A stretch of DNA of 34,653 nt, from the IMG/VR virus record IMGVR_UViG_3300012936_002111, positions 1 through 34,653 of that record, one strand, 5' to 3'. This DNA comes from a virus. Numbering within the stretch: the stretch's first letter is position 1; the number at the start of each line of letters is the position of its first letter. Under the pieces are notes generated by a model, which saw nothing but the letters and a program-made list of their open reading frames with translations, did not search any database and had not been told where the DNA came from. This document shows, in pieces, positions 1-34,653 of the stretch. The position numbers and the translations under genes are program-made.

Positions 1-119
1 CCGTAGATTAAAAATCCACAAGCAACAATTCTAAAAATACTTTTTACAAGACTAACAGCAAAATGATTATCACCTGGATCTCTATTTGCTGGAATAATAA
101 TTTTTTCTGGTATTGGCAT
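1..119 (-). CDS. Small possible membrane protein, partial (C-terminal end outside window)
   Basis: An open frame of 39 codons runs from an ATG at 117-119 off the left edge of the window. It begins MPIPEKIIIPANRDPGDN and then turns hydrophobic (SIFRIVACGFLIYG), suggesting a short N-terminal tail followed by a membrane segment. A Shine-Dalgarno sequence (TAAGGA) lies about 7 bases before the ATG and overlaps the folE stop codon, so it is probably co-transcribed with folE. I do not recognise the family. The rest of the gene cannot be seen, so only its existence is well supported. Confidence 0.6.
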   Translation of the reverse strand, partial: MPIPEKIIIPANRDPGDNHFAVSLVKSIFRIVACGFLIY

Positions 120-127
120 AGTATTCC

Positions 128-811
128 TTAACAAGCAAACTGTTGTTGCAGTTTAACATTATCCATAAACTCTTTCTTAGTTGCAGGATCATTTTTAAAT
201 GCACCACGTAATACAGTTGTTTGTGTTAAACTGCTATGTGCTTTAATACCTCTGTTTTCGCAACAACCATGTGTTGCTTGTACATAGACACCTACATTTT
301 CACTACCTGTTTCTTTTTGTATTGCATTTGCAATCATAACATTTAGTTCTTCTTGTAGTGTACCACGTCTTGCACACCATTGTGCAATTCTTGTGTACTT
401 GCTAAGACCAAGTAACTTAGGACCAGCAATAATACCAATATATGCTACGCCCTTAACAGTCTGATGATGATGTGAACACAAACTTGTAAGTTCGCTACGC
501 ACAACCAACATACCTTCATACCCATCTTCAATGTAGTTAGGAAAACTGCTTGGGTTAGGCATTACATCATAACGCCCACTCATAATCTCATTGATATACA
601 TCTTAGCCATACGCCTTGCAGTATCTTGACTGTTAGGATCTGTTTTAGTATCAATCAACAAGTGTTGTAATACATTTTCAAAAGCAGGAATTGCTTCTTC
701 AATTAGTTTTTCTTTGTCGCCTTCACGAAGCACTTCACTGATATTGTCATTAGCCCAATATCTAATGCCTGCTTCTTCTAAACGCTTTTTTATTTCATTT
801 ACTTTTTCCAT
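128..811 (-). CDS. folE: GTP cyclohydrolase I (FolE)
   Basis: The 227-residue product is a full-length GTP cyclohydrolase I, which converts GTP to 7,8-dihydroneopterin triphosphate, the first step toward both folate and 7-deazaguanines. The conserved core is clear: SLCSHHH around residue 112, GLSKYTRIAQW around 135-145 and HGCCENRG at 181-188. Cys112, His115 and Cys183 fit the three zinc ligands of the family (Cys110, His113 and Cys181 in E. coli), and the C-terminal TTVLRGAF block is present. The start is set by GGAGA six bases upstream. Because it sits with queD-like and dpdA-like genes, its likely role here is supplying the 7-deazaguanine precursor for phage DNA rather than folate. That role is inferred from context. 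Confidence 0.93.
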   Translation of the reverse strand: MEKVNEIKKRLEEAGIRYWANDNISEVLREGDKEKLIEEAIPAFENVLQHLLIDTKTDPNSQDTARRMAKMYINEIMSGRYDVMPNPSSFPNYIEDGYEGMLVVRSELTSLCSHHHQTVKGVAYIGIIAGPKLLGLSKYTRIAQWCARRGTLQEELNVMIANAIQKETGSENVGVYVQATHGCCENRGIKAHSSLTQTTVLRGAFKNDPATKKEFMDNVKLQQQFAC

Positions 812-855
812 TCATTTTCTCCGATGTTAAGGCAGTGGATTGCCAAATACTAATA

Positions 856-1896
856 TTATTGTAACTTCTCTAGTAGACTTTTGCAACTGAAATATTTTTC
901 ATTTAACACATCTACCTGTTTATTTAGGCTAGGAAGAAACTTTTTGTAATTTTCTATGTAGTCAATTACACGTTCTTTCACAGCCTCTCGATTGGACATA
1001 TATCTATTCCAATCTAGTGTCCATTCACTAGGATATTTGAATGGCAATAAACCCATTTCAGTATAGCTCAATCTATCTGGTACCATAGGCAACGCTCCAA
1101 CGAGACCGCCTTCGTACCAGCTAATACCAAGTGTTTCTTGCAAGTTAGCACTAAACACAAGTTTCGCTTCACCTAGTAAATTATGATATTCATTCTTGCT
1201 TAACTGTCTATCTTGACAAACTACCCAATCATATTGTGGAAGTTGATCAGCAAGATCACGGAATATCTCAACTTGCTTTTCTGGAGCAATTCTATGAGGA
1301 AACAAAATTAAATCACGCTTCTTCATACCTTTGTACATAGTTAAAGTATTGTCCATGTATTCAAATGGCCAACCAGTTCTTACAACTCTAGATCTATCTA
1401 GATCTGGAAATGATTCAAAGAACATATCTATGTGAAACTCTGTTGCAAAATAATTATGATCATAACATTCAAACATGCTACGCTCTGCATTTCTAACCCA
1501 AGGTTTATCACCTATAAGTCTACCTAAAAAATCTTGTGGATCATAACTACCAGCATGCCACATACCACCAATGCGAATGTCAACACCCAATAGTTCTGCC
1601 ATGTAGCGTAGTTGTACCACTGTAGGATTCCAGGCATCAGTGTACAGAAAATAATCGCCGTCCTTAACTTCTCCATTACAAAACGCCTCTGCAATTTGTT
1701 CTAGTTGTTTACTTTTATAAACATTAGTTCCGCCAAAGTTGAGAAACGCCCCAGGTGTTGTAGCCTGAGGCGTGTCTCCTCCGTTAACTACATGAACATC
1801 ATGACCGCTGGCTTTCAACAGTTTAGGAAATTCAGTTTTCCACTGTTTAGTGTAACGTGTTTCTACTGCTTCTAAGTCAACAAGCCATATTTTCAT
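856..1896 (-). CDS. GT-B fold glycosyltransferase (GT4-like)
   Basis: The 346-residue protein looks like a retaining GT-B glycosyltransferase. The C-terminal nucleotide-sugar-binding half shows LFPHRIAPEKQ (residues 198-208, the HRxxxxK-type loop) and ETLGISWYEGGLVGALP (254-270), which contains the E-x7-E signature (Glu254/Glu262) of GT4-type enzymes. The N-terminal half is less typical, as expected for the acceptor domain. No signal peptide or membrane segment is seen, so it is probably cytoplasmic. The start has CGGAG ten bases upstream, and the gene abuts the 66-codon gene before it. It lies between folE and queD/dpdA, which makes phage DNA, possibly its deazaguanine bases, a candidate acceptor. 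The donor and acceptor cannot be told from sequence; a cell-surface or protein target is possible. Confidence 0.75.
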   Translation of the reverse strand: MKIWLVDLEAVETRYTKQWKTEFPKLLKASGHDVHVVNGGDTPQATTPGAFLNFGGTNVYKSKQLEQIAEAFCNGEVKDGDYFLYTDAWNPTVVQLRYMAELLGVDIRIGGMWHAGSYDPQDFLGRLIGDKPWVRNAERSMFECYDHNYFATEFHIDMFFESFPDLDRSRVVRTGWPFEYMDNTLTMYKGMKKRDLILFPHRIAPEKQVEIFRDLADQLPQYDWVVCQDRQLSKNEYHNLLGEAKLVFSANLQETLGISWYEGGLVGALPMVPDRLSYTEMGLLPFKYPSEWTLDWNRYMSNREAVKERVIDYIENYKKFLPSLNKQVDVLNEKYFSCKSLLEKLQ

Positions 1897-2097
1897 CTAG
1901 TTTCTCCGTTTGTTAAATTTGTTTCGAAAAGCCTTCTTGTAGTTGTTGCGATTTTCGAAAGCTCTCCAAGAACGACTCTCTTTCTTATAAAGATCTTTTT
2001 CATTAAACTTAAAGCCGTTGTAGCGACAAAAGTCTCTGAATGAGTCAAGGTCGTTGAAGATCTTAACCACCTCAGGGCGGTCTTGCCAGTAACCCAT
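1897..2097 (-). CDS. Small basic conserved-type phage protein
   Basis: This 66-codon gene encodes a highly charged soluble protein that starts MGYWQDRPEVVKIF and ends in an Arg/Lys/Asn-rich tail (RNKFNKRRN). It has an excellent ribosome-binding site (AAAGGAG, 8 bases before ATG) and its stop directly abuts the glycosyltransferase start, so it is a real gene in the operon. A longer open frame in another phase (1893-2216) overlaps it and is rejected. The aromatic and basic composition is compatible with nucleic-acid binding, but I recognise no domain and assign no function. Confidence 0.7.
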   Translation of the reverse strand: MGYWQDRPEVVKIFNDLDSFRDFCRYNGFKFNEKDLYKKESRSWRAFENRNNYKKAFRNKFNKRRN

Positions 2098-2109
2098 TTT
2101 AGGTCTCCT

Positions 2110-2571
2110 TTAATAACTAGCATACTCAATGTGGGCACCGTTCTCTCCGTCTTCGGAGACATCGATGTGGACTTCACGTCCTGGATATTTGTCTGTAATT
2201 TGATGCCATAAATCATCAGCCATCATTTCACAGGATTTGTAATCTAATTCTAATGTTTTTTCTGCGTATAGTTTCTCCATCCAACGTTTAAACTGAATAA
2301 ATTCAATATCTCTGTCATTGTGTGTAACAGTGATACCTACTTTAAAGTGGAATATGTGTCTATGTGGATAACCCAAAAAACTAACATCATATTCATCTCC
2401 TGTAGCGAGATTAGGATCATCTAATGCCGCAGGATATTTGTGGATACCTTCTTTTCTAAAGGTTACCCAAATCATTCGCTTTGCTTTTTGCAATGCGTTT
2501 TCTTTGCCTTGTTTCATATCTTCTTCTCTCATTCTACGCCCCATGTAGTCGTAATAACGTTCTTGTGTCAT
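2110..2571 (-). CDS. queD: QueD-like 6-carboxytetrahydropterin synthase / PTPS family protein
   Basis: The 153-residue product resembles the 6-pyruvoyl-tetrahydropterin synthase/QueD family, which makes 6-carboxytetrahydropterin from dihydroneopterin triphosphate, the step after FolE. The expected zinc histidines appear as GIHKYP (His44) and YPHRHIF (His70, His72), followed by DRDIEFIQFKRW (87-98), the counterpart of the IIDFxxLK strand, and a C-terminal SEDGENGAHIEY block. The canonical LDHH catalytic histidine motif appears as LELDYKS, and the QueD catalytic Cys is not obvious, so the chemistry may be divergent. I chose the ATG at 2571 because AAAGGG lies about 8 bases upstream; an in-frame TTG at 2598 is a weaker alternative. 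Confidence 0.78.
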   Translation of the reverse strand: MTQERYYDYMGRRMREEDMKQGKENALQKAKRMIWVTFRKEGIHKYPAALDDPNLATGDEYDVSFLGYPHRHIFHFKVGITVTHNDRDIEFIQFKRWMEKLYAEKTLELDYKSCEMMADDLWHQITDKYPGREVHIDVSEDGENGAHIEYASY

Positions 2572-2594
2572 TATAGCACCCTTTATTTCTAGTG

Positions 2595-3119
2595 TCAATC
2601 ATTATCTACGATATTATCATTTTCATATTCACGCCAAGGTGTGAACTTTGAGCGATCCATTAATTCATGTATGCTGTGTGTCCAAACACCTGGATTTGTT
2701 GCTTTAAAATCTTTGTCATCAATTTTAATTGTAGCATTGTACCCAAACTGCTCAATGTAAGGAATGGGTACACGCAGTTGCGGAATAAAATTATCATACT
2801 CGATTAAAGAACTTTCAAGTATATCTTCTGCATTTGCAATTGGAATGTCCAAAGTACAACAAATATCATCATCTAGGAATGGTTGGATCATATCCTCCCA
2901 GTTTTCATAGTCTGAGTCTTCGCTTGGTTGAAAACTGTGATTTGCACCAAAGAAGATGTGTTCGCAATCGTTCTTTGAATACTGCCCGGTAATTTCATCG
3001 ACGTCTTGAAGTCCTGTTACGAACAATGTTTTCCTACCATATGCAGGAGTGTGTTCTACTTCAATACCAACAAAATATGTTGCGTCACTGCTTGTACCTT
3101 GCTTGTATGATCTTTTCAT
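2595..3119 (-). CDS. Unknown protein in deazaguanine cluster
   Basis: The 174-residue acidic protein begins MKRSYKQGTSSDATYFVG. Segments such as TLFVTG, HIFFGANHSF, CCTLDIPIA, RVPIPYI and NATIKIDD look like alternating beta strands, which could be part of an alpha/beta barrel. I do not recognise the family. It occupies the place where a queE gene might be expected, between queD and dpdA, but the CX3CX2C cluster motif of radical SAM enzymes is absent, so QueE is not called. AGGAAG lies about 7 bases before the ATG. It overlaps the possible alternative queD start, consistent with translational coupling. A partner of QueD or DpdA is a reasonable guess from position only. Confidence 0.75.
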   Translation of the reverse strand: MKRSYKQGTSSDATYFVGIEVEHTPAYGRKTLFVTGLQDVDEITGQYSKNDCEHIFFGANHSFQPSEDSDYENWEDMIQPFLDDDICCTLDIPIANAEDILESSLIEYDNFIPQLRVPIPYIEQFGYNATIKIDDKDFKATNPGVWTHSIHELMDRSKFTPWREYENDNIVDND

Positions 3120-3128
3120 AATTACTTC

Positions 3129-3413
3129 CTATTGAGTTTCTTTGTTACCAAAGTAGTGCGTAAATGCGCCTTTGACGTTGTTAAAGATACCAACAATTTG
3201 TTCTTTATTGTGTGCAAGTTGGTCTTTACCCTGTTGCCAACTATCTTTTTGGTATTGTACAGTATCGTTATATTCTTGAATAACAAACTGTGATACCTTG
3301 TTGTTTACCGCATAATCTTTTGCGCCTTCAACATTCTTGATAATTGGATTATCATTTGCCTGTGCTGCTGTTGCAAACATAATTGCTGCAACTATTGTTA
3401 CTAGTTTTCTCAT
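3129..3413 (-). CDS. Small exported protein with signal peptide
   Basis: The 94-residue product starts with a classic signal peptide: MRKL, a hydrophobic core (VTIVAAIMFATA) and an AQA cleavage site near residue 19, leaving a mature protein of about 75 residues. The mature part is polar and rich in Gln, Asn and Lys (YQKDSWQQGKDQLAHNKEQ) and probably alpha-helical. The gene follows dpdA with almost no gap, and GGAGG precedes the ATG. A secreted or periplasmic phage protein inside a DNA-modification cluster is unexpected. Superinfection exclusion or envelope modification are possible roles, but nothing in the sequence decides between them. Confidence 0.72.
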   Translation of the reverse strand: MRKLVTIVAAIMFATAAQANDNPIIKNVEGAKDYAVNNKVSQFVIQEYNDTVQYQKDSWQQGKDQLAHNKEQIVGIFNNVKGAFTHYFGNKETQ

Positions 3414-4958
3414 TTATGCCTCCGTTAGTTCACTTTCTAGTTTATCTAGTTCAGTGTCTTCCCTGTCGTCAGTCCATGGAGTTTCTTCATTACCCTCATC
3501 ATCAACTTCAACGAACAACGAATTCGAAATGTTTGTAACACCCCCTCGTAATCTTGCACCTTCTAAGTTTTTAAGGAAACTGTCTGCTTCTTTAATCATT
3601 GCAAACGCTGCCTCTTTAGTAGGTTGCTCGAACAATTCTTCAACGAAACGATCGAAGTACAAAATGTTACGTGGTACCCATTCAGAATATTCATCACTTT
3701 TATCTGCGTCTTTAACTTTGCGCCACTGTCTCCAGTCTGGCCTTGTTTTCATAATTTCAATATCAGTAAGTTGATTAGCACGTTGTACTGCTACAATATG
3801 ACAGTAAACATTATGTGCCATCATCAATGCATAACCAAAGCTATCCCAACTAGTTTTACCTTCTTTACCAATCTTGTTTAACATGCCAGGAGCATAATGA
3901 CAAATGTCAGCAATGGATAAACGTCTACCAATCTCACTTTCGAATGGAAACGGAATGTCCCATTGTTTCGCAAGTGCTTTATTATCTGGAGCCTTGTCCA
4001 TAATCACTGACCAACGCTTTGCTGTGTGTTGTGCATTTGTATACACAAGTCCGTGTGCAGTTGCAATAAATGGACTAGCACAATCAAAACTAACTGTAAA
4101 GTTCTCGTTGATGTGTTTACGTACTTGTCTTTGAATACTAGTTAAGTAACATGACCAATCAAGTTGTGCAGTACCTAAGAAGTGCATCCAGTCCTTGCCT
4201 TCTAACATACCATCAAATTTCAAAGTCATTAACCTACGTAATGTAATAGGCATCTTGCACATATTAGCACCACCCATTGCCCAACCTTCACATGCTTTAT
4301 CGCCCCAAACGTTTGGATCGGAGAACTCTTTAACACCTTCGTACCACTTCTCAGCAGTATCCCAGTCTGATCCTTGTAAAACGTTTAAGAACTTAGTAGC
4401 ACCAAGTCTACGTTCTAACCAATACTTGTTATTGTAACGTGTCTTGTCTAAGCAATCTTCAAAACTTTTAAGTCCTGTTTTAGGTGAATGAATATGGTCA
4501 CAAGCCCAAGTCGGAACATCAAGTAGCATTGACCAATCCGCTGTAAGCTCTAACCAGTTAAGAATATCATCACGTGTTTTGTTTGCGGCTGTGCCTTCAA
4601 AGTTTAACCAATCAAATTTAAGAACACCTTTACCAACCTGATAACCACCTGAGTCACCTAGTATCATAGTATTGTTTCTATCACGTTCTTGTACCATGGC
4701 ATCTTGTGTCATAGTCTTTTCTAAGTTTAATTGTGCGTGACCTGCGGAATACAATCCATATTTGTATGTAAAGTATCCTGCATCTGCATTAAGGAAATTC
4801 ATACCTTCAATACCACGATCAAATCCTTTAGGAATACGATCGTTCGGAACAAACTCTCCTTGCCTCTGTTTAGCAATATATGTGCTAAAGAAAGAACTAA
4901 TTGCTGGTAGATACACAGCATAGTCCTTTTGTAATGGTGTTAAGTTGACTGGTTTCAT
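3414..4958 (-). CDS. dpdA: DpdA-like 7-deazaguanine DNA transglycosylase (TGT superfamily)
   Basis: The 514-residue protein belongs to the tRNA-guanine transglycosylase superfamily, whose members exchange guanine for a 7-deazaguanine base; phage DpdA enzymes act on DNA. Matches to the TGT core include ILGDSGGYQVGKG (99-111, with Asp102 of the DSGG motif), SMLLDVP (143-149), LNVLQGS (191-197), GWAMGGANM (225-233) and SFDCASP (290-296), where Asp292 would be the nucleophile. The usual C-terminal CxCx2C zinc site is not intact; only DICHY and AHNVYCH remain. It is longer than most bacterial TGTs (about 375 residues) and has an acidic C-terminal tail. Association with folE and queD favours DpdA over a tRNA enzyme. 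No Shine-Dalgarno is seen; a late-promoter-like CTAAATA lies five bases before the ATG. Confidence 0.85.
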   Translation of the reverse strand: MKPVNLTPLQKDYAVYLPAISSFFSTYIAKQRQGEFVPNDRIPKGFDRGIEGMNFLNADAGYFTYKYGLYSAGHAQLNLEKTMTQDAMVQERDRNNTMILGDSGGYQVGKGVLKFDWLNFEGTAANKTRDDILNWLELTADWSMLLDVPTWACDHIHSPKTGLKSFEDCLDKTRYNNKYWLERRLGATKFLNVLQGSDWDTAEKWYEGVKEFSDPNVWGDKACEGWAMGGANMCKMPITLRRLMTLKFDGMLEGKDWMHFLGTAQLDWSCYLTSIQRQVRKHINENFTVSFDCASPFIATAHGLVYTNAQHTAKRWSVIMDKAPDNKALAKQWDIPFPFESEIGRRLSIADICHYAPGMLNKIGKEGKTSWDSFGYALMMAHNVYCHIVAVQRANQLTDIEIMKTRPDWRQWRKVKDADKSDEYSEWVPRNILYFDRFVEELFEQPTKEAAFAMIKEADSFLKNLEGARLRGGVTNISNSLFVEVDDEGNEETPWTDDREDTELDKLESELTEA

Positions 4959-4963
4959 AATAT

Positions 4964-4970
4964 TATTTAG
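4964..4970 (-). promoter_or_regulatory. T4-type late promoter element, predicted leaderless start for dpdA
   Basis: CTAAATA on the minus strand is followed by ATATT and then the dpdA ATG. With T4 geometry (last A of the element at -6), +1 falls on the A of ATG. It overlaps the gp45 stop codon, so part of the match is constrained by coding. Confidence 0.5.
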
Positions 4971-5704
4971 GCCGCCTGTGCTGGAATGATATATTTGTAT
5001 GAAGCAAGTCCGCTGTCTAGTTCAATCTGAATAGCACCTTCGTTGCTCAAGCTCATCTTAGTGTTGTTAACATCTGCAATTTTTAAGATTGCAAGTACAC
5101 TTGCTACAGGCCACGTCCAGCCTCTATCCAATGTACCTTCAACATCTTGTGCAAATACAAACTCACCACCATGTGATGAAGCATCACCAAAGATAAACTT
5201 CAAGTTTTTACTATCAGTCTTTGCTAAAAATGTAGGATGTTCGCTGTTAGCGCCTGCTTGGAAATTAAAACGTTGTACCGCTGGAAGCGAAGGACTTACT
5301 TCTACGTCCCAGTTAACGCCTCTAAACTTAACAGTTTTCATTTTTTCATTAATGATTTCTGTAAGCATAAATTGATAAGTGTTTTTAAAGTCACCATCTT
5401 TGTTTACAAATTCTAATCCTGTAGGAATAGTATTGCCGTTACGTTCACCTGACTTTACAGTAATTACAGCATCTTTCTGATACTCACTGCCGTCAAGCAA
5501 ATATTTTAGTTTTTGTAATTGTGGCATACCAAACACACCAATCATATCTGGATATGGATTGTGTGTAGTTGCTTCCATAATAACTGATCTGTCATCAGCC
5601 ATTGAAAACATAGTAGTAGAACCTTCTTCACCTGTAATTTTTACAGTTGTAAGAAAGCCTAAGTTTTGTGTATGTTCCACAATATCTTTTAGAATGTCTT
5701 TCAT
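4967..5704 (-). CDS. 45: Sliding clamp (gp45-like DNA polymerase processivity factor)
   Basis: This 245-residue protein fits a T4 gp45-type sliding clamp in length, in its neighbourhood next to the DNA polymerase, and in its pattern of alternating strands. Examples are MADDRSVIMEA, IGVFGMPQLQKLKYLL and YQFMLTEII, matching the recurring clamp fold, with a late hydrophobic segment (WPVASVLAILKIAD) near the C-terminus. The clamp forms a ring on DNA, tethers gp43 and in T4 also activates late transcription. The start is placed at the second Met (5704), because GGAGA lies eight bases before it while the first ATG at 5719 has no ribosome-binding site. Overlapping early-like and late-like promoter elements precede the gene, as expected for a protein needed in both phases. 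Confidence 0.8.
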   Translation of the reverse strand: MKDILKDIVEHTQNLGFLTTVKITGEEGSTTMFSMADDRSVIMEATTHNPYPDMIGVFGMPQLQKLKYLLDGSEYQKDAVITVKSGERNGNTIPTGLEFVNKDGDFKNTYQFMLTEIINEKMKTVKFRGVNWDVEVSPSLPAVQRFNFQAGANSEHPTFLAKTDSKNLKFIFGDASSHGGEFVFAQDVEGTLDRGWTWPVASVLAILKIADVNNTKMSLSNEGAIQIELDSGLASYKYIIPAQAA

Positions 5705-5731
5705 TATAGAGTTCTCCATTTGTTAATATAC

Positions 5732-5760
5732 ATTATATTTAGGTTTTTGTTTAATTGCAA
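5732..5760 (-). promoter_or_regulatory. Overlapping early (TTGCAA-17-TATAAT) and late (CTAAATA) promoters of gp45
   Basis: On the minus strand TTGCAA (5755-5760) and TATAAT (5732-5737) are separated by 17 bases. CTAAATA (5736-5742) overlaps the -10 box. Both would give a short leader that includes the GGAGA site before the 5704 start. Confidence 0.6.
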
Positions 5761-5777
5761 GAATTTTTTTCACCAAT

Positions 5778-8447
5778 TTACTCAAAATCAAACAATTTGT
5801 TAAAGTTGTTATCACTTCTTGTAGAGCTGATATCCCACTCTAACACGCCAATAAGGTTACCTAACTTCTCATCAATCACTGAATTTTCCATTTCAGCATC
5901 GTTAAATGGAAGTTTTTTGAACCAGTCTGGCAAACGTAATTCATCTACAGGATATGCAACACTTGTAAATCCCATAGGGTTATCTTTAACTTTACAAACA
6001 ATTACTTTCGCACCATCTGTAATAGTCATTGAATACTTGTCATCTTCCATACGCTTTAGCGTATTCCAATTAATACTTGCTCGAACGTGTCCGGGCATGT
6101 TCGCTTTGCCTTGTTTCTTTTCTTTGTTTCCGTACTCTGTAATTTTATTTGCACGTTTAGGCGAACCTTTCTCCCAGCCAGGCCTTGTCTTAAATTCAGT
6201 TCTAAATTCTGTGATATAGTCTAGTACTTCTTGTTGTTCTTTACCTGCTAGTACCATTTCTAATACATTGCTCAAAAAGTCTTGAATAACAATAGGAGTA
6301 TCTGAACGTTTCAAATCTAAGCCCATTGCTTTAATTTTACCTTCTTTGCCGTCTATGTCTGTACGCTTACCTTCAATATCATAGTAAAGAACTGCATATC
6401 TTTTCTTTGTAATGAATAGTCCTTTACTTGCAACAATCTCTCTTGCTGCCGCAATAACATCTGATCTGCTTTTAGGACAATGGAAAGTTTCAGCCATAAA
6501 CTTAGGAAACGTGCTATTACATTCATCACCAATTTGATCATACAAAGCCATAACACTATCTTTATCCCAAGGAATATTACCTTTTGCAATTTCATCTTTT
6601 AGTGTGCTATATGCACTAAAGTACGAAGAATCTGTATCACCATAAACAATTGCTTTACCTGTATGATCATATTCGCCTGTAATAATCTCGTTGATCTTTG
6701 CTGACATGTGCTTAACAATGCTACGACCTGTTAGCGTAGTTGATTGTCCAATACGGTTATCAAAGAATCTACAACCTGGATTTAGGATAGCACCATACAA
6801 ACTGTTAAGTAGAATCTTTTTAACAAGTTGTCTTTTTGCCCAATACTCTTCTTCAATGCTGTTACTTGCTTTTATTGCATCACGCATCTTGCCTTGCATT
6901 TCTTTACGTTCTTTGTACCAACGCTTTAGCAGTCCTGGAATAACACCTTCTTTTTCATATGTAAAGATTGTACCATTAGCACTTAGCATCCAAGGTTGAT
7001 TGCTTTCAAAGATTAAATCATATACTTGTGCCGCACTAATTGTGTCATGCTTATCATCACCTTCCCAGTCGATAGTAATTTGCCTACCTACTTCACGTGC
7101 CATAACGGAGTCAAACTCAACAGAGCCAAATTGGCCTTCCCAAGCATTTGCAAAACTTTTACCTTTTGCCATTTCACCTTCAATACGTGCTTTTGTTCCG
7201 TCTTGTCTTAGTTGTCCAACAATTGTTTCAGGACCCATATTCAAAGCTCTAATAACAGATGGATACAGTGAATTCAAGTCAACACTACCTATCCATTCGT
7301 GAATACCTTTCTTAGGATATGCAACATAAGCACCTGCCGCAGGCTCACTGCCTGGTTCACGTCTTACTCTATTAGGAACAATCATGCCACGTCTATGTGC
7401 TTCGTTAATAATACCTTGTTCTGTAACAGCAACAGCACCCATTGTAGTCTGAATAAGAACTGTGTTTTCATGTGCAATTGTGTTAGCAAGATCAATAAAT
7501 TTAAGTTTTTTATCTAGTTTATCAAGCAATGCAGTATCTTGAATGTTATATTCAATAAACGTTCTAAAGTCATTGTTGTATAGTGCATCAAGAGAACCTT
7601 CATAAACTGTTTTCTTTTCACCTACTTCTAGTTCACCAATAGCATCAAGTCTATATGTATGACGCTCTGCATAGTTGTATTTTCTATAAAGTTCTAGTGA
7701 ATCAACATGCACCCTTCCAATCAAATCATATGTAATAGAAGTTTTACCAAACTTTTCATACTCACGCTTTTTAGGATACTGATTCCAAAGACACAATCTT
7801 TTTGTATCTTCTTTGCTTAAAGTTTTTGTAATTCTATTAACAGTATAAGGAATATCAAAGCCTTCGCTGTTCCAACCACTTAGCACATCAGCATCTTGTA
7901 TAAGATCTAAAAATGCATCAAGCATCTCGCTTTCTTTTTCAAACAGCATAACATTGTCAATGCCTTCAATAGTTTTCTTTGCTTCATCCATAGAAAGTGT
8001 CTTAGGTGGAATAGCAAGACATACCATTGTTTCCATCCATTGCAAATATACAGCAACAGACGTAATAGGCATAAACGCATCTTCTGGTGATGCATAACCA
8101 CGCTCAGGATCAAAGTCAACCTCGATATCAAAAAACGCTACGTTTAGTTTAGGTGCGTCTTGATTGAGATAGTTGTCCTCAAGCATTCTATAAATTGGAT
8201 TGATGTCGCTCTCATAAAGTTTTTTATTGCTGTGTATAGCAAGTTCTTTACGAAGTTCTTTGATATTTTTACAAGTTACCCTTGACAGTGGTTTGTCATA
8301 GATGGATTTGTATTTCCCTCTTGGGTCCTCGTAATAAAAAATGTGTCTTGGATTGTATTCTCGATAATGGCGTTTGCCTTTGTCATCACGTTCAACAACG
8401 TTAATAACATCTTGCCCTCGGTCATAGAAAGCGTCTACGTAACTCAT
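5778..8447 (-). CDS. 43: DNA polymerase, family B (gp43)
   Basis: The 889-residue replicative polymerase carries both a 3'-5' exonuclease and a polymerase domain. Exonuclease motifs are FFDIEVD (105-111), GWNSEGFDIP (191-200) and YNIQDTALL (300-308). Polymerase motifs are SVDLNSLYPS (388-397, motif A), KKILLNSLYGAI (543-554, motif B) and VYGDTDSSYF (601-610, motif C, with the two catalytic Asp), followed by KKRYAVLYYD. The length matches T4 gp43 (898). The start has AGGAGA eight bases upstream. It lies upstream of gp45 in the same transcription direction. The C-terminus (SDNNFNKLFDFE) resembles a clamp-binding tail. All catalytic residues look intact. Confidence 0.97.
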   Translation of the reverse strand: MSYVDAFYDRGQDVINVVERDDKGKRHYREYNPRHIFYYEDPRGKYKSIYDKPLSRVTCKNIKELRKELAIHSNKKLYESDINPIYRMLEDNYLNQDAPKLNVAFFDIEVDFDPERGYASPEDAFMPITSVAVYLQWMETMVCLAIPPKTLSMDEAKKTIEGIDNVMLFEKESEMLDAFLDLIQDADVLSGWNSEGFDIPYTVNRITKTLSKEDTKRLCLWNQYPKKREYEKFGKTSITYDLIGRVHVDSLELYRKYNYAERHTYRLDAIGELEVGEKKTVYEGSLDALYNNDFRTFIEYNIQDTALLDKLDKKLKFIDLANTIAHENTVLIQTTMGAVAVTEQGIINEAHRRGMIVPNRVRREPGSEPAAGAYVAYPKKGIHEWIGSVDLNSLYPSVIRALNMGPETIVGQLRQDGTKARIEGEMAKGKSFANAWEGQFGSVEFDSVMAREVGRQITIDWEGDDKHDTISAAQVYDLIFESNQPWMLSANGTIFTYEKEGVIPGLLKRWYKERKEMQGKMRDAIKASNSIEEEYWAKRQLVKKILLNSLYGAILNPGCRFFDNRIGQSTTLTGRSIVKHMSAKINEIITGEYDHTGKAIVYGDTDSSYFSAYSTLKDEIAKGNIPWDKDSVMALYDQIGDECNSTFPKFMAETFHCPKSRSDVIAAAREIVASKGLFITKKRYAVLYYDIEGKRTDIDGKEGKIKAMGLDLKRSDTPIVIQDFLSNVLEMVLAGKEQQEVLDYITEFRTEFKTRPGWEKGSPKRANKITEYGNKEKKQGKANMPGHVRASINWNTLKRMEDDKYSMTITDGAKVIVCKVKDNPMGFTSVAYPVDELRLPDWFKKLPFNDAEMENSVIDEKLGNLIGVLEWDISSTRSDNNFNKLFDFE

Positions 8448-8521
8448 GTTTTCTCCTGTATGTCATTTTTGGCTGACAAATACCTAAAGTGCAGTTTATG
8501 GCCTGCGTTAACCTTCTTCAT
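8444..8521 (-). CDS. Possible 25-residue leader or small peptide upstream of gp43
   Basis: In the short gap before gp43, an ATG at 8521 opens a 25-codon frame (MKKVNAGHKLHFRY, then SAKNDIQEKT) whose TGA overlaps the gp43 ATG in an ATGA arrangement. The overlap and basic composition are suggestive of a real coupled small gene. The upstream ribosome-binding site is weak (AAGATAAG). It could equally be chance reading of an untranslated leader. Confidence 0.35.
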   Translation of the reverse strand: MKKVNAGHKLHFRYLSAKNDIQEKT

Positions 8522-8539
8522 TAATACTTATCTTTCTAC

Positions 8540-8764
8540 TTACAGTGTGTATAATAAACCGGCTACACCAACTAATGCTAACGTAAGGTTAGTTACAATC
8601 AGTGCAGGTTCGTTCCAAATACAACTTACAATTAACCAAATAAAACTACCAAGTACTAATACAATAGGCCCTGCAGGATAAAATCCTAAAGCATTAATGC
8701 CTGTGCCAAGTATTAGAATAACAGTGGCGGTCCATTTTAAAAATATATCTGATTTTAATATCAT
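8540..8764 (-). CDS. Small integral membrane protein
   Basis: The 74-residue product is almost entirely hydrophobic, with about three closely spaced membrane segments (ATVILILGTGINALGF, AGPIVLVLGSFIWLIVSCIW and LIVTNLTLALVGVAGLLY). I do not recognise a family with certainty; small three-helix proteins of this look recur beside replication genes in marine T4-like phages. A near-perfect early promoter ends so close to the ATG (TATAAT followed by six bases) that the mRNA would begin at or next to the start codon. It is the first gene of the gp43 early operon. Confidence 0.7.
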   Translation of the reverse strand: MILKSDIFLKWTATVILILGTGINALGFYPAGPIVLVLGSFIWLIVSCIWNEPALIVTNLTLALVGVAGLLYTL

Positions 8765-8770
8765 ACATGT

Positions 8771-8799
8771 ATTATACGATATTTTTAGATCAATGTCAA
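8771..8799 (-). promoter_or_regulatory. Strong early sigma-70 promoter (TTGACA-17-TATAAT)
   Basis: On the minus strand, TTGACA (8794-8799) and TATAAT (8771-8776) are separated by exactly 17 bases. All twelve box positions match consensus. The predicted start is at about 8764-8765, at the start codon of the membrane-protein gene, and reads toward gp43. Confidence 0.85.
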
Positions 8800-8802
8800 G
8801 TA

Positions 8803-9084
8803 TTATATAAGATTTAGTGCAACAAGAAATCCAAAAACATTAATACATGCAAAATACCCTGTTAGTAGCATAACCCAAGCAGCACCACGTCTTACTGATG
8901 CGTAGCACTGTGTTACACTACCTACAAAGAAAAATGGATATATGATAACCATATTTGGATTTTGTGCGTTAAAAGCAAGTGTTAGACTTGCAATTACTGT
9001 AAAGATAAAACTAATTAGCTCAAAGCCAAATGCTGTTTTGTCAGACTTGTAACTGTCTATCCAAAAGTATTTAATTTTATCCAA
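8803..9084 (-). CDS. Small integral membrane protein with TTG start
   Basis: The 93-residue product has a short charged N-terminus (MDKIKYFWIDSYKSDKTAF) followed by three membrane segments (FELISFIFTVIASLTLAF, MVIIYPFFFVGSVTQCY and AWVMLLTGYFACINVFGFLVAL). The start codon is TTG, supported by an extended ribosome-binding site (GGAGGTGAG) four bases upstream, which is itself encoded in the last codons of the DsbA-like gene. No in-frame ATG exists near the N-terminus. The family is not recognised. Like the next membrane protein it is expressed early, from the promoter at 9388-9416. Confidence 0.75.
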   Translation of the reverse strand: MDKIKYFWIDSYKSDKTAFGFELISFIFTVIASLTLAFNAQNPNMVIIYPFFFVGSVTQCYASVRRGAAWVMLLTGYFACINVFGFLVALNLI

Positions 9085-9363
9085 TTACTCACCTCCGGTG
9101 TTGCCGGTAGGTAGATTGTTAGTGATGCCAAGAATGCCTTCAATGTCTTCCCATTCTTCTTGGTGTTGAGCCCAATTGTCTTTGTGTGCAATTTTAATTG
9201 CTTTGTTAATAACAGATGGTTTGATTTGTAGTTCTTCTGCTACTGCTTTTACTGTGTCCTTAAGACCTTCATTTAGATCTTCTACTTCACGTAAAACATT
9301 GGAACCTTCTTTAATCAATCTCTCTAGTTTAGCCTTTTCTTCTGGCCCGTATATTTTTGACAT
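9085..9363 (-). CDS. dsbA: DsbA-like double-stranded DNA-binding protein
   Basis: The 92-residue protein resembles T4 DsbA, a small dsDNA-binding protein linked to late transcription. It has a charged helical N-terminus with EEKAKLERLIKEGSNVL, the ELQIKPSVINKAIKIAHKDN helix pair (residues 44-63) matching the DELG...FNRLLALYHKDN region of T4 DsbA, and an acidic C-terminal tail. The start has AGGAGA at good spacing. It is first in an early unit, downstream of a promoter embedded in a terminator. The last codons (Gly-Gly-Glu-stop) double as the ribosome-binding site of the next gene. DNA binding is inferred from the family. Confidence 0.75.
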   Translation of the reverse strand: MSKIYGPEEKAKLERLIKEGSNVLREVEDLNEGLKDTVKAVAEELQIKPSVINKAIKIAHKDNWAQHQEEWEDIEGILGITNNLPTGNTGGE

Positions 9364-9387
9364 AAATTATCTCCTAGTTGAAGTACT

Positions 9388-9416
9388 ATTATATAGTCAT
9401 AAAAAAAGCCAGTCAA
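9388..9416 (-). promoter_or_regulatory. Early promoter (TTGACT-17-TATAAT) upstream of dsbA
   Basis: On the minus strand TTGACT (9411-9416) and TATAAT (9388-9393) are 17 bases apart. The -35 box lies inside the stem-loop of the terminator at 9405-9432. The leader would be about 18 bases and include AGGAGA. Confidence 0.75.
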
Positions 9417-9432
9417 GTTAATAACTGGCTTT
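9405..9432 (-). terminator. Rho-independent terminator after the head-protein cassette
   Basis: A perfect 9-bp stem (AAAGCCAGT, 9405-9413, with ACTGGCTTT, 9424-9432) closes a 10-base loop and on the minus strand runs into a tract of seven T (9401-9407). It ends the long transcript that includes the 417-residue protein and the Cys-rich ORF. Confidence 0.85.
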
Positions 9433-9459
9433 AGTTTAATTTTGGTTAATTCTTTTTAC

Positions 9460-9552
9460 TTATTCTGCATTACAATCACAATGATTACAAGTCGGTTTAC
9501 AAGTACAGTCTGCTGCTTTTACATCTGCACCGCAGCAATCATCTGAACACAT
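9460..9552 (-). CDS. Cys-rich mini-protein, metallothionein-like
   Basis: A 30-codon frame lies between the 417-residue gene and the terminator. The product has eight Cys and one His in 30 residues: MCSDDCCGAD at the N-terminus and DCTCKPTCNHCDC near the C-terminus. The CxC, CxxxC and CxxC spacing is that of metal-thiolate proteins such as metallothioneins, so metal (zinc or copper) binding is likely. It starts 11 bases after the upstream stop; AAAGGAC lies about 15 bases before the ATG, longer than ideal. It is too short for automatic calling. A chance origin is unlikely given the Cys density, but expression is unproven. Confidence 0.62.
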   Translation of the reverse strand: MCSDDCCGADVKAADCTCKPTCNHCDCNAE

Positions 9553-9563
9553 TTTTGATTCAG

Positions 9564-10817
9564 TTAGTCCTTTTTTTTTGATTCTGTAAGTTCGTCCTCA
9601 GCCATAACATCGTACATTTCAAAACGTCCGCCGTTACGTTCGTAAATCATGCCTGCAAAAATTTCTGCTTTGTTTGACTCTTCTACCTTTGCTTTTGCAA
9701 CTCTTTGAGCCCATGACCAAAGTGTTTCGTCAACTGGATCAATTTGCTGTTGTCCGCCACTTTCATTTACAAGTTTTAGCATTTCAACAAATGACATGTT
9801 TGAAGGATCTTTAATAACTTCAATTGATTCGTTTACAGATGATTTTTTGTTTTTAGCTGACTCTTTCATTTCTCCCATACATGCTTCGATCATTTCTTTT
9901 AATTTCTTCTGATCGCAGTTAGGATACTTTTTGCAGATTTCAGACTTCTTCATACCTTTACCGCACATTAATAACACTTGTTTTTTGCTTGGTAATTTTT
10001 CTGCTTTAATAATTTCTTCAGCTTCTTCAATTGACTCTTTCTTTTTGCCGAAATATTTCTTTTGCTTATCTGACATTTCTTTTTTGCCTGATTTCTTTTT
10101 GCCACCTTCTTTTTCTTTAGCGGCTTTTTTCATAGGCTCTTTCTTGTCACCGTCTTTATCTAAATCTAAAAAGTCTGGCTTACCTGCTTCTGCAACCATA
10201 TCGTCAAACTTAGCTCTGAATGACTCTTCTTTCTTTTTAGATGCTTGGAACTCTTTAGATACTTTAACGTACTCATCGCCTTTTAAACCTTCAACATCTT
10301 TGTTGTGAGTTTTCTTAAGCCATGCTGCAAATTCTGTATCTTTGTCTTTTTCGGATAGCTCTTCGTTTACAGTTTTTTCTACTTCAGATTCTTTAACTTC
10401 TTTGGACTTAGAATCTTTTTCAACTTTTGCATCTTCTTTGGCTTTTTTCTTTTTAGGTTTAGCAGCACCGTGTTCTTCTAGTGTAACAATTTCCATATGT
10501 GCTGCTGGAACTTTCTTTTCTACACCGTGTTTGAATTGTACATCGTACCATTCAACATTACCATTGTCATCTGGAATAGCATGACTTTCATAAACTGGTT
10601 TACCTTTACCCCATAATGGGTGAACCACTAATGTTGCACAATCGTGATCCTTTGAATGACAAAGTTCTCTAACTTCCTCATCTGTGTAACTTTCAAATAC
10701 AATTGGTTTATAATCTACATTTGCTGCTCTCGCAATACTTTCTAAAGTACCATCAAATGTGTTTTCATTTTTTGCTTCCTCTTTCGGAAGTTTGTTTAAT
10801 AAATTTCTAAAGTCCAT
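9564..10817 (-). CDS. Lysine-rich head-associated protein (unknown function)
   Basis: The 417-residue protein has a folded N-terminal region (to about residue 115, including VVHPLWGKGKPVYESHA and VPAAHMEIVTLEEHG), a long Lys/Glu-rich low-complexity middle, an Asp-rich DLDKDGDKKEP segment at 218-228 resembling a calcium-binding loop, a Cys-containing helical patch (LLMCGKGMKKSEICKKYPNC, 282-301) and a helical C-terminus. This layout is typical of internal head proteins of marine T4-like phages, but I cannot name a T4 homologue. AAAGGA lies eight bases before the ATG. It is the last large gene of the head cassette. DNA binding or condensation in the capsid is an inference from charge. Confidence 0.75.
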   Translation of the reverse strand: MDFRNLLNKLPKEEAKNENTFDGTLESIARAANVDYKPIVFESYTDEEVRELCHSKDHDCATLVVHPLWGKGKPVYESHAIPDDNGNVEWYDVQFKHGVEKKVPAAHMEIVTLEEHGAAKPKKKKAKEDAKVEKDSKSKEVKESEVEKTVNEELSEKDKDTEFAAWLKKTHNKDVEGLKGDEYVKVSKEFQASKKKEESFRAKFDDMVAEAGKPDFLDLDKDGDKKEPMKKAAKEKEGGKKKSGKKEMSDKQKKYFGKKKESIEEAEEIIKAEKLPSKKQVLLMCGKGMKKSEICKKYPNCDQKKLKEMIEACMGEMKESAKNKKSSVNESIEVIKDPSNMSFVEMLKLVNESGGQQQIDPVDETLWSWAQRVAKAKVEESNKAEIFAGMIYERNGGRFEMYDVMAEDELTESKKKD

Positions 10818-10821
10818 GATG

Positions 10822-11112
10822 CTATCCTTTTAAGAGCTCCCACTCTGTTGTTAGTTTATCTCGAATACTTTCACAAGTCCCAGTGTCGTATTCACGTTCT
10901 CCTTTATTCATAGCATTGTCTGCTTGAATTTCGTACTCCATTCTTTCACGAACAGAGTCTAAGTAGTCGTTGGATAAAGTAATATAACTACTCATCCAAC
11001 CTTGTAATTCGTCACCTGGTTCAATCATTTTATATAGCGCAATGGCGTTCTTAGCAACGTTTGCTAGTTCCGCTTTAGCCATTGTGGCTTCATGATCAGG
11101 CTTCTTTTCCAT
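10822..11112 (-). CDS. Small helical conserved-type phage protein
   Basis: The 96-residue acidic protein appears all-helical (AKAELANVAKNAIALYKMIE, then ELQGWMSSYITLSNDYLDS and RERMEYEIQADNAM). No domain is recognised. There is no Shine-Dalgarno sequence; instead ATAAATA lies five bases before the ATG, so translation may start on a leaderless late mRNA. Its position between head-type genes suggests a virion or assembly role, which remains an inference. Confidence 0.7.
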   Translation of the reverse strand: MEKKPDHEATMAKAELANVAKNAIALYKMIEPGDELQGWMSSYITLSNDYLDSVRERMEYEIQADNAMNKGEREYDTGTCESIRDKLTTEWELLKG

Positions 11113-11117
11113 ACTAA

Positions 11118-11124
11118 TATTTAT
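11118..11124 (-). promoter_or_regulatory. Late promoter element ATAAATA, predicted leaderless start
   Basis: On the minus strand ATAAATA is followed by five bases (TTAGT) and then the ATG at 11112. It overlaps the stop codon of the upstream gene. T4 geometry places +1 on the ATG. Confidence 0.55.
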
Positions 11125-11411
11125 CTCTTGATGGCATTGCCGCCACCAAAAATGTTGTTCTTCATGTCTAGTGCGTTAACTGCTGTGCCGTCTTTTTTCT
11201 TTTTTTGTACGGTTTTAGGTGGTTTAGGTGCGCTTGTACCGCTTTTTCCTGGTGAACCTGTATAACTTTTATTGCCAATTGAACCTTTACCAATAGCAAG
11301 TTGTGGGCTTACAACAGTGGCAATATTGCCTGATGCTGTAGCACCTGCTGTAGCAGACTCCATTTTTTTCTTGTTTTGCTCAATGGCATTGAATAATTCG
11401 TTAAGTTTCAT
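11121..11411 (-). CDS. Small Gly/Ser/Lys-rich protein with head-type N-terminus
   Basis: The 96-residue product begins MKLNELFNAIEQNKKKMESA and continues with a flexible Gly/Ser/Ala-rich stretch and a KPPKTVQKKKKDG basic patch. The MKLNELF start resembles those of neighbouring proteins (MRINEIF, MLLKELF) and loosely the capsid-targeting peptides of T4 internal proteins. The rest looks disordered. No Shine-Dalgarno is present; a late promoter element lies five bases before the ATG. Packaging inside the head is a hypothesis. Confidence 0.65.
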   Translation of the reverse strand: MKLNELFNAIEQNKKKMESATAGATASGNIATVVSPQLAIGKGSIGNKSYTGSPGKSGTSAPKPPKTVQKKKKDGTAVNALDMKNNIFGGGNAIKR

Positions 11412-11415
11412 AATA

Positions 11416-12510
11416 CTATTTACCCTTTTTACGACCTGATTTCATGTTCGCACACCAGTGGTACATTCTACCTTTTTCACCACCTGCATTCTTTGCTTTC
11501 TTACGTAGACTTGTAACACTACCACTGCAACTTGCACCTGAACGTTTTACACGCCCTGGTCTGCTTTTGCCTTTCTTTTTACCATCAGCAAAGTTTTCAA
11601 CTACTGCATTTACAGTTAAAAACAATTTAGCAACATTAACATTAGTTTCGCCTAGCATTTGTAGTGCAGCGTATCTGTGATGTCCGTTAATAATTTTGTT
11701 ATTACAGTCTACTATAATAGGAGCATATGATCCTTTAGAAATTTTATCTACTTGCTTTTTAAAGTTTTCAAAAACAAATTCATCTTGAACCGGAACAATA
11801 TCTCCGATCTCAATTGTTTCTAAAGTATGTCTAATATGTTCTAAGTGTTTAGTTTTGATTTGGGGTAAATCTTCTCTTTCGTAATTCTCTTCTTTTGTTG
11901 CTTCAATTTTTGCAACTTTAAGTCCAAGATTGTTAAACAAGTTTTTTAAGCCTGAAACACTTTTTAGTGCCTGTAGCATTAGTTGTTGTTCGTCTTCTGC
12001 ACGTCTATCATAAAACTGTATAAACTTTTTAGCATTGTCTGGAGTAATATATACCATACCACCTGAACTTGCACCGCCTGTGTCTTTATAACTTAATGGA
12101 AAAGGATTATTATCTTTTCTCATTGCTATGTTATTAATAACATCAATTTTAGGACGTTGCTGTTTTACAACAAGTTCTTGTACATTATCTTCTTTAGTTT
12201 TTTTCTTTTTGTTTTTAGGAAATAATTTTTTAACATTCATATACTCACCGCCGACTGGAACGTCTGCGGTAGCATTTTGTTTTGTTACAATACCAACACC
12301 TGCTGCTTCTTCAGATGTTTTCTTTTTAGGCAATCCTTTATGCTTTGTTTTAGCAAAGTCTTTTACATCAGACACTTTCATATCTTTAGCAACTTCTCCA
12401 GCCTCGCCACCTTTTTTCATGTCGCCCTTTTGCATAGCTCTTACTATACCAAAGAACTGCTGTTGCTTTTTGCTTACTGCTTTTTCAGATACAAATTCGT
12501 ATGATCTCAT
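11416..12510 (-). CDS. ParB/sulfiredoxin-like domain protein, probable head-packaged protein
   Basis: The 364-residue protein has three parts. Residues 1-70 (SKKQQQFFGIVRAMQKGDM, then KDFAKTKHKGLPKK) match the DUF3008-type motif of phage proteins. A central region contains a ParB N-terminal/Srx-like fold: IGDIVPVQDEF, APIIVDCNNKIINGHHRYAA and LQMLGE, with the GHHRYAA box typical of the family, which binds or cleaves nucleotides or nucleic acid. The C-terminus is a basic Cys tail (GASCSGSVTSLRKKAKNAGG, then MYHWCANMKSGRKK). The N-terminus MRSYEFVSE resembles a capsid-targeting peptide. GGCGAG lies upstream. Whether it is a nuclease, an NTP-binding protein or only a DNA-binding protein cannot be told. 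Confidence 0.75.
   Translation of the reverse strand: MRSYEFVSEKAVSKKQQQFFGIVRAMQKGDMKKGGEAGEVAKDMKVSDVKDFAKTKHKGLPKKKTSEEAAGVGIVTKQNATADVPVGGEYMNVKKLFPKNKKKKTKEDNVQELVVKQQRPKIDVINNIAMRKDNNPFPLSYKDTGGASSGGMVYITPDNAKKFIQFYDRRAEDEQQLMLQALKSVSGLKNLFNNLGLKVAKIEATKEENYEREDLPQIKTKHLEHIRHTLETIEIGDIVPVQDEFVFENFKKQVDKISKGSYAPIIVDCNNKIINGHHRYAALQMLGETNVNVAKLFLTVNAVVENFADGKKKGKSRPGRVKRSGASCSGSVTSLRKKAKNAGGEKGRMYHWCANMKSGRKKGK
11417..11423 (-). promoter_or_regulatory. Late promoter element GTAAATA, predicted leaderless start
   Basis: GTAAATA on the minus strand is followed by GTATT and then the ATG at 11411, close to the extended T4 late consensus TATAAATACTATT. It overlaps the upstream Lys-stop codons. 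Confidence 0.55.
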
Positions 12511-12707
12511 ATCGGTTTCTCGCCTGTTAACTTAGGTAATGAAAACCATAACTTAAACCATTCAGGGGTGCCTGGTTCAATCTTATGCTTCTTCATTAGT
12601 TCTCCCTTTTCATTACCGCTAATACTAATATTGCTGCCTTCCCAAGGTGTGTAACCTTTGAATTCATTTATACCGGCAAGTCTAACAATATCGTCTAATT
12701 CAGACAT
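12507..12707 (-). CDS. Small conserved-type phage protein
   Basis: The 66-residue protein (MSELDDIVRLAGINEFKGY, then PGTPEWFKLWFSLPKLTGEK) is soluble and Trp/Phe-rich at its C-terminus. It is coupled on both sides, overlapping the gene before it by one base and the ParB-like gene after it by four. The PGTPEWFKLWFSLP segment is distinctive and should be easy to search for. No function is assigned. The SELDDIVRLAG N-terminus looks like a short amphipathic helix, as in other proteins of this cassette. Confidence 0.72.
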   Translation of the reverse strand: MSELDDIVRLAGINEFKGYTPWEGSNISISGNEKGELMKKHKIEPGTPEWFKLWFSLPKLTGEKPI

Positions 12708-13210
12708 TACATCTTAACGCAGTTGTCTACTGTTTTGCCACCCTTCTTCTTGGTGCCCATTCTTTTATATCCTTTCCAGCATACTTTGCCGTCAACGCCT
12801 TTTTGCTTTTCTTCGTTGATGCTTTCGTACTGTTGTTGGATATGCTCTGGCATTGCTATGAATCTTGGCTTAGCACATTCTGGACAAAATGATTCTTCTT
12901 CCTCGTGTCCTGGTTTATCCATGTCTGGATTATCAGGTGGATTTTTAACTTTGTCTAAAACGTCCTTTTGACCTTCTGCCCACTTCATTAATTTAAGAAT
13001 TTTTTCTTGTGGTAGTTTACAACGCTTTACTAGTTCTTCAATATTTCTTGCACCACCTGGCGCACCGTAGCGTGTTAGTTCGTCACCTACTCTTGAAAGC
13101 ACTAATGATAATGCATCGTCTTTAGTAGTGACAGCCTTGTCCATAAGGATTCTACCCATTCTGGATAGTTTGCCACCTTCTGGATGATCGTATGCTGTTT
13201 CGTTATTCAT
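12707..13210 (-). CDS. Head-cassette protein with CxxC motif and Cys/basic tail
   Basis: The 167-residue product begins MNNETAYDHPEGGKLSRMGR, continues with a helical region (DDALSLVLSRVGDELTRYG), then a FCPECAKPRF CxxC motif and finally a basic tail VCWKGYKRMGTKKKGGKTVD. The CxxC may bind metal, but a second pair is not evident. I chose the ATG at 13210 because AGGGGA lies at good spacing; the in-frame start at 13303 would overlap the upstream nucleotidyltransferase gene by 101 bases. The C-terminal tail is one of three unrelated Cys/basic tails found in consecutive genes here. Confidence 0.72.
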   Translation of the reverse strand: MNNETAYDHPEGGKLSRMGRILMDKAVTTKDDALSLVLSRVGDELTRYGAPGGARNIEELVKRCKLPQEKILKLMKWAEGQKDVLDKVKNPPDNPDMDKPGHEEEESFCPECAKPRFIAMPEHIQQQYESINEEKQKGVDGKVCWKGYKRMGTKKKGGKTVDNCVKM

Positions 13211-13823
13211 TGTTTTCCCCTGTGTTATCATTGATACCCATACCTTTTCTAACAGCAGCATATAAGTCGTCTGCATGTTCTCCTGCACCGGTATGTTGTG
13301 CAAATTTGTTTATGTCTCCATTAGCAGCATCGCCTCTTGCCATTGTTCCACTAATACCTTCGACACCATCGGCACCGTCTTCACGTTCTCCGCTGGATTT
13401 AAAATTCATTGTTTCAAACTTATAGTAACCATGTCCTTTACCGTCAACGCCGTTATAATCTTTTATAAGTTTTTGCATCATCTCTAATCTATCACTACCT
13501 GCAATAAACGTAATATGATTATATCCTCTTTCATGAAGTGAACTACAAATTTTAGGTAGTGTGTTTAGATCAGTATTCTCTACAACGTTGTTTGCAAACT
13601 CAGGATGTATTTTTCTAATGAAGTCTACTTTAGATGAGTAATCTAAGGGATTCTTTTTTGCATCTTGTGTTTGGCTGGTGTATATTTCCATTTCACCGCC
13701 AACCTTTTTCATTGCTTTAAAAACTTGCTTGTGTCCTAATGTAGGTGGATTGAAGCGACCAAAGCAAAAAGTAATGTGCTTATCACCATCGTCTTCTGTT
13801 AAGAATATTTCATTAATTCTCAT
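13203..13823 (-). CDS. HIGH-superfamily nucleotidyltransferase (cytidylyltransferase/NMNAT-like)
   Basis: The 206-residue protein carries the HxGH-type nucleotide-binding motif GRFNPPTLGH (22-31), a central FIAGSDRLEMM segment and an ISGTMAR motif corresponding to the ISxTxxR signature. These are the hallmarks of the cytidylyl/adenylyltransferase superfamily (NMNAT, PPAT, CTP-type). The substrate cannot be assigned; NAD-related and lipid-precursor roles are both possible. The first 14 residues (MRINEIFLTEDDGD) precede the first catalytic strand and resemble the N-termini of neighbouring head-type proteins, so the enzyme may be packaged. It overlaps the flanking genes by about ten bases on each side. 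Confidence 0.85.
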   Translation of the reverse strand: MRINEIFLTEDDGDKHITFCFGRFNPPTLGHKQVFKAMKKVGGEMEIYTSQTQDAKKNPLDYSSKVDFIRKIHPEFANNVVENTDLNTLPKICSSLHERGYNHITFIAGSDRLEMMQKLIKDYNGVDGKGHGYYKFETMNFKSSGEREDGADGVEGISGTMARGDAANGDINKFAQHTGAGEHADDLYAAVRKGMGINDNTGENNE

Positions 13824-14151
13824 AGTCGCCGTTCTCTAAATGCATTTCTTGTTCTTTAGCAATTTGTCTTGCTAATGAGATCATATTTTCTCTAGAAAAC
13901 TTTTCTTCTGGCTTATCGACATTAAATTTGTTGCAATACATATCACAACATTTTTCCACAGGCTTAATATATAGTTTGTAAGCGTTTGGATGTCCTCTGT
14001 ATTTTTCATGCTTTTTAATTGCTGGAAACAATACGTTAGACATTACTTCATTGTCGTTATCGATAAAGACTTTTAAATCGTCATGCCAATTGATATCATC
14101 TTCTTTATCATTGGGTGACCCGATAGGAGAGAAAAGTTCTTTTAGTAGCAT
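13813..14151 (-). CDS. Small conserved-type phage protein, head cassette
   Basis: The 112-residue protein starts MLLKELFSPIGSPNDKED and continues with NWHDDLKVFIDNDNEVMSN, LFPAIKKHEKYRGHP and three Cys near its middle. It is mainly helical with no recognised domain. The ATG at 14151 is preferred because TAGGAAA lies upstream and it begins just after the previous stop; a longer frame to 14208 would run into that gene. It ends within the nucleotidyltransferase gene start. The N-terminal LLKELF motif matches the cassette signature. Confidence 0.7.
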   Translation of the reverse strand: MLLKELFSPIGSPNDKEDDINWHDDLKVFIDNDNEVMSNVLFPAIKKHEKYRGHPNAYKLYIKPVEKCCDMYCNKFNVDKPEEKFSRENMISLARQIAKEQEMHLENGDYEN

Positions 14152-14152
14152 A

Positions 14153-14533
14153 TTACCATTTCCTACATGACCAATAACGTGCTTTAGTTCTTGGCCCTGG
14201 ATTATCACAGTTGTGTCTAGCTCTAAACGATTTTCTACGCTTAGGATTAGACTTCTTAATTTTCATGTTAGGATCACCGAAGTTAACCTTTTTAACATTC
14301 TTAGTTTTAGGGTCTCTTACATATACCTTAAACTTCTTAACATCACCTCTAGTTGGCTTGCCAAGACTTACTTTACGTCCTTGGTATTCTGCTTCGTCAA
14401 CGGGAACATCTTCGAACCACGGCAAATATCCATAGTATTCAAAGAATTCGTCACCCTCAAAGGTTTGTTCTTCGAGATCACTGATCTCTGTTACTGTTTC
14501 AATTGACTCTAGTTTTTTCAATAGATCGCGCAT
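14153..14533 (-). CDS. Head-cassette protein with Cys/basic C-terminal tail
   Basis: The 126-residue product has an acidic N-terminal half (MRDLLKKLESIETV, then DEFFEYYGYLPWFED) and a strongly basic C-terminal half: GKPTRGDVKKFKVYV, VNFGDPNMKIKKSNPKRRKS and RARHNCDN...YWSCRKW. This tail recurs on proteins of T4-like marine phages and probably binds nucleic acid or protein. AGAGGA precedes the ATG. It is the first gene of the head cassette and sits downstream of combined early and late promoter elements. Function unknown. Confidence 0.75.
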   Translation of the reverse strand: MRDLLKKLESIETVTEISDLEEQTFEGDEFFEYYGYLPWFEDVPVDEAEYQGRKVSLGKPTRGDVKKFKVYVRDPKTKNVKKVNFGDPNMKIKKSNPKRRKSFRARHNCDNPGPRTKARYWSCRKW

Positions 14534-14552
14534 AGTATCCTCTCTTTACAAG

Positions 14553-14581
14553 ATTATACTGTATTTAGCGTTATTAATCAA
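14553..14581 (-). promoter_or_regulatory. Overlapping early (TTGATT-17-TATAAT) and late (CTAAATA) promoters
   Basis: On the minus strand TTGATT (14576-14581) and TATAAT (14553-14558) are 17 bases apart, and CTAAATA (14562-14568) lies in the spacer. Both read into the head cassette with a leader of about 12-22 bases containing AGAGGA. Confidence 0.6.
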
Positions 14582-14583
14582 AC

Positions 14584-14940
14584 TTAGTAGTTATAAAGGA
14601 CCTGGACTATTTGCCCGTCTTGAACGTTATGACCTGCTCTAAGCCATATAAACTTGCCTGTAAACGTCTGTGTACCTATGTAATCTTCTATTCCTTGGCC
14701 GTAATAAGTACTATCACCACCCCATTCTGTTACATCTACCCAGTCATTTTCACCTGGCTCTTCTGCTAGTGTTCCTTGTACTTTAATAGTACCTTGAAAG
14801 GCATTGACATAGTACGCAACTGTATGCACACCGTCATTGTTTTTATGGTATCCTGCACCTTTCTTTTTATCACCATATGTATATGCTGAATCAGATACAA
14901 TAGAAGTTACAGGACCTAATAGTTGTCTACTCTCGCTCAT
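14584..14940 (-). CDS. Putative virion structural protein (beta-rich)
   Basis: The 118-residue protein is Gly/Thr/Tyr-rich with beta-strand character: TVAYYVNAFQGTIKVQGTLA, then DWVDVTEWGGDSTYYGQG and FTGKFIWLRAGHNVQDGQIV. This pattern is typical of small phage tail or capsid-decoration proteins, and IKVQGTLAEEPGENDW is a recurring phage structural motif. There is no Shine-Dalgarno; a late promoter element lies five bases upstream of the ATG, consistent with a late gene. The exact virion position is unknown. Confidence 0.68.
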   Translation of the reverse strand: MSESRQLLGPVTSIVSDSAYTYGDKKKGAGYHKNNDGVHTVAYYVNAFQGTIKVQGTLAEEPGENDWVDVTEWGGDSTYYGQGIEDYIGTQTFTGKFIWLRAGHNVQDGQIVQVLYNY

Positions 14941-14944
14941 ATTA

Positions 14945-15652
14945 CTATTTACCTGTTTTTACATATTTGCGTACAGTACCTACAAGGTCGTTACAGCGCA
15001 ATCTAAGCATTAGTAGCGTACTATCGTTATCAACGTATATCCAACGTCTAGTGTTGAATACATCACGTTTAAGAAGCCAGTTATAGGTAGCATCAGTAAA
15101 TGCAATAGCAGGGTTTCGTGAACGACACCAGTCTGCTAAACTTTCAAGTTCATTGAATGTTAGTGTTTTAGGACTTTTAAGATCTACCTGATAGTTATAC
15201 ATGTTGTGTGGTAATTCTTTTACAAATATTTCTTGATCGCTATAAAGCAAAGTACTTTCCATACCAGGAGCAGGCTCATGCCTATTTCTAGTTATATTCG
15301 GAAACTCATAACAAAGTGTTTCGTAAAGTATTTTGTTATTTGTATACACATCTAATATATCAGTTTCAATTCGAATAGTTACTTCATTCTTTGGTACTGA
15401 ATTTATAATACCTAAAAAAGATATCCATGTTTGTCCATGTCTTAATATCGTATGAGCGTTTTTTGTACGCCAGGTTGAAGTACTATGTAATGCGCCATCT
15501 GACTGTGGAGGAGGTCGTAAACCAGTCGCAAAGTCCAAGATCTCTTGATGACCGAGTGTACGTAAACTATATGCACCAGGCAATCTTAAACTAACTTTGT
15601 AGATATACTTGTTATAAAACTTCTTTTTAGTTTTCTTTGCAGTCTTAAGCAT
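14945..15652 (-). CDS. Unknown basic phage protein
   Basis: The 235-residue product begins with a very basic stretch (MLKTAKKTKKKFYNKYIYKV) and continues with mixed alpha/beta sequence including GHQEILDFATGLRPPP, SFLGIINSVP and ADWCRSRNPAIAFTD. I do not recognise it. It overlaps the 3' end of clpA by eight bases, so it is expressed with the chaperone genes, and it is followed by a virion-type gene. Its ribosome-binding site is weak (GGTAAAG), fitting coupling. A DNA- or RNA-binding role is possible from the N-terminus only. Confidence 0.72.
   Translation of the reverse strand: MLKTAKKTKKKFYNKYIYKVSLRLPGAYSLRTLGHQEILDFATGLRPPPQSDGALHSTSTWRTKNAHTILRHGQTWISFLGIINSVPKNEVTIRIETDILDVYTNNKILYETLCYEFPNITRNRHEPAPGMESTLLYSDQEIFVKELPHNMYNYQVDLKSPKTLTFNELESLADWCRSRNPAIAFTDATYNWLLKRDVFNTRRWIYVDNDSTLLMLRLRCNDLVGTVRKYVKTGK
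14946..14952 (-). promoter_or_regulatory. Late promoter element GTAAATA, predicted leaderless start
   Basis: GTAAATA on the minus strand, then GTAAT, then the ATG at 14940. It has the same five-base gap as three other genes in the window and overlaps the upstream stop codon. Confidence 0.55.
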
Positions 15653-17969
15653 CTTTACCAGCCTTGGCGGCTAGCTTCTGTGCCTTCTTCTCTTCTTTAG
15701 TCAAAGGCTTAGGCATAGGTGTAACTGTAAATGTAGGTTCGTTATCTTTGATTGATACAACAACTTTACCACCTTCTACTAAATCACCAAACAATACTCT
15801 TCTACTTAAAGGAGTTTTAATTGTTTTATCAATTAATCTACCTAAAGGTCTTGCACCCATCTTAGGATTATAACCTTTCTTAGATAACCAGTTAACTGTA
15901 TCTTCGTCAAGTGTAATTGAAATATGCTTTTCTTTTAGTTGTGAATTAAGTTCTTTCATAAACTTAGCAACAATGCTTTTAACAACATCAGTAGATAATT
16001 TAGCAAACTTAACTGTGCCATCTAATCTGTTTCTAAACTCTGGAGCAAAAAACTTTTTAACTGCTTTATCGTCTTCTGAATCTTTTTCATTATCAGCAAA
16101 GCCAATTAATTTTGATTCGTTATCAGCAGCACCTAAGTTACTTGTCATAATAAGAATAGTGTTACGTCCATCTGCACGTTTACCGTTTGATCCTGTAACA
16201 AAACCGTTGTCCATAAACTGTAGCAAAATGTTTGACACATCTTTGTGTGCTTTTTCTATTTCATCTAATAGCAATACAGCATTAGGTGTTTCTTGCAATT
16301 TATTAATAAGTTGTCCAGCGTCATCATCAAAACCTACATAACCTGGAGGAGCACCAATTAATCTTGCAACACTATGCTTTTCTTGATACTCTGACATATC
16401 AAATCTAATAAGTGTCATTCCCATTTTCTCAGCAAGTTGTTTTGCTGTTTCAGTTTTACCTGTACCTGTTGGACCTAAGAATAAGAAACTTCCGATAGGT
16501 TTATCAGGATCTTTCATTCCACTCTGTGCAACAAATATTTTATCAAGTATAGCTTCAACTGCTTTATCTTGGCCAAATACTGCCTTCTTCATTTCAACAT
16601 CAAGTCCAGCAAGATTGTTGCTTTCTTTTTGTGAAATAGTTTCAATAGGCATACTAACCATTTTAGCAAGTTCGTATGTTACTTGTTCGATATCAACAAT
16701 TTGTGGAACTGTTTCTACATCTTCAGTTTCAGTTAACTTATATCTTGCAGAAGCACAGTCAATAATATCAATTGCTTTATCAGGTAATTTCTTATCAGCC
16801 ATATACTTAACGGATAAGTTTACTGCTTGTTGAATTGCTTCATTTGTGATCTTAACGTTATGATGCTGTTCGTAATACTTACGTAAGCCTTTAATAATTT
16901 TTACTGTAAGATCTGCTGTTGGCTCATCAATAGTTACACGCTGGAACCTACGCATTAATGCTCTATCTTTTTCAAAAGATTTTCTATACTCTTCCCAAGT
17001 AGTAGAAGCAATAACTTTCATGTTGCCTTTTGTAAGTGCAGGCTTCAGCATATTTGCTAAGTCGTTTGACTGTCCTTGTCCGCCTGAACCAGCACCACTC
17101 ATCATGTGTGCTTCATCAATGAATAAGATAATTTTACCTTTACGCTCAAGGGCCATTAGTACTGCCTTAATACGTTCTTCAAAGTCACCTCTATACTTAC
17201 TACCAGCAACTAAAGAACTAATGTCTAAACTAAACACTAAATGATCTTGAATAAACTTAGGTACTTTCTTTTCATGAATCTTACGTGCAAGACCTTCAGC
17301 AATAGCAGTCTTACCAACACCTGGATCACCAACCATTAGTACGTTTGCTTTGTTACGTCTTGCCAATACTAATTCAATTTTTTCAATCTCTTCGTCACGT
17401 CCAATAACAGGATCAATGACTCTTTGTTTTGCCTTCATAGACAAGTTAGTACAGAATTGATTAATAATTCTATCTAATTGATCTGGGCTTAAATGAATCT
17501 CTTCACCATCGCCACCTTCATACATCTCTTCACCAACGTGATGAGCTTGAAAGTGTTCTACAAATTTAACTTTATCAATACCGCCTTTTGCTAAGAAGTA
17601 AAATGCAAAAGAGTTTTTCTCACTCATTACACTAATAATAACATCAGCGATTTCGATTTGATTACGACCGCTAAACAATACTTGTGTAAAACATCTGTTC
17701 AACACACGCTCTACAGATGCTGTTTTCTTAGGAGTAATATTTTTATCCTTAGCAACAATATCACCTAAGTTATTTTTTAGATAATGTTCTAAGTTCTTTT
17801 TAATAAAATCAACGTCCGCACCAAATTCTTTAAGACCAGCAGCAGTATCTGGGTCAGCAAAAATTGAGTACACCAAATGTTCAATAGTAATATGTGTGTG
17901 CGTATGACTCTGCGCAACTACTACTGAAGCATCAAAAATCTTTTGTAATTGTTTACTAGGTTCGATCAT
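15645..17969 (-). CDS. clpA: ClpA-like AAA+ unfoldase
   Basis: The 774-residue protein has the full Clp/Hsp100 class I layout: an N-domain (1-145), a first AAA+ module with Walker A GDPGVGKT (214-221) and Walker B LFIDEAH (282-288), and a second with GPTGTGKT (499-506) and LLLDEIE (566-572). The ClpB middle coiled coil is missing and the length is close to E. coli ClpA (758), so it is ClpA-type. In the position of ClpA's IGL loop, which docks ClpP, it has KLIGFAD (IGF at 622-624), before FAPEFRNRLD. It could therefore hand substrates to a host ClpP protease. No clpP is seen in the window. It overlaps def by 14 bases in an operon with dnaJ. Confidence 0.93.
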   Translation of the reverse strand: MIEPSKQLQKIFDASVVVAQSHTHTHITIEHLVYSIFADPDTAAGLKEFGADVDFIKKNLEHYLKNNLGDIVAKDKNITPKKTASVERVLNRCFTQVLFSGRNQIEIADVIISVMSEKNSFAFYFLAKGGIDKVKFVEHFQAHHVGEEMYEGGDGEEIHLSPDQLDRIINQFCTNLSMKAKQRVIDPVIGRDEEIEKIELVLARRNKANVLMVGDPGVGKTAIAEGLARKIHEKKVPKFIQDHLVFSLDISSLVAGSKYRGDFEERIKAVLMALERKGKIILFIDEAHMMSGAGSGGQGQSNDLANMLKPALTKGNMKVIASTTWEEYRKSFEKDRALMRRFQRVTIDEPTADLTVKIIKGLRKYYEQHHNVKITNEAIQQAVNLSVKYMADKKLPDKAIDIIDCASARYKLTETEDVETVPQIVDIEQVTYELAKMVSMPIETISQKESNNLAGLDVEMKKAVFGQDKAVEAILDKIFVAQSGMKDPDKPIGSFLFLGPTGTGKTETAKQLAEKMGMTLIRFDMSEYQEKHSVARLIGAPPGYVGFDDDAGQLINKLQETPNAVLLLDEIEKAHKDVSNILLQFMDNGFVTGSNGKRADGRNTILIMTSNLGAADNESKLIGFADNEKDSEDDKAVKKFFAPEFRNRLDGTVKFAKLSTDVVKSIVAKFMKELNSQLKEKHISITLDEDTVNWLSKKGYNPKMGARPLGRLIDKTIKTPLSRRVLFGDLVEGGKVVVSIKDNEPTFTVTPMPKPLTKEEKKAQKLAAKAGKDA

Positions 17970-18489
17970 TTAATTTTTGTCTCTTTTTTAATTTCTTCAT
18001 AGCTAATTGTAACTTCAACCGACTCACTTTGTCAACAAAACAGATTCCATTTAGGTGATCTAATTCATGTTGAAAGCATTTAGCAAGGTATCCTTCTATC
18101 TTTGCTTCTTTTGTTTCGCCTTTTGAAGTTTGATATTGCGCTATAATCATTTTTGGTCTTTGCAAGTGCAACCATAAACCTGGAAAACTTAAACAGCCTT
18201 CTTTGTCTAATACTTGTTCTTCACTTGCCTCTATGATAACAGGATTAAAAACACAGAACGGTTCTGGAAAACCTGGTACAGTTTTTGCTCCTATCGCAAA
18301 CACTCTCTTCTTAATATTTAACTGGTTTGCTGCAAGGCCAATGCCGTTGTGATTTAGCATAAAATTACACATATCAAATTCTAGTTTTTCAGGATCCCAT
18401 TCTTCTTTTTCAAAATCCCATACTTCGCTAGTTTCATTTAGTGCTTGGTGTAAACCTAATTTATAATCTAAATCTAATTTATAGTCCAT
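17956..18489 (-). CDS. def: Peptide deformylase
   Basis: The 177-residue enzyme removes the N-formyl group from nascent proteins. All three family motifs are present: GIGLAANQL (motif 1, GxGLAAxQ), EGCLSFPG (motif 2, EGCLS, whose Cys is a metal ligand) and QHELDHLNG (motif 3, HExxH). It has the normal size and a C-terminal basic helix (KLQLAMKKLKKRQKL). GGAAA lies upstream of the ATG. Peptide deformylases are common accessory genes in marine T4-like phages. Here it is sandwiched between dnaJ and clpA with overlaps of 11 and 14 bases, which argues for coordinated control of nascent-chain processing, folding and turnover. Confidence 0.96.
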   Translation of the reverse strand: MDYKLDLDYKLGLHQALNETSEVWDFEKEEWDPEKLEFDMCNFMLNHNGIGLAANQLNIKKRVFAIGAKTVPGFPEPFCVFNPVIIEASEEQVLDKEGCLSFPGLWLHLQRPKMIIAQYQTSKGETKEAKIEGYLAKCFQHELDHLNGICFVDKVSRLKLQLAMKKLKKRQKLNDRT

Positions 18490-19291
18490 GCTTTATTTCC
18501 ATAATCTTTTTACGTTGTTCGTCAGTATAATCTTTGGGCATTAGTGCTTTGATTCGTACTAACAAGTTTCCTTTCCTTTTTGTTCTTATGTTTGGTAGCC
18601 CTTCTCCGTTACAACTTAGTGTGGTATCGGGTTGAGTGCCTGCTGGTATGTTTAGTTTAATCTGTTTGCCTGATAGAGTTGTAACAACTGCATGTGTGCC
18701 TAACATTAAATCCCATATAAGGATCTTTTCTTCACATAGTATATTATCCCCGAAGCGTTGGAACTTGGGGTGATTGCGAACGCGAATATGCACCATTAAG
18801 TCACCCGGAGGAATGTTTTGGATAGAATTATCTCCCATTCCTCTATATCTAACTGTTTGTCCTTCTTCAACACCTGCTGGAATATCTATATCAATAAGTT
18901 TAGTTTTGCCTGTTGGTAATTGCACTTCCATTGCAATTTGTTTACCATTATACACGTCTTCTAACCTTACGTCAAGTGAAATATCTATTTGTCTATTTTG
19001 TGGTCTACGTTGTCCCATGTTGAATCCAAACTGGCTGAATAAGTCTTCAAATCCGCCCATGCCTTGAAAGCCACCTGGACCAAAGCCTTGTGCAAATTCT
19101 GGTTGAGGATTATCGTACTGTTGTCTTTTTTGAGGATCTTTTAGAGTAGAATATGCTTCGTTAATTTGCTTAAATTTTTCTTCATCACCGCCCCTGTCAG
19201 GATGGTGTTGCATACTTTTCTTCTTGTATGCTTTTTTAAGTTCACTATCCGAAGCATTTCTGTTGACTCCTAGTATGTCATAATAATCCAT
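18479..19291 (-). CDS. dnaJ: DnaJ/CbpA-like J-domain co-chaperone (type II)
   Basis: The 270-residue protein has a J-domain (1-65: YYDILGVNRNASDSELKKAY, with HHPDRGGD carrying the HPD motif that stimulates Hsp70 ATPase), a Gly/Phe-rich linker (FGPGGFQGMGGFEDLFSQFG) and two C-terminal substrate-binding beta domains (IPAGVEEGQTVRYRGMGDN; NIPAGTQPDTTLSCNGEGLP). The CxxCxGxG zinc-finger region of DnaJ is absent, making it like CbpA. It would work with host DnaK; no phage dnaK is seen. The Shine-Dalgarno is poor. An ACAAATA element lies nine bases upstream, too far to match the leaderless pattern of other genes. Confidence 0.94.
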   Translation of the reverse strand: MDYYDILGVNRNASDSELKKAYKKKSMQHHPDRGGDEEKFKQINEAYSTLKDPQKRQQYDNPQPEFAQGFGPGGFQGMGGFEDLFSQFGFNMGQRRPQNRQIDISLDVRLEDVYNGKQIAMEVQLPTGKTKLIDIDIPAGVEEGQTVRYRGMGDNSIQNIPPGDLMVHIRVRNHPKFQRFGDNILCEEKILIWDLMLGTHAVVTTLSGKQIKLNIPAGTQPDTTLSCNGEGLPNIRTKRKGNLLVRIKALMPKDYTDEQRKKIMEIKHGL

Positions 19292-19320
19292 ACTAGTACT
19301 TATTTGTAATGCTTAGTGTG

Positions 19321-19617
19321 TTACTTCTTACTGGTTCCAGCGTATAGGCCAAACCATGCTGCGCCAGCACCAACTACAACTGAAACAAGTCCTGATTGTT
19401 CCATAGTAGCAGCAGTTCCTAATCCCATGTACCAATGTACAACTTGGTATAATAGAACAATGTATACTGTAATAAACAACCTTGGAAATATTCTCCAACT
19501 GTCTACTGCTCTAGCAAGGTCGATCCAACTTTGGAATCTATTTTTTGAACTGTCAACAGTTGTTGTATCTACTTCAAGTTCAATGTTTACTTTTTTAGTT
19601 TGAGGTGTATCGCTCAT
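19321..19617 (-). CDS. Membrane protein, holin candidate
   Basis: The 98-residue protein has a hydrophilic N-terminus with a short positively charged region and two membrane segments (LFITVYIVLLYQVVHWYMGL and GLVSVVVGAGAAWFGLYAG), ending in a Lys tail (TSKK). Size, topology and a location a few genes from the endolysin and Rz-like genes fit a class II-type holin. No family motif proves this. GGAGCGG precedes the ATG. It lies next to another small membrane protein, so which of the two forms the lesion is unclear. Confidence 0.6.
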   Translation of the reverse strand: MSDTPQTKKVNIELEVDTTTVDSSKNRFQSWIDLARAVDSWRIFPRLFITVYIVLLYQVVHWYMGLGTAATMEQSGLVSVVVGAGAAWFGLYAGTSKK

Positions 19618-19629
19618 TTCTTACCGCTC

Positions 19630-19914
19630 CTATTTCTTCTTGCTTTCTAGTTTTTTAATTCTGGCTTCTAGCTCGTCAACTTTACGGGCAATGTTTGGAT
19701 TTACTTTCCTCCAAGCATCTGGATCTTGATTGAACCAAGTCCAACCGTATCTATCTCTAATTGAGTCAAGTAACCAGTCCCACTTACCAAACACCCAAAG
19801 GGCTATTCTGGTATCACGCATGTATGCAATGAATAAGGCACCAAAAATTGATCCTGCGATTGCTGTGTATATCCACAGACGATCACTGGCCATTCTTTCT
19901 ATCATTTCCCACAT
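19630..19914 (-). CDS. Membrane-anchored coiled-coil protein, lysis region
   Basis: The 94-residue product has one clear membrane segment near the N-terminus (WIYTAIAGSIFGALFIAYM), a Trp-rich amphipathic region (VFGKWDWLLDSIRDRYGWTW) and a C-terminal charged coiled coil (ARKVDELEARIKKLESKKK). It sits between a holin candidate and the lipoprotein genes. It may be a holin accessory or antiholin-type protein, by position. AGGAGCG lies before the ATG, and a late promoter element precedes it. Confidence 0.62.
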   Translation of the reverse strand: MWEMIERMASDRLWIYTAIAGSIFGALFIAYMRDTRIALWVFGKWDWLLDSIRDRYGWTWFNQDPDAWRKVNPNIARKVDELEARIKKLESKKK

Positions 19915-19939
19915 ATTCGCTCCTAGTTAATTATAGTAG

Positions 19940-19949
19940 TATTTATTTA
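19940..19949 (-). promoter_or_regulatory. Late promoter TAAATAAATACTACT
   Basis: The minus strand reads AAATAAATACTACT, matching the extended T4 late consensus TATAAATACTATT in most positions. It would give a leader of about 20 bases to the gene starting at 19914, with AGGAGCG in the leader. Confidence 0.6.
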
Positions 19950-20108
19950 AAATGCACAATTAACTTCAGCTTTGGGCTTTACATTAGGTATTTGTTTGGT
20001 ATCTATTGATTCGATTTGTACGTCTACACCAGGTTTAAGTTTACAGCGTAGTTGTTGACAGGAGGCAAGCATAACCAGGAATGCTATTATGATCGCCCTT
20101 GTTAGCAC
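19947..20108 (-). CDS. Small lipoprotein, Rz1-like (o-spanin candidate)
   Basis: A 53-codon frame starts at a GTG that overlaps the upstream stop by one base (TAGTG). The product has a short signal sequence ending in a lipobox (FLVMLASC, Cys at residue 17), followed by a short polar mature part with QLRCKLKPGVDV and NVKPKAEVNC. This is the form of outer-membrane spanins such as Rz1. The start is inferred from the overlap and the absence of an ATG; the ribosome-binding site is weak, consistent with coupling. Together with the Rz-like gene upstream it could form the envelope-fusing spanin complex. Confidence 0.62.
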   Translation of the reverse strand: MLTRAIIIAFLVMLASCQQLRCKLKPGVDVQIESIDTKQIPNVKPKAEVNCAF

Positions 20109-20488
20109 TATTTTTCTTCAACTGTCTCGCTTTCGTAGTACTCTTTATAGGCGTCAATTATTTTGTTTTGCTTGATCATGTATGCACGGATTTGTGCATA
20201 ATTTTTTCTAAAGTTTTCGTAGTCTTCATCGGTTAAACCAATTAGAACAGGATCAATGTTTTGCTTTTCTAAGTCTGCAAATACCTGTTCTGCGTTTTCG
20301 CGATTAATTATGATCCAGCGAACTTGTTCTAGTGCTGCTGGTTCAGGTAAAGGTAAGTTTAATGGTCTGCGTTCAACTTCTGTTTTAAAAACTTCTAACG
20401 GCTTAATCGTACTACAACTAGTAAGGAACGTAGTTAGGATTAGCAAGTTCAGGACAAACAGAATTGACCTTTGACTTCTTTGTAGCAT
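20108..20488 (-). CDS. Lipoprotein of the lysis module
   Basis: The 126-residue product has a signal sequence with lipobox (LNLLILTTFLTSCS, Cys at about residue 25) and a mature domain with PLNLPLPEPAALEQVRWIII, ENAEQVFADLE, VLIGLTDEDYENF and a C-terminal helix. Lipoproteins of this type commonly sit beside Rz-like and endolysin genes in tailed phages. It overlaps the 3' end of the Rz-like gene by 71 bases, the nested architecture seen for spanins. GAGGAG precedes the ATG. A second lipoprotein gene follows immediately. Confidence 0.75.
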   Translation of the reverse strand: MLQRSQRSILFVLNLLILTTFLTSCSTIKPLEVFKTEVERRPLNLPLPEPAALEQVRWIIINRENAEQVFADLEKQNIDPVLIGLTDEDYENFRKNYAQIRAYMIKQNKIIDAYKEYYESETVEEK

Positions 20489-20903
20489 TTAACTCCTCTT
20501 CAGTTAACGGAGCGCCGCCTATAATTTCAAAACAACGCCTCTCGGCAACTTCATCTTTATTTAAAATTCTCTCAATGGACTTTGGTCTATTTACTGATAA
20601 AGCCCCAATATCTCTTTTATCACCTGCTGCATTTAGTTTATTAAATTTTTCATTTAAGTTTCTATTTGCAGTTTCTAATACTCTATTTAAGTCCTCAAGG
20701 TCGTTTCGGACTTTAATAATGGCTTCAAAATCTTTTTTCTGCTGTTCAATTACAGCCTTTTGCTCATTGATGCCATCTTCTAGTTTAACAATGTTTGCTT
20801 TTGCTGTGTCAAGATCTTTTTGTAATGCTTTCACATACATAAATCCGCCACCTGCCGCAGCAAGTACAACTAGAATCATTGCTATTCTAATACTACTGAA
20901 CAA
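20418..20903 (-). CDS. Rz-like i-spanin candidate
   Basis: The 161-residue protein has an N-terminal membrane anchor (IAMILVVLAAAGGGFMYV, residues 7-24) and a long coiled coil (KALQKDLDTAKANIVKLEDG to about residue 95), then a short globular end with two Cys. This is the architecture of inner-membrane spanins, which span the periplasm and meet an outer-membrane lipoprotein. The start codon is TTG at 20903, supported by GGAG seven bases upstream; an ATG nine codons in is the alternative. It overlaps the ACP-like gene by 11 bases and the following lipoprotein by 71. Confidence 0.72.
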   Translation of the reverse strand: MFSSIRIAMILVVLAAAGGGFMYVKALQKDLDTAKANIVKLEDGINEQKAVIEQQKKDFEAIIKVRNDLEDLNRVLETANRNLNEKFNKLNAAGDKRDIGALSVNRPKSIERILNKDEVAERRCFEIIGGAPLTEEELNATKKSKVNSVCPELANPNYVPY

Positions 20904-21123
20904 TGTTCTTCTCCACCTCGTTTAGTAAGTCTTGTACTGTTTCAATGTTAAATGTATCTTCTTCTGGAATATTGATTTCTAATTTTTTACAAACTTGATC
21001 GGTAACATCAACAATGTCAAAATCATCTCCATCTAAATCATCAATGAAATGACTTGTTTCAGTGATCTTTTTTCCAGTACCGAAATGTCTTTCCAGTACT
21101 TGCATGACTTGCTCTTTCCACAT
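20893..21123 (-). CDS. Acyl-carrier-protein-like protein without the phosphopantetheine serine
   Basis: The 76-residue acidic protein has the length, helix pattern and motif order of acyl carrier proteins: VLERHFGTGKKITETSHFID, then DLDGDDFDIVDVTDQVCKKL and INIPEEDTFNIETVQDLLNE. The canonical DSL, whose Ser carries 4'-phosphopantetheine, is here DDF, so a prosthetic group cannot be attached at that position. It may bind an ACP partner, mimic ACP or be a structural remnant. GAGGA precedes the ATG and a TATAAATA late promoter lies 29 bases upstream. Its location in the lysis module is unusual. Confidence 0.72.
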   Translation of the reverse strand: MWKEQVMQVLERHFGTGKKITETSHFIDDLDGDDFDIVDVTDQVCKKLEINIPEEDTFNIETVQDLLNEVEKNIVQ

Positions 21124-21126
21124 AAT

Positions 21127-21270
21127 TTAATCCTCGTTAGTTTGTGCTTCGTATTTATACCTTGGATATTGACACACTACTATCTCTATTGGCTTATTAT
21201 CTCCATCCTTAAATGTTTCAACTAATCGGCCTTCGTGTTCCCTACCACAATTTTGACAAACTCTGGACAT
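21127..21270 (-). CDS. Small CxxC protein (zinc-finger-like)
   Basis: A 47-codon frame fills the gap between the endolysin and the ACP-like gene, with its ATG directly before the endolysin stop. The product has VCQNCGREHEGRLVETF and VVCQYPRYKYEAQTN; the CxxC and following His/Cys may bind zinc. Codon usage and tight spacing support a real gene. A late promoter is embedded in its 3' part. Confidence 0.65.
   Translation of the reverse strand: MSRVCQNCGREHEGRLVETFKDGDNKPIEIVVCQYPRYKYEAQTNED
21152..21159 (-). promoter_or_regulatory. Late promoter TATAAATA
   Basis: A perfect T4 late consensus on the minus strand, inside the 47-codon gene (Tyr-Lys-Tyr codons). Predicted start about 21147, reading into the ACP-like gene with a leader of roughly 23 bases containing GAGGA. 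Confidence 0.65.
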
Positions 21271-22110
21271 CTACTCCATCAACTTAGCAAGTGTCTTAGG
21301 ACCAACAATACCGTCTGCCACTAAGCCATTCTTGGCTTGCCATTCCATAACAGCCTTTTCAGTACCAGGACCAAAGTCGCCGTCTGCTGCAATACCAAGT
21401 TTCTCTTGCATATCAGCAACTGCTTGTCCTTTAGCACCTTTTCTTAAAATGCCAACAACTGGTGCTGGAGTTTTGCTAGGGTCAAAGTTTCCACCAAGTA
21501 CATCTAAGAAGTGTTTGTAATGTTTTTTACGATCTTCTAAGCCAATAGTACCACCATTGACTTTCTTACTCATTCCTACAATGTCTTGTTCGTCTGCCAT
21601 AGCATTAATTTTTCTAGTATCCCAATACCAACATGCACTTTCTAATGCACCTTTAATTGTAGATACATATGGAATAACTTCTTCTGCTGTCATGTTAATA
21701 GTCTTACCGAAGTCAGCATAATTAGCACGACCAGTTAATTGAATAACACCTCTACCACGGAAACGCCAACCGTCACCTGATTCTGTATCGCCATTACCAA
21801 TTCTGTTTGCATATGTTACGTTTGCAATTTTCTCTGGCTGTCTTGCATATTCATTTGCATCTCTTCCGCCACGTGCAAAATATTTTCCAAAAACAGCATC
21901 TAGTGCTTTTGCACTATAGTTTAAGTTTTCTTCAAGTACTCTGAAGTTAAGACTTTCGTGAGCGCATTGTGCTAAAAAGCCTGCTGCTCTATCAACAGTG
22001 TCAATTTCGTACTTGGGTAGCATTTCACAAAGTGCTTCATACCACTCGTCAACTTTTGTATTACCATGCAAAATTTCTGCACACATCTCTTTTGTAAAAT
22101 CAAATTTCAT
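21271..22110 (-). CDS. Endolysin: GH19 (chitinase class I-like) with C-terminal peptidoglycan-binding domain
   Basis: The 279-residue lysin has a GH19 lysozyme/chitinase-like catalytic domain (about 1-205). FLAQCAHESLNF carries the likely catalytic Glu52, followed by RFRGRGVIQLTGRANY (116-131), the substrate-cleft signature, and ALESACWYWDTRKIN. A linker leads to a PG_binding_1 domain (about 215-279: LRKGAKGQAVADMQEKLGI, GDFGPGTEKAVMEWQAKNGL, VADGIVGPKTL). It cleaves peptidoglycan glycan strands at lysis. There is no signal peptide, so it depends on a holin. Neighbours include spanin-like genes, completing a lysis module. Confidence 0.92.
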   Translation of the reverse strand: MKFDFTKEMCAEILHGNTKVDEWYEALCEMLPKYEIDTVDRAAGFLAQCAHESLNFRVLEENLNYSAKALDAVFGKYFARGGRDANEYARQPEKIANVTYANRIGNGDTESGDGWRFRGRGVIQLTGRANYADFGKTINMTAEEVIPYVSTIKGALESACWYWDTRKINAMADEQDIVGMSKKVNGGTIGLEDRKKHYKHFLDVLGGNFDPSKTPAPVVGILRKGAKGQAVADMQEKLGIAADGDFGPGTEKAVMEWQAKNGLVADGIVGPKTLAKLME

Positions 22111-22865
22111 TAATCAATCCTTTGTAATAACATGGACTTCTGTCCATTAGTAAACACGAAGTCACTACCAACCTTGTTAATATTATAGTCGCCTAATACT
22201 TTGCTTAACCAAAACGTTTCAGCAGTAGCGTCCATACCAATGTCTGTAGTTGCATCAAGTCCTTCGATTACATCTTTAGTTGCGCCCTCTTTGATCCATT
22301 TCATCTTGATAACATTACCAAAGGGCTTATAAATTGTAATGATATCATCATTAAGTTCCAAGTCATCCATAAGCGTTTTTGAGAAGAAAGATTTTACTTC
22401 ATCGGTTCTTGCTTTAGCCATTTTCGCTTCATACATTTGTTTGTCTGTAGGAATAACTTTGCTTAAATTTTCTGTTGTTGCTGATATTTTTTTATCGTCT
22501 TTATAGTATTGAAACTTCCAATCGTCGATGCCTGTTAGTTTTGATACACCATATAATAAATCGCTAATTTGTTCTGCTAGTTTTTTGTTTCTTTCAATTT
22601 CTACAAATACTGAATATTCGCCTTCTTCATTCTCACCTGAACTTACGTCTGCATCAAGTACAAATGAAAATCCTTTTTCAATAAACTCCATTAAATCTCT
22701 TGCTGGGTATCTATCTTTTGCTTGAAATGTTACAACACATACATCTCTATCTTCGCCCATCTTTGATCTAAACTTGTCTACTTCAAACATCGGATATACT
22801 AGATCTACTAGATCGTCTTTACGTAATCCTTCTTCTAGTACTTTACTGTTGTGCTGCTGCGTCAT
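22110..22865 (-). CDS. Unknown conserved-type phage protein
   Basis: The 251-residue acidic alpha/beta protein includes DLVDLVYPMFEVDKFRSKMG, YSVFVEIERNKKLAEQ and KVLGDYNINKVGSDFVFTNG. I recognise no domain. It is coupled to the gene before it (23-base overlap) and to the endolysin after it (one base), so it belongs to the late transcript starting at 23413-23420. The overlap leaves only a weak AGAGGC ribosome-binding site. A structural or assembly role is plausible from position alone. Confidence 0.72.
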   Translation of the reverse strand: MTQQHNSKVLEEGLRKDDLVDLVYPMFEVDKFRSKMGEDRDVCVVTFQAKDRYPARDLMEFIEKGFSFVLDADVSSGENEEGEYSVFVEIERNKKLAEQISDLLYGVSKLTGIDDWKFQYYKDDKKISATTENLSKVIPTDKQMYEAKMAKARTDEVKSFFSKTLMDDLELNDDIITIYKPFGNVIKMKWIKEGATKDVIEGLDATTDIGMDATAETFWLSKVLGDYNINKVGSDFVFTNGQKSMLLQRID

Positions 22866-23382
22866 CTGCTGGTGCCTCTGTTTGTGCTGCTACTTCTTGT
22901 GCAGGTTCAAGGTTCATATTAACTGCATTGTTCGCCATAATGTCTTGTACTTTATTTCTATCAAGATTTTTATAACCGCGATCAATGTTCTTCATTAAAC
23001 GTTTTGGCATGGCAATTTTTACCATCCAAATGTTTTCGTAATCTATTTTACCTTTTCTTGTTCCAGGTCTAATATCATTTACGTCTTTAATTTTTCTAAC
23101 TTTAGCAATAGCAGATTCTGCAAAGCCTACTTTGCAACCGTATTCTTGTAATCTTTTACCGCCTTGTGGTTCAGGCATATTTTCATATGGCCACATAAAC
23201 GTACATTCAACAAAGTATCTTGATTCGTTAGGACCAGATACTAATTCGCCATCTAACCAGCCATCGTAGACATATACATCTAACTCGTCTAAAACACGTT
23301 CGAAGTCTTTTAGTAAATTAAGGCTGTTATTTGAACCGTAAATTTGTTCAATATTTGCAATGATATCTTTAGTTGTAGCCAT
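22843..23382 (-). CDS. Unknown conserved-type phage protein with Ala/Gln-rich tail
   Basis: The 179-residue protein is compact (DVYVYDGWLDGELVSGP, YFVECTFMWPYENMPEPQGG, NIWMVKIAMPKRL) and ends with a low-complexity Ala/Glu/Gln tail (QEVAAQTEAPADDAAAQQ). It is the first gene of the late unit that includes the endolysin and lysis genes. AGGAAA lies about eight bases before the ATG, with a late promoter 31 bases upstream. No domain is recognised. Confidence 0.72.
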   Translation of the reverse strand: MATTKDIIANIEQIYGSNNSLNLLKDFERVLDELDVYVYDGWLDGELVSGPNESRYFVECTFMWPYENMPEPQGGKRLQEYGCKVGFAESAIAKVRKIKDVNDIRPGTRKGKIDYENIWMVKIAMPKRLMKNIDRGYKNLDRNKVQDIMANNAVNMNLEPAQEVAAQTEAPADDAAAQQ

Positions 23383-23412
23383 CTGAGATTTCCTGTTCTC
23401 CTATTGTTATTG

Positions 23413-23420
23413 TATTTATG
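23413..23420 (-). promoter_or_regulatory. Late promoter CATAAATA
   Basis: CATAAATACAATA on the minus strand matches the late consensus core and reads toward 23382 with a leader of about 25 bases. It lies in the divergent gap opposite phoH. Confidence 0.6.
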
Positions 23421-23554
23421 CTCAAATTTAAACTAAGAGCTTTATATATGAACAAAGAAGTTAAATATTAGTATGTTCGAACACGGACTTTACATCGCTA
23501 ATATAGGTATAACTCTGTGTTTGAGCCCAACAAAGCACGGAGGAAATGCTTAAT

Positions 23555-24268
23555 ATGAAGAGTAAAAGAAAACAATCTCACTCACAAAACTTTCATAACG
23601 TAATTAACATTAATCAAAAGACACGCAAAAGTGTTGTACTAACTCCCAAAAACCAAGCTCAAGAAACATACTTAGAAATGCTAAACAACGCAGATACGCA
23701 TATTGTATTTGCTTGTGGACCAGCAGGCACGGGTAAAACCATGCTAGGTGTGCAATGGGCTATTGATTCTTGGAAAGATGGCGATTTTGATAAAATTGTT
23801 ATTACGAGACCGGCGGTTAGTGTCGATGAGCAACACGGGTTTTTACCAGGCGATCTTAACGATAAAATGGCTCCTTGGACAAGACCAATTTTCGATGTAT
23901 TCAACGATAACTTCTGCCAACGTGAGGTGGAGCGACAGTTGAGAGAAAGTATTCTTGAGATTAGTCCTTTAGCATATATGCGAGGACGAACCTTTAAACA
24001 CTCTGTAATTATTGCAGATGAAATGCAGAACGCTACGCCTAATCAAATGAAAATGCTTCTCACTAGGTTAGGTGAAGGATCTAAGATGGTGGTAACAGGT
24101 GACTTGCAACAGGCAGACCGCCCTAGCAATAACGGCTTACTTGAGTTCCTTGGGTTATATAATAACTTCCGTAACCATCAATATGTTGACATATGTAAGT
24201 TTGACAAAAGCCATATTGAAAGGCATGAAGCAGTAAAAGAGATTCTAGAGATCTACGGAGATCAATAA
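23555..24268 (+). CDS. phoH: PhoH-like ATPase
   Basis: The product (237 residues from the chosen start) is a PhoH-family P-loop ATPase: FACGPAGTGKTMLGVQWAI (Walker A), IVITRPAVSVDEQHGFLPGD (the family's RPAV/GFLPGD signature), SVIIADEMQNATPNQMKM (Walker B) and VVTGDLQQADRP (sensor). PhoH is widespread in marine phages and often tied to phosphate stress, though its biochemical role is unsettled. It is one of only two plus-strand genes here. GGAGGA at 23539-23544 fits the second ATG (23555); the first ATG at 23546 is too close. A hairpin terminator follows. No clear promoter could be assigned in the 172-base gap upstream. Confidence 0.93.
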   Translation: MKSKRKQSHSQNFHNVININQKTRKSVVLTPKNQAQETYLEMLNNADTHIVFACGPAGTGKTMLGVQWAIDSWKDGDFDKIVITRPAVSVDEQHGFLPGDLNDKMAPWTRPIFDVFNDNFCQREVERQLRESILEISPLAYMRGRTFKHSVIIADEMQNATPNQMKMLLTRLGEGSKMVVTGDLQQADRPSNNGLLEFLGLYNNFRNHQYVDICKFDKSHIERHEAVKEILEIYGDQ

Positions 24269-24273
24269 ACAAG

Positions 24274-24299
24274 ATAAGGGAGCGTAAAACCTCCCTTAT
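24274..24299. terminator. Bidirectional terminator between phoH and the ferredoxin operon
   Basis: A perfect 9-bp stem (ATAAGGGAG, 24274-24282, with CTCCCTTAT, 24291-24299) encloses an 8-base loop. It lies between convergent genes and includes the stop codon of the 37-residue gene. The flanking T runs are short on both strands, so strength is uncertain. Confidence 0.65.
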
Positions 24300-24409
24300 T
24301 CTTCTTGGAATCTATCGCGGAGTTGGTCTAAAAGATCAATGAGCTCATCTATGAGATTTTGATCCTCATCTCGAGCTGTATCGACTTCTACTTCTATTTT
24401 AATTTTCAT
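24296..24409 (-). CDS. 37-residue acidic mini-protein
   Basis: A 37-codon frame follows the ferredoxin with a one-base stop/start overlap (TAATG). It encodes [19 protein letters not shown], then DELIDLLDQLRDRFQEE: a short beta strand followed by a Leu-rich amphipathic helix. The coupling and clean codon pattern support expression. No function is assigned; the helix suggests a dimer or a binding peptide. Its stop lies inside the terminator stem. Confidence 0.6.
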   Translation of the reverse strand: MKIKIEVEVDTARDEDQNLIDELIDLLDQLRDRFQEE

Positions 24410-24759
24410 TAGTCTATTTGTACTGCGGGAATTGCTTTGAATAATTTTGTTTTATCTTCTTTGTAGTTTTCTTTTGCAAAGTCTACATAGTTTTCCATAG
24501 GCGCTTGTTCTTCTGTAATATTAGGCCAGTTGCCTTCGTTGGAAAAGTATTGGTTGTGTTTAAACCATTTATTATCTTCATCATCAGTTTGCCATATTGC
24601 ATCTTCTGGACATTCAGGAACACACACACCACAATCAATACACTCATCAGGATTGATCACTAACATGTTTTCACCTTCGTAAAAACAGTCAACAGGGCAA
24701 ACACTTACGCAAGTTGTGTGTTTACAATTTATACATTTGTCGTCTACTACGTGTGTCAC
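24409..24759 (-). CDS. fdxA: 7Fe ([3Fe-4S][4Fe-4S]) ferredoxin, FdxA/FdI type
   Basis: The 116-residue protein matches bacterial 7Fe ferredoxins. [20 protein letters not shown] gives Cys9, 12, 17, 21 and 25, and [19 protein letters not shown] gives Cys40, 43, 46 and 50: the nine-Cys arrangement of Azotobacter ferredoxin I. The characteristic WPNITEE segment in the C-terminal extension is also present. I place the start at GTG 24759 (MTHVVDDKC), as in homologues, overlapping the oxygenase stop as GTGA; an in-frame TTG at 24783 would add eight residues not seen in the family. It would carry low-potential electrons in the cytoplasm. The partner is unknown. Confidence 0.92.
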
Positions 24760-25334
24760 GGTACCATTTGTTCGGGTAAGCAATTAAACGCCATTGTGAT
24801 CCTATCATTATCACCAGTATGTGGCAAAGTCAAGTGCTGTACGTAACTTGGAAAAATTACAACCTGTCCTGGCTTTGGTTCAATAGTAAAACTATCGTAC
24901 ATATAATCGTTAGGTATCTCAATAGCTGAAAGACTTCTAGCATAACACGGATCCATAAACTTTGTATGCGCACCTTCTGTTAAGTAATAGATGCCGCTAT
25001 AGTAAGCCATAGGATGCCTATGTTGACGCTGGTCGCCACCTGATCCTTTAAGGGCCATATTAGCCCATAACCTTGTTAACTTTAAATGTCCGAAGGCTGG
25101 ATCGTAACCTTCTTCCTTTTGTATATTTAACAAACAATCTTCTAACTCATCTTTTAAAAACTTCCAATGATCTAGTTTATGTAATACTTGATTGTCTGTT
25201 TGATTAATTGTTGGATAATGAGGATTAATATTATTAGATTCTTCTGGAATCAGTTCAAGCACCTTTTCTACATGATCTGAAAGATCAAACTCATAGAAAG
25301 GAATAGGAAACATTTGATGTTTTGTAAATGCCAT
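24756..25334 (-). CDS. 2OG-Fe(II) oxygenase family protein
   Basis: The 192-residue protein fits phage 2-oxoglutarate/Fe(II) oxygenases of the TIGR02466 type. It has [18 protein letters not shown] (His105/His107 as proximal iron ligands), [18 protein letters not shown] (the distal His167) and [11 protein letters not shown] (Arg178 as 2-oxoglutarate binder). Such enzymes hydroxylate proteins, nucleic acids or small molecules; the substrate is not evident. It is followed, with GTGA overlap, by a ferredoxin, although 2OG oxygenases do not need one. The start overlaps the membrane-protein gene. Confidence 0.85.
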
Positions 25335-25579
25335 TATACTAACCAGTTATATATTGCTCTTAATGCTAAAAGCAAATACATACCTTCCATTAATGCTCTT
25401 GGTGTATCTCCATCTTTAATACCAAAGTAAATCCACATAGCACAACTAACCGTAGCCACTGACCAACCTATCCATTGTGTTTCTGGATCAGCGTTTGAAA
25501 GAATAAAAGCAGCAATGATTGCAAGTAAGAAACCGATCCATCTTGGACCATCTATGTCGTGATAATATCTAATTTTCAT
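25334..25579 (-). CDS. Small integral membrane protein
   Basis: The 81-residue protein has three membrane segments (IGFLLAIIAAFILS, WIGWSVATVSCAMWIYFGI and MEGMYLLLALRAIYNWLV), with YYHDIDGPR at the N-terminus. It overlaps the gp44 stop as ATGA and so is translated after the clamp loader. The organisation recalls the two small membrane proteins next to gp43. No family is assigned. Confidence 0.7.
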   Translation of the reverse strand: MKIRYYHDIDGPRWIGFLLAIIAAFILSNADPETQWIGWSVATVSCAMWIYFGIKDGDTPRALMEGMYLLLALRAIYNWLV

Positions 25580-26490
25580 AGTCTAGCCAACTTAATTAAT
25601 GTTGCGGCTAGATTAATTTCAGGATCAGCAACAAGTGTATGATCTACTAAACCTTGTTTAATAATAATTACTGCTGTATCTTGCTTTTCTTCTTCACCAA
25701 AAATTTCTAAGTTATCATACAACCAACGATAAATCTCTTCCATTTCTTCTGCACGTACTTTACCGCAAAGCAATTTACGTGCTTGTGTAATTTTGCCTGC
25801 TTTAAAAAGTTCGACCATTTCAAACTTCCAGTCAGCTTCGCCTTCGTCACCTTTAGTAGGAGAGCTTAGTTTGTTACCACTTACGTTTTGTTGTACCATA
25901 TTAATACATTTACGCAAGTCTGGATATGCTACCTTAACATAATTGTCAAGTGTATCTAATTCAAACTCAATGTTTTCTTCAACAAGTATAGTTGCTACCC
26001 TTGCTGTAAATTCTGTTTGATCAATCTTCTCAATATGGAAGCCTTGACACCTACTGTGTATAGCAGGAATAATTCTATTAGGATAATTGCAAGTTAAAAC
26101 AAATCTCGATGTGCTATGATACTCTTCCATAACACCACGTAATGCCGCTTGTGCATTTGGGGACAAGTAATCAGCCTCATCTAGTAGCACAACCTTAAAT
26201 GGACCAAACGGAATAGTTTGCACAAAGCCTGTAATTTTATCTCTAATTTCATCAACAGAGTTATTACGAGAAGCATTAAGCTCTAATACATCATAGCTCT
26301 CAATGCCTAGTTCATTAACAAGCATCTTTGCCATAGTAGTTTTACCGATGCCGGCTGCACCACTAAACAGTAAGTGCGGAATGCTTTCATCTTTTACCCA
26401 TGCTTGTACTTGTGCTTTTTGATGATTGTCTCTAAAAACATAATCTTCAAGTTTCTTAGGACGATACTTTTCTACCCATAACTCTTTCAT
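25576..26490 (-). CDS. 44: Clamp-loader ATPase subunit (gp44)
   Basis: The 304-residue AAA+ protein is the clamp-loader large subunit. Evidence is an N-terminal EKYRPKKLEDYVF, Walker A SGAAGIGKTT (43-52), Walker B VVLLDEADYLS (100-110) and the SRC motif (146-148) with IPAIHSRCQGF. It loads the gp45 clamp with gp62, which is not seen next to it or elsewhere in this window and may lie outside. AAGGAG precedes the ATG. An internal early promoter lies in the upstream cytidylyltransferase gene. Confidence 0.95.
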   Translation of the reverse strand: MKELWVEKYRPKKLEDYVFRDNHQKAQVQAWVKDESIPHLLFSGAAGIGKTTMAKMLVNELGIESYDVLELNASRNNSVDEIRDKITGFVQTIPFGPFKVVLLDEADYLSPNAQAALRGVMEEYHSTSRFVLTCNYPNRIIPAIHSRCQGFHIEKIDQTEFTARVATILVEENIEFELDTLDNYVKVAYPDLRKCINMVQQNVSGNKLSSPTKGDEGEADWKFEMVELFKAGKITQARKLLCGKVRAEEMEEIYRWLYDNLEIFGEEEKQDTAVIIIKQGLVDHTLVADPEINLAATLIKLARL

Positions 26491-26897
26491 TCCGACTCCT
26501 TAATACGTTTTCTCAAATTAGTTGTGCTAAATGAGTGTTGACGTTTATTATAATGTATTTTTACATTCTTGTCAACACATAATTGTTTGGCTGTAAACTC
26601 TTTATCTTTGTATTCTTCGCCAATAAAACGGACATCAATTTTGTAAGTAAGGAATATATCCTCTAAATCTTTTTCCGTTTCATAAGGAATGATTTCATCG
26701 ATATACTTGCAACCTTCAAGTTGCACGTATCGTTCAAAAACACTTTGGACTGGTTTGTTCTTTTCTGGCCTATCGATTGTTGGATCAGTTTGCATTCCAA
26801 CAATCATATATTCGCAGTTTGCTTTTGCTTCTTTAAGCATAGCAACATGCCCACTATGAAACAAATCAAAAGATGATGCTGTGAAACCTACTATCAA
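26487..26897 (-). CDS. Cytidylyltransferase-like protein (TagD/RfaE-type)
   Basis: The 136-residue enzyme has the nucleotidyltransferase signature GFTASSFDLFHSGHVAMLKEA, with HSGH as the HxGH motif, then CEYMIVGMQTD, FERYVQLEGCKYIDEIIPYE and a C-terminal SFSTTNLRKRI (the STxxxR-type motif). Size and motifs match glycerol-3-phosphate cytidylyltransferases and the related RfaE C-domain. The substrate cannot be read. The TTG start is supported by AAGGTG upstream; it overlaps mazG as TTGA. It lies between mazG and gp44. Confidence 0.87.
   Translation of the reverse strand: MIVGFTASSFDLFHSGHVAMLKEAKANCEYMIVGMQTDPTIDRPEKNKPVQSVFERYVQLEGCKYIDEIIPYETEKDLEDIFLTYKIDVRFIGEEYKDKEFTAKQLCVDKNVKIHYNKRQHSFSTTNLRKRIKESE
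26547..26575 (-). promoter_or_regulatory. Strong early promoter inside the cytidylyltransferase gene
   Basis: Minus-strand TTGACA (26570-26575) and TATAAT (26547-26552) are 17 bases apart, with twelve of twelve box matches. It reads toward gp44, about 50 bases downstream, giving the clamp loader its own early promoter. Confidence 0.8.
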
Positions 26898-27298
26898 AGA
26901 TCACCTTCTTGCCTGTTCTCCGAATAGTGTACATCAAACTCACCACCTGGATAACGCTTCTTTAATTTGTTTACGTTCTCTGCAATTACTTCATTAGGGT
27001 CGAGATCCAATGCCCTGCAAGAATTAACCCAATACCAAATAATATCGCCAAGTTCTCGCTTAATATGAAACTTAGTTTCATCGTCCATTGGTTTACCCTG
27101 GAATACGCATTTTTTAACAATTTCTGCAAATTCTCCTCCTTCTGACGCAATGCCAATAGCACCTGTCATTAATAGTGAAATATTAACATCATCATTCAAT
27201 TCATGCAAACGTGCTTGTGTGTACGCCCAATCGTTTGACTCTTCTGACGTTACTTCTTTTACAAAGTCTTTATATTTGTTTAAATCTACTGTCGACAT
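26894..27298 (-). CDS. mazG: MazG-like nucleotide pyrophosphohydrolase
   Basis: The 134-residue protein matches the MazG-like all-alpha NTP pyrophosphatases. GIASEGGEFAEIVKKCVFQG (residues 49-68) and RELGDIIWYWVNSCRALDLD (81-100) hold the EExxE/ExxD-type Mg-binding acids, followed by NVNKLKKRYPGGEF. These enzymes hydrolyse (d)NTPs or, in cyanophages, act on purine nucleotides, possibly supporting nucleotide supply. AAGGAAA precedes the ATG. It is the first gene of the early unit driven by the promoter at 27326-27354. Confidence 0.9.
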   Translation of the reverse strand: MSTVDLNKYKDFVKEVTSEESNDWAYTQARLHELNDDVNISLLMTGAIGIASEGGEFAEIVKKCVFQGKPMDDETKFHIKRELGDIIWYWVNSCRALDLDPNEVIAENVNKLKKRYPGGEFDVHYSENRQEGDL

Positions 27299-27325
27299 CT
27301 ACATTTCCTTTACTGTTATTGCTTT

Positions 27326-27354
27326 ATTATATAATAGCATTTTATTGTTGTCAA
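27326..27354 (-). promoter_or_regulatory. Strong early promoter for mazG operon
   Basis: Minus-strand TTGACA (27349-27354) and TATAAT (27326-27331) with a 17-base spacer, all twelve positions consensus. It lies in the divergent gap upstream of mazG. Confidence 0.85.
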
Positions 27355-27361
27355 CCTCTAA

Positions 27362-27368
27362 GTAAATA
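27362..27368 (+). promoter_or_regulatory. Possible late promoter (GTAAATA) for the plus-strand gene
   Basis: GTAAATATTTTT on the plus strand lies 36 bases before the ATG at 27405, next to the early promoter for mazG on the other strand. Confidence 0.4.
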
Positions 27369-27404
27369 TTTTTAGCACCATTCGGTGGACAAAAGGAGAA
27401 TCCC

Positions 27405-27593
27405 ATGATTAGAAATCTTTCACTAAACCTAGAAGTAGGCCAAGAAATTCTTGTTGGCAAAAATAATAAACGTGCTAGAATTACTAAAATCGAGTTCCAT
27501 GAAAAATCAGGGGAGATTACAATTAATACGACCCAAGGCCCACGAAAAGCCTTGACATTTAGATTAATGCCAGAATTACAATACGCTTACTGA
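27405..27593 (+). CDS. Small plus-strand phage protein
   Basis: The 62-residue product is beta-rich and basic: MIRNLSLNLEVGQEILVGKN, RARITKIEFHEKSGEITIN and GPRKALTFRLMPELQYAY. This resembles a small SH3-like or KOW-like barrel but is not assigned. It has an excellent AAAAGGAG ribosome-binding site. Its stop overlaps the stop of the convergent gp31-like gene by seven bases. It is the only plus-strand gene besides phoH. Confidence 0.72.
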   Translation: MIRNLSLNLEVGQEILVGKNNKRARITKIEFHEKSGEITINTTQGPRKALTFRLMPELQYAY

Positions 27594-27982
27594 GCACCAA
27601 AGTCACCGGGATCAAAAGACGCTGTGTCGCCATCGCCGTAGTGTTGTCCCCAATAGGCTAGTTCTGGTTGGAAGTCGTCTTCGCCTACAGCGAGGATTGC
27701 AGACTTCTCGACTTTCTGTATCTCAATTTCGCCGAGATCAGGATCGTCAACTTTTACTTTTCTAGTCCAACGACCGTGTTCGATTAAGATCCAATCACCT
27801 TCGTTATACTCGTCATTGTTCTCAGAACCTTTAGCATAAACTTTTGCCCAACGACTTTTAACACCATGTGCTTTTGCATCATCACTTCGCATGATAATTC
27901 CACCTTTGGTTACAGTTTCGCCAAAGTGCATTTCGTATACTAGTACATCGTCATGTATTGGTTTAAGTTTACCTTTGATCAT
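27587..27982 (-). CDS. 31: GroES-like co-chaperonin (gp31-type)
   Basis: The 131-residue protein has GroES-fold features: LKPIHDDVLVYEM at the first strand, a mobile-loop region GETVTKGGIIMRSDD matching the loop that docks GroEL, KVYAKGS, EYNEGDWILIEHGRW and a final EKSAILAV strand. T4 gp31 replaces GroES for folding the large capsid protein gp23; this is the analogous protein of marine T4-like phages. It has an acidic, flexible C-terminal tail. GGAGG precedes the ATG, which overlaps the halogenase by 14 bases. Confidence 0.82.
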   Translation of the reverse strand: MIKGKLKPIHDDVLVYEMHFGETVTKGGIIMRSDDAKAHGVKSRWAKVYAKGSENNDEYNEGDWILIEHGRWTRKVKVDDPDLGEIEIQKVEKSAILAVGEDDFQPELAYWGQHYGDGDTASFDPGDFGAQ

Positions 27983-29588
27983 CTTTGCCTCCGTAAATAT
28001 AATTCTTTAAAAATTCATAATGACTAGGAAGTTTAGAAACATAGTCAATTACAAAATCTCTGTAATCTTCATAACTGCGTTTCTGAAAATCTAGTTCTTC
28101 TAACTTAGTTACCCCTCCCCAGTATGGTCCTTCGTGTAAAACGATTTCTTTAGTTGATTTTGGTTTTACACCCATACCAGCCGCTAAGAATAAAGAAGGT
28201 GGAAAGTCAGCCGCTCCACTGTATGTGCTACCTAATGTTACACCGCCAATTAAAGATTGATATTGTGTGTTTCTTAAATTGTAATTTTCACCTACTAGTT
28301 GCGGACAGTATTCATGATATTCAGTTGCCCATTTCCAATACGGTGTGTCGTCACGCATTGAAAGAGCATAGTGAGTTGAAATAAAATCTCTAAATTTTAA
28401 AACTTCTGATTCAACTGCGTAATTAAATCCTTCTTTTTCTGTTCTTGTTACCCAACCTTCTCTACGGTTTAATACTTCGACTAACTTGACTAAATTTTCA
28501 TGTGTTGTTAGTAGCCCTGTAGATTCTAGTGGTTCTACAAAACCATAACTTAATCCAATCCCAACAACGTTGCGTACCCAACCTCTACGCCTTCTTCCGT
28601 GCTTGATATTAATATGAAACATTTCTGCATTTTCTGCACGTTCTTTAGAACCTGTTGTTGCTAGATGTTTTCTAAATTCTTCTTTTGCTTCTTCAGCAGT
28701 TGTAAACTTTGACGAATATACATATCCTGTTCCTATACGGTTCCACAAAGGAATATGCCATACCCATCCATTGTTAAGTGCATGACAGTCTGTGTAGTTG
28801 TGCATTTCTTTTTCTGCATCTTCGTATGGAACTCTACATGCCCATGCACAATCATTTGCTAGATAATCATCAAATGATAAAAACTCTTGCTTCATTGCTT
28901 TTTCTAAAAGCATTGATTGAAAGCCTGTACAATCAACATACAGGTCTGCTGTTATTGTTTCTCCGTTATCTAATAAAAGACCGCTTACTTGATCGTCTTC
29001 CATATCAACGTGTACTACGTCATGATTCAATAAAGTTACACCTTTGGGTATAGCAATATTGTTTTTAAGATATTGTCCTAGTTTTGCAGCATCAACATGG
29101 TATGCGGTATCCCATTTAAAACTGTAGTGTCTTAAATCTTCGTTTGCATTTGTTGTGCCTTTGCACATGTCTGAAAGATATGTGTTAGCGGTAGCGTAAA
29201 ATTTTGCAAAGGTATCAGGAGTAAACTCTTCTGGATATACAGTTGCTAATTCTGACCAAGCATCAATACCACCTGGCTTGTCAGTCATATCAAACCCTAA
29301 ACTAAAAGGATATTGAAAACTGGTACCGTCATTTTCTCTGAAGTTTGTAAACCTAATTGAATTTTTGTATGTAGCATTACACTCTGCCATCCAGTCTTTA
29401 TCTTCAAGACCAAGTAGATCTAAAAATTTTGTAATGTGACCGAGTGTGCTTTCACCTACTCCAACAGTTTTAATGTTAGGGGATTCAATTATGGTTATGT
29501 CGATATGTGGACACAGTTTAGACAGTGCGGCTGCTGACATCCACCCTGAACTTCCACCGCCGACAATCACCAAGGATTTTACTCTCAT
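27969..29588 (-). CDS. Flavin-dependent (tryptophan-type) halogenase
   Basis: The 539-residue enzyme carries the FAD-binding GGGSSGWM (10-17), a conserved Lys (Lys75 in ECNATYKNSIRFTNF) corresponding to Lys79 of PrnA, which relays hypohalous acid, the WVWHIP motif (275-280, WxWxIP), and GLSYGFVEPLESTGL (345-359), which carries the Glu-Ser of the active site. All hallmark residues of halogenases are intact, so chlorination or bromination of an aromatic substrate is expected. A flavin reductase is needed and not seen. AGGACA lies upstream. Such genes occur in marine T4-like phages; the substrate is unknown. Confidence 0.93.
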   Translation of the reverse strand: MRVKSLVIVGGGSSGWMSAAALSKLCPHIDITIIESPNIKTVGVGESTLGHITKFLDLLGLEDKDWMAECNATYKNSIRFTNFRENDGTSFQYPFSLGFDMTDKPGGIDAWSELATVYPEEFTPDTFAKFYATANTYLSDMCKGTTNANEDLRHYSFKWDTAYHVDAAKLGQYLKNNIAIPKGVTLLNHDVVHVDMEDDQVSGLLLDNGETITADLYVDCTGFQSMLLEKAMKQEFLSFDDYLANDCAWACRVPYEDAEKEMHNYTDCHALNNGWVWHIPLWNRIGTGYVYSSKFTTAEEAKEEFRKHLATTGSKERAENAEMFHINIKHGRRRRGWVRNVVGIGLSYGFVEPLESTGLLTTHENLVKLVEVLNRREGWVTRTEKEGFNYAVESEVLKFRDFISTHYALSMRDDTPYWKWATEYHEYCPQLVGENYNLRNTQYQSLIGGVTLGSTYSGAADFPPSLFLAAGMGVKPKSTKEIVLHEGPYWGGVTKLEELDFQKRSYEDYRDFVIDYVSKLPSHYEFLKNYIYGGKDDQR

Positions 29589-29607
29589 GGATTGTCCTAT
29601 CTAAAAA

Positions 29608-29829
29608 TTATTTCTTTCTACTTACGATTTCTTCTTTGATTGCTCTTGGGTTTTGCTTGTAGTAATCTGCTAGAACTTCTTCTCTTGTTCTAATAATTTT
29701 TCCACCTGGACCTAACTCGTCTCCACGTGCATTTACTTTAGCATTACCAACTGCTGGAAGTTCTTCATTTTTGAGATTAAGTTTCTCCATGTCAACTTCC
29801 TTACCTCTCATACTTCTTACTAGTGCCAT
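29608..29829 (-). CDS. Small conserved-type phage protein
   Basis: The 73-residue protein (MALVRSMRGKEVDMEKLNLK, then NAKVNARGDELGPGGKII) is soluble and charged with a central Gly-rich segment. AAAGGAG precedes the ATG. It overlaps the polymerase-like fragment gene by one base. This sequence type recurs in marine T4-like phages near structural genes, but no function is known to me. Confidence 0.72.
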   Translation of the reverse strand: MALVRSMRGKEVDMEKLNLKNEELPAVGNAKVNARGDELGPGGKIIRTREEVLADYYKQNPRAIKEEIVSRKK

Positions 29830-30302
29830 TATATTTCTCCTTTAAAGAATTCATTTAGTGGTATATTGTATTTAATACTATCTACCTTGTGTACTCCCAT
29901 TAAATAGAGTACAAAACTAGCAACACTACTACCTCTACCTACACCCCAAACAATATTCTTTTCTCTAAGTGTATCTATTATATATGCCATCTGTTTGAGT
30001 AGCGGAAATAAATCTCGCTTCTCATACTCTGCTAGTTCTATATTTACCCTGTCTAATTCAGCATCATTCGAACATTTGGCTAACAAATGTTGCTTAATGT
30101 CCATGTTTTGATACTTGTATGGAAGGAACCAATTAGTAGAATCTATTGATGTTTTTGGAAGTGGATAGTCAAGGAACTCTTTTTCTATCTTATTTTTGTA
30201 CTTGCTTAGATCATCTGTGCATACGCAATTCTCAAGTATGTCCGGGCCATACTTAACTATGCCTTTTATAAGTTGATCAGTTGTATTATCTTCAGTCCAC
30301 AT
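29829..30302 (-). CDS. DNA polymerase III alpha-like (C-family) palm fragment
   Basis: The 157-residue protein has a C-terminal block VWGVGRGSSVASFVLYLMGV followed by HKVDSIKYNIPLNEFFKGE. This closely follows the bacterial DnaE/PolC palm signature (GPGRGSAAGSLVAYxLxIT, then DPIxYxLxFxRFLNPER). The rest is a helical region unlike DnaE. The catalytic PDxDxD aspartates are absent, so it is not a polymerase by itself. It may bind nucleotides, DNA or the host polymerase. The gene ends at an overlap with the next. The ribosome-binding site is weak. Confidence 0.72.
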   Translation of the reverse strand: MWTEDNTTDQLIKGIVKYGPDILENCVCTDDLSKYKNKIEKEFLDYPLPKTSIDSTNWFLPYKYQNMDIKQHLLAKCSNDAELDRVNIELAEYEKRDLFPLLKQMAYIIDTLREKNIVWGVGRGSSVASFVLYLMGVHKVDSIKYNIPLNEFFKGEI

Positions 30303-30528
30303 TAATCAGTTGATCCAAATCTTTCTCTTGTTCTGCATCGAATTTCGCTTGTATTGCTCTCTGACGAAGTTCATTTCTATATATTGTAACAAAAGTTTGA
30401 AGTTGTGTCAACAGTTGATTGTTCCCTAAACGGCTGGCTTGGTAATATTTTTTGTTCAATTCGCTAAGTTTTAGCTCTACTTCGGAAGTAGTTAATTCGG
30501 TTAGATCTTCTTCTAAAGGGTGAAACAT
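30292..30528 (-). CDS. Small coiled-coil protein
   Basis: The 78-residue protein is highly helical and charged (LTELTTSEVELKLSELNKKY, LGNNQLLTQLQTFVTIYRNE, KFDAEQEKDLDQLINVD), consistent with a coiled coil. It overlaps the polymerase-like gene by 11 bases and follows a fibre-type gene. No Shine-Dalgarno is seen. It may be a structural or assembly helper. Confidence 0.68.
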   Translation of the reverse strand: MFHPLEEDLTELTTSEVELKLSELNKKYYQASRLGNNQLLTQLQTFVTIYRNELRQRAIQAKFDAEQEKDLDQLINVD

Positions 30529-30529
30529 A

Positions 30530-31144
30530 TTAACTAAAAGAACCTAAGTATCTCATGTATATGAACTCTTGGCTATGACGCCAAACTTCAACAAACACAG
30601 GATCTGTATTAGAAGTTAGTGTAAGCGTTGATGGAAAACTGCTATCTTTTTTGATTACAGTTCCGCCTGTAGTTGTAAATGTAACATCTCTGCTACCAAC
30701 ACCTGATGTATAAAGTTCCAAAGTTACTTTGCTAACACCACTTTGGGCTGCTGTTTCTTCACCATTTGCAGGATCTCCAGCAAAGTTTGTGAACTGTAAG
30801 TTAAGAGCGGACGAAGCGTTAATAATAAAGTATGAGCCAGTTTGGTAATCAATCTCTGTTGTTGTACCTTCAACAAGTGGTACTGTACCCAAATTGTTAA
30901 GTTTATCTCTGTTATTTGCCATAACAGCTCTTGTAACTTGGTTAAGTTGGAAGTCATTAATGTATGCACCACCGCCTGGATTAGATAATCTAGCAGTAGT
31001 TGACTCAAGACTAGTAATCTCAGTCTTGGCTGTGTTTAAACTTGTTTTAATAGTATCGAAATTATCCCTGAATGTTTGGGTGTCGTTATCGGCACCTGCT
31101 ACAGGAAAGTTTTCGTTTATGCTCAAATAATTTATATTACTCAC
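30530..31144 (-). CDS. Virion structural protein, fibre/neck-type
   Basis: The 204-residue protein has an N-terminal helix-rich adaptor region (NENFPVAGADNDTQTFRDNF, then TSLNTAKTEITSLESTTARL) and a beta-rich C-terminal part (VSKVTLELYTSG, then GSRDVTFTTTGGTVI). The NDTQTFRDNFDTIK pattern recurs in tail proteins of marine T4-like phages. The GTG start overlaps the stop of the large Ig-like protein as GTGA, supported by GGAGA upstream. A late promoter element lies 35 bases before it. Confidence 0.75.
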   Translation of the reverse strand: MSNINYLSINENFPVAGADNDTQTFRDNFDTIKTSLNTAKTEITSLESTTARLSNPGGGAYINDFQLNQVTRAVMANNRDKLNNLGTVPLVEGTTTEIDYQTGSYFIINASSALNLQFTNFAGDPANGEETAAQSGVSKVTLELYTSGVGSRDVTFTTTGGTVIKKDSSFPSTLTLTSNTDPVFVEVWRHSQEFIYMRYLGSFS

Positions 31145-33612
31145 GGTTTCTTTTCTCCACGTTGCGGGAATACAAAGTATTTATCCTCAATTTGTCCATC
31201 AACTATATCTATGATATAGCGATCTGCAACAAAGTTAATAGACTTGAAATCAAACGCTTTTTGCTTGATTCTTGCTATAATACTGTCGGCTTTCCCTGGT
31301 TTTGTATAGCACAATACAAGTGCTTTAGTAAATCCAAGCTCAAAAGTACTTGTTTCTTGGATACTTCTCATCCATAAGGGCAAGAACCCTCGTTCTCTTT
31401 CCCCAACAGTTTGTATTCTCTTTCTCATATTATTTACTGAATTAGGAAAAATTCTTTGATGATCTGAGTCACTTACTAATGGAACGTCACTATCAATACT
31501 AATACTGTCATAACTTACAATGATTTTACTATTAATATCATCTGGTAAATCTACTACCTGTGATATGCTTTTACCATTTTTTTCAAGATCATCAATCAAA
31601 TCAACATACACCACTTCGTAAACTGTTTGTCCATTTGAATCTCTTGCTACTGCTTTTTTAGTTTCACCAAATGTAAAACGTTTATCATAATGATTTCTGC
31701 CCATTGCAGAAACAAATAGTTGAGCTGTTTTACTTTCAATACCTGCAAATAGTAGTGCTGTTAAATTACTCTGAACTCCGTAATTTTTATCACCATAACG
31801 ATATATCTCTGCTGGTTTAAAGATAGTAGAGTCAGTAATAAAGTTAAACCATTCTAATCTTTTTTCTTTTGTTTGTAATGCTCTAACATGAATGTTTGAA
31901 AATACTTTTTGATTATCAGCAACTACTTTTATTTTAAATTCTCTTAATGCTTCAGCAAAGTTTGCACCATCTTGTGCTTTTACTGTAAACTTAAATTCTT
32001 TATCAAATGATGTTCTTGACTGATCAAATACTAAACTAAAGTCTCTAGACTGTGTAGAAGAATCTTCTCCTGCACTATCTCTTTCAAAAAATCTAGTTAA
32101 ACCTAAACCTTTATCATCTTCAAATTGTTTTACTTTACCTTGTATAAGTCCTGTAGGCAAAAATTCTAATCCTTCAGGTAACTTTCCGCTTTCAAGTGAA
32201 TATAATATTCTTCCACCATACAATAAACTTTTTGCTTCGACATATAAGTTGCTTGGTTCGTTAGGTTTAATTGATCCTCTATCTGAAGGTGTAATCCATT
32301 CAATTGAACTTTCTATATCACCTATGATATCTACGTTGAATGTTCTTTCAGCTGTTGAAACACCTGGTACCCAAAAATCAGTATCCGTAGGCAATCTGTT
32401 TTGATTCTTTACAATACAAATATATATGATACCGTTATATACAATTGCTTCGTTGACCTCATAAATTCTAGTACTGCTCCAAGAGCCTACAAGTGTATAA
32501 TTTATTGTTGCTAGTTCCGCAGGAAAGTTTACAGCTCTCATTGTAAACTGATAGTTCTTAGTTACTGCTGCTTGATAAGGAACCTTACCAGAAAGATCAC
32601 CTGTTACTGTATCAAGTGTAAGTCCAGGAGGTAGTGTACTTGGAGTACCGTCTGGGTTGTCTGCAACTAAGAAATAAGTTATTGTACCTGATAGTGTAGG
32701 TGGATCATAAACATCTAGTGCAATAGTTACAAAGTTATTTGCTCTATATCTACCTAAGTATGGATCTGTAATCCATAAAGGTTGTCTGTCGCCACTGTTA
32801 TCTGCTTGGAATAAGTTTGTATCAACTTGTAGTAATGTATTATCTGCTTTTAAAAATTCTTCAGTAACAACATAAATTTTGAATGTTCTATGTACTGCAT
32901 TTAATCCGTCAGTGATAGCAATACTAAAAGTATATTCTCTACTTAATTTTTTAGGTATTTGACTTCCTTCTGCGTAGTCAAATCTTTGTGTATCATAAAA
33001 GTAAGTATCAAAACCTGTTGATGTATTTTTTGCAATATCTAAAGGTACAGTGTCAAATGAATGTGTATCGTACGCTCCTGTGTTTGCTGAATTATATGCT
33101 ATAGCCTGCACAGGTTCTGTAAAACCGCTGATCTTTCCTGTTTGAGATAATGACAAGCCGGGAGGAAGAAGTCCTCCGTTAGGCACCATATAGAAGCTCA
33201 GTGTCTCGCCTGCAATAAGATCTTTGTCTGTTGCTTGTAGTTGAAAATCTATTTTAGAATCATCTAGTGCAAAGTATGCTTCACCTTGCCCTACATTTAA
33301 ATAACCTCTTTCTGTAATCCATTCTGGAAAGTCTGAACCAGTAATTGACATGCTGAATGTTCTGTCCATGCAGCCGCCGCTTCCGTCATCAGCTCTAATA
33401 ACAAATTTTTTGGTTGTATGCTTTGTAACTTCTCCAGGTGATCCTTTAATTACACCTTCAGATAATATGCAACCTACCGGAAGGCTACCAGCAATTACAG
33501 AATATGAAATTGTATTAGAAGTGTCAGTGGTTGCTTCTATTGGTATGTTGACTGTGATTCTTTCTTCGAAAGTTCCTAAGTCTCCTGCTGGCGTTATCCA
33601 AGTAATTGCCAT
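31141..33612 (-). CDS. Large tail/fibre protein with Ig-like repeats and a carbohydrate-binding segment
   Basis: The 823-residue protein has at least four copies of a putative Ig (He_PIG/cadherin-like) motif: SLPVGCILSEGVIKGSP (43-59), LLPPGLSLSQTGKISG (148-163), TLPPGLTLDTVTGDLSG (about 325) and KLPEGLEFLPTGLIQG (about 480). Between them lies a short module VGSWSSTRIYEVNEAIVYNG followed by IYICIVKNQNRLP and DFWVPG, resembling carbohydrate-binding family 5/12. It has no signal peptide. It is likely a surface-exposed virion adhesin. AGGAGGTG precedes the ATG. There is also an internal run of FDT/YDTQRFDY repeats near 190-220. Confidence 0.82.
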   Translation of the reverse strand: MAITWITPAGDLGTFEERITVNIPIEATTDTSNTISYSVIAGSLPVGCILSEGVIKGSPGEVTKHTTKKFVIRADDGSGGCMDRTFSMSITGSDFPEWITERGYLNVGQGEAYFALDDSKIDFQLQATDKDLIAGETLSFYMVPNGGLLPPGLSLSQTGKISGFTEPVQAIAYNSANTGAYDTHSFDTVPLDIAKNTSTGFDTYFYDTQRFDYAEGSQIPKKLSREYTFSIAITDGLNAVHRTFKIYVVTEEFLKADNTLLQVDTNLFQADNSGDRQPLWITDPYLGRYRANNFVTIALDVYDPPTLSGTITYFLVADNPDGTPSTLPPGLTLDTVTGDLSGKVPYQAAVTKNYQFTMRAVNFPAELATINYTLVGSWSSTRIYEVNEAIVYNGIIYICIVKNQNRLPTDTDFWVPGVSTAERTFNVDIIGDIESSIEWITPSDRGSIKPNEPSNLYVEAKSLLYGGRILYSLESGKLPEGLEFLPTGLIQGKVKQFEDDKGLGLTRFFERDSAGEDSSTQSRDFSLVFDQSRTSFDKEFKFTVKAQDGANFAEALREFKIKVVADNQKVFSNIHVRALQTKEKRLEWFNFITDSTIFKPAEIYRYGDKNYGVQSNLTALLFAGIESKTAQLFVSAMGRNHYDKRFTFGETKKAVARDSNGQTVYEVVYVDLIDDLEKNGKSISQVVDLPDDINSKIIVSYDSISIDSDVPLVSDSDHQRIFPNSVNNMRKRIQTVGERERGFLPLWMRSIQETSTFELGFTKALVLCYTKPGKADSIIARIKQKAFDFKSINFVADRYIIDIVDGQIEDKYFVFPQRGEKKP
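31179..31186 (-). promoter_or_regulatory. Late promoter GATAAATA inside the Ig-like protein gene
   Basis: GATAAATACTTTG on the minus strand (Asp-Lys-Tyr codons) lies 35 bases before the GTG start at 31144. It matches the core of the other late elements, although coding constraint may explain it. Confidence 0.45.
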
Positions 33613-33626
33613 TTAGACTGCACCTC

Positions 33627-34205
33627 CTATGATAAGCCGCCAACATCTAAATTGATTCCTGAATCGTATGTAAGTGTACCAAAATCAATATTAGAACCTT
33701 GTAATGCTAATTGGATAGCGTTTTCAAATCCTGAAGAGCCTACAGGGCCAAAGTCGTATGTTGTTAAGTATTCGGTTACTGGTACAATAGTTTTAAATCT
33801 AATAGTGCTGCCTACAGCAGTAACTTCAATGTCTTTAAATCCGTTTTCTGATTGTGGAGCACTAGTACCTTCCATAGTGATCTGTTGATGTGTATTAGCC
33901 AACATACTACCACTATCTGTATCAATTCTTGTAAATGCATCTGGTGCTGTACTAGCAACGATAATTGCTTCTGGACCTTCATCAAGTTGCATTTTAGAAC
34001 CAGCTACTAGTTTTCTAAAGTTTAGATTTGCACCTACTTTATCTTTAAATACGCTGACACCGTTAGCACCTGTATTGGTTGCAGTAATTGTTAATTCTGT
34101 TTCAAGTGTCGCAAAGTTTGTGTTAACTTTCTGGAACGCTGTTCGTAGATCATCACCTAAACCGTCATTTACAATATTACCTATGTTTATCGTTTGTATT
34201 GCCAT
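33627..34205 (-). CDS. Virion structural protein with fibre-type N-terminus
   Basis: The 192-residue protein begins with an N-terminal adaptor typical of marine phage fibre or baseplate proteins (INIGNIVNDGLGDDLRTAFQ, then KVNTNFATLETELT), followed by Gly/Thr-rich beta sequence. It is preceded by AGGAG and a late promoter, so it is a late virion gene. The exact position in the particle is unknown. Confidence 0.78.
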   Translation of the reverse strand: MAIQTINIGNIVNDGLGDDLRTAFQKVNTNFATLETELTITATNTGANGVSVFKDKVGANLNFRKLVAGSKMQLDEGPEAIIVASTAPDAFTRIDTDSGSMLANTHQQITMEGTSAPQSENGFKDIEVTAVGSTIRFKTIVPVTEYLTTYDFGPVGSSGFENAIQLALQGSNIDFGTLTYDSGINLDVGGLS

Positions 34206-34226
34206 ATTATCTGCTCCTACGTGTAG

Positions 34227-34234
34227 TATTTATC
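34227..34234 (-). promoter_or_regulatory. Late promoter GATAAATACTACA
   Basis: On the minus strand GATAAATACTACA overlaps the stop codon of the LamG-like gene and gives a leader of about 16 bases with AGGAG for the gene at 34205. It closely follows the extended T4 late consensus. Confidence 0.6.
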
Positions 34235-34653
34235 CTGTTGGTGCTGTGTTCTTGTATGGATGACTAACAGGTAAAACTGACTCTGCACCCCATTTGTGTG
34301 CTACATATCCTTCTGCTTGTTCAATGTAGGTCATATCTGTGCCGCCTGTGCCTGGCAATCCCTTAACGCTCATAAATTCAAACAGTGAGCCACCAAATGT
34401 TTGACTGCCTCTGTTACGGAATATACGAAGTTGCTGGTTGTCTTTTAAGTTGTTGTCATAATCTGTTTCAGGCGTAAATGCGTTGACGCCGTTAACCCTC
34501 ACACCTATCTGACTACCTGTCTTGTTGAAGAATGCTACAACGATAACATTGGTTGATGCGGCAATAGGTGTCTGGGCAGTGAACTCTATCAAGTTTCCTG
34601 CGTTACTGCTGATCCTGTTTGAACTTAGTCCATCTAAATCCAACTCACCATCA
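34230..34653 (-). CDS. LamG-like tail fibre protein, partial (N-terminus outside window)
   Basis: The open frame runs past the right edge of the window (Asp-Gly-Glu before the first visible TTG), so this is the C-terminal part of a longer gene. The visible 141 codons show concanavalin A/LamG-type features: FNKTGSQIGVRVNGVNAFTP, GGSLFEFMSVKG and the characteristic ending EGYVAHKWGAESVLPVSHPY. Such domains bind carbohydrates or mediate trimeric fibre tips. Most likely a receptor-contacting fibre or its accessory protein. Confidence 0.82.
   Translation of the reverse strand, partial: DGELDLDGLSSNRISSNAGNLIEFTAQTPIAASTNVIVVAFFNKTGSQIGVRVNGVNAFTPETDYDNNLKDNQQLRIFRNRGSQTFGGSLFEFMSVKGLPGTGGTDMTYIEQAEGYVAHKWGAESVLPVSHPYKNTAPTG

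Follow-up and report, generated by a model that had tools for sequence, protein, structure and literature searches.

Results

A cysteine-rich frame lies in the -1 frame behind a lysine-rich gene

We analysed a 34,653-base virus record from IMG/VR (hereafter the window). On its minus strand, the gene at 9564..10817 encodes a 417-aa protein that is rich in Lys and Glu, is a mosaic built from short modules and has a conserved C-terminal domain. The zero-frame product ends in ...RFEMYDVMAEDELTESKKKD*; we refer to this gene as the parent. Downstream on the same strand, we found the ATG-initiated ORF reported in the preliminary description (9460..9552), whose 30 aa (MCSDDCCGADVKAADCTCKPTCNHCDCNAE) include eight Cys and one His and whose ATG is located 11 bases 3´ of the TAA that ends the parent ORF. 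The frame is followed by a terminator-like hairpin and T-run (9401..9432, minus strand; AAAGCCAGT...ACTGGCTTTTTTT), which is kept in most relatives. Past the terminator, the ORF at 9085-9363 gave a match to Phage_DsbA, a Pfam family of transcriptional regulators (E=1.6e-8). Elsewhere in the window, the ORFs at 27969-29588 and 24409-24783 appeared by eye to be of the tryptophan-halogenase type and ferredoxin-like, respectively.

Relative to the parent, the 30-aa peptide is in the -1 frame. Although the preliminary description had recognized the ORF, it overlooked both this frame relation and a run of nine A's located at 9571-9579. Together with the following G, the run (A9-G; 9570..9579, minus strand) gives the zero frame TCA AAA AAA AAG GAC TAA, with the heptamer A_AAA_AAG in phase at 9570-9576. 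Upon addition of one A, or a -1 slip on A_AAA_AAG, reading goes on as ...KKK-GLTESK-MCSDDCCG...HCDCNAE, and the -1 frame extension beyond the slip (GLTESKMCSDDCCGADVKAADCTCKPTCNHCDCNAE*) spans 9460..9570 (minus strand).

Apart from the A9 at 9571-9579, neither strand of the window has an A-run of eight or more. In a 98-kb contig of a relative with the same arrangement (L011, from G001), the A9 at this site is likewise the only A9, and a 67.9 kb contig with a fused arrangement (G002, see below) has no A-runs of eight or more. Since a fifth-order Markov model predicts ~0.9 runs of nine or more A's in the window, the rarity of A9 proves nothing alone; what counts is its position.

The cysteine-rich tail is fused to the parent protein in some relatives and split from it in others

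The parent C-terminal domain is encoded in 442 IMG/VR stretches, and our comparison covered 102 distinct haplotypes of the region at the ...RFEMYDV... end. Nine of these, derived from 23 contigs including the window, have A9-G followed by a Cys-rich tail in the -1 frame (split haplotypes). All nine read TCA AAA AAA AAG G[AC]C T[AG]A: the slippery sequence is correctly phased and lies shortly before the zero-frame stop, and the -1 frame is open into the Cys tail. In another 32 of the 102 haplotypes, the same protein continues in frame into a Cys-rich tail. Most of the remaining haplotypes, which are of a different, shorter-ended type, are without the Cys tail.

We distinguished three types of tail. 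L195 has the window's type as an in-frame fusion (...VVEKGLTEGKTWMKDGVEMCPEACCGKPVTECSCGSDCNHCDCNK), and the Met corresponding to the window's apparent start is internal there ('GVEMCPEACCG'). A second type occurs as a fusion in L002, L003 and L019, whereas L095 has it in the -1 frame behind A9-G, indicating that the slip site is retained while the tail module behind it changes. Among the split relatives, the lengths of spacer and domain differ by multiples of three, such that the -1 frame is kept; in L008 and L094, for example, the spacer between the slip site and the domain is 6 nt longer. The tree built for the C-terminal domain fits a single emergence of the split state (74% of bootstraps). 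Because the split state probably arose once, the split haplotypes should not be taken as independent gains.

In many marine relatives (L014-L029, L034 and others), a different, repeat-like Cys tail (CNCGPDCACKGNCGDDCNCGPDC) is fused to the parent protein. One copy of this tail, which is not of the window's type, gave a weak match to Pfam Metallothio_5 (E=0.43).

The start codon of the 30-codon frame is most likely an internal Met codon

The ORF had been described as a free-standing, metallothionein-like gene. A short Cys-rich ORF by itself is weak evidence for such a gene, because related loci hold many equally Cys-rich ORFs by chance. A separate small gene would start at the ATG at 9552, alone or by re-initiation, and would give a free metallothionein-like protein. 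The ATG is indeed present in the window as well as in L001, L004, L006, L009 and L012, and the 11-base distance between stop and ATG permits re-initiation. However, three of the nine split haplotypes (L008, L094 and L095) lack an ATG, GTG or TTG in the interval from the stop to the first Cys, and in L095 this interval is devoid of any start-like codon. In addition, the ATG of the window showed no detectable Shine-Dalgarno pairing and tied for the weakest of the 32 starts tested; a Shine-Dalgarno sequence is present for the parent gene and most of its neighbours. The peptide is also always in the -1 frame relative to the parent, and the equivalent Met of the fused L195 protein is internal. Given the start-codon, Shine-Dalgarno and fused-homologue evidence, we rejected an independent small gene as very unlikely and consider the ATG most likely to be an internal Met codon.

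Purifying selection acts on the -1 frame

For the split relatives with the window's domain type, all eight Cys and the His are conserved, which is beyond chance. Differences between -1-frame tails and their in-frame homologues fall mainly at third codon positions, with synonymous changes above expectation. Comparison of L001 (-1 frame) with L195 (zero frame) gave 10 synonymous and 8 nonsynonymous codons (6/1/15 differences at the three codon positions, P = 0.0006), and comparison of L095 (-1 frame) with L002 (zero frame) gave the same codon counts (7/2/15, P = 0.0009). Among the split haplotypes themselves, 9 of 18 were synonymous (P = 0.004). Collectively, these comparisons indicate that the -1 frame is under purifying selection and bear out the original view that the Cys-rich coding sequence is genuine. 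The A9-G run is invariant among the split haplotypes, for which the codon is unchanged at 52 of 62 conserved Lys columns; as these haplotypes diverge little, the invariance is not independently significant.

Selection on the -1 frame also argues against a decayed tail or a sequencing error, in which a frameshift mutation or a homopolymer error would have split the gene and the tail would be either not made or truly in frame. Homopolymers are prone to error, and the close relatives L002 and L003 lack the A9 segment and have the tail fused in frame. Nevertheless, the same A9 was observed in 23 contigs from many samples and, as read from the sequences, L095 differs from L002 by a 23-nt insert and not by a 1-nt slip, making decay or error very unlikely. 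Although poly-A is also slippery for DNA polymerase (PMC3711429), the least probable explanation is phase variation, in which the A9 length would change at replication and genomes would encode either the fused or the short protein with no slippage during expression, since the tract is exactly A9 in 23 of 23 contigs with no A8 or A10 alleles among them.

Slippage at A9-G probably gives rise to two forms of the parent protein

The best explanation is that the Cys-rich peptide forms the C-terminal domain of the parent protein and that translation enters its -1 frame by slippage at A9-G, a reading to which we assign a probability of roughly 0.83. Most ribosomes would halt at the TAA, leading to the 417-aa form. 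For a fraction of the products, slippage would occur at A9-G, either because RNA polymerase adds one A (A10) or because the ribosome shifts -1 on A_AAA_AAG, and two length variants with a common N-terminus would therefore be made. Either route would lead to an identical product, ...TESKKK-GLTESKMCSDDCCG...CNHCDCNAE, in which the zero-frame Lys-Lys-Lys is followed by 36 residues. The long variant would bear a probable Zn/Cu-binding Cys8His mini-domain.

With respect to the route, we see an approximately even chance of transcriptional slippage and a somewhat smaller one of ribosomal -1 frameshifting, with a minor share for both together or another mechanism. Nine A's are a permissive length for RNA polymerase slippage (review PMC5009743), and an A9 cassette led to 40% frameshifting in E. 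coli (PMC3711429). A_AAA_AAG is among the most efficient frameshift motifs in E. coli given stimulators, while motifs without stimulators reached at most ~10x background (PMC4066793). At the A9-G site, we detected no conserved downstream hairpin (folding z-scores of +1.3 to -2.0) and, by eye, no upstream Shine-Dalgarno-like stimulator, such that a ribosomal shift alone could be weak. Some known ribosomal frameshift sites do without stimulators.

The tail contains a Cys8His mini-domain found in many environmental phage proteins

From the first to the last Cys, the tail corresponds to a mini-domain with the pattern Cx3CCGx5-7CxCx3CxHCDC (9472..9549, minus strand), which we characterized by an alignment of 47 sequences and a census of 113 ORFs. 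A first search was carried out with the pattern C[ST]CxxxCxHCDC, which fixes the last five Cys and HCDC, and a second search, derived from the domain alignment, comprised 286 stretches. The eight Cys and the His, in CC/CxC/CxxC spacing, are kept in 47 of 47 aligned copies; the invariance of HCDC is partly by construction, because HCDC belonged to the first pattern, but the CCG block did not. Environmental phage contigs yielded 113 distinct ORFs or ORF fragments with the mini-domain in frame, a handful of split-tail frames included; its position in these ORFs was N-terminal, internal or C-terminal. Carriers besides the window include L303, L321, L333, L334, L381 and L382.

With the mini-domain masked, the carriers were compared with the cassette of genes in the window. 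Matches were to 11121-11411 (17 ORFs), 10822-11112 (10), 12707-13303 (7), the parent (5), 14153-14533 (3) and the cytidylyltransferase/NMNAT-like gene at 13203-13823 (1). Six cassette genes thus have relatives among the carriers, while 70 carriers have no match in the cassette. Copies of the mini-domain in unrelated protein contexts share up to 90-92% DNA identity, indicating recent domain shuffling.

The mini-domain had no match in Pfam, NCBIfam, PHROGs or PDB sequences, and we therefore rejected membership of a known metallothionein, zinc-finger or other family. No isolate phage in the searched collection gave a match at a meaningful E-value, and our literature search found nothing on phage-encoded metallothioneins of this kind; the mini-domain is hitherto undescribed. 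Bacterial and archaeal genomes gave 24 hits to the mini-domain pattern, all of which resembled chance frames, and no relative of the parent C-terminal domain was found among bacterial or archaeal genome contigs. A host origin was rejected on these grounds. Structure prediction was not informative for the mini-domain (AF2 model with pLDDT 63 and pTM 0.26) and too poor for a fold search for the C-terminus of L195 (pLDDT 55.5).

As had been proposed, the composition fits metal binding. The tail likely serves as a thiolate metal site, which only a minority of the copies of a probably virion-associated protein would have.

The parent protein may be located in the phage head

While the window is a partial genome, the 98-kb contig of the split relative L011 encodes a gp21-type prohead protease (PF03420 (S77), E=4.6e-25), adjoined by ORFs whose products look, by eye, like a portal, a scaffold and a major capsid protein. 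This relative is a T4-like phage. The parent is similar to proteins of T4-like cyanophages (ORFs 90-93 of S-SCSM1), with which it shares the module KPDFLDxDKDGDKKEPMKKA and a 60-aa domain of the KDHDCATVVxHPxxGKGKPVYESHAI type; unlike in the window, no Cys8His mini-domain was found in the isolate phage records. ORF92 of S-SCSM1, which has the first of these modules, is annotated as a virion protein and lies beside the NMNAT virion protein. Mass spectrometry of the S-SCSM1 virion identified 45 proteins, NMNAT among them (PMC9602691). Given the module shared with ORF92 and these virion data, a head location of the window's protein is plausible by analogy. In the Synechococcus phage S-SCSM1 sequence at L286:1475-3249, the modules KPDFLDxDKDGDKKEPMKKA and VSKAQQRFMGMVHAVKKGDM of the parent family recur in virion-annotated proteins. 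This mosaic pattern suggests that domains are shuffled between the virion cassettes of T4-like phages from marine habitats. We also considered S-SCSM1 ORF92/93 as a second frameshift; no A9-G split was present at the ORF boundary examined, which is an ordinary one.

Across 10822-15652 of the window, several neighbouring cassette proteins begin alike (MKLNELF, MRINEIF, MRSYEFVSE, MRDLLKKL, MLLKELF). Judged from sequence, these N-terminal motifs are possibly capsid-targeting sequences with LxE-like protease sites. In the parent family, L-x-E is found just ahead of the tail in nearly all members; in the window, the candidate cleavage site is the L-T-E encoded in the -1 frame linker (9559..9567, minus strand), where L and E are nearly invariant. 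T4-type prohead proteases cut after LxE-type motifs, and release of the tail in the prohead is therefore conceivable. Related work is available (PMC5694885). By analogy, the tail might be released by LxE cleavage, which we regard as a lead only.

Taking the mini-domain and the virion context together, we tentatively propose, at less than even odds, a phage-specific Cys8His metal-binding cassette of ~26 residues that would be shuffled between the virion-associated proteins of T4-like phages from the sea. For one clade, the slippage site would set the dose per particle, so that in each capsid a defined minority of the copies would be loaded with metal and would be delivered or processed together with the head.

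Implications and comparison with known systems

The slippage reading turns an apparent orphan peptide into a testable recoding site in a gene of a T4-like phage, with the C-terminal domain of one gene fused in some relatives and placed behind a slippery run in others. A conserved Cys-rich mini-domain of many environmental phage proteins is missing from standard family libraries and from the isolates searched. We agree with the earlier expectation that gene callers would overlook the Cys-rich sequence: callers that truncate at the stop systematically lose the split form.

The mini-domain resembles metallothioneins (e.g. Pfam Metallothio_5) in having ~30% Cys, CC/CxC/CxxC spacing and potential Cys/His ligands. 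It differs from them in that it is not a separate protein, has conserved non-Cys residues (G, V, H and D), which argue for a defined fold, and has no significant family match. The comparison with metallothioneins includes the bacterial SmtA type. The tail is likely metallothionein-like in its chemistry without being a member of the family.

With respect to expression, the window gene can be compared to tssM1 of Citrobacter rodentium, for which slippage at A11 leads to ~25% extended protein with a restored C-terminal domain, and both forms are needed (PMC4256274). In both genes, a stop is encountered soon past the poly-A run, and two variants, one with the C-terminal domain restored, are or would be made with no obvious stimulators. 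However, tssM1 is a bacterial secretion gene with an A11 run, a large domain and demonstrated slippage, whereas the window has an A9 in the last codons of a phage gene, and the predicted slippage would add a Cys-rich tail of ~36 residues. The arrangement is also reminiscent of lambda gpG/gpGT and similar tail chaperones, where a tailed dsDNA phage makes a minor, C-terminally extended form by a -1 shift near the end of the gene. Unlike for gpG/gpGT, the window site is in another gene and consists of an A9-G run, and the extension would be a Cys-rich mini-domain.
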